Positions 1-64,000 of a stretch of 64,000 bases of DNA are shown here, in pieces. The DNA comes from Scenedesmus sp. ARA3 (Eukaryota > Chlorophyta > Chlorophyceae > Sphaeropleales > Scenedesmaceae), in NCBI GenBank assembly GCA_004335835.1, contig RWJK01001126.1, forward strand, positions 46,228-110,227. The letters are read 5' to 3'. Position numbers and translations under genes: made by a program. The notes beneath the pieces were generated by a model, which was not told the origin of the DNA, did not search any database, and worked only from the letters and a program-made list of their open reading frames with translations. Position 1 is the stretch's first letter, and the number at the start of each line of letters is the position of its first letter.

Positions 1-202
1 TGCACAGCACTGCAGCGCACTGCCAGGCATGTTGTCAAGCAATGCCACAAGTTGGCTTCTCTTCGCGGTATTCACAGCACATGCACCCTGCTGCTTGCAG
101 TCAAGTTGTCGCGGCAGTTTCAGCCACTGTAGCCTGCATCCAGGCCTGCAGCAAACAGTAACAACACCACCAACGCATGTTGTCTCGTCTCTGTTGCTGC
201 AG
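1..202 (+). other. Intron sequence at the left edge (gene enters from outside the window)
   Basis: The first 202 bases lead to a good acceptor (CTGCTGCAG ending at 202) before the first recognisable RdRP exon. I see no separate gene here. The N-terminal part of the RdRP must lie to the left of the window. Confidence 0.6.
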
Positions 203-1621
203 GCGCGCAGCCCCTCCTACTTCCCTGGAGACTTGCGGGTGCTGCAGCTGCTGGATGTGCCTCAGCTGCGGCAGCTGCAGGATGTGCTGGTGCTGCCCGT
301 GCAGGGGCCCCGCCCCCATGCCGACGAGTGCTCCGGAGGTGCGCGCAGTGGTGATGATTGCACAAGTCAGGCCTGCTTGTCAAATTTTAGTTGTACGTTG
401 GACGTGGGTCCTTGTGAGTGCATACTTACGCAGCAGGCATAGCTGCTAGCATTACAAGCCCTGCTGTCAGGCCACCTGCTGCTAAAAGTTCAATTTGCAT
501 CACATTGCATGCTCACATCCTGAAGTGGGAACATCAATAAAAAGCTATAGTATTTGTAAAGATCCTCGTTACGTCTTCCCACAAGGCCAAAGATTGCAGC
601 TCTGTGCCTCATTTCTTGCCATCTTCAAGTGGTGTGCGCTGACATGCAGGAGGCGAAACACCACCACGCGCGAGACACAAGCGCTGCTACACACTCACCT
701 CCTGTGTGTGGCGCTGCTCGCTGCATCTGCGCAGGCGACTACGATGGCGACCAGTTTTTTGTCTGCTGGGACGAGCGCCTCATCCCCTCCAAGCACCAGC
801 TGCAGCGGCCGCTGGATTACTCAGCAGATGCAGACCCTGCAGCGCCTGCAGCTGCTGCTGTGGACCACCAGGCCCTCATCGAGTACTTTGCTCAGTATGA
901 CCCCTTCATTCTTGGGCGCCTGAACTCGTGAGTGCCTTGCGTTCTTCTGGTGCATCTTTCTTTCCCTGCACCAATGATGGCTTCAGCAGACTGCCATTTT
1001 GCCGATTGGGCCTTGGTAACAGCTGAGTTGTAGCCTCTGCACCTGATCCCGCCTGTGCTGCTGTCTGCCTGCAGCTGCTACATGGCCTGGGCAGAGCTGA
1101 AAGGTCCCAGCTGCCCTGAGTGTGTCGAGCTGGCAAGGCTGTTCTCAAGGGGTGTGGACTCAGTCAAGTCGGGCGCTAAGACCGTTATTCCACCGTGGCT
1201 CAAACTGCCCAAACCTGCAGCTGCAGCGGCAGCAGCACCAGCAGCACAAGCAGCAGCTACTGCTGCAGCAGTAACAGTGCCAAATGTCAGCAGCAGCAGC
1301 AGCAGCAGCAGCAGGAGCAGTGCAGCACAGCCTGCATCCATCTGGCTGCAGCTGAAAGAGCGCGCCTCAAGCTTTGTACGAGCATCGTATCAGCGTTGCC
1401 TGTCCGGCAGCAGTAGAAGCAGCAGCGGTGTGTCTGCCATCACCTGCGGGCTGTCTTTCGAAGACATGATGGACCTGCTTGACAGCAGGGATGTGGGTGC
1501 CACGGAGTTTGACCTGCTGCGGCTGGCTGTCAGCTGGCAGCAGCAGCATGGCGCGTCTGCTGGCGTGGCGCTGCTGCAACTGGTTGACAACATCGACTTT
1601 GCAACGCTGACACCAGAGCAG
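203..1621 (+). other. RdRP catalytic domain region (C-terminal half of the palm/double-psi barrel)
   Basis: Three exons hold the diagnostic cellular RdRP signature. The metal-binding motif reads G-D-Y-D-G-D, with all three Asp present; the usual form is D-L-D-G-D. It is preceded by a Gly-Pro-Arg-Pro-His and Glu-Cys-Ser-Gly segment and followed by FFVCWDERLIP. The 927/1075 junction gives LGRLNSCYMAWAELKG and then CVELARLFSRGVDSVKSG. These are the conserved helices after the active site in the plant RDR1/2/6 and fungal families. The triad is intact, so activity is expected. The match is to the RDR alpha type (DLDGD-like) rather than the DFDGD gamma type. Confidence 0.88.
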
Positions 1622-3672
1622 GTGGGCTGGCAGTATGGTTGGCTGGCAGTAGTGGCGTCATGCACTGGATTCTAAGCAGGCATGGTTGGCACAGCTAACC
1701 GGAAAAGGGTGCTGGTGATGGGTTGCGGCTGCTAGGCAAGACGTACAGTGATCAGTGCCTATTATGTTGCGACAAGCTGGAAATGTGCAGAGGTAATTGT
1801 GACACATAGATCCAGTCACGCCTTATACTGGATGACTCGGTGCCATGTGTGTGCCTGCAGTGTGAGTATGCCGTTGCTGCTGGCGTGCCGCATGAGCTGG
1901 TGTTCAACGACCTGGTGCGCAGCCAGCTGCTGTCAGGCCACCAGGTCAGCCAGCTGGGAGACGTTGGGCAGCTGCGCTGGAGGCTGTTTGATGCAGGTGG
2001 GCGCTTGCTTATCCATCGGCGGTCTAGCTGCTGTATGCTGAATCTAGTTTGGATGTTGAGCAGCTGCTTTTGTGGCTGTGCCGTGTGCCATCAGCCAGCA
2101 AGTTTACTTGATCATGCAGCAGCTGTATGGCCTGCAAAAGCATGCACAGCTCGCGCTAATCTCCTGCTGTGTTATGTAATGCCCGCCTGCAGGCGCTGTG
2201 ACGAGCGAGCGCAGCTGGCAGCAGCTTTACACTGCTGCCACAAAGTTCACCAAAAAGCTGCTGCTGCTGCAATGTCACGATCCACCTCAGACCATCGCGC
2301 TGTACCTGCCGCACCAGTACCCAGGTCAGCCAACGCTATGCTTACCAGAAAGCGTTCACTGCAGATTTGCAGCTGTATCAGAAGAGTCAGCCAGCATGGA
2401 GCTCAAGACATGTTTTGCGCTGCATCAAGGCATTAGCTGCAAATGAAGTGCTTGCTTGTCGGCCCGTGCCTCAATTGCAGCCTAAACACTCTGCCCACCA
2501 GGCATGGGGTGACTTGATGCATCAGCAGCTGTTGCAGGCAGACGACGTCAGCTGGCAAGACTGGCTGCAGCACAGAACAGCGTAACAATCTGTGTGACTG
2601 CCCAGCTCCTGCGCCCTTGTTTGTTGTGGCCTCTGCATGACGCTGCTGCTGGCAGGTGATGGTGTTTATCCTTGTGCTACGCACCGATCTGACGGCCAGC
2701 AGCTATCAGCCATCACATGGGCCTTTGGCGTGGATGGCTTCACCAGGAAGCAGTTCCTATCAGGCCAGAATATAGACCTTGACAGCAGTGAGCAGCGGCT
2801 GCAGATCTACAGGCCACGCAGGCTGCAGCCTGGGCAGGCCCCTGCATTAGATGACCCCAGCAGCAGAGCCAATTCATACCTCTGGCTGCGGCTGGTCAGG
2901 TCCCCTGTGATGACAGCACGCATGCAGCAGCAGCAGCAGCAGCAGTCTCTGCTGCCAAACCAGAGGAGCAGTCAGACACAGCAGCAGCAACAGCAGCAGC
3001 AGCATAAGCGATCACATAAAGGTGTCTCTTCGCTGCATGCACATCAGTCACTGCACCATGGTCAGCAAGGTAGGCAGATCTCCCAGCAACAGCAGCAGCA
3101 GCAGCAGCAGGAATGGCCTTAGCAACGGCAGCAGGAGCAGCAGCAGAAGCAGTGCTAGCTCTCTGCATCTGAACCAGCTGCAGCTCAGTGTAGATGTGCT
3201 CAGGTTTGAGCCCACCAAGTCCTTCACACACTACAGCAAGACCACCAAAATCCCAGTCAGCCGCTACGAGCTTTATGCGGTCAGCTGTGAGCAGTTGCAG
3301 CTGCCTTCCCTGGAGCTGCCAGGCACCTGGGAGTCTTTCTATGCTTCACCCACTGGCAGCAGCAGCAGCACAGCCAGAAGCAGCTGCTGCTTGGTATCAG
3401 CTGGTAGGCAGCTGAGCGAGGAGCAGTTAGCTGAGGCAGATCGGCTGCTGCAGCTGCTGCCTGGTGCCTGCAGCATGATTACACCAGCGGTTGATGCTGC
3501 AGTGCAATCAGATGCAGCAGCTAGAGGTCCAAAGCCGGTTGTCAATGCTGCTGTACAGGCTTGGCCTCGCAGCCCGCTTGGAAGGGGCAAGCCATCACCT
3601 GCGGTGGCATCAGCAAATGGTCATGTACACCTGATGCTGGGCGCTAGCCGTACAGCAGCTGCCACTGGGTGT

Positions 3673-3721
<49 letters not shown>

Positions 3722-4339
3722 TCAAGCAGCAACGGCCGCCTCTGTCAACAGCCGAGGCAGCGCGTGCTGTGCACAAGCTGCTGCTCTCCTGGGCTGACGG
3801 TGACCTGCTGGACGCAGCCGTGGCTCTCTGTGCTGCTGTGAGTTGGCGGCCGTGCACAGTTTGCAGCCAGTGTGGGCAATGCTAGTTTCATGTTTGATGC
3901 TTGTTGGTGACCGACCCTCGTAGCAGCCTTTCATGAAGCTGGGCTGTTTGGCAGATGCTACACCAGGATGTGAAGTTTACGTGAGCTTCGCAAGATGACT
4001 GCATGCATCAGCGGTCCCGATGCTGGGCACATGCTGCAGCACCCTGCACTTCATGCATGCCTGCCAGCTGGATGCATTGGCTGCCAGCAACCGCCATCAC
4101 TGCTCTGCTGCACATCAACACATGTGCAACTTGTCACCATGTTTTTGCGGGTACTATTGTGATGTTGCACGCAGGTCTGTGGCTGCAGCGATGTGCGTGC
4201 AGCAGCAGCAATGCGGCAGCAGTGGCCCTGCACCTGGGCAGCACTGTTCACATGCGCAGCCCGGCTGCATGATCAAGGTGCTGCCAACAGGCTGACGCAC
4301 CTCCTGCTACTGCATCATCATCATCACCATCATCACCAT

Positions 4340-4383
<44 letters not shown>

Positions 4384-7300
4384 CACATCGAGCATCTGCA
4401 TGAGTGCCGCTGCAGTTGTAACTGAAGCAGTGCGCATTTGCAGCATCACTGGCATCCTGCGCTGCTGTCCTGGCGTGGTGCTCACCGTGTGGGCATATCT
4501 GCTGCAGCAGCAGCAGCAGCAGCCGCTGCCACAGCAGCAGCAGCATGCCGAACAGGGTGCTGCAGATGTGCTCAGCAGCTGCACAGATGGAGTGCTGCTT
4601 GAGCTGGTGCTGGCTGTGATGAGGAGCGCTGGCAGCGCCCCTGAGCTTGCAGGTGAGGCACCCAGTGCTCCAGCAGGTGCATTCAGCACAGTCGTGCATT
4701 CCAATACAACTGAATCTATTGCACAGCATGGCTATCCTTTAAGCATGGCAATTGAACCCACCTGTGCGCCGTGCACTGCTGGCATGCTTGCTGCAGGCCC
4801 CGTTCTGCGGCACCTGCTGGCTAGCCCCTCCTTTGTGTGGTCTCCCGCAAGGGTGGCAGAGCTCATGCAGGCAGTTGTAACACAGTGTCCCAACAGAGAG
4901 CAAGCCGAATGTGTACTGCTCCCTTGCATTGCGGCTGCAGCAGCAGCAGCAGCAGCAGCAGCACAAGCAAGAGACAATGTGGTTGCTGCTGCACAGCAGC
5001 AGCACACTGCAGCACTGACAGGGACCCCTGCAGCAAGCAGCTACCAGCTACAATTCAGCCATGCACTAACAGTGGAAATGATGCAGAAGCTGCACAGCAG
5101 CTCAACCTCTGCGGCAGATCAACCAGCAACAGCTGGCTTGCACAGCAGCAGCAGCAGCAGCACGGTGCTGCTGTCTGACCATATATCAGCTGCAGCTGGC
5201 AGGCAGGGCATGCAGCCACTAGCGCGGCAGCTGTCGCAGGGTGGGGGCAGGCTTGGTGGGCCGACAGCTGGCGGCCAAGGCAGTAGATGCAGCGGCATCT
5301 TCAATGCCAGGGCTGTGCAGGTCTCCGCTGCCGTCAGCGCCACAGCAGGAGCAGGAGCAGGCGCAGCAGCAGCAGCAGCAGCTGAAGGAGAAGAAGAGAG
5401 AAAGGAAGAAGCAGAAGAAGCGGCAGGAAAAGAAGAAAAAACAAAACAGTTCTGCAGCAGCGAGGAAGCTGCTGACGCTGCTGTTGAGGTGAAGTTGCAG
5501 CTGCATCTGCCTTGCACTGTAACATTCAGCGTGGACGGTGCAGCATCGCAGCTGCAGGTGGGAGACCTGGTGAGGTTGGCCAGCCAGGCAGCCGATGCAA
5601 CACAGCTGCTTGACAGCAGGTTCAGCGTGGAAGGTATCGTGGTGCAGCTGGACAGGGGATCAAGCATGGAAGGTGTGGTGGTTGAGCTGCCATGGCAGCC
5701 CGTGGGCCTCACAGATCAGCCGTGGCAGCTGCACTGCCTGGGCAACCTGACGACATACAAGCGCTGCCTTGAGGGGCTGGCTGCACTGGCTGCGGGGGGC
5801 AGTACTTATGCAGCTGCCGTTGGGGCAGCAAGCGCAGCACCTGACCGTGTTCTGCAGCACATCATCACGGCAAGCTGGCAGTGGCAGCAAGACAGAGGGT
5901 GCATGTCTGTTGGTGAAGCAGATGCTGATGCATTAGTGCAGCAGCTGAAGGCATCTGGCGAGCAGGCTGTTGGGCAAGATGTGGTGCAGTGTGGAGTGAG
6001 CGATGCACAGCTGCAGGCGGTGTCAGGTGGGGCGCTGAACGCAGCGCAGGAGGCTGCGGTCAAAGCAGCAGCAGAGCAGCGGCTGACGCTGATATGGGGC
6101 CCTCCAGGAACTGGGAAGGTGGGTCGAGGATCCCTCACAGCTGTATCGGGTGATGCTGAAGCCTGCAGTGGGGTGTCCATCCTTACAGGCGTCTGCACTG
6201 GAGCCTGTAGCCTGCACCGTGAGCTTGCCTGCCTTGGACACCAGCACACCAGGGACTGCAGCGAAATCTGCATACCAAACATGTGCCCTGTGAGTCCTCT
6301 ATTCAAACAATAATCAAACCGCAGGCAAACGTGCACACACCAGGGATTTCATGACGCGCGGGAAAACTTGTGCTGCTGCCCGTTGCATGCAGACGCACAC
6401 CATTGTGCAGCTGCTGCGCGTCATGCTCTGTCAACAGCAGGAAGGCACCCGCAGCAGCCACCCCATCCTGGTGTGTACTGAGACGCACACAGCGACCGAC
6501 AACATACTTTCCAAGCTGATTGCATCCAGCAAAACTGCTGGGGCTGCTGCTGCTGCTGCTGGAGGGGAGGCCAGGCACAGAGCGGCAGGGCTGAGGGTTG
6601 AAAAAGAAGAGCTGCTGCGCATCGGGGATGTGGGGAGGGTGACTCCAGAGCTGAGGAGGTACCGTGTGGCAGAATATGCACGTTGCCACAACTTACTTTG
6701 CATTTTTGGCCTGGGCTCAAGGTCTGCAAGTCTGTTATCTATAACACTCTGGTTTAGAGATGCATTTAAACTCAGCTGTCATTTGAGGGCAGCTACTTCA
6801 TGTAAAATGGCGTTACAGTAGTGGGCTGACACGTTTTCAAAATGCACATACTGCGAGTTTCAACTCATCATCATCATGCACTTTTGTGGTGCTGCATGTA
6901 AGCATCGACTTCCTGATGTCTGTAACATGCCTAATACGGCTGATCATGCGTTGTGGCCAGTACTTTGGCACTCCGAGACTCCCGCAAGCTACGGCAGGGA
7001 CGTTGCTTTATATGATGTGTGCTGCCCGCTGCTATTTCATTGCCTGCTGCAGCTGCACGCTTTACGCCCTTGGTGATAAGCTGACCAACGCAGCTGGCTT
7101 CCTGGACATGAAGAAAGTGCGAGCTGAGCTGGCCAGCAAGCGCGTGGTGTTCGCTACTTGCGCTGCTGCTGGCGCCAGCATCCTGCAGGCAGCAGGCGTC
7201 CAGTTCAACACTGTCATTGTGGATGAGGCAACGCAGGTGAGGGTCATCTCATGTTGCAGACGTTCAACCCAATGCATCGGCTGCGACACAGAAGCACCAA

Positions 7301-9231
7301 AGTGGACACTGTTGTGCCATGCCACAGTGTTTGGTGCGGGAACCGCCTACCCTTGTGCATGCAGCAGGATGGATGCAGTGTGCATGGCGGCAGCTGGGAG
7401 CATGCCGTATGCAACATATTTTGTGTGCACTCTGACGCTGTCACGACCAACCCCAAAGTGCCCACACTGTGTGCTGAGCACGTGTGCCTGATTCTGTTGC
7501 TGCTTCTGCACGAATATGGCTGTGCGGCAACCTGCCACCTGCAGGTGCTGGAGCCCTGCTGCCTGCTGCCGGTGCTCCTGGGGCCGGCGCAGCAGCTGGT
7601 GCTGGTGGGCGACCACAAGCAACTGGGTCCCTGCGTCAGCGCAGCAACTGAGGGATATGGCTTGAAGGTGAGGGTGATTCCTCCATGCAAGCAGCATGTG
7701 GTGTCCATTTCTGGCATGCAGTGGAGGGAAACTGCGAGTGACAAGCAGTGTTCTCTTAAACCAACTGTTGGACTTCAACTCACTTGCTTGAAACGCTATA
7801 CCCAGACCACACATCACAGCCGTCGCCAAGAAGGAGCAGTAATATGCGCCCTGCTGGCTGCTGTTGTATGCTAGCAGCGTGTGCTGCTGTAGTTGCACCG
7901 TGCCTGTTGAAAGCGCACCCTCTGGCAGTCACGCCTGTGCAGCATTGTGTGCCCTTCACCCTTAGAGGCTCGCGCACTTGCTGTCTGTACGCGCAGGAGT
8001 CATTGTTTGAGCGGCTGCTGGCGTGTGGGGCTGCAGAGCCGCACATGCTGACCACGCAGTACCGCATGCACCCAGGCATAGCAGCACTGCCCTCAGACTG
8101 CTTCTATGGGGGACTGCTGGACACCCACTACAGTAACCAGGTGAGACATGCTGGAAGAGTGTTTCTCAGTTTCCCGGCACAAGCTTGACACTGTCAATTG
8201 CACCTGAACCTGAAAATCAGATCAACATTGGCTGCAGCATCAAAAGGTATCACCTGTGTTGTGCATGTGCCACTCTTGCTGTACTGTACAGTCCTGCCCC
8301 ACACTGGGGCCCTGCCTGCAGCCCGGCATCTCCCTCGTCGATGTCGAGGGCAGGGAAACCGCAGCAGGCTCCAGCTGGCTCAACAGAGACGAAGCTCAGG
8401 CTGTGGCACGAATCCTGCGACAGCTGCTGAGCCCAAAAGGCGATGGCAGCGGCAGCAGCAGCAGCAGTGTACTGGTGGCCAGAGGCATTGGCATCATCAC
8501 ACCCTACAAAGCCATGGTGCAGGAGTTGTGCAGCGTGATGGCTCGGGTGCCAGGTGCAGGGGAGGTGGAGGTCAACACAGTGGAAGCATTCCAGGTGCTT
8601 CTAGAGCATGTGCATACACTCTGGATGGGACCAATCAATCACCAAAACATTCAATGATGGACATGGTAGCTGCAACACATGCCGTGTCATTGTTGTGCTG
8701 CGTGTGAACCAGCGGGTCATGCCATACCATGGCCGGTCTGTCGACCAGCTGGATCAGCCTGCGGCGGCATTGCAGCTTGCATCAGCTTGCCTTGCGCAGC
8801 CATAACACAAGAACAGGTGCATTATCCTGAAGTGCGCAGTTGCACTGCATGTCAGAAGTTCAAATGGTCAGCATGGTGCATTACACATGTAGGGTGACAC
8901 ATGAACAGCAAGATCCATTTGGACCCGTGACAGTATGCCACATGCATACTCATCTATACCTGCATGCATTGGGCGCTTGCTGCTGCCACCGACGCTGCCG
9001 ATCTTGCCACTGCAGGGGCGTGAGAAGGACGTTGTCATCTTCTGCTCTGTGCGCTGCAACAGTGGCGGCAGGCTGGGCTTTGTCGCTGATGCGCGGCGCC
9101 TCAATGTGGCCGTCACGCGCGCCAGACATGCGCTGGTGCTGGTCGGCAGCCGCAGGACGCTGGCTGCGGATGAGCTCTGGGCGCAGTGGGTGTGCAACAC
9201 CAGCTGCAGGGACCTGAGGCTGGAGAGCTAG
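203..9231 (+). CDS. RNA-dependent RNA polymerase fused to SF1 RNA helicase (5' end outside window)
   Basis: Threaded exons: 203-338, 735-927, 1075-1621, 1861-1996, 2193-2324, 2656-2899, 3123-3837, 3955-3980, 4175-4277, 4343-6118, 6393-6658, 7053-7236, 7545-7667, 7997-8140, 8322-8594 and 9016-9231 (TAG). They total 5214 nt and stay in frame, giving 1737 residues. The first exons carry the eukaryotic RDR catalytic region: SPSYFPGD, then GPRPHADECSGG joined across an intron to DYDGDQFFVCWD. A Gln/Ser-rich middle follows, then a complete SF1B helicase. Expected role is copying RNA into dsRNA for small-RNA silencing, with the helicase clearing structure or protein. Edges at 2899/3123 and 4277/4343 were chosen mainly by phase. 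Alternative: two tandem genes split near 3.9-4.4 kb, for example starting at the ATG at about 4400. I see no stop plus poly(A) signal there, so I favour one gene. Confidence 0.72.
3673..3720 (+). repeat. (CAG)16 microsatellite, coding (poly-Gln)
   Basis: Sixteen uninterrupted CAG units encode Gln in the linker between the RdRP and helicase parts. It is probably length-variable between strains. Confidence 0.95.
4313..4381 (+). repeat. Mixed CAT/CAC/CAG triplet tract at a probable 3' splice site
   Basis: A CAT/CAC run passes directly into 13 CAG units. If 4278-4342 is an intron, the acceptor is the first CAG and the later CAGs are alternative acceptors that all keep the frame. If it is exonic, it encodes His and Gln runs. 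Confidence 0.85.
6034..9231 (+). other. SF1B helicase core domain
   Basis: All expected motifs occur in order across seven exons. A Q-type start (NAAQEAAV) precedes the Walker A GPPGTGK, completed across an intron by THTIVQLL (6118/6393). Motif Ia is in 6393-6658. Walker B is VIVDEATQ (to 7236). Motif III is VLVGDHKQLGP (7545-7667). Motif IV region is TTQYRMHPGI (7997-8140). Motif V spans VNTVEAFQ (to 8594) and GREKDVVIFCSVR (from 9016). Motif VI is NVAVTRARHALVLVG. The DEATQ box and YRMHP are typical of the UPF1/SDE3/MOV10/Hrr1/ZNFX1 group. All catalytic residues look intact. Confidence 0.9.
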
Positions 9232-10883
9232 CACGCTGGCCTGCTTTACTTGATACACTGTTTGGTTGGGACGTCAGCAGGTGGTTGCTGCCACTATTCA
9301 GCGCTCATCACCGGGTGTGCAGTAACGGTAGTGGAGCATGTGGGCACACGGGCGAGATGCTTGGCAGACCCATGAATGGGCCGGATATTTCGACACGGGT
9401 AACGCTGTATGCTTTCGAGGTGTTGCAATTTAAAGCAGTGCACTTCACTTTGACAGTGCCAGGCAGGCAGCGTACGCTACATTGCTTTACGCAGTACTGC
9501 TGCACGCATGCGCGCTGCATGATAAGCAGCAACTGTCTGAACACATTTCGGCATCAACAGCGGCTTACAGTACACCACGAGGGTGCATACATGACAGCCT
9601 TCTACCATCAACTTTAGTATCAACTTCAATGTCAGAGACACTCATGAAGCACATAACCAATGCAGGCCCGGCTCCCAGCATGTCAGGCAGCACATGCCGT
9701 AAGGGCCTGCAGGCAATGCACCTGCACAGCAACAGCCGCGTCTGCGTCTGCCGCATCAGCTGCAGCAGCATGCTTTGCTAGAGTTCCGTTGTTGACGTCA
9801 CATACGTGCTGGTGGTGCAGCCTGCGGCCGCGAGGCCTTGCCCCGGGGCACTACACTGTACCACATGTCACCACACAACCCCTCTGTACCACATGTCACC
9901 ACACAACCCCTCTGTACCACATGTCACCACACAACCCCTCTGTACCACATGTCACCACACAACCCCTCTGTACCGCTGCGGTGGAGGGTGAGGTGCATGA
10001 GCAGCACACACGGCCAACCAGGCGACGCACTGAAGTAAGCAGCAGCGGTGGGCAGGCCCGAAGGCTCTGCCGCACGAAAAGCTTACATGTACAAATGTAC
10101 ACAAGGATGATGACCACAAGGCTGATCAATAAACCCTACCCATCATCAACGGCATCCCGCAAACACACGTGCTGCAAGCAACCAACAAGCCCTGACCCTG
10201 CTGTCAACATATACCGATACTTGAACAGGGTGCAGCAGCACAGATGCACAGAGCACTGAACACACAACACACTGCAGATCAGGTAACACAGCAATACTGG
10301 CAAGCCGCGCTGATTGCATCTACCTAGCACTACGCTAAATGCATCTGCCTGACGCAGCGTAGCCCTGACCGGCATACCCCCCAACCACCGCGCGGTTTGC
10401 AGTCTTGAAGCACCACAATGTGACAAACCAGTGACGTCGCAGTTAGTAGCAAATGTGACTACAAGGTTTTCCACAACAACGCTGTGCACTGCAAACCCCA
10501 TTTCCTGAAAAGCGGCACATCTGGCACTTCAACAGGCGTGCTACTGTACTTGTCACGAACTGGCGGCAAGCCTGCTTGTATATCCACATGCGCAGCAACA
10601 GCACGGCAAGCCCACACCTGCTGAAGTGCAGCAGTAACCTACACCCCCTTCATTTATCAATCGAGTGCCAAGGGCAATGGCCCAAACAGCACGCGCCCAC
10701 CTTCCCATACCCATCTCTCATACTGGCACTACACACGTCCACCACATGTGACCACACTCATGCATACAGGTTGCTGCACTCGCAAGCCCCAGCCGCCCAG
10801 CAAGCTCCCTGAAAGACATAACCCACTCATCACGCAGTGGACCGCGTCAACCAGCACGCCAACTCACTTCCTCATACGACACA
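9232..10883 (+). other. Intergenic region between convergent genes
   Basis: It lies between the helicase stop and the stop of the minus-strand Rieske gene. It holds a 28-bp tandem array (9860-9971) and a candidate minus-strand poly(A) signal (TTACA at 10083-10087). Open frames here are short and look like no family I know. Confidence 0.6.
9860..9971 (+). repeat. 28-bp tandem repeat, 4 perfect copies
   Basis: The unit starts ACCACATGTCACCACACAAC and ends CCCTCTGT. It is repeated at 9860, 9888, 9916 and 9944 without mismatch. There are no spacers, so it is a minisatellite and not a CRISPR array. Confidence 0.95.
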
Positions 10884-12155
10884 TCAGAAAGCCGGCCGTG
10901 TGAACTCGCGGTAGTGGAACAGACCCTCCAACTTCTTTGCAACCACATGCACGCCAGCAGCCGCCAGCCCCAGCAGCAGCAGCGGCCCAGCCAGCCCAAA
11001 CAGCTGCCCACCAGCACCCGCCACACCCAGCAGCCAGCCCGGCACAGCAGCAGGCGACAGCGCCGCAGTGGCACGCACTGATGCCGCCAGGCATGCGGCT
11101 GCAAGTGCGGCGACCGCGGTAACTAGCGCAGCTGCGGCAACGGCCTGTGTCTTGGACAGTGCCGCCTTGCAGTGGCTGCAGTGCTGCACGTGCTGGCTGT
11201 AGCGGTCCATGGCCTGGCGGGGTGTGAGGTTGAGGTTGGCCAGGATAGTGGAGGCACCCTGCAGCAGCAGCAGCAGCAGAGGCAACACCACCAGCATGTG
11301 GGTGGCAAAGCATGGACGGATTTGCGTTACAACGAGGCAAACAACGTGTGCTGCACAGCCCGGCCACCTGGGAGGCTTGGCGCCAAGCGCATGGACTCTC
11401 AGCACATGCTTGGAGGCCAGGCATTTCAATCAACCTCGTTCTGGTTGACAGTCAAGCAGCAACACGTTGTGTTGCACATGCACCCTCAGGCAGCGCCGCA
11501 GCAGCGCACCACACACCTGCATGTGCTCAGGGAAGGGGATGCCGCCGCTTGCGTGGCTCTCCATCCACTTGCGCATGGCCACAATCGCGGCGTCAGCACG
11601 CGTGGGCGTGTAGTAACTCTTGCGCCAGTCGCCGCCCTCGGCAACATACCTGCGCAGCGCAGCACACATGGCAGCAGCCACGGCACTGTGGATGAGCACA
11701 GCTGCCCTGATCAGCACACGACTAGGGTTGCATGACCCACAATGTCACAGAAGCAGCTGACACACTCTGCTCATCACACCGCTGCAGCAGCTGGCGTGAC
11801 TTGAACGCTGCCTGCATTGGGAGGCGATAGCCCATGTGCAAGCTGCCATGGCTGGTAGCCGCCGCCACTGCACGTCATTATCTGCCAGCTGTGAGCTGCT
11901 GACCCATGATGCTGACACATGGCGACTCATGCATGCTGAGCAGCGCTATCCTTGCTGCTGCTCCCAGGAACACATCATCGCCGGCACTCACTTCTTTGCT
12001 GCTGCTCCCAGGAACACATCATCGCCGGCAAAGAACTCAAAGCTGGCAGCAGCAGCAGCAGGCAGCAGCCGGCAGCAACATCAGGTGCGGACAAGAGCGC
12101 CTAGAGCAGCATCTCGGCTTCAACGGCTGATGTAAATATGCCGCTTTACAGGTGT

Positions 12156-12208
<53 letters not shown>

Positions 12209-14656
12209 CATTGCAATGCTGACACCAGCTGCAGCCTGCTTGCGGGCAGCCCGGGCATGGAGAACACAACTGCAGAGCTTATGCTTGACTTATCCGCTGA
12301 GCAGGACCGTACTTGCGGCTGGCTGTCTCAAACAGCTGCTGCTCGTATGTGTTTTTGGTCACAGGCTGGTGACTAAGAATACATACGACCAGCAGCTGTT
12401 TGATATATATATCATTAATATATAGCGAACAAACAATCATCATCATCATATCATATAATATCATATATAATGTCATGTAAACGTAAAATCATACATATAA
12501 TCAATATCAATCATCTAAAATCATCAGCAACTATTTGACATATATGCCCCCAGCGCTGCCCTGCCCCCAGNNNNNNNNNNNNNNNNNNNNNNNNNNNNNN
12601 NNNNNNNNNNNNNNNNNNNNNNTCCCCCTCACCCCAGGATGTGCTTCACCCAGGTGGGCATGGCGTTGGTGAAGAGGCTGGCGGTCTTCAGCGGCTGCAT
12701 GTCCCTGTCAGCAACCCAGCTGGTGCCGTGCAGCCTGCGGCAGCAGCAGCAGCAACGCGGCAGCAGTGAGGAAGCCGTATAAGCTCTATGACCAGAACGC
12801 TGTGGCTGGCGCTATACATTTGCTGCATGTGCATATGGTGCTGGCACACGGTGCAGCACAGCAGCAACCCGAAACGATCCAGACAGCAGCAAGCTGACAG
12901 CACAGCACAGCACGGCACAGCACAGCAAGCCGCACAAGACAGCGCTGGCCAGCCGCAGCCGCACCTGCACCAGCCGCACCTGCACCAGCCGCACCTGCAC
13001 CAGCCGCACCTGCACCAGCCGCAGCCTCACCTGCACCAGCCCGGCTTTGTGGGTGCGATGTAGAAGATGAGCCCGCTCAGCACGTTGGGGTCCTCGCTGC
13101 CGGGGCGTGCATCGTCAGCGCCGCGTGACTTGCGCTGCTGCGGGCGCGGCTCAGGGTCGGGGCCGGGCTGCAGCCTGCGGGAACACATGCCAGTACCAGC
13201 AGCAACGGCAGTATGGCAAGCAGCACATGCTGGTTGAGAACTGATCATTGCTGGTTGAGATGGTGCAGAACAACTTGCACAAAGAAGCACAGCTATGGGG
13301 GTTGGACGCACAGTGTGCATGTATGCGGCTGTGTGCAACCTGCGCTGTTTGCAGCTAGCCGCTTGCGGCCCATCTAGCTACATGCACAGCCATGCACAAC
13401 CAAATTTGCCTGGACCCTGCTGAGCCAGGTCTACCATGCTATGCGCTATGCGCTGTCCGCTGTGTGCTGTGCAACCCCGCTCACGTCACGAGTGATGGCG
13501 GGTTGAAGTGGATGTAGCTGCCGCGCTTGTGAAGGTCGCTGGGCACCACCTGGTACACAAAGCCTGCGGGGCCGCGGTCCTCGTGCAGGCGCAGGTCCTG
13601 CGTCACAAACTTGGCTGCAGGCACATGAGACAGCAGCAACAGGCAGCAGCATAAGCTCACTGCGTGCACGCGTGCAGCATGGGTTGCTTGCAAGCCGACA
13701 GCTGTGAGCTGTAACATAATCACAAACCTCAGCAGGGAAACACATGCTGCTATTGATGGCTGGTCAAGTGTCCCAGAGCTGTCACGCCTTTGCTTGCACG
13801 GCATGCCACGGCCGCAGCCAACGAAGCACAGCACAAAGAAGCACAGCAGAAAGAAGCACATCACGAAGAAGCACAGCACGCAGCGCGGGCCACTCACTTG
13901 CATCAAAGCCTGCCACGCCGTGGTGAGCCTGCGCAAACCATGCAGCAGCAGGCAGCATCAGCAACGGACAGCTCACTGTGACGTATTCATGCACATTACC
14001 TGCTTTGCGCCACATGATGGTCACCCAGTCAAGCGCTGAAGTGGCAAGCGTGTGAGGCGATGCATACCGACATAGCTGTACTGTGCTGTGCTTTTGCTGT
14101 GGTGTTGCGTGCAGTACTGTGCTGTGTTCTCTTGCAAGCTGCCGAGTCAAGTGCTGCTGCTGGTGGTTCAGCAGCCAGCCAGCAAAGTCCACTCACAAAG
14201 TCCACGTGTGTGGGGTCCATCACGTTCTCCACGAAAAAGTCCCAGGAGTAGGGCAGGTCGCGCGTCTACGCGAGGTGCAGGGCAGGCGGCAGAAGCGAGC
14301 GGCAGTCGCAGCAGCATAGCACGAGGCACAGAAGCGCAGCAGGCTGGGAGCACAGCAGGTCGGCAGGCAGCACTGAGGCAGGCAGCAACGAGGCACAGCA
14401 GGCGCAATGCAACAGGTGGCACGTGCGCCAGCGACAGCCTCATGATGGCTGCGCAGCAGGATAGGCTGCAGACCAGTCGCTGCCACTGATGCACGGCCCA
14501 GCTGTTCAGCAGCTAACTGTCATAGCTGCCAGCTGCTGGCTTCTCCTACTCATTGCTGCTGCTGCTGCTGCTGCCAGGCGCTGCCCCTCACCATCCAGCG
14601 GCCCTGCAGCGGCACAAGCTTGTCGTCCTGCAGCTGAGGCAGCACAGGCACGGCTG

Positions 14657-14702
<46 letters not shown>

Positions 14703-16570
14703 CGTGTCAAGGAGCATGCTCAGCGAAGTTGCTTGGGTATGTTCCCTGACGTGGCGAGTACCATGCATGCCAAAGCAGCAGGGCTACAGCTGCCAGGTTG
14801 TTAGGTTGCGCGTTGAAACACCGGACGCTGCTAGCAACCACCACTGGTGTAGGTGCTGACTACACAAGCAATAACACCTGCTCTCACCAGTCGCTGCAGC
14901 GTCTGCTGCTGCTGTTGGCGCAAGGTCTGGCCACACCCACAGCAGGCCGGCACCTTCGGCAGTGGGCAGTGCTGTGGCGCAGCTGCGCTTGCTGGCACAT
15001 GCTGTGGCTGCTGAGGTGGCATCGAGTGCCTGGGGGATGGCAGTGCACTTGCCATCACCCTGCGGATGCCGCAGCAGCAAGCAGCAGCCTAAGTGAGCAG
15101 GGAGGCATGGCAAGGCTGCATGCTACCTAAAGCCAAGTCGAGTAGAAGATAGGATTGTGCTGCCACTCATTAGCTGTACACCTGGCACATAAGTCGTACT
15201 GATAACACAGTAACTGGTCAGCTGGGAGTTGAGCCCAGTGGCGAGCATCTGCCAGCTGAACCATCTGCTGTGCATGCCATCCAGCCGGCTAGCTGCATCA
15301 CGCAGCACCTGCTGGACTGCCGCTGTCCCTCCACTCCCCACACATACACACCTGGAAGCGCCAGCCGTGGTATGCGCACACGATCTCGCCGCGCTGCTTG
15401 TCCACAAGGCCGTCGCTGAGCGTGGCCAGGCGGTGCGGGCAGCGGTCCTCAAAGCAGCGCCACTGGCCCGCTGCATCCGCCCACAGCACATAGTCCCTGC
15501 GGGGGATCGGCATGGCAGGGGGAACAGCCAGGGCACGATAGCGCACCATCATGCCACGCCATGTCTGCGCCGCTTGTACGAAGCTTGCTGTGATGCAAAT
15601 GCCTGTAGCAGCCACCTCCACGGGTGCGCTGGCAGAAATACAGGCGACAGGCGCTGCTGGCTGCAGCTGCATCAGAGGTGCAAGGCACGAACCCTGGCGA
15701 TGTGCTGCTTGCTGCTACTGCTGCTGCTGCTGCAAGTCGCAGGTGCATGCCTTACTCACTTGCCGAGCAGTGTGACTTTGTTAGGCTTGGCTGCGTCCAG
15801 GTTCTCAACAGCAGCGACAGGGTACCAGGCCTGCGGTTGAGGTGGCAGCAGGCATAGCAGCACGGCATGAGAGGCTTACGACAGACAGAGGCAGGGACCC
15901 GCAACACTGAAGGCTTATGCTGCCCTGTCTTTTCATCCAGCTGTGTCGTGCTGCAGGATCTGGCAAGAGCTGTGTACTACTTGCAGATAATACAAAGACT
16001 GTTGCATATTCTCACCGGCCCTTTGCCGCCAACTGCTGTGGACAAACGCCATGACAAACGCCATGTAGCCGCACCAGCTGGAACTGCTGCTGATATGCCA
16101 GCTGCAGCTGCCGTAGGCGTTTGCTAGCATGCAGCATGCAGCAGCAGCGCTGCTGCTGCCAGCAGCAGTGCCAGGCGTGCTACAACACATCATAAGAGAA
16201 TCCCACTGCCTCTTGTTGCCCACCTTGGTCCAGCTGAACGTGTTTGCTGTGTGGGAGGTCTCTGTTTCTGTTGTTGGATTCTTATCAGTCACAGGGCTCT
16301 CCACCTTGACCTCAGCAATTCTGCACCTCCTCAGCCTCTCATGTGCTGCATGATGCCGCAGCGGCCGCACGCCTGCATCGTGCATTTAATCGCAGCAAGT
16401 TTATACTGAATTCCTGTGAAAGTGGCTACTGCTTTTGCTCGAACACGGTGAGCGGGATAGCGAAGGTCGCACTCCTCACCACGGACTCCTGCTCCATGGA
16501 TGCATCGCACATGCGCAACCTCGGTCACCTTTCCCAAGCCCTTGATCGTTGATGACTGCTGCAGCATCAT
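10884..16570 (-). CDS. Pheophorbide a oxygenase-like Rieske monooxygenase (chloroplast)
   Basis: Exons (minus, 5' to 3'): 16570-16407, 16320-16224, 15830-15760, 15496-15352, 15059-14888, 14653-14592, 14265-14197, 13928-13898, 13614-13485, 13174-13031, 12734-12633, 12042-11992, 11649-11517 and 11258-10884. The sum is 1746 nt, 581 residues, closed by TGA. The N-terminus looks like a plastid transit peptide (Arg/Ala-rich, VRAKAVATF). AWYPVAAVENLD opens the mature domain. Rieske ligands are CPHRLATLSDG and CAYHGW. The mononuclear iron motif N-x2-D-x2-H-x4-H is built across the 14197/13928 junction. The C-terminus has a CxxC (HCSHC) and two hydrophobic segments, as in PAO, PTC52 and TIC55. It probably opens or oxidises a chlorophyll-related ring at the envelope or thylakoid. 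Which PAO-family member it is cannot be settled by eye. The start exon is the least certain. Confidence 0.88.
11952..12030 (-). repeat. 35-bp direct repeat at the exon 12 donor of the PAO-like gene
   Basis: Identical 35-bp copies sit at 11952-11986 and 11996-12030, offset by 44 bp. The right copy is coding (AGDDVFLGAAA). The left copy lies in the following intron and would encode the same residues. The donor lies between them. Confidence 0.92.
12157..12207 (+). repeat. (CAG)17 microsatellite in an intron
   Basis: Seventeen CAG units, read as CTG on the sense (minus) strand, lie inside the 590-bp intron between the PAO-like exons at 12633 and 12042. Confidence 0.95.
12330..12401. repeat. 33-bp inverted repeat with 6-nt loop (hairpin)
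   Basis: The left arm 12330-12362 and right arm 12369-12401 are reverse complements with about four mismatches in 33. The loop is 12363-12368. Its stem is far longer than chance would give. It lies in a PAO-like intron next to an AT-rich patch and could be a foldback/MITE remnant or a small-RNA precursor. Confidence 0.85.
12400..12550. other. AT-rich island
   Basis: A stretch of TATATA, CATCAT and AATATC-like sequence contrasts sharply with the GC-rich surroundings. It runs up to the assembly gap. There is no coding signal. Confidence 0.8.
12571..12622. other. Assembly gap (52 N)
   Basis: A run of N inside the PAO-like intron. The flanking exons join in phase without it, so no coding sequence needs to be missing. 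Confidence 0.99.
12961..13041 (-). repeat. 15-bp tandem array of duplicated splice donors
   Basis: Four exact 15-bp units (12961-13020) plus a fifth diverged one. On the sense strand each unit reads CTGGTGCAG followed by GTGCGG, matching the real exon end and donor at 13031. Any unit could act as donor, and each would add five in-frame residues. Confidence 0.9.
13823..13882 (-). repeat. 15-bp minisatellite, 4 diverged copies
   Basis: Units of the form GAAGCACAGCACAAA start at 13823, 13838, 13853 and 13868. The array lies about 15 bp inside the intron from the donor of the 31-nt exon 13898-13928. Confidence 0.85.
14658..14699 (+). repeat. (CAG)14 microsatellite forming an acceptor tract
   Basis: Read on the minus strand this is (CTG)14 running straight into the acceptor TGTCAG before the exon 14653-14592. 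The repeat therefore supplies the pyrimidine-rich stretch of the 3' splice site. Confidence 0.92.
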
Positions 16571-16873
16571 TTCGTTTCAGTGCTGCAACGTAACGTTGGC
16601 TCCTGGCAGAGAACGCCACTTGTTGATGCTGATGCTGCTGCCTTGGTTGTGCTAACTCCCAAGCCAAAGCAACAGTCTCGTAGCTCGTCCACAGCTTTCA
16701 GTATCTTCGTGGTAGATGAATTTCATACCAGGCGATCAAAGCATAACCGCACCACCATTTCAAACCCTAGCTTCTGTGACAACTGACACTTGATGAGTCA
16801 GCCAGCAGTGATGTCCAGCATACAAAGCATAGCCTCAGTAGCACGTCTTCATGATGTGTTACGTCAATTGCTG

Positions 16874-19396
16874 TCACTGCTGTTGATGCTGCTGCTGCTT
16901 GGCTTGGAGCTTGGCTCTCACGCCATCCATCCAGCCCATCGCCCGCAGGGTGACCCTGCCGCCACCAGCATTGATGGTCAGGTGCCGCACAGTCCTGCAG
17001 TTGCCACTGCTGGAGCTGCAGCTGGATGCTTCCGCAGCGCCACTGTCGCTCGCCTTGCAGCAGCCGCTGCTGCTGCTGCTGCTTGGCTGGCTGTGGTCTG
17101 GCTGCTGGCTGGCGTTTGACTGCATTTGACTGTCTGCCCCAAACTGTGCCACTTCACTCCTGGACTTGTGCAGCCGGCTGGCATTGAAGCTGCTGCCTGC
17201 AGGCTGCCCCAAAGCACTGGGGCTGCCATGTGCCGCCTGCTGCAGCTCCACTGCTGCTGCAGCAGCTGCTGCTGCCCTGCTGCTGCTGCCGCTGCCGCCG
17301 CCCGTCACTCCGTTGAGCGACACCGGGCCTAGCTCACCAGTCACCTGCAGCACAAGCAAACAGCAACGTGCAAAACTTTGTGTGCAGTCCGGTCAACTGT
17401 GATATTGCACCAATGACATCTATAGTGCCGCTGTGTGAAATTATTGCTGCGCCTGTTGCAACCCTGGCCCTGCTGGCGAGCATAGCACGCTGCTGCCAGG
17501 GAGCCCAGCCCACCCCACACGCCTAACTGCTGGCAGCGGCAGCAGGCCCAACCAGCAGCCCACCACCAATGCTTGCCACCTGCAAACACCGTATGAATGC
17601 CGCTGTCGCTGCCGCCCAGTGTGCCCCCAGCTGCTGCTCACCCGCAGGCCCGGGTCCCGGGCAGATGCCTCCGCTGTGCCTGCCCCTGCCCACCACATCA
17701 ACCCAAAAGCACACATCAACTTGCATTGCCATGCACTTAGGAAACTGGAGAAGCGCTAGTAACAGCTTATAACGGCTTCTCGCTCACCCGCAGGCCCGGA
17801 TCCAGCGAGATGCCTCCGCCAGCCGCCACCTGCAGGCTGACTGGCGCTGCGGGGCTGACCCACGCCTCCACGGCACCCCCGCAGCTGTCCACAAACACGT
17901 TGCCAAACTGCTCATGCAGGTGCACCTGCGCGAGCGGGCGGGGCCGAAAGCAGTCTAGAGTCAAGATACAGTTGCAAGCGTGAACTTGCTGCATGCATAC
18001 TGGCCCTGCAGAGCAGGCCCTGCTGAAGTCTGGGTACCAGGCAGGGTTTGATGCTTGACTATGGTGCTGCACTCTGAGCACGCCCTTGCACCATGTGCTA
18101 GCTGGCACGCCGCCGCTGCTGACCAGCCGCCTGCCTGGCCATTGCTGCCACACCAGCAGCCCCAGCTGCCTCCACCCCACACACCCACACACCTTGACGT
18201 CACCTCCCCCTGAAATCAGGCTGGCGTTGCCCTCCAGCCCATCCACTGTTAAACTTGCCCCGCCACTCTGCAGCATGGCCAGCCCACTGCACGACATGTG
18301 CCCCACCGCCAGCGGCCCGCTGCCGCTGTCAGCCGCCACTTTCACGCCATACAGCGCGCCGATGTTCACAGCGCCGCCCTGGGACAGCAGCTGCGCGTCG
18401 AGCGCAAAGAGGCGCTGCACGGTGATGGCGCCGCCGCCAGAAGACAGCCGCAGGTTGGAGGCGCTCAGCTCGCCGACCTGTTTGTGGGTGTGGGTGTGGG
18501 AGGGCAGCAGCGCAGGCATGCGGCACCAGTGCAGGGTGCAGCAAATTTCTTTGGCCCCCTAAACGGCAGGAGTACAGGCAGGCAGCTGTGCAGGCCAGTG
18601 CAGTGTACTTGCCAGGCTCATGGCTTAAAGCCACGGTGACGCAGCAATGAGCACACATCTCAGCGCAAGCACTTGCGCACCTGCTGCCAGCCAGCTTATT
18701 CCATGGCAGCCTCAGCTACAAGCTGCCGCCCTGCCCCACCTGCATGCTGCCGCCCTGCCCCGCCTGCTGCGGCTCCCGTGCTGTGTTGATGGCGGCGTGG
18801 TTGGCCTTGCAGCGCTTCACCGCCACGTCACCGCCCCTGCTGGCCAGCTGCATGTCTGCCTCCTGCAGCATGCCAACCGACATGCTGCCGCCATCAGTGG
18901 ACACAGCCAGGCCGCAGAAGCGGCTGGGCATGGCTGCGGCGAGTCTGCTGCTGCTGCTGCTGCTGCTGCCAGATGTTGTTTGCACCGCCTCTACGATGCG
19001 GCCGCCAGGCAGCAGCTGCATAAGGAACGCGCTGCTGCTGTCACTGCTGCTGCTGCCAGCGGCTGCTGGGCCATGCGACTGTGTGTGCGCCTGCAGGCAG
19101 TACAACAGTGGCTGTGCAGGTGACACTACAGCAGTGGCTTTGCATGAACCAACACAACAGGCCAGCCGAGTTTTGAAGTATCACACATACGCTCATTGGA
19201 GCAGGGATGCAGCCGCCAGCAACATTGCACGTAATTTTGTGGCTATGTTAGCGCATCCCCTTGTGCATGTTGCAGCATCAAGCCCCACCTGCAGACTGAC
19301 AGCATCCTCTGCACCATTGGTGATGGCAACTGACGTGCCAGGCTGTGTACAGCAGATGTGCAGCAGTCCGCCAGGGGACAGGGGAAACGTCTGCTC

Positions 19397-19429
<33 letters not shown>

Positions 19430-19528
19430 GCTGTCAGCTGCCAAATGGTGTGACAGGCGACGTGCTAGTAGTGCTGAGGCTGGCAGGCGCTGCAGGCTAG
19501 GCAGGAGACTGCTGATACTGGGCAGCAT
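16874..19528 (-). CDS. FAM185A-like DUF4097 beta-repeat protein
   Basis: Exons (minus): 19528-19289, 19090-18740, 18477-18193, 17925-17788 and 17344-16874. Every junction is phase 0; 1485 nt encode 494 residues, stop TGA. The N-terminus (MLPSISSLLPSLQRL, with ARRLSHHL following) looks like a mitochondrial or plastid presequence. The body is a string of short beta-strand repeats rich in Gly-Gly and alternating hydrophobics, such as LRLSSGGGAITVQRL and ASLISGGGDVKV. This is the pattern of DUF4097/putative adhesin domains and of animal FAM185A, whose molecular function is unknown to me. Ser runs occur near the N-terminus and in the last exon. It is head-to-head with the SDR gene. Family assignment rests on repeat style rather than on catalytic residues. 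Confidence 0.75.
17636..17820 (-). repeat. Duplicated exon edge in the FAM185A-like intron
   Basis: GCTCACCCGCAGGCCCGG at 17636 recurs at 17782, offset 146 bp. Both are followed by a related sequence ending GATGCCTCCGC. The right copy is the real exon end with its donor (exon 17925-17788). The left copy lies in the intron. Confidence 0.85.
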
Positions 19529-19935
19529 TGTTGGCTAATAGTAATGCCTGATTTGTTATGTGGGCACAGGCAGCAACAGCAACAGCTTCAGCAGCAACAG
19601 CGCATGCATTGTGGTGCCAATGCAAGATGTTTGGAGTAAGCCACAGTGCACGTGTGAAGAGGGAAGTGACAAGTGCTAGTCCAATGCGCGCACAGCTTCC
19701 GTGTGATGTCACCTGCAACCCCCACCACCAGGTGCCCGAGAACCTCGTCACTGTTATGTAGTCACTCCAGGCAGGGCAGGTGACTACAAAGGGATGCGTG
19801 CGCTACGTTCTACTCGACAAAGAGCATCTCTCAAAGACTTTGGCTTTCGTGCGACTTACATCAACACGTTCACAACACAGTCCTGTTGAGCAAGCCCTTG
19901 CCGCGCCTGGTGACCAGCACACTACAGCAAGCAGC
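19529..19935. other. Divergent intergenic region
   Basis: It separates the start of the minus-strand FAM185A-like gene from the start of the plus-strand SDR gene (407 bp). It should contain both promoters. I see no clear TATA box or other named element. Confidence 0.55.
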
Positions 19936-21175
19936 ATGCTCGACTATCTCAAAGGCACATACTACAATTACATCTATGGAGTTCTATATCAGGTGCGCTG
20001 CTTTCCTGATCGTCGGGCAAGTTGTGGGTTGTGTGTTCAACTGCAGCAGCAGCTGAACTGCCAGCTGGCTCTGCTGCTGTGCAGAAAATGCTGGTGAGAG
20101 ACACCCCTCCGCTGCACCAAATCGGCGGGGATGTGAAGGACCTCACAATTATCGTCACAGGACCCACCAGGTGAGCTATAGTGCTCGTTTTGGGGGTGTT
20201 GTCGGTTCCTGCCAGGCTGTACTGCCATCAACATGCACCGCAGCTTGTGTTCACTCACAGCTACTCATCAGCAGTGTCCTAACAACCACGTATGGATGTT
20301 GATTACTTCTTTGTACATACGCTTCTGCAGTGGCATTGGATGGACAACAGCAGCTGAGCTGGCCAGGCGTGGTGCACATGGTGAGCTCATCAGCAGCTGC
20401 AGTGCTGCTGACGCGCATTTGCCACAAATTCGTGTGATGCTTGGTGCTTCTATCCTGGCAAGCAATGCTTGTCTGTGAGATATGTTTCCGGGCACAGATG
20501 GACGAGTAGCAGGACCGCAGAGGTGATGATTGCCTGGTGCTGAAGGTGGCTGCAGCGTCAGCTATTGCGCACCAATCAATCGCGTCACAGACCAACAGCA
20601 CGCAGCTTGTAGCTGCCAGCATGGCCAAATACTGGCAGCCTTGCTGTAACGAGGCCTGCGTAACCTCACCAGCTCTGCTCTCGCTGCACTCAACACTTTG
20701 TGTGGTGTTGCTGCTGTTGCTGGTGCTTGTGACACAATCGGCAGTCGTGCTGGCCTGCCGCAGCGCCAGCAAGGGAGAGGCCATGGTGGCGCAGCTCAGA
20801 AAGGAAGCAGCAGCAGCAGGCAGCCCTGCCCCTCATCTGGGAGTCAACCTGCTGGACCTAGCCAGCCTGGAGTCGGTGCGGCAGTTTGTGGAGCGCTGGC
20901 AGCAGCGGCCGCTGCACGTGCTGGTGAACAACGCCGGCATGTTCAACATGGGAGGTGCGGCAGGCAGCAACCCATGCAGCCCGGCCAGGGCAGCGCATGC
21001 AGCTCACGTCAATGCATGTCAGCGCATGTCAGCGCATGTTAGCAGCTGCTGCGCAAACTGAGTTCATGCGCCGCGCAATTGCCACGATCGTGCACTGCTG
21101 CTGTAACTCCACGCGGCCGCTGGGCGCTGCTGTTGCGACATGGGTAGCATGCTAAGAACACCCTGTTCTGCCTCG

Positions 21176-21212
<37 letters not shown>

Positions 21213-21486
21213 AGTGGGCCGCAGCGAGACCAAGGACGGGCTGGAGGTGCACATGCAGACCAACCACCTGGCACACTTCCTGCTCACACTGGGGCTGCTG
21301 CCAGCGCTGCGCGAGGCAGCCCAGCAGCAGCAGCAGCAGCAAGGCGGGTTTATGCCACGCATTGTGACAGTAGCGTCCGCCATGCACCACCTGGGGTACA
21401 GGCTGCAGCAGGACCCGCTCAGCGAGCGCAGCTACTCTGCAGAGCTGGCATACGGCAATAGCAAGCTGGCACAGGTGGGGCCCACT

Positions 21487-21521
<35 letters not shown>

Positions 21522-22464
21522 GTGATTCTGTCACACGTTCTGTCACAGCTGTGGGGCTGTAAGGCGGCGTACTGGCTGCCTGGCTATTTGATTGGCAGCT
21601 TGTCCATTGCTTTGCTCCAGTACTGGAGGCAGCAACAAGAAGCTTGGTGCTGCTGAATGCCCAGTGCAGGCACCTGCGGTGCAGACAGCTTCACCTCGCT
21701 GCTAACACTGTGCTGCTGTCCCCTTGTGACATGCCCGCTGCTGCTACAGGTGCTGTTCACTGCAGAGCTCAACAGGCGGCTGGCAGCAGCAGGCGGCGGC
21801 GTGCAGGCGCTGAGCCTGCACCCCGGCAATGTGCTGACCAATGTGGTGCAGTCGCTGCCGCCTGCCATCCAGTCAGCATACCGCGCCATCATGGCCCGCG
21901 TGCTGCTAACGCCTGAGCAAGGTGGGGCGCCGGCCAATATCGTGTCCAGCGGCTGGAGGACGCTGCTGTGGGATTGAAAGCAAATGCTGCAAGACATGCC
22001 GTTGCTGCTGGTGCAAGCCACTGACGCTGTATGCTTGCCATGCTAGAGAGATGGTACACTGCCTAGCCTGGTCGTTGCAGTGGTCATTGCACCCCCGTTT
22101 GCCGGCCAGCATCGCATTGGAGTGCATGACTGTCCGCCTGTGAACCCTTCAAATAATAGTTGCTGGTGCTGTCCTGCTGCTGCGTGCCTCACCCAAACTG
22201 GGTTTATGTTTGTCCCCACCCGGTGCTCTCCCCGCAGGTGCACGCGCCACTGTGTATGCCGCGTCAGACCCCGGCGCATTCGCAGCGGCTGCTGCCACCG
22301 GCGGCTACCTGGACTGCAGCGCGCAGCCTGTGCAGCCGCATGCACTGGCGGCTGACCCGCAGCTGGCGGCCTGGCTGTGGCAGTGGTCGTCGCAGCAGGT
22401 GAAGCTGCCGCAAGGCTGGGACCTGCCGGTGAGCCGAGAGGCGCCAGCAGGGCAGGCCTCATGA
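19936..22464 (+). CDS. Short-chain dehydrogenase/reductase (retinol dehydrogenase/WWOX-like)
   Basis: Exons: 19936-19992, 20085-20170, 20331-20380, 20745-20954, 21215-21474, 21750-21921 and 22238-22464. The sum is 1062 nt, 353 residues, TGA. The cofactor motif TG-x3-GIG is assembled across the 20170/20331 junction (IIVTGPTSGIGW). ACRS follows strand 2, where Arg suggests NADP(H). NNAG is in exon 4. The catalytic Ser is in VASAMHH and the Tyr-x3-Lys is YGNSK in exon 5. The substrate-binding half contains LHPGNVLT. It would oxidise or reduce a lipophilic alcohol or ketone. The short N-terminal helix (YLKGTYYNYIYGVLYQ) could anchor it to a membrane. Exact substrate cannot be read from sequence. 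The intron before exon 5 ends in a (CTG)n tract. Confidence 0.9.
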
Positions 22465-25227
22465 GGGGCAACAAGCAGCAGCGGCAGCAGCAGAGACGGT
22501 AGGGGTGGCGCCGGCGCTGGCGGTGCTGCGAGTGGGCAGCTGTGACGTGCCTAAGCTTGCGGGCTACGGCAATGGCTGCCGCGCACTGAGGGAACACGCA
22601 CACGTGATGGTTTCCAAGGAGGCATCTGTTGCTACTGGCGTCCCCCACTCTAAGGAAGTGCAGATGCAGGTCATGTACAATGTGCCGAGGTAGCATCTCC
22701 ATAGACGTGCTGTTGACAGGATGGCATGCCATTGTTCGGCAGTTGTATGGGGGCGTGCTGCATGGTTGCTGCTCTGAAATTGATTACGAGCACGCCTTTG
22801 TCAGTGGCATTGAATTACAACTCAGGCTGATGAGCCCATGACTCAGTGCAGCTCCAAGCAGCCAAGTCTAGCAGGCCGCAGCCCAGCTGGGGTGGTGGGC
22901 AGGTGCAGGTGTCTCACAGTCGCCCGGCAGCTACAGACGCGGCACGCCTTCTAGGGCACAGTGCGCTCACGTGAGGGGTGTACAGTAACGGGAAGAGGTT
23001 ACACAATCGCGTATACTGCATCCAACCAACAAGACACATCTTGGACGTGCAGTGCCAACACCCAACAGGGCCACATACAGAAATTGCATCACAGCATCAG
23101 CAAAGCGCTGGCTAGCCAGCCTCTTGCAGCTGTGGCGATGAAGCAGAAGCAGCTGCACACGTGTTGTTGTAACCCACAGCAGCCGTATGTCTTTAAGCGC
23201 AACCTGCAGGCATGCAGCCCCACACTCGCACAGCAAACATACCATGCACATTATCCTCCAACTGATACATCAGCACTCAAACCAAAGTAAAACACACACG
23301 CAACAGCTTCTGCAAGTAGCCGACTGCAAGAATTAGTTAAGCATTGATCACATTGACGGTGGCCTGGAAGTTCTAGGCTGACACCCAGGCTTGAGCGGCA
23401 AGCGCTTAAACATGCCGCCGCAAAGAACGTTTGGAATGTGCATTCAAACGCCACGCTAACATGACTCTGGAAATTGAAGAGCACCGAAGCCCTCACAAAG
23501 TAATACATTCAAATGCCAGAGTTCCCGCCAATGCGCAACAGGATTCAGCTGGCTGCCAGGCATGCCCAAAGTGCACCCCAGGATACATTGGACAGCAAGA
23601 CACCTTCACATGCACTTGGCCATAACCAGTGCCACAAAGAAAGAATTATTACAAACACTACCGTACAGGGCTCAACACAGCCCTATTTCCCTTGCTCAAG
23701 GTGTCACAGTGAAAGAGTTGCAGCAAGCCCACACGCGTGGCATGCCAACCGTATGCTGATTAGCAAGTGATGCACGTTGGGAGACTATCGTGCTGCCCCA
23801 CAGCACACCAACCTTTGTGGGCCCCCAAGTTGCAAAACAACGAAGCAGCCATGCTTGCAGCATACCGGCCCTGCGCAAGCCGCCAGGGTTGCAAAATAAT
23901 CTACAAGCACACTGCATGATGTTCATGCCAAGCGTAACAAAACAGCCGCTGTGTAACCACCGCCCCGGCTGTTCGATTGTTTTTTGATAGCGGGCACAGC
24001 TACATCCCCACAGCCTTGGTGCAGATTCATGCCCCAGGGCAGCAGCAAGGACAGCAAGCTCGTGCATAACCACGAGCAACTCCATTAACAGCACCGCCCC
24101 TACGTATGCATATGATCATGCTGGAGACAGGCACTGCTGGCAGCAGGTGGTGCTCAACAACAACCTGCTATGCTGACAAAAGCCAAGAGCCAGCAACACA
24201 AAACATTGACAGGCACATTCAACCCCAGCCCACCCTCGTGCGCAGACCCGACCAAGTGGGCTGTGCACAAGGGTGCCTGTGTGCTGCATCTGATGCGCCC
24301 AAGTCCTGACAGTGATGAAACGGTGTGCTTATGCTGGTGCTGCAGTTGCACCTGGTACCAATGCCGTCACCAGACCCTTGCTAATGGCAGCCCGACAAAA
24401 ACGTGCTGCAGAAACAGTAAAACATGCGAACACAAAACACAAGCCATGATACATCGTAATCAGACAACGGAACAAGCAAGGCGGTGCTGCAGCCATCCCT
24501 GGTTGCTGTTGGCAGCAGGTAGATTGCATTGGCAGTTGAGCAGCATTGGCCTGAGAGCCAGTGCCGGAGCTGTAGCAGAAAGAGGAGCGAGTCAATCAGG
24601 CAGGCGCGCCATTCATAAACCCCCCGTCAGCAGCCACAGTATTACGATGATAACACAGCCCACAGCTTTCACAGTGGCTGCTCCCAAAGTACGGGGGCCT
24701 AAGAGCCCAGGGGATATGCCGCCACCCCTGGCAAAGACATGAAAGAAGACGGACGTCCCAAAATGGATCTGGGGGCTTGCAATCACAAGCTGAGAAGTCA
24801 CAAGCTGACAAGTGTAAGCAGCAAACCAATGGCCACCACATGCAGCATGTGTGGGGAGCTGTGTTGCATAACAAAAGGCCACCGCAACGTGTGCGGCACC
24901 CCAGCACAAAGTAAATTCACCCGACAGCACAGGCCACAGACCAACACACACAAGAACATTTCGTGAAGAGAGCACGACGACAACACATCACAGTCATAAT
25001 CCTGCACCTTGCACGCGCCTCTGCTGGCTGAAGCGCATCATAGCACTTGCTTCATTGCACACCCCACCAGCCTCATCTACGCGGAGTGCAGCCAAGCAGT
25101 GCTTCGCACCCTGCTCAGAGCCCCACCCAGCAAGGTGACCAGACCTGGCCATAACCACTGCCAGAACAAATGCATGTGGGACAAATACGTATACATAGGT
25201 GACACATGACAGAGCCGCATCATCCTA
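22465..25227. other. Long convergent intergenic region, no gene seen
   Basis: 2.76 kb between the SDR stop and the NAGLU stop. Open frames are short, lack recognisable motifs and lack the local exon style. A plus-strand TGTAA at 23168-23172 and minus-strand TTACA at 23649-23653 are possible poly(A) signals. The rest may be 3' UTR or unannotated noncoding sequence. Confidence 0.55.
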
Positions 25228-28200
25228 TCATGCCTTTGCTGCATCAACTGCAGCAGGCAGAGGCCCGCTAGCTGCAGCAGCTGCGGCTGCAGCTGCAGCG
25301 CCAGCTGCACCCACAACCACTGCAGCAGCTGCAGCCGCAGCCACCACCGTACCCGCAGGCGCGCCTGCAGGCACAGCGGCTGCTGCAGCCAGGCCAGCTG
25401 CTGCTGCCACCACAGCAGCTGCCGCGGTTGCTGCTGTTGCTGAGCAGCCCGGCGCCAGCAGCCGACCATAGCGCTCATACGCCCTGCTGGAAAGCTGCAC
25501 AGCATCGCCAACCGGCGCCAGCGCCAACTCAGCAGCAGCAGCTGGTACAGCATCCGCAGTGAATGTCAGCACACCAACACCACCTGCAGCTGAATCCACA
25601 GCCATGGGCTCCGGCTGCATGCTGCTGCCGCTGCTGCTGGTGCTGCCGCTGCTGATCCATCGGTACGTCATCATCAGCACCTCCAGCCGCCATGCTGCCG
25701 CATCATACTGCCGCCCCTGCAGCAGGTCCTGCTCCAGCCTCGCCAGCCACGCCTGCCAGCGAGGCAGGTAGAAGCTAGAGATCAGGCCAGCCCACTCCTT
25801 GTTCGCATAGTCACTGACCTCACTATCGCCTGCAACTGCGCTAGTGCCCCAGATTGTCAGCTGCGTGCGCATGTTCCATTCGTACAGCGCCGCCAACCGC
25901 TGCTGCTGCTCAGCACCATCTGCAGCTTGAACCACAGCAGCAGGGTCAACAACAGTGCTAGCGCTTTCTGCGCTGCCGCCACTGTCAGTGCTGGCAAGGC
26001 TGCTTGACTTGTGCAGCACCCTCGACTCTGCATTTCCCGCTGCTGCGCCCGCCCCGTCCACTGCAGCTGCCATTGCTGCCACAGCAGCGCTGCCGCTGCT
26101 GCTGCATGCGTAGTTGCGTGCTCGCTGCAGCACTGGCCCCAGCAAGAAGGCCCTGTGGCTGGCCAGTAGCTCATCCATGTCGCCCAGCAGCGCCAGCAGC
26201 GCGGAGCCGCTGGCGCGCAAGCCCGCCAGGTTGCCGGCCTTGTATGCATCCACGGCGTCAGCCCAGAAGCGGCCAGCGATCTGTGAGGATAGCAGCAGCA
26301 GCGGTGCGTGGGTCAGGGGTGTCAGCAGGAGCCTGATAGATATCTAGATACAGGGTTGGCAATGCAACCAAGGCAGCCAAGACGCCAAGCAACTGTTGTT
26401 GCGCCCATTGCACCGTAACAGCCAGCACCCCTGAAAAGCATTGAACCACGCCACAAGCAGGCATGCAGCTCTGCTGCCCTGCAACCTCACTGCTGCCATT
26501 ATCTGCAAGCACCCACTCACACAGGCCGCCCCTGCTCGCACCTTGCTCAGCAGCTCCCGGCTCACGTCCAGCAGGTCATACACAAACGCGCTGCTGCAGC
26601 CAGCCAGCCGCGGGCAGCCAGCGGCAGCCTGCAGCATCAGCTCCCATGCAGCGCGCACTTCGCCAACGTTGTACCATAGGTGCGGCGCCAGGCCCCAGCC
26701 CATGATCTCAGTGCCCGCTAGCCCTGGCCGGCTGGTGGGCACGTCGCACACCGTGTTGTGCAGCTTGTCGCTGCAGCTGTACACGCTGCGTGCCAGTAGC
26801 TGCCATGCGCCCTGCAGCGCAGCAGACGCCGATGCAGGCAGGCTGCCAGCGCCCGCGTAGCGCCGCTGCGCGTACTCTGCAAACCATGCCGCCAACCCAC
26901 CAGGCGCAGCCGCCTCTGCTGCGCGGCCCTTGAACGCCATCTCTGCCATAAACTCATACACTGCGGGGTTCTGCTCGATGCCTTCCGGCGCCATGCCAAC
27001 GCCCACCATGCCACCCTGCGCCGCATCCAGCGCAGCCGCCACGCCGCTTGCGACAGCCGGCAGCGCGCCGTACATCTCCAGGTTGCCGCCAAAGTTGTGC
27101 AGCATGCACCATATGAACGGGTGGCCGAACAGGCACGCGGTGCGACTCCAGATGGGGTGCTCCTCCGCAAACAGGTCCAGCAGCAGCAGGCGCCCGCGCG
27201 GCACGCCCGACAGCAGCGCCTGCAGCGGCGCGAGAGGATCAAAAGTGGCAACACTGTCAGTACAGGCAGCACCAATAGGGAACTTACGCAGTAGTGAGCT
27301 TCGCCTGCAGCATGCAACAAGCTGGTTGACAAACTGCGAAGGTTGCGATCCAAAAACGACACACACGCTCCCTGCCACAGCACGCAGCACACAAAGAGCA
27401 GCACACACTTGAGACGCACAGCGAGCAAACAGCAGGACAGGGCATAAGCAGGCCCTGACAGCAAGTCGCCTGCTACTATGTGGCTGCGCACCTGTATCTG
27501 AGGCGGTTGCCAGAAGCGTGAGTCACTGAAGAACAGCCACGCCTGCATCACCCTGCAGCAGCAGCGACATGTGGACGTGTGGTGAGTCACAACAGCTTCA
27601 CTAGCAGTTATGCAGGGCCTTGTGCTGCAATACTGCATGAGATTGCACAAATGCTTCTGCACGCTGCAGCTGCAAGAAGCCCTGCAGGGGTGCACAGCAA
27701 GCAACTGCTGCTGATGGCACAGGGGTAGGCACACACAACCCCCGCATGCAGGGCATCACCAACAGCCATTTCTGCTCACCAGACAGCGTTAGCGTCTGCG
27801 CCGGTCATGCCAGCATACACGCTGCGCGATATGCCCGCCAAGTAGTCCACACTGTCGCTGGCAGGCTTCATTTCGTTGAAGGTGTCCGCGATGTAGTAGC
27901 TGGACGCATCCCAGCCCAGCTCGGCGCGCAGCGTGGTGATGTATGCCGCGCCGATGCGCGCAAACAGCGGGTCATCCGGTGCTAGCAGGTAGGGACAGGC
28001 ATAGGCATCCGGAAAGTGGCACCAGTTGGAAGCTGGTGTGATGGCTGCATCAGGGTACAGCGCAGCCAGCGCGCGCGGCACGAACCCTGCAAAGGCCGGG
28101 TAGACGGGCGTCATGCCCAGCTCGCGCATGCGCCCCACCACGCGGCGCGCAAGCTGCAGCTGCTTCTGCATGTACGCGGCCGGCAACGGCCCGCCGTAAC

Positions 28201-29546
28201 CCTGCAGCAGCCAATGACAACATGCACGCAGTCAGGCAGGTACTATAACATGCAGAACAAGTGCTAGGTGAGCCTGTAGCACACGCTACAATACCTACTG
28301 TGCTGATGACTATGACAGCCAGGCCAGATACTTACGTACACGGCTGCTTGCGGCAACCACACCTAAGCAGCTGCTGCCAGTCCTGCACAAGCTCCACTGC
28401 TGTGCATATGACACTGGTCTCGCTGCCTGCAGCTGGCTGCACACCTGGATGTTGCCCATGCGCCCCCAGGCCAGGAAGGCAGGCCCCGGGAAGAAGTCCT
28501 GCAGCTGCTCTGCGCTGAGCCCTAGTCCTGCAAAGGTGGCTGCCTGCAGCGCCTCCATACCCAGCGGCATCAGCGGCAGGTTGATGCCCTGCAGCGCCAT
28601 CCAGTCCAGCTCAGCCTCCCACCTGGCAGGGGCGCAAACATGCACACAGCCGCACAGCAGCAGGGCAGGTCCATGCAGGGTCAGTCTTCGCCCTGCTTGT
28701 TTGCTAGTAGTAGGTGAGGTGTCCGGCACCTCACCTGTTACTTTGCTTGCTTGCTGGAACTGCTGGCACGCGGTCATGGCGCACTGTCTGCTGGCCTGTC
28801 TGCGCCCGAAATACCTGGTGAATCATCAACTCAAGAATGACTCATGTAACATGAGTCATCCGAAACGTGCACGGCTGTGTGCAGCTCAAGGGTATGCAGG
28901 AACGGAACTGCATGGTGCATCCCTGTAGCTCTGCGGGCATGCTGTTCAGCAACCACAGCACAGTGACCATGTCGCCGTGGACTGCTTGCAGGACAATTAC
29001 AAAACCACACTGCACAGCTGCCCCAGCGCACCTGTCCCACTCCCAGAAGGCCATGGAGTAGCTCATGGTGACAACATTCTGGTAAAAGCTGAGTGGCACT
29101 GCCCGCTCAACTGTCACGCTGCCGCGCGCCTGCATGGCTGCCAGGCTGGCAGCACTCAAGCGCGCCCCATCCACTTGCACGCCGCCAGTCAGCTCCCAGC
29201 TGACCGAGCAGCGCGCAAAGTACTTGAGGAACCAGTGCACACCAGACGCCAGCTGCACGCTTGATGTGCCAGAAACATGCACCATCGCGTCTTGCACCCA
29301 TACAGTGAAGTGTCCATGGGGTGCCTTGGATGTGCAGGGCACCAGTGCTAAGCTGAACAGCTGTGCATGCTGCTCCCCAAGCAGCCTAGTGATCAGGCCA
29401 TGCACAGCAGCCACGGCATCATGGCACTGGCAGTTGGCCACAGAGCCCTCCCAGGGCGCGCTGAAGGCAGCCTGCTGTGCTGCCGGGACGTTCAAAGACT
29501 GCTGCTGCTGGCTGTCCTGGCATGGGCTCCCCAGCGCTGATGGCAT
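25228..29546 (-). CDS. NAGLU: Alpha-N-acetylglucosaminidase (GH89)
   Basis: Exons (minus): 29546-29032, 28622-28445, 28201-27780, 27552-27492, 27219-26542 and 26280-25228. The sum is 2907 nt, 968 residues, TGA. It is collinear with animal and plant NAGLU over nearly its full length: YYQNV-type start ([20 protein letters not shown]), [92 protein letters not shown] and [18 protein letters not shown]. The two catalytic Glu of the family are the E of FNEMKP and the E of MAPEG. It removes terminal alpha-GlcNAc in a lysosome-like or secreted compartment. Oddities: no signal peptide at the chosen ATG (an upstream exon may be missed; an in-frame TGA lies 5 codons upstream), and an Ala-rich tail of about 80 residues. 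Confidence 0.93.
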
Positions 29547-30040
29547 CGACAGTGACGCGCTTCACCCGTACTGAATAAATAGAATAGCTTGCTGGAAGAC
29601 ACGCCGCTGGGCGACAGTGTACTCCACGCTACGCTGCTGACGAGGTCCGGTTCGAAGGAATAGGCAAAGCGCAGCTTACAAGCAGGCCCGAAGTAAGCCC
29701 GTTTTTACCAAGGACTAAACTGTTGAATAACACTCGCTTCACTACTTGAGCACCGCCCGCGAAAAGGGCTCGTGCACCGAGAACACAAATGGACAAGCAG
29801 AGGACGTGCAGCGGGCTCGGTGTTGCTAAAAGACACAGATCAGCAAACAAAGTACATACTCAAATCCCACCGCCCCACGCTTGTGCTGTATTCATTAACC
29901 AACCAACCAAGCCCTGAACATCGCGTGCAATTCTTCTGCCTTTGACCCTGTTCTCGCTCTTGATGTCAGTGGGACAGCTGACTGCTGTGATAACCTTTTG
30001 TGCGTCATTGCTGCACGATCAGTGTTCGCAGCGTAGCAAG
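29547..30040. other. Divergent intergenic region
   Basis: 494 bp between the NAGLU start and the FKBP start. It may be a shared promoter and could hide a 5' NAGLU exon with the missing signal peptide. No element is clearly recognisable. Confidence 0.5.
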
Positions 30041-31532
30041 ATGAAGTCTCTTGCACTGCTGTCCCTGGCCCTGCTGGCAACTGCACTGATCGTGCATGCC
30101 AAGACGGAAAAGGACGTCACTTCACTGCAGATAGGCGTCAAGGTGGGGTCACTTCGCTGCCACGTGCACAATGCCTGCCATTGGGGTCAACCGCCATGCA
30201 GTGCAGCACGGGAAGCTGATCCCCTCTTCAGGAAGTTGCAGCTGTGTTGTCTGTCAGGTTCATGTGCTTTGGTGCTCACTGTAGGACCATGTAGTTACGT
30301 TTAAACGCCTGCTGCCACGCTTTGGTGCCACTTTTGCTGCAGTTCAAGCCCACAGAGTGCACACGCAAGGCCAAGCCTGGGGACACAGTGCATGTGCACT
30401 ACACGGTGAGCTGCTTCATACAGCCTGTGGGCCTGCTGCTGGTGCGCACCTCAGGCCCATGAGGCCTTGTAGCAGCAGCCCTCCATTCATAGAGCCGTGC
30501 TGTGCTTGCCGTGCTAGACCGCGTTGAATTGCTCAGGCAGGAGATAAACAGCAGCATGCCTTCCACCCCCTCCATAACTGCAACCCACAACCCTGCAATC
30601 CACGCCAAATCACTCCATCCGCTTGCAGGGCCGCCTGACCGATGGCACCAAGTTTGACAGCAGCCTGGACCGCAACGATCCCATCGTGTTTGAGCTGGGC
30701 GCGGGCCGCGTGATTAAGGGATGGGACAACGGAATCAGCGGCATGTGGTGAGCCTCGTTGGGGCGCGAACCAGCAACCCACTGCAGCAGCTGCTGCTGCT
30801 GCTGCTGCTGGTACTGTTCTGCATGTGATGGGTACAGGCAGCTGTACGCAGCGGGGAGGAAGGTTCAGCACGCGCAAGGGGCATGCCAGGTGGCAAGTCC
30901 TGCAAGCAGCAGAGCTTGCCGGTGCCGCTGTTGGCTGCTACAACCGTAGCATCTGTGCATTTGCAGCTTGTGGTGATCATGTGCTTGATAATCAATCAGC
31001 AGGTGACTGCAACTGTTTGCTGACTGCCGCCGCCGTGTTGCTGGCTGTAGCGTGGGTGAGAAGCGCAAGCTGAAGATCCCACCCCACCTGGGCTACGGCG
31101 ACAGCGGGGCACCACCCACCATCCCAGGCAAGTGTACTGCACCAGCACTGCTTGCCTGTTGCAGTGCACAACCTGCAGTGTTGCTGATACACCAGGCGCC
31201 CACAACACAGCTTTTGCTGCAATATGCTAGGCAGTGCGCAACCTTAGCAGACAGCCTGTGCTTGCAAGGGTCAGCTGGTGGGCTGGCATGCCTCAAGCAG
31301 CACCACAGCACAGCCAAAGTAGTGTTGCAGCAACGCAGATACGATCAAGTTGCAGCCATTACAAGCCGTCTGGCAACTGCACCGGCCTCTGATCACAGCA
31401 CATGAACCACATCATGTCATGATGACGACACACTGATGGCTGTCACTGCGGGTTTGCCACTTTCGCTGCTGCCTTGCAGGTGGCGCCACCCTCATCTTTG
31501 ACACTGAGCTGGTGAAGATTGATGACCACTGA
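30041..31532 (+). CDS. Secretory-pathway FKBP-type peptidyl-prolyl isomerase
   Basis: Exons: 30041-30142, 30343-30405, 30629-30747, 31051-31127 and 31480-31532. The sum is 414 nt, 137 residues, TGA. A clear signal peptide ([20 protein letters not shown]) leads into one FKBP domain: [51 protein letters not shown] and [16 protein letters not shown]. Active-site residues Tyr, Phe-Asp, Val-Ile, Trp, Tyr and Phe are all present. It should assist proline isomerisation in the ER or secretory route, as FKBP2/FKBP13 does. It ends KIDDH and lacks a KDEL-like retention signal. Intron 4 starts with GC (CCCAG/GCAAGT), a GC-AG intron. Confidence 0.93.
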
Positions 31533-31731
31533 ACAAGGCAATTTGGGCACCTTGCATGGCCTCTCAGGCTAGCACAGCAGCTGTTTGCAGCACAGTGGCA
31601 AGCGCTGCAGCTGACACAGCTGAGAAGTCACTTCTCGGAGCGTGGTGCTGACTGTTACTGGTCATTCCTCTGTTTTCTGACCAGCAGCTGTACGCGCTCA
31701 GCAGAGGCATCAGCCGCAGATCTGCTGACTG

Positions 31732-31736
31732 TGTAA
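31732..31736 (+). terminator. Candidate TGTAA poly(A) signal for the FKBP gene
   Basis: TGTAA is the usual green-algal polyadenylation signal. It lies 200 bp after the stop in a noncoding stretch. Confidence 0.45.
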
Positions 31737-31820
31737 CGAGTTAAATCACACCCTGGTCACAGCTCTTTGAGTGCAAGTCATCTCAAGAGCAGCTGCTGAG
31801 TCCGTGCCCCCATTGGTTGC

Positions 31821-31885
31821 TGTTGTGGTACTGCCAGTATTATTGACGATATATATGTTGTGGTACTGCCAGTATTATTGACGAT
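31821..31885. repeat. 30-bp direct repeat, two perfect copies
   Basis: TGTTGTGGTACTGCCAGTAT plus ten more bases occurs at 31821-31850 and 31856-31885, separated by ATATA. It is intergenic. Confidence 0.95.
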
Positions 31886-31934
31886 CGATGCAGACAATTA
31901 CCGTGCGCTGCAGCTGCACCATGTTGACAGGGAG

Positions 31935-31939
31935 TTACA
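31935..31939 (-). terminator. Candidate poly(A) signal for the BFR1-like gene
   Basis: TTACA on the plus strand is TGTAA on the minus strand. It lies about 650 bp after the minus-strand stop at 32587. Confidence 0.35.
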
Positions 31940-32586
31940 TGCAATCCAAGTGTACTGCGGCCTTGCTCACAGCGTTGTGCAAGGCTGCCACTCAGTGGCT
32001 AGGGTTCCATGCCAAGATGTCTTGCAAAGACGTGTCCTCTACGGTAGAGCATCTGCCTGTTAGCATGGTGTGAAACCTAATGGTGGTCACAGCAGCTCCC
32101 AGCACATGCACACACAGAGAAAGCATTCCAAACCCTCCCAACAAAACTGGCCCTGAAACCAGCAGCAAACGGAGCGATCAGTCCGCACATGCCGCGAGCA
32201 TGGCTTTGCATTGCTCAGGCCACCCCTCCTGACTGTCAAAGTTGTTGACGTGACTGTTGGCAAGTTGCCGTTCCGCAACGTGCATGTGACAGCACGCTCA
32301 TACCAGACTTGACCATAGCAGGAGTAGAAATACTTGCGAAAAGAGCTTGACGGACCCAATGTAAGAATAGTGCGCCAAGCAAATGCATGGAATGCGTAAA
32401 ATTGCCAAGCAGTCAAATAGAATGGGTCACAAGTTGGCATCCTGCTGGAACCGCGAGCCCATGCTTGCTGTCAAAATCATCATCATAGTACAGTGTGTGG
32501 CGTGACGTGCACTGCCAACAGCCACCCTGCCAGACATATCACACGCTGCTGCACGAACCACCAAGCTGCTTGCTGCCTGCTGATGC

Positions 32587-35500
32587 TTACACAGCCAGCT
32601 CCAGGTTCACCTCGCCGTCATCGGTCACACGCAGCTTGGCCTTCACGTCTGCAGCAGCAGCAGCAGCAGCAACAGCAACAGTAGCAGCACACGTCAGTGA
32701 CTGGTTAACAGTGCCTCAGCATGATCCACCCAGCTGACAAGGGCTGCCACACCTCAGACAGCCCGAAGCATCTCACTACCAAGCTGATCATTGCAGTACT
32801 GTGCTAACCAGCAGAGCACAGCACCTAAACATTAGCATACATCATGACCATCTACAGCACATGCAGCTGCCCCTGCTCACCATCTGCGGTCTTGGCAACT
32901 TCCTCCTCAGCTGCTGCCTCCTCCTTGGCCTTAGCAGCATCGCCGTTGGCCTCAGCCTTGGCCTCCGCAGCGCTGTTGCCGTTAGCCTCAGCCTTGGGCT
33001 CGGCAGCCTCAGCCGCCACCTCAGCAGCAGCAGCAGCTGCGGGACCGTTGCCGTTGGCCTCAGCCTTGGGCTCCTCGCTGTTGCCGTTGGCCTCAGGCTT
33101 GGCTGCCTCCTCTGGCTCTGCTGCTGCTGCTGCCTCGGGCTCCGCTGCAGCCTCCTCCTCTGCTGCTGCGGGCTCAGCCTCATCCTTGGCCTCAGCTTCA
33201 TCCTCTGCCTTGGGCTCAGCTGCCTCCTCAGCAGCATCGGCACCTGCCGCCTCCTCAGCTGCGGCCTCCTCCTCCTACAGGCATGAAGCAGCAGACGCAG
33301 TTCACTGGTCAGTTGGCAGAGGCAGTTGACAGGGGAGGGGCAGGGGCCCCAACAGAATGCAGGTAATGTCTTTCCATTGCAGATTTAGTCAATACAAACA
33401 GCGGCAGCATGCAGCCACAGTGCTGCGAGGTAATGCATCGCCAGACCTCACAACTAGGCTCCGCAAGCCTGCTGTTCAAGGACAAAGCTAGGGCACTTGC
33501 GACTCCCAGCCAGGCTCACAAGCATCCTGCAGGCAGCGCTACACAATCCTGCGCTTCTTGCCCACACACAGCCACACCCCACGCAGCCGCTCAGCGCACC
33601 TCTGCTGGTTCCTCCTCCTCCTCGCTGGGTGGCTCCGCGGCCGCCTTGTCGCGGCGTGCCTCATACTCGGCCTTCTTGGCCTCCACAGCGGCAATGGCGC
33701 GCGGTACGTCCTCGCTGCCCTTGGGCGCCTCGATGCCCAGCGCCATGAAGGTCTTCAGCGTCTCCAGCGGCAGCACCGCCGGCAGCTTCTGCGGGAGCGG
33801 CAGTAAGTGCGGCAGAGCAGCACAGGGCATGGAACGTGTCAGCAGCGGCACGATGGCAGGATGCGTGGGGTGCGAAGGTCAAACGGGTGCATGACGATAT
33901 GGCAGCATGCCTGCAGTTAACATTCCAGCTACGTTAGGAACTAAGACATGCAGCACACAATCCTGTTGCACCCAGCTAATGCCAACAGCAGCATGAGCTG
34001 CAACGCAGTCACAGAGCCAGCTGAACAAGCCCCCAGCGCAGCTGCAACCCAGCCTGCCCACAGCGCATCGCACCTTGACAGTGTCCACGGCCTTCTGCTT
34101 CTCCGCCGCCTTGCGCGCGCCGCGGCCCTTCTTGCCGCCCATGCCCGTGAACAGCGAGTCGCTGTCATCGTCACCCTTCTTGGCCAGCAGCTTCATGCCG
34201 GGCGCTGGCGCCTCCACCTCCTTCATCTCAACAGCGCTGGCAGCCTTGACCGCCACAAACTGCTTCAGGTAGCTCAGCACCTGCTCGCAGGTGTAGACCT
34301 GCGGGATGGATGAGCAGCACGCAGCACAGCAGGCAGGCAGTGGCAGCAGCAACCTAAGTATGTAGGCCACACCTGCTGACAAACACACACTGTTGAACAT
34401 GTTGCTGATGCATCATTTTGTCAGCTGGAGCGCGATGACATGGTATGTGGCAACAGAGGGGTTGTATTGCTGCACAGCAACCTGACAAGCTTGCTGACAG
34501 AACCGGCTACTATTTCGCTACAGCTACTGTGCTTGCCTGCACCTGCCACACATGCACCCCGTATCACTGCCTGCGCGGCTCACCTCCATCTCAAACTTGG
34601 CGGGCTTGGCTACCTCGCCGTCGCGTGCCTTGCGCGCAGCCTGGCGCTCCTCGTACTCAACCTTGCGCTGCTCCTGCCTGCAGCAGCCAGTGTGTATACA
34701 GCGCGGCAGCACAAGAAATGCAGTCAGTCGCCAAACAACAAAGCAGTGTGCCTGTGAGGACCACCAGCAACTAACAACTACTGTGTTGTGTAGAACTCTG
34801 TTGTGAAGGGCTGCTGTACAACGACCACATGTTATGCGCAAACCACTGGCTGCAGCTTGCAGCCATGGTGACCTACACTGTCCCTGCTTGGCGCTCATCA
34901 CGCTGCAAATCGCACCCAAACCCGACACCAGCCTGCAGCACACGCAGCACTACCAGGCTGCTGCCCGCACATTCCAGCCCGCAGGCAAGCACTGGCAGCG
35001 CTGCCCGCCCTCCCCCGGCCCGCACCTGCGCTTGCGCTCCTGCGCAAACCAGCCCTTCCAGGCCTTGTCCTGCTTCTTGAACTCCTCCCACTTCTCGTTG
35101 AAGGCCACGCGGATCTCGCGCTGCTTGTCGCGCAGCGTCTGGATCACCTCCCACAGCTCCTTCTTCTCTACCATGAGCCCAGGGATGTCGCTGCGCGCCT
35201 CCTGCTGCTCCGCGCGCAGCGCGTCCAGCTTGGCGTTGGCCTCCTCGCGCTGCGCCTTGATGCCGTCCAGCTGCGTGTTCAGCACCGAAATCTCCGCGCG
35301 GATGGCGTCGCTGGCGGCCTTGGCCTCGTCGATCTTGGCGGAGACCTGCGCCAGGCGCGCCACCGCAGGCTTGTCGGTGCGCTCGATGCGCTCCTTCTTC
35401 TCGCGCATCGCCTTCTCCTGCGCCGCGCTGAGCGACTCGTGCGTGAGCTTGAACTCCAGCTCAGCCAGCGTGGTCTCCAGCGCCTGCAGGCAGCAGGGGG

Positions 35501-36589
35501 ACACAGCGGGGAGAACGGCAGCGCAGCAGGAAGATGTGGGTCAAAAAGGGTGCATTGGTGGAAAAGAGTTCAGTGCGGTTGGGGCATGCAGGCTGCAGTG
35601 ATGCACTGTGCATAAGCCTTGCTCGAGGCAGAGTACTGCGCACACGAAGAGCTACCCCAGGCTACAGGCGTCAGCCCACAGCTGCTGTATGCCGCTGCTG
35701 CCAGCCAGGCAGCGCCAAGATGTGAGAACGCTGCAGCAGTAGGTCACAAGGATAGTCACTGCTGTTGGCAGCAGATACAGAGCAACCCCTGGCACTGCCC
35801 CCCGCACCTGCAGGTTGCTGGGGCCGCGGATGGTGTCCTTGATGGCGCGCTGCTCAGCAAACAGCTTGTCCCTGTCAGTCTTCTTGTCGTCACTCTCGCT
35901 CATCAGACGCCTCTTCTGGAGCTGCAAGGTGAAAGGAAGAAGGTTATACATTGTCAGATTGCTGCTGGTTCCGAGCAGGCCAACAGCACAAGCGGTTACA
36001 GGCTGCGTGTGCAATAGCCTAGAACTGACCATGGCAAGGCGTTGATGCAGCGGCAGCTGCAGTACATAATTCCAGGAACTCACCAACACGGTGTCAAACT
36101 CCTGCCTGAGCTGCGCCAGGCGGTCGCGAAGGGCCTGCTGCTCGGGACTGGCTGTCTTGCCACCCGATGCCCTGGAGTCCAGAATGCCCTTGATCTCCTG
36201 TAATCAAAAAAGAGAAGCTGGTTTATTGGTTGCTAAACGACCCTGGATCCGTCCAGCTGCGGGCTGTACATCAACTTGCCTTCATGCGGGCCGAGGCCTT
36301 GTCAATGGCCTCCTGCAGCTTCTGAACCTGCAGGTTCCTCTCGGTGTCATCGGGCCTGGCAGGCCGCTTCACCTGCAGCAAAACGAAGCGTGAGCAGCGA
36401 GCTAGGCGTGGCTAGCCTCCCCGGGCCCATTGGCTCGAGCACCCGCACCTTTCCCTTGACCTTGATGAGCAGAGCCTCATCATAGCTGTCGTCAAAAACA
36501 GCCGCTGGTGCTGCCTCGGGAGCCTCAGAGGCTTCCACGGGCGCCTCAGGGACCTCCACGGGCGCCTCGGTGACCTCAATGTCTGCCAT
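32587..36589 (-). CDS. BFR1-like coiled-coil (nuclear segregation/mRNP) protein
   Basis: Exons (minus): 36589-36449, 36372-36280, 36197-36084, 35921-35808, 35483-35026, 34677-34584, 34298-34074, 33788-33600, 33274-32881 and 32648-32587. The sum is 1884 nt, 627 residues, TAA. The N-terminus is acidic. VKRPARPDDTERNLQVQKLQ starts a long charged coiled coil. The 36084-35026 exons resemble BFR1/COG1340: FAEQRAIKDTIRGPSNLQ, LEFKLTHESLSAAQEKAM and NEKWEEFKKQDKAWKGWF. The C-terminal third is an extreme Ala/Glu/Lys-rich tail with repeated PKAEANGN. Yeast BFR1 binds polysomes and mRNA. The plant and algal forms are little studied. Intron 2 is GC-AG (donor at 36279). Expect a cytosolic, ER- or mRNP-associated protein. 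Confidence 0.83.
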
Positions 36590-37130
36590 CTCACAAACGG
36601 GGGTATGTCAACGGAGTCTCAGCGTACTGTACGCTGGTATGGAGGCCGCAGTCTCTCTTTTGATCGTCTGTGACTTCCAGACACGAGGTGTGTGACGTTG
36701 CGAAGGCCTGTACACAGCTGATGTAGGTGGCAGTTGCTGGAAGGCCGGGAACAATAACAGAACTTAACAGAACCCCTGGAGCAACGTTAGAGAAGGAAAA
36801 CATGTGATCTTATGAGAGCTTCCATGTAAAATCAACTACAATCACCATGACACCGGCAAGCAAGGCACTTAATCCCACCATCACCTTGTGCTGACTTCCT
36901 GCAAGTCAGGATCTGCTATTGGCCAGCACTGCGAGCGGCAGTGGGACACGAGTAGTGTAGTGCCAATCAACCATTCTTGCAGCTCAGTGGCTGAGAAAAA
37001 TAATCACTTGAAATCTTGTACTTCTTCTCAACCCTTTCTGTTCGGCAGGAAAATTAGAGTGAAGACATGGCAAGCATGTGCCGACTGCGCGCTGCATGCA
37101 TGCAGTTCCTAACATAAACTGGCTTCGGCA

Positions 37131-37489
37131 ATGGCATTTGTCCCTGAAATCTTGACTGAGATCGTTGCGCTGTTTGACAAACCAGTTCATGATGCCATGA
37201 ACATGTCACATGGTACGTGTAGTTTCAGGCTGCAGCAGATCGTGAGTGGGTGTTGTGTGGAGGATTTGTTCATCATCATCATCAGCAGCAGCAGCAGCAA
37301 CCATGTGCTGAGGCTTTAGTTTTTGTGTTTAACGATTGTTGCAACTGGAGTCAGGCATAAGTGTGCCCTGGAGGCCCAGGTGCTCTTTTGCAACCTGCTG
37401 CTGGGGCTGACGCCGTGCTTTGAGGACAGCTGTGATGCGACGCTGGCGCAAATGCAGACCGGGGATGTGCGGTGGCCGCTGAAGGCCTG
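37131..37489 (+). CDS. Possible small gene, unrecognised (fragmentary)
   Basis: An ATG exon (MAFVPEILTEIVALFDKP) ends at a fair donor (CACATG/GTACGT). A second open segment follows (HKCALEAQVLFCNLLLGL, then GDVRWPLKAW) and ends at GCCTG/GTGAGT (37489). The first part faintly recalls F-box starts. The last ~40 bases are repeated in diverged form at 37558-37610. I could not thread a full model or find a stop, so this may be a gene relic. No function is proposed. Confidence 0.28.
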
Positions 37490-37610
37490 GTGAGTGTGCT
37501 GAGGTGTGGGTGGGGTCTGTTGTCAGTGTTGAACGTGTATATGATGATGCCTCATTTAAAGACTGGAGACGTGCTGTGGCCGCCTGAAGGCATGGTGAGT
37601 GGCCTGCTGT
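37455..37610 (+). repeat. Diverged duplicate of an exon-end-like segment
   Basis: CAGACCGGGGATGTGCGGTG and following (37456-37500) recurs as AAGACTGGAGACGTGCTGTG (37559-37605). Both lead into GGTGAGTG, a splice-donor-like sequence. Confidence 0.75.
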
Positions 37611-39089
37611 GGTTTGTGTTGTTGGAAGAGCAAGGCGCTTGGTAGGAAAGCAGCAGGAGCGGTAGGTGCAGCAGGTACTGCGCCGCACGGTTCACATATT
37701 GCGTGCAATTGCTGCTGCTATGCGCCATTTGAGCGACACTGATTGTTCTGTGTTTTTTGCTTGCGGCAGCTGCACCTTGGGGCAGAAGACCTGCTGCTGG
37801 CCTGCTGTAGTTCTTCTTTGCAATGCTCGGTCTCTCCCTCGTAGGAGCCGCCGGCGCAGGATGATGAGCGCGAGGTTGTACCAGCCGCCAATGGCTGTGC
37901 TGCTTACAATGCATGCAATCGGCATCAACCCTTCACCGCATGCGGGTGTTTGTCTTCTGAGTAATTCATTATGCAGAAAATTGAAACGTCTATGTTTTCT
38001 GTGGCAATCAGGCTTGACAACTTGTCTCTGTTGCTTTCTTTGCATAAGAATATCGCCCATCGGCCCTGGGACCTGATTGTTTGTTTGGATGGTGTGCAGT
38101 GCACGCGTTTGGCTGGTCGCCCGTCTCTGCACCAACTCAGCAGCAAAAAAACACTATCATCTCCTTCCGCTCTGGAACAGTTATTATTCGCATGCCATGC
38201 AGCAGATAATCCTCAGAAAATATCATGGTACCAAAGCACGTGGCTGGTGAGGTGTCTGTGCGGGCGGCGGCATGCAGATCTGTCATGTATGTGGAAGAAC
38301 ACAGCACCTGCACTACTACAGGCATGTACATGGCATGTTAGCAAGGACGCTCTACAGGCTTCCAAGAAACAGCTTGCAAGTATAGCTGCTTGCACCCGAT
38401 ATGTGTGCATGGCTGCAACTTTGTGAGCCTGTTGTGTGAAAGCCTCTTCACGAGGCGATTTGGGGAATCTGGCAAGTGGGCAGTGACCGGTGAATTTCAC
38501 TGTGAAAATGTGACTGTCTTGTAGCCACAGCAGGATTAAATGCTTGCACCTGTGTGCTTCCGCAACGTAAGATTATTTGTGTTAGCACGATCTTAACACC
38601 GAGTTATGAAACGCCCTGTGCAGCCGCTGTTATGGTCCTCAGCCACAGCATGCACAGCACTGTCATTGTGTCAGCCAAGCAGGGACCACCGTTGCAGCTA
38701 TGGTGAAACAATCATGGTAAGTGCGTGGAATCAACTGCTTTTGTACTGATTCGTGTCAGTCATTGGGACTGCTGGCGTATTCAAATATTCAAAGGCTGTT
38801 GTCGAACCTAGCTAGGAGCTCCGCTGTCAAGATTGCTTTGTTCGTTTGCTGTCCGAGACGAAACCAACACTGAGATGCTCTGTAGTTTTTTCATCGCCAA
38901 CATATAGCATTGCTTGATAGAATGTGTCTGTAACTAGAGCCAACAGCACAGACTCCGAAAGTTCTGCATGCCCAGTGGCTCTACGAGTTCTGCATGCTCA
39001 GAGGCTTATGACAGGCTGTGCAGGAACGTGGACCGAACACTGAAGGCTGCACAAGAGCTGAAACAGCCCTGCTTGGGGCAGCAGTGCAG

Positions 39090-39091
39090 AT

Positions 39092-39123
<32 letters not shown>

Positions 39124-42100
39124 TGAGTGCCACTGCAGTGCAACATGCTGTCACACTGTGACACAACATCTGCAGCATAGGATGCGTGTCTGCTTGAAAG
39201 ATATCAACCGTATGCATAGCAGTGCCGTCATTGTGGCGTGTGTAGCACTGCTGTCATGACATGCTTCATGCGTGAAGGCTCACATGAGTTATGATCCACG
39301 CGACATTCATGTCAAGCCCACATGCAGCATTCACTGCTGACAGTGCAACACCCTGCCCTCTTGCACCCTATTCACTTCCGTCCCCAACCCTTTGCAGGCG
39401 CACTGGCCCCCGCCAATGCACCTTCTGCAGCAGCTAGCACTGCAGCCGCCACTGCAGCAGCAGCAGCAGCAGGCTGGCAGGGGCCCGCCGTCGAGGGACC
39501 AGCTGGGGCCCGACCAGCTGCGCGCTGTGGATGCAGCGCTGCGGGGCAGCTGCATGTTCCTGACAGGTAGACTTCAGGCGCCGCTGCTGCTGCTGCTGCT
39601 GCTGCAGTTAGTACTTCCTGCAGTACCGCAGATGCGCTGGCAGCTGCACGGCGCGCAGGGTCAGCCGCCTGGCTTGCATGCAGCATGCAGAGTACAAATC
39701 AAGTGCCAAAGGCACCAGTTGCTCATGTGCTTGCGTGACTCAGGATTGTTCACGGAAGAGCAGCAGCAGCAGCAGCAGCTGCTGCAGAGGCCATCTGGCA
39801 GCATGCGTAGGATGGCTGCAGCTAGGTTTTCGGAGCTCTGGCTTCCTGGTTATAGGGTGTGTCTTGGCAGCAGGCATATTGATGTTGCTGCTGCTGCTGC
39901 TGTTGCCGCTGCCGCTGCCGTCTGTGGTTGTGGTGGTGCAGGCGGTGCAGGGTCGGCAAATCCTTTACTGTTGCCGTGCTGGTGGACGCCCTGCAGAACA
40001 GTGGCAGGAAGGTTGCAGTGACAGCCTCAACAGGTGCGGTGCTGCAGCCGCACTGCTGTTCTGGTTTATGCACTGCAGCGTGCAGCACCTGAAATTCAGG
40101 CACGTGATGAGCATGCGGTTGGAGCTGCAGCCTGCTAGTGGTGCTTATGTGCAGCATTGTTCAGTCAACCCCGGTGCTGTTACACTGGCCGCCCACAACA
40201 ACAAGGGTTTCACACCTATTTGCTGCCGGCCAGGCACTGCTGCGGTCAACGTGGGCGGCAGCACGCTGCACAGCTTTGCAGGCATGCTGGACCCCGACAA
40301 GCCCAAAGTGAAGCTGGCTGAGGACCTGTGGGCCTGGCAGAGGTTCAAGGACGGCTGGACGCTGGTTGATGCGCTGCTGGTGGACGAAATCTCGATGGTG
40401 GACTGCGAGACACTGGAGAAGGTGCAGTGGTATGCTGGACATGGCGTGCTGTGGTGTGCTGTGCTTGTGCAGTGCTTGCGTGGAGGGCAGATTCAGGCTA
40501 TGCAGCATGTTCCAGGTGTTGGGGAGTACAGGTGATGCAGGGCAACTGATGTGGTGAGATTGGCAGCTGATGCGCCTCTGTTGGATGAGGTGTACATGGT
40601 AGACTGTGAGTTGCTGGGCAGGGTGCGTCTCGTACCTCAAAGGCGCGTGCTGTGGTGTCCCATGAAGTGGTGTACTTGTGCTCTGGGTTTGTAGAGGGGG
40701 GTTTGTAGAGGGTGAATTGGTTGCTGGTGCCAATGGGGTTTGGGAAGGTGCAGCTGGCTGAGGGCGGCTCCTGGAACAACTGCAGCTGCAGCTGAAGGTG
40801 CGGGTTGTGATGTGTGCGGAGGCTGCCACCTGCGGGCATATGCAGGTCCCCTGCTGCACTGCAGCAGGCAGCTCTTCATGCTGCACCTCTGTGCTGCGCT
40901 TGCGTGCTGTGCAGGCGGACTATGTCGCTCGCTACCTGCGTGGCTGGCGCCTGCAGTGGCCATCACTGCCTGGCCTGCAGGGAATAGCTGAGGTGCACGA
41001 GCTGCACCCTGAACCCTTTGGCGGCCTACAGGTGTGTTGCGGAAGCAGGTTCGGCCGCTTAGGCCTGGGCTAGGCCTGCAGGGCATAGCTGAGGTGCACG
41101 AGCTGCACCCTGAACCCTTTGAGAGCTGCAGGTGCGTGGTGGAAACGGTGCAGCTGGTGTTAGAGCTACAGGATGGTGCCAGAAACAAGCACATTTTGCA
41201 CGGCCCTTGCCTGCTCAGCATGTGTGGTTGCTTCCAGCTGTGAATCCAGCAGCACTGTGTGCAGTCTCATATGCAGGAAGGAAGGCCTAGCGTGTGCTGC
41301 TTGAAGATTACCTGCACCCAGGAACGTGTCCTGCTCCTCCCTGGCCCTTCTTCATATATTTTCGATGAACTGCAGCTAATAGCCGTAGGCGACTTCTTCC
41401 AGCTGCCGCCTGTGCACAAAGATGGCGATCGCTGCATTGAGGCAGGCAGCCCACAGCAGCAGCAGCAGCAGCACGGCAGCGGCAGCACTTCCGGCAGGGG
41501 CAGCGGCAGCAGTGCACGCAGTGGCTGGAATGCTGCTAGTGGCAGCAGTAGGAGTGGTGCTGGCGCAGCCAGGACCCCTGCGAGGGGCAGTGGCAGTGGC
41601 AGGGGTCACGGCAGCAGAGGCGCTGGCAGTGGCGGCAGCAGGCAGAAAAAGCGCAAGGCGCCAGATGCTGCTGACAACAGCGATGATGAAGAGGCGCCAA
41701 ATGTGCCAGTCATTATGGCGGCGCTGCCACCCGGCTTTGTGACGTTCACAGCTGCGGAGCGTGCAGCGTGGAGCAGCAGGGCACGCGCACGGCTTGCGGC
41801 TACAGCAGCAGGAGCAGCAGCAGCTGCAGCTGGCAGTGCTGGTGCTGCTGCTGGCAGCAGCGGGAACGGCGCAGCAGTGGTAGCTGCTGCTGCTGCTTCT
41901 GCTGCTGCTGCTTCTGCAGCTGGATACCCTGCTGCGGGTGCTTTGGCTGGTAGCGACTTCAGCAACCCACTACTGCAGCCGCAGCAGCAGCAGCCCCTCT
42001 ATGCTGATCACATCCAGGGCTCACCAAGCAAGAGGCTTTGCCGGCCAGGCATCAAGCAAAAGCTGCTTGATGAGGGCAACTCTGACGCCACAATGCAGCC

Positions 42101-45100
42101 CCTGCAACAGCAGCAGCGGCAGCAAGCATGTGATGCTGACAGGCAGCAGTTAGCAAGCTGCGCCCTGCTACAGCAGCCAGCAGCAGCAGCAGCGCTGTCG
42201 CCGCAGGAGCAAGCGCTGCAGCCGCTGCTGCAACGCATGACGCAGCATCTCACTCCGCAGCAGCTGCGTGCGCTGGGCATCCCTGCTGCTAGACAGCCGG
42301 CAAGGCAGTTGCCGGATGATGTGCAGCAGCTGCTGGACAGCAGGAAAGACATCCACGGTGACAAGCTGCTGCTGCATAAGAGCAAGGGCCTAGGGCTGCA
42401 GCTGCTGCTGCTGGGAGCTGCGAGTGAGGCTAGTGCTGCCGGTGGAGGTGGAGGAGGAAAGACAAGCAGCAGTAGCAGGGGTGTAGCAGCAGCAGCAGCT
42501 GCTGTCAAGGTGGAGCCAGTTGTGCAGAATGAGGATGATATGGATGCTGATGATGCTGAGGACGATGCAGACGATTGGGCTGCAATGCTGGCAGCAGAAG
42601 CAGAACTGCAGCAGCAGCAGCAGCAGGCAGAAATTGCAGCTGGGGTGGGTGTGACAGGCCGGCAGCAGAGACACAATGACGCTGGTGCAGCAACACGCGC
42701 AGCAGAGGTAGCAGCAGCAGCTGGCGTACCGCTGCCAGGTGATGACGAGCCTGGTGCTAAGGAAGGACTGCTGCCTAGACTGCACGCCAACAGCCCAGCA
42801 GCTCATCTGCACGCCTTGCAGGGTACTGCTGCTGCTGCCGCAGCTGGTGATTCCTTGCAGCCCTCATCTGGTCTGCTGAGGCAGTCACTGGACAGCTGCA
42901 GTGGCCAGCCTGCATTACTCGGCCCAGATCCAGAAGCAGCAGCAGCAGCAGCAGCTGTTTCAAGATCACCAGCAGCAGCCCACCAGCAGTCAGACAAAGT
43001 GCTTGGCAGGGACTTGGGATATGCAGAGAGTGGAGGCTTCCCCTTCTGGCGGATCCCCACAGGCAACGTCTATGCCCAGGACAATGGGATGTCACCTGCC
43101 TCAGTGCACATACCATTGCCGGGTGTCAATGGCAGCGGCAGCAGCATAGGTCTGGCATCAAGGCAGCAGCAGCAGCCTGGCATGTCACCTGTGAGGCCAG
43201 GCCTCACCAGCACTGCAGCGGGCGGCAGCAGCAGCAGCGGTGTGCAGCCTGCACTGCCGGCGTGGCGTGAGGCTCCCCGGGCTGGCAGCTACTGCTTCAA
43301 GTCCGCTGCCTGGGCTGCTGCTGGCTTGCAGCCTGTGGTGCTGCGGCAGCCCTTCCGACAGGTGAGCTACGTTGCCTGTTGTTTGAGGCAGGGTTTCTAA
43401 GCCTGCCGCTGTGCTGCAGAAAAGAACAAACTGGGATCGCTGGCCATGCCGGGTGCAGGTCTGCACCTGTGTTCTCTGAAGTGAGACCTCAACCACACCT
43501 GCCGCTGCGCTGCAGACCAAGCCGGGGCTGCTGGCCATGCTGGGCAAGGTGCGGCAGGGCCTGCTGCTTGGTGACCCTGAAACCTAAAGCCCTCAACTAC
43601 AAAACCCATTATCTGTGTTTGGTGTGCTGCAGAATGAGCCGGAGCTGCTGGCCATGCTGGGGGAGGTGCGGCAGGGCCTGCTGACCCCGCAGACGCGGAA
43701 GCTGCTGGCACGCCTGCAGCGGCCCCTCCCAACTGACGACGGCATACTGCCCACGGAGCTGCTCCCCAAGAACAAGCTGGTGAGGGTACAGGGTAAATGC
43801 TGTAGGGTTACTTCCCATCCATCCCACTGAGCTGCTCCCCAACAACAGGCTGGCGAGCGGCAGCCGCAGCAGCTGCATTCCTGCAGCGAAGTGCCCTGCA
43901 TGAAAGGCAGCGCACTGCTGCGCTGCCTCTGCAATTCACGTGCAGGTGGACCGAAAGAATGAGGCGGCCTATGCACAGCTGCCCGGCCCCGAGCTCAGGC
44001 TGTGCTGCATTGACCGATGCCGCCTGGCTGAGGCGGACAGGGTGGCCGACCCTGACCCTGGCCTGCTGTCAGCAGCGCAAGTGACACAAGAGCTGGACGG
44101 CTTCACAAATGCCCAGCAGCAGCTAAAGCTCAAGCCACAGGCGCAGGTGGGCCGGTGTCTACGCCTGAGACACTGCAACAGCCTGAAACCTCTAGAACCG
44201 TAAAGTTTTTTGCACAGCAGGTGTTGCAGCTCAGGCCGCAGGTGCAGGTGCGTTGGCCGGGGCCGTTGCTGAAACCTGAACCCTAAGCTCATCCTCTCAG
44301 AAGCAGAGGTTGAGTCACTGCCTGATGCAGTGTCGAAGATGCTGTGTACTGTGCTGAGTTGCCCGCCCCGTGGTGCAGGTGGCGCTGCTGTGGATGTTAC
44401 TGGGTTGATGTTGATGTTGACTCAGCTGTGCTGTGCAATGCACATGTGTGTCGCAGGTGGTGCTGCTGTGGAACCTCAACGTGCCAGCTGGCCTAGCTAA
44501 TGGCACACGAGGCGTGGTGGAGGAGTTTGTGAGCATCAGGGAGTACCTGCAGCAGGTGAGGCAGCGGTAGCAGCAAGCAGCGGCTGCTGCTGCAGCGGTA
44601 GCAGCAAGCAGCGGCTGCTGCTGCTGCAGCAGCAGCAGCAGCGCAGTGGCCCAAGCAGCGGCTGCTGCAGCAGCAGCAGCACGCCTGTGCAGGCGTGCTT
44701 GCCGCTTGTCATACAGCTTGCAACTGCAGCTGTAGCACACAAGCGAGCATCTGCTGCAGCAGTGACCGTGCTGGCGGGGCGGGGGTGTCAGCTGCACTGC
44801 CCCCTGCACATGCATAACGTTCGGCCAGCACAGTAGCCGAGCTCCCGGCCCATTGTTATAACGCCAGCGGTGGGCAACACTGGGACGTGTGAGAATCTGT
44901 CAGAGTTGTTGCAGTGGCTGAACGGCTGAGCCCGTTGCTTTGATTGCATGCTGCTTGGTCAGCATCAACACATCCATCTTCATGCAAACACAGTTGATAA
45001 AGCAGTACTAGTACAGTGATCCGACTGCTCGTACCTGCCGCACTGCATCCCTTACACTCAGCCAGCCAAAGTTTGTACATGCCAGTCTGTTGTGCTACAG

Positions 45101-46117
45101 CTGCGAGCTGCATCTCAGCACGGTTGATGCTGGGCTTGCTCTGCCTGCTGCTGTGTGTATGCAGGAGGGCCTGCTACCGCCAGATGCTTCACAGCAGCGA
45201 CAGGGGTGGCAGCAGCAGCAGCCCCAAGGGCATGCATGGCAGCAGGATAGCAGTAATGAAGGCGGTTGGCCTAGCGAGCCCTGGCAGCAGCAGCAGCAGG
45301 AGCAGCAACAACAGCAGTGGGCTGCTCCTGCCACGCCCCCGCCGCCTCCACCACCTGCAGCTGGCACACTGCCACGGTACAGTGATCAGCAGGTATGCCA
45401 AGGCATGCACAGCACATGCACAGCACATGCACAGCACATGCACAGCACATGCACAGCACATGCACAGCACATGCANNNNNNNNNNNNNNNNNNNNNNNNN
45501 NNNNNNNNNNNNNNNNNNNNNNNNNNNNNNNNNNNNNNNNNNNNNNNNNNNNNNGCACATGCACAGCACATGCACAGCACATGCACAGCACATGCACAGC
45601 ACATGCACAGCACATGCACGGCACATGCACAGCACCACATGCTGCTAGTGTGCTGTCCACAGTCGCTGCTGTAATACGCCTATGTACCACCCCATCAAAT
45701 ATTCTCAAATGCCGGCTTGTGCTGCTGTCCGAAGTGCACAGACGGCTGGCCTGACCGCACTTCCTTGGCCGCTTCTGCTGCTGCTGCTGCCGCTGCCGCT
45801 ACGGTGGCTGCTGCTGCAGCCGCACACAGGCGTATGTGGTGACCCGCTGTGCCCCTGCAGCCAGGGCTGCTGGGGCAGGCAGCGGCCCGGGGTGCGGAGA
45901 GTGAGGCTGCCTGAGGCGCCCCAGGGCATCAGCATCGAGCTGCGTGATAGCATGCCCAGTTGGAAGCGGCGGCAGATGCAGGAGGCCCTCATGTGAGTGA
46001 TGCTGCGCAAATTATCTGTTGTGTCATGTGCTTGCACCTTGCATGCTCTTAGTGTGTTCTTATGACGTAGACTAGGTGCTGGCGTCCGTGCCGCGCAACA
46101 AAACACCACACGCCGGA

Positions 46118-46148
<31 letters not shown>

Positions 46149-47555
46149 CAAGTGGCGGCACGTGCATGAGGGCCCCTTTTCAGGCAGCCGCACATCCAAT
46201 GAGAGAGTCTCCCGTCATCTGCTCTGCTTTTTCTGGCACCCCTGCTCTCCATTCGTGGCTGCAGCTGATGCAACCACACTCCCACATCACATCTTTTGCT
46301 GGCAGCCAATGGTTTGCTGCTGCTGCTGCTGCTGCTGTGCTGGCTGTAGCTGGGTCAATCACACCGGCACGCTGCAGCTGCCGTGCGTCAAGTTCCAGTT
46401 GCCGCCGCGTGAGGCTGACAAGCCCGGTGCGGTGCCGCAGCGGCTCATCGTTGGGCTCGTGACGCACAGCCTCACGAGGTGCGTGGATGGGTGGGGAGCC
46501 AGCAGCGGTGTGGCGAGTTTGCATCATTTGCGGAATGATGATGTTACTCTTTGACTTGTTCTTCTTACTTCTACTGCTTGGGTGATGACAATGTGCAGCA
46601 TGTGAGTGATCTTGTGAAGAGTGAGCACCATCATGCGGGTGTGCTGCAGGTAGGCAGGGGTGTAGCGAGTGTGCAGCAGGCATTGCATTGAAACCATGTG
46701 TGCCCATGTACTGCCAGTGCTGTCACCTGAATCTGCCGCTGTGCATGTCCAACATTCCCTCCCCCACCCCGCCCCCAGGTGAGTCAAGAATGACTTCAGC
46801 ATTTTGGGATTGCCAAGGCACAATACACAATGCAGATGTCAGTACTTGACGCTGCTGCTGCTGCTGCTGCGCATGTGCAATGCTGTCCTCCCAGACGCAA
46901 CGCTCCCCGCAGGCGCGTCAGGGCGCCTGGGGACGGCGAGCAGCTGCGGCTAACGCGCACCGCGCTGCCGCTGCGGCTGGCGTGGGCGCTGACGGTGCAC
47001 CGCAGCCAGGGCATGAGCCTGGGCAAGCTGGCGGTGCACCTGGAGAAGGCCTTTGGGCCCGGCATGGTGTACGTGGCGCTGAGCCGCTGCACTAGCCTGG
47101 CTGGTTTGCAGGTGGGTGGGGCCCTTGCGTCTGTTGGGAAGTTCTGGCATTCACTTTTTGGGCAAGCTGTACAGCACCGCGGTGTTGGTACCCACATGTG
47201 CGTAAGCACCTGAGGGTTGCTTATGGGCCGGGGGTAATGCCCGGGGTGTATGTTGCGCTGAGCCGCTGCCCCAGCCTGGTGGGCTGCAGGTGCGGCAGTG
47301 TGGGATAGTGATGGGTGGGATGTGTGTTGTCAATGTATGATTGCTGTGATGCTCCACTTCATCTCGTGCATTGGTTAGCAGCAACTGCTGTCAATGGATT
47401 CTTCATCTATCAGTTGTACTGCATGCGTGCATGCATGCTGCCTGTGGCTGCAGGTGGTGAACATGAGTGCGCCAAAGTGTGACGCCGACGTGAAGCGCTA
47501 TTACAGCTTCATAGAAGCAGAGGAGGCGTGGCTGGCAGCAGCACACCGGCGCTGA
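39090..47555 (+). CDS. PIF1: PIF1-family DNA helicase with large insertion and apparent frameshift
   Basis: Exons: 39090-39122, 39398-39566, 39942-40033, 40234-40421, 40915-41031, 41376-43361, 43633-43779, 43946-44146, 44457-44555, 45165-45392, 45820-45992, 46350-46478, 46913-47111 and 47454-47555 (TGA). The product is about 1287 residues if one missing base is allowed in exon 3. Motifs: LGPDQLRAVDAALRG; P-loop (broken by -1); NVGGSTLHSFAG; Walker B LVDEISMVD; FGGLQ/LIAVGDFFQLPPV; GSYCFKSAAW and LRQPFRQ; VPAGLANGTRGVVEEF; WALTVHRSQGMSLGKL; VYVALSRCTSLAGLQ. These follow PIF1/RRM3 order. Role: 5'-3' unwinding of DNA, G-quadruplexes and R-loops in nucleus or organelles. The start ATG at 39090 before ten Gln is a guess. 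A ~620-residue Ala/Gln/Ser insertion follows QLPPV. Confidence 0.85.
40972..41145 (+). repeat. Duplicated exon 3' end in PIF1 intron (offset 101 bp)
   Basis: GGCCTGCAGGGAATAGCTGA and onward (40972) recurs at 41073 with few changes through the donor. The first copy is exon 40915-41031. The second lies in the intron and would encode GIAEVHELHPEPF again. Confidence 0.93.
41421..43285 (+). other. Low-complexity insertion inside the PIF1 helicase core
   Basis: Between QLPPV and GSYCFKSAAW the PIF1 family normally has a short loop. Here about 620 residues of Gln, Ala, Ser and Gly runs are inserted in one uninterrupted exon. It includes a basic nuclear-localisation-like RQKKRKAPD, an acidic DDMDADDAEDDADDW patch and a few non-repetitive islands such as PSKRLCRPGIKQKLLDEGN. 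Confidence 0.85.
43405..43685 (+). repeat. Three diverged copies of an acceptor plus exon start (PIF1)
   Basis: Copies near 43405-43460, 43497-43563 and 43622-43685 each read GCTGCAG, then AAxxxGCCGGxGCTGCTGGCCATGCTGGG-like sequence. Only the last is full length and in frame (NEPELLAMLGEVRQGLL). The first two are intronic relics. Confidence 0.85.
43749..43860 (+). repeat. Duplicated exon 3' end in PIF1 intron
   Basis: CGGAGCTGCTCCCCAAGAAC leading to the donor at 43779 recurs as TGAGCTGCTCCCCAACAACA in 43820-43860. The intron copy has lost the GT (GGCGAG). Confidence 0.8.
44125..44290 (+). repeat. Duplicated exon 3' end in PIF1 intron
   Basis: AAGCTCAAGCCACAGGCGCA with its donor (exon end 44146) has a diverged copy CAGCTCAGGCCGCAGGTGCA at about 44227. 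Both copies also share a downstream tract GCCTGAAACC/TGAAACCTGA. Confidence 0.78.
44561..44622 (+). repeat. 31-bp perfect tandem duplication in PIF1 intron
   Basis: GCAGCGGTAGCAGCAAGCAG plus 11 more bases occurs at 44561-44591 and 44592-44622. Part of it recurs near 44652. It starts five bases inside the intron. Confidence 0.93.
45404..45636 (+). repeat. 11-bp minisatellite spanning an assembly gap
   Basis: The unit AGCACATGCAC is repeated without break from about 45404 to 45475 and from 45555 to 45636. The gap between is unresolved, so true length is unknown. It lies in the intron after exon 45165-45392. Confidence 0.95.
45476..45554. other. Assembly gap (79 N)
   Basis: A run of N inside the 11-bp minisatellite, almost certainly a repeat collapse. 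Confidence 0.99.
47050..47300 (+). repeat. Duplicated exon 3' end in PIF1 intron (motif VI region)
   Basis: The exon end that encodes GPGMVYVALSRCTSLAGLQ plus donor (47053-47119) is repeated in diverged form at 47221-47300. The copy includes GTGTATGTTGCGCTGAGCCG and GGGCTGCAG/GTGCGG. Confidence 0.9.
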
Positions 47556-48288
47556 GCTGCTGCGCTGTGCGGAGCAGCAGCAGCAGCAGCGCAGCAGGTG
47601 CTGCTGTCAGTCGTCTGTGAAGCTGCTGCTTGGCGGGGGGAAGGAGGCCTGGGTTGCTGCAGAGCAGATCAACAGTGACAGAGTGAGGCTGCAGTCAACG
47701 TTGCAGCGGCAGCTGTGGCAGTACTGTCGTACTGCCTGTGACTTGCACATCGATGGGCTTTTATATTGGATGTAGTAGTGGTGATAGTAGTGTTGACCAC
47801 GTGCTGCAGCAGTTGTGCTGTGGGGCTGCTAGCAATGCACGTAACCCAGCCAAGAGGTCAGTCAGCACCACATGTGCTGTGTACACAGCACCACCACAGT
47901 GCAGATGCTCAGCATGGGAAGTTCCAGACTCTCAGGCTGACGAGAGGAACTATCCACCATGTGAGCGTTGATCTGCAGTCATCTTTGACGACAATCGTGC
48001 AACAGCACTCGTGGCTTGTCACTGTCAATGTCACAACAGGGCGGTAATGCAGGGTTTGAAAGTTCGGCGAGAGCACAGGCTGGATTTCAAGCAAGAAGGT
48101 CTGCAGGATTCACACAATTTTCATCTGACTGGGATTCCTCTATGTTGGGGCACTGGGTGTGCGCACACTGCCCTGTGGCCCGGTTCTTCTGGCATTCGAT
48201 TTCGGACCGTGGCGCGCGTGCCAGCTCGCGCAGCAAGTTTTGATTGGCCCTCGTCATTGTAATCATCTGCACTGTGATCTGGGACAAG
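47556..48288 (+). other. Intergenic region
   Basis: It separates the PIF1 stop from the next plus-strand gene. A TGTAA at 48258-48262 could be a late poly(A) signal but sits only 27 bp before the next ATG. Nothing else is recognisable. Confidence 0.5.
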
Positions 48289-51200
48289 ATGGTGGTGAGT
48301 ACTCCTGCTGCCCTCAAAAGGTACAGATGCTGTTGTGCTGCTGACAGCTGCAAAGCCTGCATCCCTTAATTGCACGCGCTACAGGAGCCAGGATTTTGGA
48401 AGGTTTACATGGAACCTGGAGAGGACGTTGACGGCTTTATGCAGGTGAGGCGGCCCTGCCACCAGCAGCTGCAGTGCTGTTTGAGCACTGCATCACCCGT
48501 GTTGGCTGAACTGGTTGATGTTGGTGTGCTTGCAGAGGTTCCTTACAGCGGCTGCCGACTGTGAGACACGCATCGCATCACACGAGGCCCACATCGCACA
48601 GCTGCAGGAGCAGCTGAGGGTGGCTTCATCTGCAGCGGCGCGGTAAGCACTGGTCATACCCTTCAGGGTATGCAGCAGATTGCTCACCCACAGGCAGCCC
48701 ACAAGATGCCTGCTTCTAGCTGCATGCAGCGCATGGCAGCTTCACCGCATTCTTGACTCCTGCTTGGTGTCTGGCTCTTGCAGGAATGACATGCGCCAGC
48801 CCGCAACTGGCTCAGCGATGTTTGGCTGCTTCCCAGCAGCAGCTGGCACGCAAGCCAGTGCAGGCTTCAACCCGGCTGAGCGGCAGAAGCGCATCAAGCT
48901 GGACCAGCTCAACCTCAACATTGACAAGGCACTGGCGCAGCTGCGCGGTGTGAAGCAACAGGTGGCAGAAGCCAACGCAGAGCTGCAGCAGGCGCATGGC
49001 GAGCTGGCGACCATGAATGCATCCACGCTGCATGCAGTGCAGGAGGTGAGGGAGCAGCAGGACTGGCCTTGTCAAACAATTGCGATGGTGGGTTTACTGC
49101 CATTCCTGCAAGCAAGTTGAGGGCCGTATGAAACTGTTGCGACTCGTTTGCTGGCTGGGACCTGGCGGTGGGCAGGACGGCCCTGTGTGTACCGAGGCAG
49201 CTGCAGGTGTTGATGCTGTGCCTGCTGAATTACAGCAGCCAGCAGGAGTTGCTCAGCAGTGCTGTTGCAACAGTAACATTCAGTAGCAGTTGAACCCGCC
49301 TGCATGACGATACATCACATGCAAGCATTTGGCCAGGCAATGATAGTAACAGTTTCTTTCTTGCCTGTCATGCACTGTTTGCTTGTGATGCCATCACAGC
49401 TGCAAGCCAAGCAGAAGCAAGTTGCAGCAACCAGCGCAAGCTTGCAGGAGCAGCAGCAGCAGCTTGAGGCAGCAACCAACCGCAACAGCGAGCTACAGGA
49501 GCAGCAGACAGCCCTGCAGGAAGACATAGCAGCAGCGCAGCAGAAGCTAGAAGCAACACAGAGCACCCACCAGCAGCTGCAGCAAGCAGTTGCTGCTGCA
49601 GAGCAGCAACAGGCAGCCTTGCAGGAAGACATCACAGCTGCAGAGGATGCCAAAGCACAGCTGTTAGCAGATGTAGCAGCAGCAGAGCAGGAGAAGGCAG
49701 CGCTTCAGGGTGAGGTGGCTACAGCGGAGCAGCTGCTAGTAGTCACGCATCGTGAGATAGAGAAAGCACAGGAGCAGCAGCAGCTGGCTGAGCAGGAGCT
49801 AGAAAGGCTGCAGGAGGAGGCAGAGGCGGCACAGCAGGAGCTGCAGGAGGCCCGCAGCAGCCATGAGGCTGCACTAGCAGGCTTGCAGGAAGCAGCGGAG
49901 CAGCTGCAGCAGGTGCAGCAGCAGCAGGCAGGCACAGAGAGCAAGCTTGCTGCACTGCTAGACCAGCATGCTGCTCTCTTGCAGGACCTTGATGCTGCAC
50001 AGCAGAACAAGGAGCAGCTAGAAGCTGACGCTGCAGCAGCAGCTCAGCAGCTGGCAGCAGCAAAGCAGGAGCTGCTGCAGCTGGATGATGCGCTGCAGGC
50101 CAAGCGGGCTGAGGTAGAGCAAGCAAGCACACAGCTGGCTAGCGTGCAGGCACAGCTGCAGGCAGCTGTGCAGCACCGGGGCGAGCAGCCAGATATCAAA
50201 GCAGAGCCAGGCAGCGATCAGCAGTTCGTGCTGCAGCAGCAGGTGCAGCAGCTCCGGCTAGCGGCAGAGGCAGCAGCACAGGCGAGGGCAGAAGAACAGG
50301 CAGCCGCACAGGCAGCGCAGCTGGAGCTGCAGCAGCAGCTGGAGAGCGCACAGGCCAGTCAGGAGCAGCTGCGGCAGCAGCTCCAGCAGGCTGCAGCTGA
50401 CCTGGAGGCAGCACACGCTGGCGAAGCAGCAAGAGCACAGGCTGCAGGAGTGGCGACAGATGTGGATGATGCAGGCAGTGAGGATGGCGGCACTGAGCCT
50501 CTTCCTAGTGAGGGGGCAGCACTCCTGCAGGCAGCAGCCCACCCCATGCAGGCAGCAGGTGGCATGCTACTGCCGCCCATTGATGAGGAAGCGCCTGCAG
50601 TGCTGGGCCTGCTGCCAGCAGCAGCAGCAGCAACTGGCACAGGGCAGAAGCCGAGGACCAGCAAGCGGTCTGCGGGTGCTGCTCCCACCAGCAGCCACTC
50701 TGGCCTTGCAGGAACGGCAGCAGCAGCAGCACCGGGCACCGCCAGTGCAGGCCCCAGGCGCAGCGCGCGCAGTGGCAGTGTGCAGGCAGCGTCGCAGGAT
50801 GATGGCGGTGGCGGTGGCAGCGTGAGCAGCGGCAGGCCGCGCATGCGCCGCCAGTCGACTACCTCCATCAGCACACAGCCTATTGACGGGGCTGCTGCTG
50901 CTGCTGCTGATGGCACGGCTCGCATGACGCGCAGCCGCTCACAGGTTTCAGAGGTGGGCACGATCGTCAGTCAGGGGACAGCGCAGGCTGTGGCGCACCA
51001 TGGTGCAGCATGCATACATTGCAAGCAAAGAAAAATCCGACGCAGCATGACAGCTGTAAATTTTCAACACTGCCGCGTGTGCTCTGGCTGCCGCTGAAGC
51101 GTGCGCTTCTGTGCTGTGCAGGGGAGCAGGGACACATCTGTTGTGACGGCACCCAGCCGTAGCGTGGGCAGCAACAAGCGCACACGCAGTGCTGTAGCCA

Positions 51201-51580
51201 AGGTGAGCGCGCAGCTTGAGGATGCGGCTTTGCTTCCGGCTGCAGAGGATTGCCTGTTTACTGCGCTGTGCATGCAAATGAGTGGGCTTGCTTTGTGCCG
51301 TAATGCTGGCCAAAGAGGATGCTGGTGAGTGAAGCCAGCATACAAGTCGCTGTTGTGAGGGCTGTGTACATAGACGGGTGCTGGAGTTTCAATATCCTCT
51401 CGGATTTTGTCTGATGTATATGCTCCTGCTGTTCCTGCTGCTGCTGCTGCTGCTGCCCAGGCCGCCAACGGCGCGGGGCTCAACCCCATTGCAGAGGAGG
51501 ATGAGGTGCAGTCCGGGGCAGCAGCAAAGCGCGGCAGGGCAGCAGCCCAGCAGCAGCAGGCCAAGCCCTGGAAAGGCTGA
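48289..51580 (+). CDS. Long coiled-coil protein, function unknown
   Basis: Exons: 48289-48294, 48385-48444, 48536-48642, 48784-49045, 49400-50944, 51122-51202 and 51461-51580. The sum is 2181 nt, 726 residues, TGA. The first exon codes only Met-Val; the start is inferred because the phases close. FWKVYMEPGEDVDGFMQRFL precedes a heptad-rich segment. The 515-codon exon is nearly pure coiled coil with QLEAATNRNSELQEQQ-type repeats rich in Gln, Ala and Glu. After about residue 500 comes a Ser/Gly/Arg-rich tail with basic patches (RMRRQSTTS, SNKRTRSAVAK, AAAKRGRAAA) that look like nuclear localisation signals. I do not recognise the family. A structural or chromatin/spindle scaffold is one possibility, but that is only inference. 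Confidence 0.75.
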
Positions 51581-52340
51581 GGGGGCACGCAGGTGCCTGG
51601 TGCAGGAGCAGCCGTAGGCAAGGGCACGCAGATGTTGTCTGCATGGGACCGCGGCTGCCGCTGGCTGTGCCGTCAATTGTGCAGATGCTGAGCGGAATGA
51701 GGGTGATGTGGGGCATAGATATTGTAGGCGAGTAGGTGGCAGGATAGCTTTTGCACATATATAGGTGATGGTAGCGCAGGTTCTGCACATAGGAGAGGTG
51801 TGTACAGCAGGATGGTGCACAGTGGTGTATGGTTGTGTGGGCTGTGTTTTGCACAGACTGGCCCAGCAGCGTGTGCTGGTTTTCTACGTCGGACAAGGCA
51901 ATTCTTGTTCCAGCCTTACTGCGGTATGCTGGCAGGCTGCCAGGGTGCTGGCCTGACATGCGGGTGATGACACTTGCGACGGTTTTGTCATAACACGCGG
52001 AGGTGACTGAGCAGCGTACTGGCTGGCACCATGTGCCAGCCCATTATCACCTGCCGTATGGGGTTGGGACTTTAGACCTTGCAGGGGTAAATGTAATCAG
52101 CGGGCAGGAAGTTGTGTGTGACGTCTTACACTGTTATACCTGAGCAAGTCTTCTTCTGAGAGCCTGCTTAGACAGTGGCACAGCTCTGCTGACTGCATTG
52201 CCTGTACAAAAGAAACAAGCGTCTATGTGACTAATCTTCATCAGCTTAACTTCATTGTCGTCGCCGTGTCTGCTCAAGCTCAAGGTCACAGCAAAGCGAA
52301 CCTGAACGCGGAGCAGTGACGCACGCTCGCCACCGCAAGC
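51581..52340 (+). other. Intergenic region
   Basis: 3' flank of the coiled-coil gene and 5' flank of the glycosylase gene. No gene is seen. Confidence 0.6.
52092..52096 (+). terminator. Candidate TGTAA poly(A) signal
   Basis: TGTAA lies 511 bp after the stop of the coiled-coil gene and before the next start. Confidence 0.4.
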
Positions 52341-54319
52341 ATGGCTTTGACAAATATGTCATCCTTCTCGACGGTAGAAATCATCAGAACCGCCACGGAG
52401 CAACTAGCAGTAGCAGATCCAAGTAAGTCAGGCTGTGCTGCTGCTGCTGCTGCTGCTGCCGCTGTGTTCATCGTTGCCATGCATGCAGTCAAGTAAGCAC
52501 TGAGACTACCTGATACTTCATGCTGCCTTATGAATTGTGCCATGATGCCATGGTGATTATTCTGCACTGTACAATACAACCAGCTACTGGTCACTCTGCA
52601 GCTGCATGCAGTTCCGCATCCAACAGTGCTGCGCTACATGCCATGCATGATGCTGCAGGGCTTGCGCCTCTCATAGCGCAGCATGGCCCTCCCGAGCGGC
52701 TGCTGTCCAAGTCCTCCTCTTGCTTTGTGAGCCTGGCCAAGTCCATCCTGTACCAGCAGCTGGCAGGCAGCGCAGCTGCTGCCATCTACAGCCGGTTCCT
52801 GGCTGTGTGCGGGGTGCGTGCCTGCTGCTCAACTAGGATTTTGTGCAATGCTTCTGGTGTTTTGGAACATCGTGTTGGGCTGTATGCTGCTGCCGCAGCT
52901 GTGCCTGGCTGTGTGTCTGCGGCGGCGGTTTTGACAGCCCTGCAGTTTATCCTCATTCCTGCAGTCTGTCACTGTGCCAGCCCCACCTGCCTCACCCAGC
53001 TGTGTGCCACCCAACTCACCCTGCGCTGCACAGGTGCCTGATGAGACCGCGCTCACGCCCGCGGCTGTGCTGGCGGCGCCGCAGCCTGCGCTGCGCGGCT
53101 GCGGGCTGTCAGAGCGCAAGGCCAGCTACCTGCAGGAGCTGGCTGCACACTTTGCGGACGGACGGCTGAGCGACGAGCTGCTGACAGGTATGGCGCTGCT
53201 GTTGTTAATTGGTTTGGGAACAGTCGGCAGTACAACAAGCAACTGCAGCAGTACATTCACATGTGGCAGGTACCTGATGTGCCTCTTGCACTTGGCTTGC
53301 CCCTGTCTAGTGCTAGCAGCGCACCTGTTGTCCCATCACGAGTTGCGCAGCATGCAGTGGCTGCCATTGCAGCGTCCGTCATGCCATCCCCTGATTCTGC
53401 TGCTGATCCTGCCTCCTCCCCCTGCGCCGCCTGGCAGGTGCCTCTGATGCCCAGCTGCTGTCAGCGCTGACTGCTGTGCGCGGCGTTGGCCCCTGGACCG
53501 TGGACATGTTTGCCATGTTCCACCTGGGCCGGCCTGACGTGCTGCCTGTGGGGGACCTGGCTGTGCGCAAGGTGGGCTGAGGAGGCCAGGAGCACCCTAA
53601 GCCAGCTTGCATGTAATGGTTGGGGCCGTTCTGCTGGCTGCATCTTCAGCGCCCCCACACCAGAAAAGGCCAAAAGTCACCACCCACAAAGCACAAACAT
53701 TATCGTGTTTCGAGGCGCACACCAAGTGCAGGCATGCCGCCTCTGCGCTGTCACCCTGAAGGCTTCAACCAGTGGCCTCGCCTGTTTCAGACTTCACACC
53801 ACCAACCACTGCACTGCACCGACACCTGCGCATCCTCAGTGCTGCTGCTACAAATGCTGCTGCTGTACTTGCAGGGCCTGGCGCACCTCAACGGCCTGCC
53901 CCACCAGCCCAGCGCTGCAGAGATGCAGGCACTCACGCAGCACTGGCAGCCCTTCAGGTCGCTGGGCTGCTACTACATGTGGCGCCTGCCGCTGCCAGCC
54001 TCCAAGCGGCCAGCCGGCAGCACCTCAGCAGCAGCAGCAGCAGCCAAGAAAGCAGGCAGGGCGCCGTCCAAGAAGGCGCAGAAGGTGGGGGCACTCTCCA
54101 GCCCACTTGGTGCTGCTGTAGCTGCTGTTGCAGATGTCGGGGTGAATGTGTTTGCTCCTGCTGTGGCTGCTGGCACGATTGCTGCAGCTGTGGGTGTGGT
54201 GGCCAGCAAGGCCAGCCAGCAGCAGCAGCAGCCAGAGCAGCAGGTTTTCGTAGATGTGAGCCAGCCCATCACTCCAGAAAAGCTGGCGCCAGACAGGCTT
54301 GGATCGAGCAGTGGCTACC

Positions 54320-54351
<32 letters not shown>

Positions 54352-54483
54352 GGTACTGGGCCAGCCGGGCCTGGTGGTGCAGCGCTGCTGGCAGCTGGTG
54401 CTGCGGGTGGCGTGATGACCCGCAGGCGGCTGCGGTGGGCTGCGGCTGCAGCTGCGGGCGAAACTGGCACATCACAGCAGTAG
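52341..54483 (+). CDS. DNA-3-methyladenine glycosylase (AlkA-type HhH-GPD)
   Basis: Exons: 52341-52422, 52602-52813, 53034-53187, 53438-53571 and 53875-54483. The sum is 1191 nt, 396 residues, TAG. The fold starts with [15 protein letters not shown] and [37 protein letters not shown] follows. The helix-hairpin-helix is [18 protein letters not shown], and the catalytic Asp is in [11 protein letters not shown]. This is the order of yeast MAG1, E. coli AlkA and plant homologues. It removes alkylated purines from DNA in base-excision repair. The C-terminus beyond WRLPLPA is an Ala/Lys-rich extension of about 150 residues with [13 protein letters not shown], a likely nuclear signal. After the TAG the frame stays open for seven codons (EQQRPAT) to TGA. 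Confidence 0.92.
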
Positions 54484-55228
54484 GAGCAGCAGCGGCCGGC
54501 GACGTGATGAATCTATGTTGCAGCACTTGTGGGCCCTGCATCACAGCGGCTGGGTCTGCCCTGCCGGCTAGGCGCTGCAGGTGTGGTGGCCACACAGCGG
54601 CAGCGCAGCGGTGCAGCATGGCTATATGTGATGACCAGGCGCCGTATACTGAACAGATGCCAAGGGCAAGTTATGGCCGCCTCTCTCAACAGCTGGTTGC
54701 AGCGCAAAAGTTTTGTCAGCTCATGTATGTGCCGTACAGTCTGGCCATGGAGCAGATAGTGCTGAGCGTTGCATGGCATGCGCATGCCAACAGCACTGAT
54801 CAGTCATGACTGCACACTTCTCCAAGCAGGTTTTTATGCACGTAGCCTTAGCGTATGAAGTTTGTAACTGGCCTTTTCCATATAATATAACAGGAGCCTT
54901 GTCCCTTATCAGTCGCAGCTGTTCTTCACTAGAGAAGCGCAGCTCCAATTTACCAAGGCGCCTTGCACATGGCAAGTTGGACAGCTGGATGGAGTGCTCA
55001 GACTCCTCTCACTGTACAGACTGGTGCTCTTGTGTATGGAATGAGTGCTGGAGACAGATCTACTGTAAGACGCGACGGTTTGGCACATGTCCCGTCTGCC
55101 GCTGTCAGATCTGCTTTCAAATCCGAACATGACAGTGTCGTAGCGAGGCACGCGGACAGCCAGCTCATCTTGCCCGATCGCAACGACGATAAACGATTTC
55201 TTGATCTGAAACTCAGTAGCAGCTGACA
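54484..55228 (+). other. Intergenic region
   Basis: It contains a candidate TGTAA at 54863-54867, about 380 bp after the glycosylase stop. No gene is seen. Confidence 0.55.
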
Positions 55229-58200
55229 ATGGTGCGCCTGAGCTTACAGCTGCAGGAAGACACCTCCTTAGCTGTGCTCGACCTAGTTGTGGCCCATGTC
55301 CACTCGGTGTACACATTGGCTGAACTGAGTGCAGTAAACAAGCGTTGCAGAGCATTATGTGCTGCACACTGCACCCACCAGCTGCAGGCACTGCTGCTGC
55401 CCTTGTTGCGACAGGCAGCAGCAGTACCAGCATCGCCTCTGCACCAGCAGCACATGAGCAGCATCAAGTGGCTGTGCGGCGTAGCTGGGAAAGAGGACTT
55501 CGCAGCACAATCTGCTGCTGTGGTGGCTATGCCCAATGTGCCCTGGGCAGCAGCGTGCATGCTGACAGCAGCTGGTGTACGTCCTACCGACGCTGCTGTG
55601 AGGGCAGCTGCGCTCAAGCAGCAGCCAGGCGCAGAGGCATGGCTATGTGCACGGCTGCAGTTACCACCACCAACAGCCAGCCTTGCAGCACAGCTACGCA
55701 GCCCAGCAGGCACACTTTATGAATTAACAGCAAGAGGAGCAGCATACCGCGCCGACCGTCAAGATCCCTTGCTGGGATTGCTGGACCTATTCGACGTCGA
55801 TGGCCCGGTACGTGGCTTGCTGTCATTGCTGCAGACCCCGCCAGCCACTGCTGTCAACATGGCACATGTTTGTTCGCGGGCATGTGCAGAAGTATGTTGA
55901 GGCACTCTACGGCTTCTGTTGAGTCCTTCAGTTCAAATGTAACTGGCATTGGAATTGTTAGAGGATCCACCAAGCTTTAGGTGACTGTTGCACACATTCT
56001 ACACACATGTGTGCTATGTGCATGAGCTTTGTTCCTTACACTGTGCAGCTTGCATGAAGCAGCTTCAGTGAAGCGCTCCAAATATCAGTGCGCATGCAAG
56101 CCTACTTGCATGTCAGCTTGCTGTGCTTCGAAAAGCACCTTCAACACACGGATGTTGATGATGCACACAATCTCGTACCCTATCTGACTGAGGACGCTCT
56201 CTGTGGTGTGTGCAGGATGTGGGCGTGCCCTGGCACATGTACTTCATGCACCCCTCACACATACCGGACCTGCTGCGGGTAGCAGTGAACCAGCGGGATG
56301 CAGCAGCAGCCACAGCAATTGCGGAGTACCTTGTCTGCAGTGACAGTCAGCTCTGCGAGCGTGCATCTGGGCCCCTACAGGATGCTCTCTTGTTGTATAG
56401 GATGTCACTGCTGGTTGACCAAGCGAGGACTCAGCAATATGACGCAGCATCAATCCTGCGATGGATTCTGCAATGGAAACAGGCCGAAAAGGAGCAGCTC
56501 CTGGCAAATCGTTCAGCGCAGCTGCAGCAGGTCAGCCCGCAGCTGCTGGATGAGCTGCTGCTGCTGGCAGTGGCCAGGCAGCACAGCAGGCTCATTGGAC
56601 AGCTGCTGAAGATGCCAGCCATCGAGCAGCTGCAGAGCAGCACAGTTGCTGCGCTGCTGCATCGCGCGATCTGCACCAGCAGCATCAACCTCCACCCAGC
56701 GCGCCAACAGCAGCTGGAGCTGCTATATGCGTTACCAGCAGTAGCGGAAATGACAGCCCAGCAGCTAACCAGCCTGCTGCTGGAAGCAGTGACACGGCGG
56801 CAGCTACTGAGCACCTGGCTGCTGCAGGACCTGCCAGGCATTGAGCAGCTCAGCAGCGCGCAGGCGCTGACTGTTGCACTGGCAGCAGTGCGCAGCGGTT
56901 TTTGGCGGGAAGTGCTGAGCGGCGAGGCACTCAGTGAGCTGCTGCATCAGCTGCAGCCGCAGCACATGTACCAGCTGTTGCGTGCAGCAATCTTGGAAGC
57001 TACATTTGCTGGCGATGGCATGCAGGGCATGTGGTGCCATGCGGGCCCAGGTGTCCCAGTGAGCTCTGCAGCCTCAGAGCACCCATCACCGGGCACGCGG
57101 GATGCGGGAGCAGTGATCAAGGTGCTGTGCCTGCATGAAGCAGCAGAGGAGCTGCTCCATGAACATGTGGAAGAGCTGCTGCTGGTGGCAGCGCAGCTGG
57201 GCAACGCCGGGGCGCTGGCGGTGCTGCTGAAGCACCTGCCGTGCGTGGCAGGGGTTGAGCAGGACACACACCTGCAGCTGTTGGAAACAGCTCTACAGCT
57301 CAGAAACAGCAGCATGGCAGAAGTAGCGGCTGCGCAGGCGACGCTTTCTGACGTTGGTTGGGAATACACGTCAAGGGTGCTGTTCGACCTAATCAGGAGC
57401 GACGACAGGCAGCAGCTGCATCGGGTCATCGATGTGCTGGGCAGCAACGGAGTCTTTGTGAGCAAGTATAGGCTGCTGCTGGCGGCGCTGCAGCTTCGCA
57501 GGGGCAGCCTGGCTGCTTGTTTGTGCAAGAAGCAGTGGGCGCTAGGGGAGATGCAGCAGCTGGATCAGTGCACGGAGCTGCCACGCCTGCTGCGCCTTGC
57601 AGTGCGCATCAACAGGCGCCTTGCTGTGGAGGGCCTGTTGCAGCTGCCGGAGGCTGTGCATGTGCCAGATCTGGGGGGGCTGGTGTTGGGGGAAAGTAGG
57701 AGACTGGAAGGGCTGCAGAGGGCATGCAGCAGCGGTGATGCTGTGCTGAGCGCCAGCCCATTCAGCGCGCGAGTGCAGCAGCAGTAGCAGCAGCAGACAC
57801 AGCCAGCGGCGGACAAGTTACATAACAAGCAGCAGGTGCAGCAGGAGCTGGATGAAGCTGCACTGCCAGTGCTGCAGGAGATGCTCGCTGGGCAGTTCCC
57901 CAGCAGTAGCGCACATGCCATGCTGCACCCAGGGGGAACAGCAGCACGCAGTACAGATGATCTGAACAATGAAGAGTGGGATGAGGTGTGGGAGGTGCAC
58001 AGCCTGCTGGAGGCTGCCTTGGAGCAGCTGCCAGCAGCGCAGCAGCAGCAGGCATGGGTTGCACTGCTGGCCAAATCGGAGTATGTAGTTCATGTGCATG
58101 ACCGTGTCAAGATTGACCTGCTGGTAGCAGCTGTGCATGCTGCCTGTGTCAGCAGCTGGACTGGCTCGCTGCGCGTGCTGTGCCGTGCATGGCCAGCAGC

Positions 58201-58807
58201 CAGCAGCAGAGCAGCGTACGGTATGGCTGCTGCAGCAGTGCAGCTGGGCTGCTTGCCAGTGCTGCAGCTGTTGCTGAGCATGCCAGCTGTGCAGCAGCTG
58301 ACTGCAGACCAGGTGGCGCCACTGCTGAGGTGGGGCATACACAACAGCAGCAGGGAGTGCATGGTCATGCATAGCAGCAGCTGCTGCCGGCCGGGCCCCC
58401 CAGGCTGCACTGCTGCGCATGCTGAGGTGTTTGCAGCGGTATGCAGGCTGCCTGCTGCACAGCAGGTGGCTGGGGTGCAGCTTGTGGGGCTGCTGCTGCG
58501 TGCCATGCAGCAGGGCAACGTAGAGGCAGTGCAGCAGCTGTGCAGACTGGCAGGGGCGCAGCAGCTTGACACAGCGCTTGTGCGCGGCTGCTTGGGTTTC
58601 GCACGTGTGCTTGGCAGCAGGCCTGGCAGGGACGCTGTGGTGGGGGCACTGGCTGCCCTGCAGGGTGCAAAGGGTTTGAAGGCAGCTGATGTGGGCGATC
58701 TTCTGCAGCTGTTTGACGGTGTGGATGTGCTGATGGGCTGGGCAGCAGATGATTCGGAGAAAGCAGGGGTTGAGCCCGCAGAGGTGCGGCTGACACGCGT
58801 GTTGTGA
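55229..58807 (+). CDS. Unrecognised helical-repeat protein, interrupted by one in-frame TAG
   Basis: Exon 1 is 55229-55807 (MVRLSLQLQEDTSLAVLDLV, a weakly F-box-like start). Exon 2 starts at 56216 (DVGVPWHMYFMHPSHIPDLL) in phase. It is open to TAG at 57785-57787 and open again in the same frame to TGA at 58805-58807. Total is about 716 residues to the TAG or 1056 codon positions through it. Leu-rich repeats of roughly 33-38 residues recur on both sides: IGQLLKMPAIEQLQSSTVAA before, LQLLLSMPAVQQLTADQVAP after. This shared repeat argues for one gene. The TAG lies in a CAG run (CAG CAG TAG CAG). I could not find a phase-matched intron with good sites to remove it. The fold looks like an ankyrin- or HEAT-like solenoid. 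The role is unknown. Confidence 0.68.
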
Positions 58808-59147
58808 TGCCCCGCTGACTGTCACCAGTGAAACATGTGGGGGTTTTCAAGCGCCAGCAGTGTCCACATGTCATACACACGATCTTTGTGTCACCCTTGC
58901 ATATTGTTGGTCATGAGCCTGAGCAGCTGGTACGTCAATAGCCACCGGGCAGCAGTCTGGCCTGTTGTGTGTAACCGTGCGTGCAGACTAGTCTGCAGTA
59001 CTGAACACACAGCGCCATCACAAGTGCTGAGAACGTCCCTCTGTCAAACATGGCATATAGCGACTGGGAAGGCGTGGAGGCATGCGCCATACAAGACTAT
59101 GAATGCTACAAAGTCTCGCTGCACAGCCAAGCAGCAGCAAGGGTGCG
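58808..59147. other. Short convergent intergenic region with candidate poly(A) signal
   Basis: TGTAA at 58970-58974 is 163 bp after the plus-strand TGA. The minus-strand FAM192A-like gene ends at 59148. Confidence 0.5.
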
Positions 59148-61163
59148 TCAGCTGTCTGAGTCATCAGAGCCGCTGCCATACCCGCCTAACAAGCCTGCCA
59201 GCCCAGCACCAGCATCCTGCTGCTGCTGCTGCTGCTGCTGCCCCGCTGCTGCATCATCTAGCCGCTGCCGCTTGCTGCCTGGGCTTGAACCCCCTGCTGC
59301 TGCTGCTTTCCGTGCCGGCTGCCCAGCGCCGCTGCTGCCATTGCCTTGCTGCCCAGCAGCAGCTGCTGCCCCTTTCGGCTTGACTTTCAGTATCGGTTTT
59401 AGCACAGGCAGCGCAGGCTTACTGCCCAGCCTGCCAACAGCCGGCTTAGCCACGCCAGGCCCACTACCAGAACGCCCTAGCACTGCTCTTCTGCCTGCTT
59501 GTTCATCTGCTGCTGCTGCTGCTTCATCGACCTCTCCCTCAGCAGCGTCTGCTGCTGCTGTTGCCTCTGCTGCCACCTTTGCCGCTGCTGCTGCGGCCAC
59601 CGCCTCCCTGAAGGCAGCCAGCTCCTCGGCCTCCTCCTGCCGTATGCGCCGGTGCGCCTCAGCCTCCTGCTGCGCCAGGCTGTCATAGAACTCCAACTCA
59701 TCAGCATCAAGCGGGCGATTCTTGCCTGGCGCAATGTAATGCAGCAGCAGCGGCAGCAGCAGCGGCAGCAGCAGCCGAGTGCAATTGTTGTGCAGTAGTT
59801 ACAAGTGAAGGTAGCTGCAGGAAGCCCTGCCTAACCTGGTAGAGCATGTGAGGGTCTGGCGGTTTGCTATGCATCCACTGCCCAATGCAAGCTGCGTTGC
59901 TCACTGGTGTTCTTATTCAGCATGGCAAACCACACACGTGCGCGCAGCCGCACCTGTCTTCATCTGCTTCCACTGCGCGTCGAAGGCGTCCTGCTTGGCC
60001 TGCTTGCGCTCCGCCAGCACCTCCGCCAGCGGCTTGTCGGCAGACGCGGTGCCGTCATCAACGTTGAGCCCGCGAGCCTTCTTGATCTCCTCCAGCTGAG
60101 AGTGCGGGGGGTGAGGTTGGTTGTGTTGAGGTGACAGGCACGGCAGCAGCGTGGTGGTGGTCGGCAGCAGGCACAGCAGCAGGCACCTAGTGTACTACAC
60201 TTGGGTGCAAGCCAGCACCTGCAGCCGCCAGCAGCACAAGCAACCTGTGCCCTGGCATACATATGGCTGTTTAGATGCGCGATTCAATTACAGTTCAGTG
60301 CTGATGCCTTGAAAAATCAACAGAGGAACAGATTGTAGCTGCAGCACCTAACCAGGCTGTCAGCCTGCCTGGTCAAGGTAGCCGCACACCCCACCACACT
60401 TGCTGCGCCGGTCGTGCTGCTAAAAATTAATTCTAGTGAAGCTGCCCTGCTGCTGGTGTAATAGCACTGCACTGCGCTCGCTGCTAGCCCCACTGCAGCC
60501 ACACAGTGTAACAGCAGCAGCACCCCTGCCTCACTACCGCCTCACTCCTGCCTCTGTCATGAAGCGCTTGGCCGCTACTGCTGCTGTGAGCTGCTCACTG
60601 GGACAGCTGCACAATCGAAACAACCACGCAGCATTACTGCATTGCTAGGTTTACTCTCACCTCTGCCTCTGTCACGAAGCGTTTGGCCCCCACTGCTGCC
60701 TTGAGCTGCTCCGTGGGGTCCAGCTGCGCGTGCATGCTGGGGAACACGCTGGCGGCATCACGCCCCAGCACCTCCTCCACGTCATACACCTCCTCAGGCC
60801 TGTTGTTGCAGGAGAAAAAGGCGGGAAGAAAGCAAAGGGTGATTAAACCGCTGAGTGCACACAGGGACCTGAGTTGTGCTATGCGCGCTGCACTGGGGGG
60901 AGCGTAAGGTTTTCAGGCGTAGCCCTTTACTGGCAGTTCCGACCCAACCTGCTGCAGAGTGACTTGCCGCAGCTGCTGTGTTGATGCGCATGCAATGGTA
61001 GGGCAATGCCGTTGTCAGCTGCGTAGTGCGGTCCGTTGGCATCTGCTGGTGTTCAGCTGTTTGCAAGCACATGAGGGCACGGCTGGCACTGCAGCAGCAA
61101 CTGCAAGCATGCTGCTGCTCACTGTTCCAGCCGAACCATGTCCACTCCACGCCTCTCGTCCAT
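59148..61163 (-). CDS. FAM192A/PIP30-like (NIP30 domain) protein
   Basis: Exons (minus): 61163-61123, 60799-60661, 60095-59954 and 59725-59148. The sum is 900 nt, 299 residues, TGA. The N-terminus MDERRGVDMVRLEQPEEVYD precedes the NIP30 signature: KRFVTEAELEEIKKARG, then PLAEVLAERKQAKQDAFDAQ, then RPLDADELEFYDSLAQQEAE. The signature start is completed across the 60661/60095 junction. The rest is Ala/Glu-rich, then Gly/Lys-rich (LKPILKVKPKGA, SPGSKRQRLDD) and ends in GSGSDDSDS, a likely CK2-type acidic Ser tail. Animal PIP30 binds the PA28-gamma proteasome activator. Whether the algal protein does the same is unknown. The intron between exons 2 and 3 contains a copy of exon 2's end. It is head-to-head with KDSR. 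Confidence 0.85.
60541..60726 (-). repeat. Duplicated exon edge in the FAM192A-like gene
   Basis: 60655-60726 (exon 2 end with donor) has a diverged copy at 60541-60609 in the following intron. The copy would encode AVAAKRFMTEA against AVGAKRFVTEA in the exon, and it keeps a GTGAG donor. Confidence 0.9.
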
Positions 61164-61627
61164 GAAGCCACACTTGAATTAAGTGCCACAACACAAGTGT
61201 TATCTTCACTAGTTACTAGGCGTGGAGGACTCCAGTGTCACCAATGTCTGATGTACAGTGTGAGACCTAGCAGCAGGAGGTGTGTATGCTGTGCCAAGAA
61301 AACACGACGTCTTGATCACAATGACCTGCTGTTAGACAAAAGACCACTCGCACTTTACTTGTTCTGTCGCTCCCTGGCATGAATGGCACGGCAAAAGAAC
61401 CCTGTCAGTTCGCCTGAGAACAACCCCATCGAAAGCTTGTCTTCCTTCCTTCATCCTCACTACCAGGCACAAGTCCACAACACGTAGTTTTCTTTTGCAA
61501 GTACGATTGATTAGTTCGCGTCGGCATTTGCAGTCAGGTGGTACCGCAGCGGCAGCAACCGTAGCCAGAAGACCAGCAACAGCAACAGCAGGAGCAGCAA
61601 CAGCAGCAGTAGTGGAAGCACCAGCAC
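61164..61627. other. Divergent intergenic region
   Basis: 464 bp between the FAM192A-like and KDSR starts. It should contain both promoters. A CAACAG-rich stretch at 61569-61612 lies just before the KDSR ATG. Confidence 0.5.
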
Positions 61628-64000
61628 ATGGCCTTTGCCAACAAGCACGTCCTGATTACTGGCGGTTCAGAGGGCCTAGGTCTAGCCCTAGCAAAGCAGT
61701 TAGCATCACAGAATGCACGGGTCAGCCTAGTCGCCCGTACGCTCAGCAAACTCCAAGCAGCAGAGCTTGCAGTGTTGGCTAGCTACCCACAGCAGCAACA
61801 GCAGCAGCAGCAACAGCAGCAGAACAGCAATGAGCAGCAAGGGCCGCAGCTAGTGTACTATCATTCAGCAGATGTCACCAAGTACAAGCAGGTAAGAGGT
61901 GCTGCAGCATGCTGCGCAGCGAGCACCACGCATGCTGTGGCACAGTCTGCTGCATGCACTCAACAACATACTTCGCAGCAAATAGTTCTTTCATGTCTGA
62001 CCTGTGTTTTCAATAATGGTTTCATGTCTGACCTGTGTTTCCAACAATGGCTGCAGGTGGTTGACGCGGTGCAGGCAGCAGAGGCGGCGCTGGGCCCCGT
62101 GGACGTGCTGCTCTGCTGCGCGGGCATGGCGGAGCTGGGTGAGGCCGGCAGCAGCAGCAGCAGCAGCAGCGCAGCACTGGCAGGCAGCAGCGCAGCACTG
62201 GCAGCTGCAGTTTAGCGTGTGCAACAGGAGCGCAGCACTGGCAACAGCAGCACAGGACCAGCAGCAGCAGCGCAGGACTGGCAGGAGCAGCGCAAGACTA
62301 GAAGCAGCAAACAGACTAGCCGTAGCAGGCACATCAGCAGTTCCAAGCAAGTCTGCAGCCTCTGCAGCACTGCAAATTCTGCACAAGCAAACATCTTTCA
62401 GCAGCTGGCATGGTGAGCAGTGCCAAGCAGCTTGCACGGCACACTGGCCATGGCTGCCTGCTGCCTGACTGCCTGCTGCTGCTGCTGCTGCTGCTGCAGG
62501 CTACTTCCATGACTGCGAGCCGGACATGTTTGCGCGCCAGATGTCTCTCAACTACTTGGGCAGCCTGCACGCGGCCAAGGCGGTGTACGACGGCATGCTG
62601 GGCCGCAACGCGGGACACATCGTGTTTGTGGCCAGCACCATGGCGCTCATGGGTGAGGCGGCAGCAGCAGCAGCAGCAGCAGGCTGGTTGATGTCGCCAA
62701 CTCCATGTAAGCTATGCTGTTTTGAATTGCCTGCCTGCTGAGCATCAGGCAGTGGTTGACTGATGAGCCAGCTGCATATAGAAATGGAGTGCCAGCTGCG
62801 TGGCAGTATGAGCTGGTATAACAGGGGCTGACACCAGCTATCCTTGCCACTGCTGCTGCTGCTGCTGGTTGTTCGGCGGTGTGGCTGCTGCTGGGTGCAG
62901 GCTTGATAGGTATGTCCGCGTACGCGCCCAGCAAGTTTGCGGTGCGGGGGCTGGCAGAGTGCCTCAGGAACGAGGTGAGGCCTGCCGTCCCTGCTGCTGG
63001 GTGCGCTTGCAGCTGCTGCTGCGGTGCATACATGTACACGTTTGACTCTGCCAGCTGCTGTGGGCTGATTCAGCAGCAGGGTTCATGTTGGCAGCCGTGT
63101 TGTGCTGTGCTGCCTGATGCGTGCTGACCCAGCTGCTGTGCTGCTGCTGGCGCCTGGTGACGTGTGCGCGGCTGCTGCCGCTGCTGCTGCTGCTGCTGCA
63201 GCTGCAAGGCAGCAAGGTGTGTGTGAGCATCGCCTACCCTGCCGACATCAACACGCCAGGCTACGCCAAGGAGGCCCTGACCAAGGTGCGCCGGGTGCTG
63301 TGTTTGCGTTGGGAGCATGGGCCGGGTTCATGCTAGGAGGATTGGCTGGGTCAGTTGGGGCTATGTGCTCTCTCGGGCTGTGCTGGTTGAGATGGTGTGC
63401 ACGAGCGTGCATGGTCCTGCACGGGAGCAACTGTACACAGCGCATGCGCTTCTTGGCTAGTAGTAACCTCAGCTAGCTAGCAGCCGGCTGAACATTTGCC
63501 ATACACATATGGATCTGGCAGTATGCTTTGATGTATGTCATCCTGTCACATCTGCTGCCGCCGCTGCTGCTGCTGCCGCAGCCCTGGGAGACCGCCAAGG
63601 TGTCGGAGGGCGTGCGCCTGCAGTCGCCAGAAGTGGTGCGTGGCGCGCTGACGTGGCAGCGCCTGCTGAGGCAGCACATGTGACCCAGGCAGCAGCAGCA
63701 GCAGGCTACTCTCAGTCGCCAGCACAGCGGCAAGCAGCTGTGTCAACTGCAACGGTGGCTTGGTTATTTGCAGCATTTCATGCAACTGACGTGCGAAGCA
63801 CAACAGGGTTTTGCACATATCTTTTGCAGACTGGGGAGAACAGAGCAAGTAGGGTTGCCACCAACTATGTCGCCGCACTGCTGCTGCCGCTGCCTGCTGT
63901 TGCACCCCGCAGGTCGCGGCGCAGCTGCTGCGTGGCCTGGCGCGCGGGGAGTTCCTGCTGCCAAACAGCAGCTTCCTAATCGGCCTGCTGCAGAGCATCA
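61628..64000 (+). CDS. KDSR: 3-ketodihydrosphingosine reductase (3' end outside window)
   Basis: Exons: 61628-61891, 62057-62138, 62500-62652, 62901-62974, 63202-63285, 63582-63635 and 63913 to the window end, giving 266 residues so far. The cofactor motif is HVLITGGSEGLGLALAKQLA, with an Arg after strand 2 (VARTLSKL) as in NADPH enzymes. DVLLCCAGMAELG is the NNAG equivalent. The catalytic Ser is in FVASTMALMGLIGM and Tyr-x3-Lys is YAPSK. VSIAYPADINTPGY is typical of TSC10/KDSR. The enzyme reduces 3-ketodihydrosphingosine to dihydrosphingosine in the ER, the second step of sphingolipid synthesis. Helices after the window end should hold the membrane anchor (GEFLLPNSSFLIGLL begins it). Several introns end in (CTG)n tracts. 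Confidence 0.92.
61989..62050 (+). repeat. 31-bp tandem duplication beside a KDSR acceptor
   Basis: TTTCATGTCTGACCTGTGTT plus 11 bases at 61989-62019 is repeated at 62020-62050 with two changes, six bases before the exon at 62057. It may duplicate the branch-point region. Confidence 0.92.

Follow-up and report, generated by a model that had tools for sequence, protein, structure and literature searches.

Within a 64,000-nt stretch of the Scenedesmus sp. ARA3 genome (contig RWJK01001126.1, positions 46,228 to 110,227; here, the window), the plus strand from 203 to 9231 encodes the C-terminal part of a cellular RNA-dependent RNA polymerase (RdRP) and a complete SF1B helicase. Spliced at GT-AG sites, the exons form one open frame of 1690 amino acids without a stop. 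We are confident that the two enzymes are encoded by a single gene, and the fusion is confirmed as far as sequence can do so. It is close to certain that the gene belongs to a family combining an RdRP with a UPF1-like helicase. Our overall reading, which we consider probable, is that the product of this one gene is an RNA-silencing polymerase in a single chain, close to fusion proteins of volvocine algae. Its predicted domain order is a eukaryotic RdRP, a BACK-like bundle, a TLDc domain, a helical repeat and a UPF1-like SF1B helicase. Sequence comparison supports this order and shows the colinearity of the parts and, in each of the two enzymes, the catalytic motifs.

Polymerase and helicase in one gene model

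The gene is already under way at the start of the model. Position 203 is an internal acceptor rather than the gene start, and the N-terminal part of the RdRP lies beyond the window edge together with the 5' exons. The first exon (203 to 338) carries RdRP core ahead of the catalytic motif. Its start is not certain, because tblastn alignments there extend upstream of 203, to 146, 116 or 92; the Chlamydomonas schloesseri protein P0005 (residues 858 to 927) aligns with 146 to 355 at 50% identity. The catalytic motif, DYDGD, occupies 737 to 751 in the exon at 735 to 927. The RdRP profile PF05183 matches the frame at 560 to 931 (E = 2.8e-10), its 39.9 bits clearing the cut-off of 23.8; this match and the intact motif bear out the RdRP proposed from the letters alone. 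In the frame of the next exon (1075 to 1621), which holds the RdRP end and the start of the BACK-like bundle, PF05183 scores 5.7e-4, below cut-off. The closest solved relatives are RDR2-kind RdRPs (7e-24 to 1e-22), namely the plant enzymes 7eu0, 7roz and 7w84. Their match to the window model ends at residue 153; RDR2-type chains run to about 1130 to 1170 residues.

At the other end of the model, AAA_11 and AAA_12 pieces span about 6035 to 9231. The exon at 4797 to 6118 contains the rest of the linker, the 1B/stalk and helicase motif I (Walker A, GPPGTGK, 6098 to 6118), with an AAA_11 match of 9.3e-5 that is below cut-off on that piece alone. The following exons carry the motif Ia region (6393 to 6658; AAA_11, 2.3e-7), motif II (DEATQ, 7222 to 7236, in 7053 to 7236; AAA_11, 9.6e-8), motif III (GDHKQL, 7608 to 7625, in 7545 to 7667, assigned by motif position), the QYRMHP region (7997 to 8140; AAA_12, 6.4e-13) and the ITPYKAM region (8322 to 8594; AAA_12, 4.5e-11). 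The last exon (9016 to 9231) holds QGREKD and motif VI (RRLNVAVTRAR, 9094 to 9126) and ends in a TAG stop (AAA_12, 3.6e-18). With motifs I, II, III and VI all found, the C-terminal SF1B helicase of the sequence-only reading is upheld. A tRNA scan found no tRNA.

That reading also held that exon phases close from 203 to 9231. The uninterrupted 1690 residues agree with this, but the stretch from 2895 to 3183 changes frame without a strong splice pair. Between 2656 and 3837 one frame change is required, and it falls inside this Gln/Ser-rich stretch, which leaves the 3' end of the exon at 2656 to 2899 and the 5' end of the exon at 3159 to 3837 uncertain. Among 155 candidate GT-AG pairs the best scores 10.8, under all 13 other introns (15.8 to 27.3), and a small assembly indel is possible in place of an intron. 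A genuine fusion gene whose frame has decayed in the window, that is, a pseudogene, would account for such a frame change, for the unusual DYDGD (the 118 database fusions described below have DLDGD in 117 cases and DMDGD in 1) and for the long helicase branch (1.57 and 1.48 in our two trees). We regard decay as quite improbable, given that the helicase motifs and the three Asp of DxDGD are kept, the other exons are open and the TLDc similarity resumes beyond the frame change.

The linker and the suspected gene boundary

That the two enzymes stand together by more than coincidence is indicated by a profile of the inter-motif region, built from the 118 fusions with the window excluded. It matched the spliced model at 405 bits (E = 4.3e-125, for a search of one sequence). 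Against 1066 six-frame ORFs of the window, the seven matches listed were all frames of this gene, the best at 1.1e-27. Structural models of two homologues, compared through Foldseek-ranked matches, place a BACK-like bundle and then a TLDc domain in the linker, and we therefore rejected the idea of a featureless spacer. Profiles built from the fusions, searched against 232 sequences, locate the same parts in the window gene: BACK at 1337 to 1950 (1.9e-18), TLDc at 2201 to 3291 (1.2e-7) and stalk1B at 5549 to 5779 (1.4e-5). The TLDc fold is thus present in the models of two homologues, and for the window it is predicted by a family profile match; the placement of that match carries the similarity past the frame change.

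Several search results count against our overall reading. Pfam TLD (PF07534) gave no match in the window or in the Gonium pieces and scored 0.008, below cut-off, against a P0117 fragment; Pfam BACK (PF07707) scored 0.099 against the window (exon 1075 to 1621), also below cut-off. A protein search with linker residues 230 to 560 against 4886 candidates returned nothing at 1e-3. The linker domains of the two homologues share folds with BTB-BACK and TLDc proteins (OXR1, NCOA7, mEAK7, TBC1D24), but no BTB appears among the Pfam matches listed for the window or the fusions, and the literature examined, available in part, offers no tie between TLDc or BACK proteins and an RdRP.

A rival reading, of the kind that would undo the sequence-only proposal, is a pair of adjacent same-strand genes: an RdRP that stops near 3.9 kb and a helicase that begins near 4.2 kb, linked by nothing more than the gene model. 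The gap in dispute, 3838 to 4174, reads as a 337-nt GT-AG intron in phase 0. With a matrix built from the same 13 introns that it scores, the acceptor of this gap comes out at a typical 12.6 and the donor at a weak 5.4, the second lowest of 13. The weak donor would suit two genes, as would the poor conservation of residues 501 to 700 of the model and the existence of stand-alone helicases near the fusion helicases.

We compared the window exons with the linkers of C. schloesseri P0005, Pleodorina P0011, Gonium P0012 and P0067, using 300 shuffles for each pair. Upstream of the gap, the exon at 3159 to 3837, assigned to the end of the TLDc-like domain and a low-complexity linker, was equalled by 0, 0 and 9 of 300 shuffles against the three volvocine linkers; for two of them the match lies mainly in its first 60 residues. 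Downstream, the exon at 4175 to 4652, which has His/Gln runs and forms part of the helical-repeat region, was equalled by 1, 0 and 0. The single-chain volvocine proteins thus have a linker that both flanks match, and in three named volvocine relatives both enzymes lie in one annotated protein. We consequently discarded the view that two separate genes are the likelier account, and judge it very improbable. Homologues are not always encoded by two genes either, since many are one protein. A TGTAA poly(A) signal is absent from the gap, but it is also absent on the plus strand between the stop codon of the gene and 12000, so its absence in the gap is not diagnostic.

The same comparison covered other exons. 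For the exon at 1861 to 1996, the remainder of the BACK-like bundle, none of the 300 shuffles reached the score against any of the four linkers. The first part of the TLDc-like domain (2193 to 2324) was equalled by 0 of 300 against each volvocine linker and 82 of 300 against P0067, and its middle part (2656 to 2899) by 0, 0 and 1 against the volvocine linkers. At the 5% level the P0067 linker did not match four of the seven window exons or pieces tested, among them 3159 to 3837 (221/300) and 4175 to 4652 (148/300). Beyond an inferred in-frame intron (4653 to 4796), the linker piece of the exon at 4797 to 6118 matched weakly or not at all (2, 22, 272 and 212 of 300). A helical-repeat profile built from all fusions did not find the window gene, and this part of the window is supported by the closer volvocine proteins alone.

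Relatives of the fusion and its helicase

RdRP and Walker A motifs occur together in 118 of 231 database proteins retrieved, with the RdRP first in all 118. Carriers, named here by their source labels, include C. schloesseri, Gonium and Pleodorina as well as sponges, cnidarians and bivalves. One of the searches used a profile made of fusions and so finds fusions by design (829 matches passed 1e-10, of which 120 were listed); the unbiased figure, from a helicase search, is 12 fusions among the 120 matches listed, of 1486. The motifs used for counting were strict, and relatives such as P0212, P0220 and P0221 were therefore missed. Among viral contigs at least one match appeared, at 24% identity and in the helicase part only.

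The three volvocine proteins share domain order, linker and helicase clade with the window gene, which is, by these comparisons, their close relative in a family that extends to sponges, cnidarians and bivalves. They differ in having Gly-rich runs where the window has Gln/His-rich ones, and DYDGD is the window's own. P0005 has an N-terminal P450 match, probably from a merged gene model. The animal fusions likewise carry RdRP, BACK-TLDc linker and helicase in one chain. An AAA_28 match is found in 15 of 23 fusions scanned and is N-terminal in P0017 and P0029; the N-terminus of the window protein lies beyond the window edge. Because the same arrangement recurs in other green algae, sponges, cnidarians and clams, the fusion has the look of an old silencing-type machine that has been little described, and not of an isolated case, and a fusion unique to the window is rejected.

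The novelty first attached to this architecture was accordingly overstated. The arrangement is already in public databases, from volvocine algae and animals, and Branchiostoma BL02069, with an RdRP plus AAA_12, is in print (PMC6396948, seen as an excerpt). A full-text literature search, screened on titles and abstract openings with TLDc outside the query, gave no description of an RdRP-TLDc-helicase protein. A 2014 comparative-genomics review by Burroughs and colleagues reportedly may mention RdRP-SF1 helicase fusions. An RdRP in a green alga is notable, as had been supposed, but not new: excerpts of earlier work report a putative one in Coccomyxa (PMC3446292) and, in a survey including 10 chlorophytes, 0.30 RdRP genes per species (PMC4290597).

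The helicase had been assigned to the SDE3/Hrr1 type, which our comparisons do not support. Among solved chains its core is nearest UPF1 (2.6e-56, 194.8 bits, against 97.6 bits for ZNFX1), and the family profile gives 367 bits for UPF1 versus 243 for ZNFX1. UPF1, NAM7, SEN1, IGHMBP2 (SMUBP-2) and DNA2 all outscore ZNFX1, and no chain named SDE3 or MOV10 appears among the PDB matches of either comparison. The type as stated is rejected on these scores, which speak to its Hrr1/ZNFX1 side.

In Schizosaccharomyces pombe, RDRC consists of Rdp1, Hrr1 and Cid12 as separate proteins, and in plants RDR6 works with SDE3, again as separate proteins; both systems pair an RdRP with a cooperating SF1 helicase, as the window fusion does. 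A one-chain RDRC with an SDE3/Hrr1-type helicase would fit the shared wide helicase group and the finding, in the available part of one paper, that Hrr1, the S. pombe orthologue of ZNFX1, works with an RdRP (PMC9276528). In fission yeast and C. elegans, the same text has RdRPs and SF1 helicases working jointly in silencing, each as its own protein. With ZNFX1 ranked below five other helicases and not nearest to that of the window, we give a one-chain RDRC of this kind hardly any credence.

Nor is the helicase a true UPF1. Trees of 22 of the 118 fusions, 15 UPF1s and 16 others, the second without P0002 and its very long branch, group it with the three volvocine fusions (100/98) outside true UPF1, and placing it in the UPF1 clade is rejected (p-AU 1.5e-5). 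Ten window pieces searched at E 0.1 showed neither the zinc-binding nor the 1B domain of UPF1 (PF09416, PF18141), and neither was among the matches listed for six fusions at 0.01, where the lists of two stopped at 25 families. In the free trees the fusion helicases need 2 changes and are kept together in 66% and 33% of 200 bootstrap trees; holding them as one clade is not rejected (p-AU 0.33).

Proposed function

UPF1-type helicases move 5' to 3' on RNA, and the polymerase reads its template 3' to 5'. In the single-chain polymerase that we favor, the RdRP would copy single-stranded RNA into dsRNA for Dicer, and the helicase, tethered in cis, would strip proteins and structure off the template and reel it to the polymerase. 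The BACK-TLDc region may serve as a docking and spacing module. We consider dsRNA synthesis for silencing likely, and the division of labor between polymerase and helicase is put forward tentatively. Alternatively, the protein may work outside RNAi, making or remodeling RNA as, for example, in RNA quality control led by its UPF1-like helicase. The nearness of the helicase to UPF1 speaks for this, and Pinzon et al. speculate along these lines, in the part of their text available, for Branchiostoma RdRPs, one of them with AAA_12 (PMC6396948). Against it stand the exclusion of the window helicase from the UPF1 clade and the UPF1-specific domains not seen in fusions among the matches listed, and we consider it unlikely.

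With a conserved single-chain form, the physical order and 1:1 ratio of the two enzymes could be tested in one purified protein. A C. reinhardtii small-RNA survey, seen in part, reports phased siRNAs although a conserved RDR is lacking, and asks whether there is a non-canonical one (PMC7676726); the fusion in C. schloesseri, a relative of C. reinhardtii (PMC8226300, likewise an excerpt), bears on that question. We also consider, as a rather unlikely extension, an ancient one-chain RNA-amplification machine that predates the parting of green algae and animals, was often lost or split, makes dsRNA for green algae thought to be without a conserved RdRP and docks through TLDc on V-ATPase-bearing membranes. 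If true, this docking would locate the amplification of small RNAs on the surface of endolysosomes or vacuoles. The BACK-TLDc linker offers a concrete starting point for asking where in the cell such an enzyme might reside.

Structure of the fusion gene

We placed 15 candidate exons on the forward strand between positions 203 and 9231 of the window, and the resulting spliced model is stop-free over 1690 amino acids. Every exon join is GT-AG, except for one placeholder. This join lies in Gln/Ser-rich sequence at approximately 2895-3183, where a change of frame is required. No strong splice pair was found there among 155 scored candidates (best score, 10.8), and 2899 was therefore joined to 3159 solely to allow searching. 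The other 13 introns are 144 to 421 nt long. Base composition separates the two classes completely, with all exons (G+C of 0.58 to 0.71) above all introns (0.47 to 0.57). The first exon seems to begin at an internal acceptor, and the N terminus of the RNA-dependent RNA polymerase (RdRP) therefore lies beyond the window.

Both halves of the gene were recognized by Pfam, as the sequence-only reading had anticipated: the RdRP profile PF05183 matched at 2.8e-10, and pieces of AAA_11/AAA_12 matched the helicase. The nearest solved structures to the RdRP part are RDR2-type chains (7e-24 to 1e-22). Its catalytic motif, DYDGD, retains all three Asp residues; the second position of this motif, Tyr in the window gene, is Leu in 117 of 118 fusion proteins and Met in the remaining one.

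Assembly gaps (runs of N) occur at 12571-12622 and 45476-45554, and none falls within the gene. Approximately 0.6 kb downstream of it, a 28-base unit is repeated in 4.2 perfect tandem copies (9856-9974). Further along, two adjoining frames on the reverse strand (25228-27522) match PF05089 and PF12972 and represent an alpha-N-acetylglucosaminidase (NAGLU)-like gene.

One gene or two

The RdRP and the helicase might instead belong to two genes that meet at the GT-AG gap at 3838-4174. When the helicase region was used as the query, 12 of the 120 matches listed contained both the RdRP and the helicase motifs. PF05183, AAA_11, and AAA_12 are found in a single chain in the volvocine algae Chlamydomonas schloesseri, Pleodorina starrii, and Gonium pectorale, all with the same domain order. 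Moreover, the spliced model scored 405 bits against a profile of the inter-motif region from which the window sequence had been left out.

We then compared individual exons to the linkers of the three volvocine fusions and of P0067, a protein of the sponge clade in our tree, using 300 shuffles per exon per linker. The match of exon 3159-3837, on the RdRP side of the gap, was reached by 0, 0, and 9 of 300 shuffles for C. schloesseri, Pleodorina, and Gonium, respectively, and that of exon 4175-4652, on the helicase side, by 1, 0, and 0. The P0067 linker matched neither exon (221/300 and 148/300 shuffles). The first piece of exon 4797-6118 matched the linkers poorly (2, 22, 272, and 212 of 300, with P0067 last). 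The case for one gene is thus carried across 3838-4174 by the volvocine relatives, and on both flanks by the wider family. The proposed RdRP-helicase fusion is upheld, and a one-chain RDRC is a speculative reading of it.

Kinship of the helicase

The sequence-only reading had labeled the helicase as SDE3/Hrr1 type, and this label was not supported in a comparison that covered Hrr1 through ZNFX1. The nearest solved structure is UPF1 (2.6e-56), followed by NAM7, 8ftm (an RNA helicase whose entry title is SETX), SEN1, IGHMBP2, DNA2, and only then ZNFX1. A profile of seven fusions gave a similar order (UPF1, 367 bits; NAM7, 348; SEN1, 304; IGHMBP2, 259; DNA2, 248; ZNFX1, 243).

In a helicase tree of 54 rows, the window sequence groups with the three volvocine fusions (100/98) and is excluded from a cluster (100/97) that unites 15 UPF1 rows with the database protein P0001. 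Forced placement of the window helicase as a member of UPF1 was rejected (p-AU, 1.5e-5). A single clade of all fusions used was neither rejected nor demonstrated (p-AU, 0.33). Stand-alone helicases, including P0023 from Ostreococcus tauri, adjoin the fusions with modest support (82/83) and are a possible source of their helicase half. P0022, P0023, and other helicases free of RdRP sit outside the UPF1 clade, near the fusion helicases.

Distribution of the family and a possible mechanism

A search with the fusion profile added sponges (Dysidea, Ephydatia, and Oopsacas), cnidarians (Actinostola and Hydractinia), and bivalves (Mercenaria, Mya, Dreissena, and Mytilus). Both a DxDGD-type motif and GPPGTGK are present in 118 of 231 fetched proteins, a proportion that is not a survey because the second search used fusions as the query; the RdRP comes first in all 118. 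The possibility that the fusion is unique to the window gene is refuted by these proteins. The family is widespread and apparently little described. Published work reports a Branchiostoma RdRP with AAA_12 (Pinzon et al., PMC6396948), a putative RdRP in Coccomyxa (PMC3446292), "ancient RDR-like homologs" in Chlorophyta (PMC7994812), and a chlorophyte mean of 0.30 RdRP genes (PMC4290597). C. reinhardtii is described as being without conserved RDRs (PMC7676726). Amphimedon, a sponge, is described as lacking RdRP (PMC6211395), and the family is therefore patchy in sponges.

How might the two activities cooperate? The RdRP would convert single-stranded RNA into dsRNA, and the UPF1-like motor may clear the template and feed it to the polymerase. 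The BACK-TLDc linker between them would set the position of polymerase and helicase and may dock the fusion protein itself. Since TLDc proteins have been solved on the V-ATPase, the V-ATPase membrane is a testable partner, and nothing beyond that. No description of this linker was found in the literature covered, which was searched under terms other than TLDc.

Additional domains occur in some members. AAA_28, a nucleotide-kinase-like ATPase, matched 15 of the 23 fusion proteins in one alignment (E, 1) and is N-terminal in the database proteins P0017 and P0029. At the N terminus of the annotated C. schloesseri fusion (P0005), residues 80-212 match cytochrome P450, which probably reflects a merged gene model.
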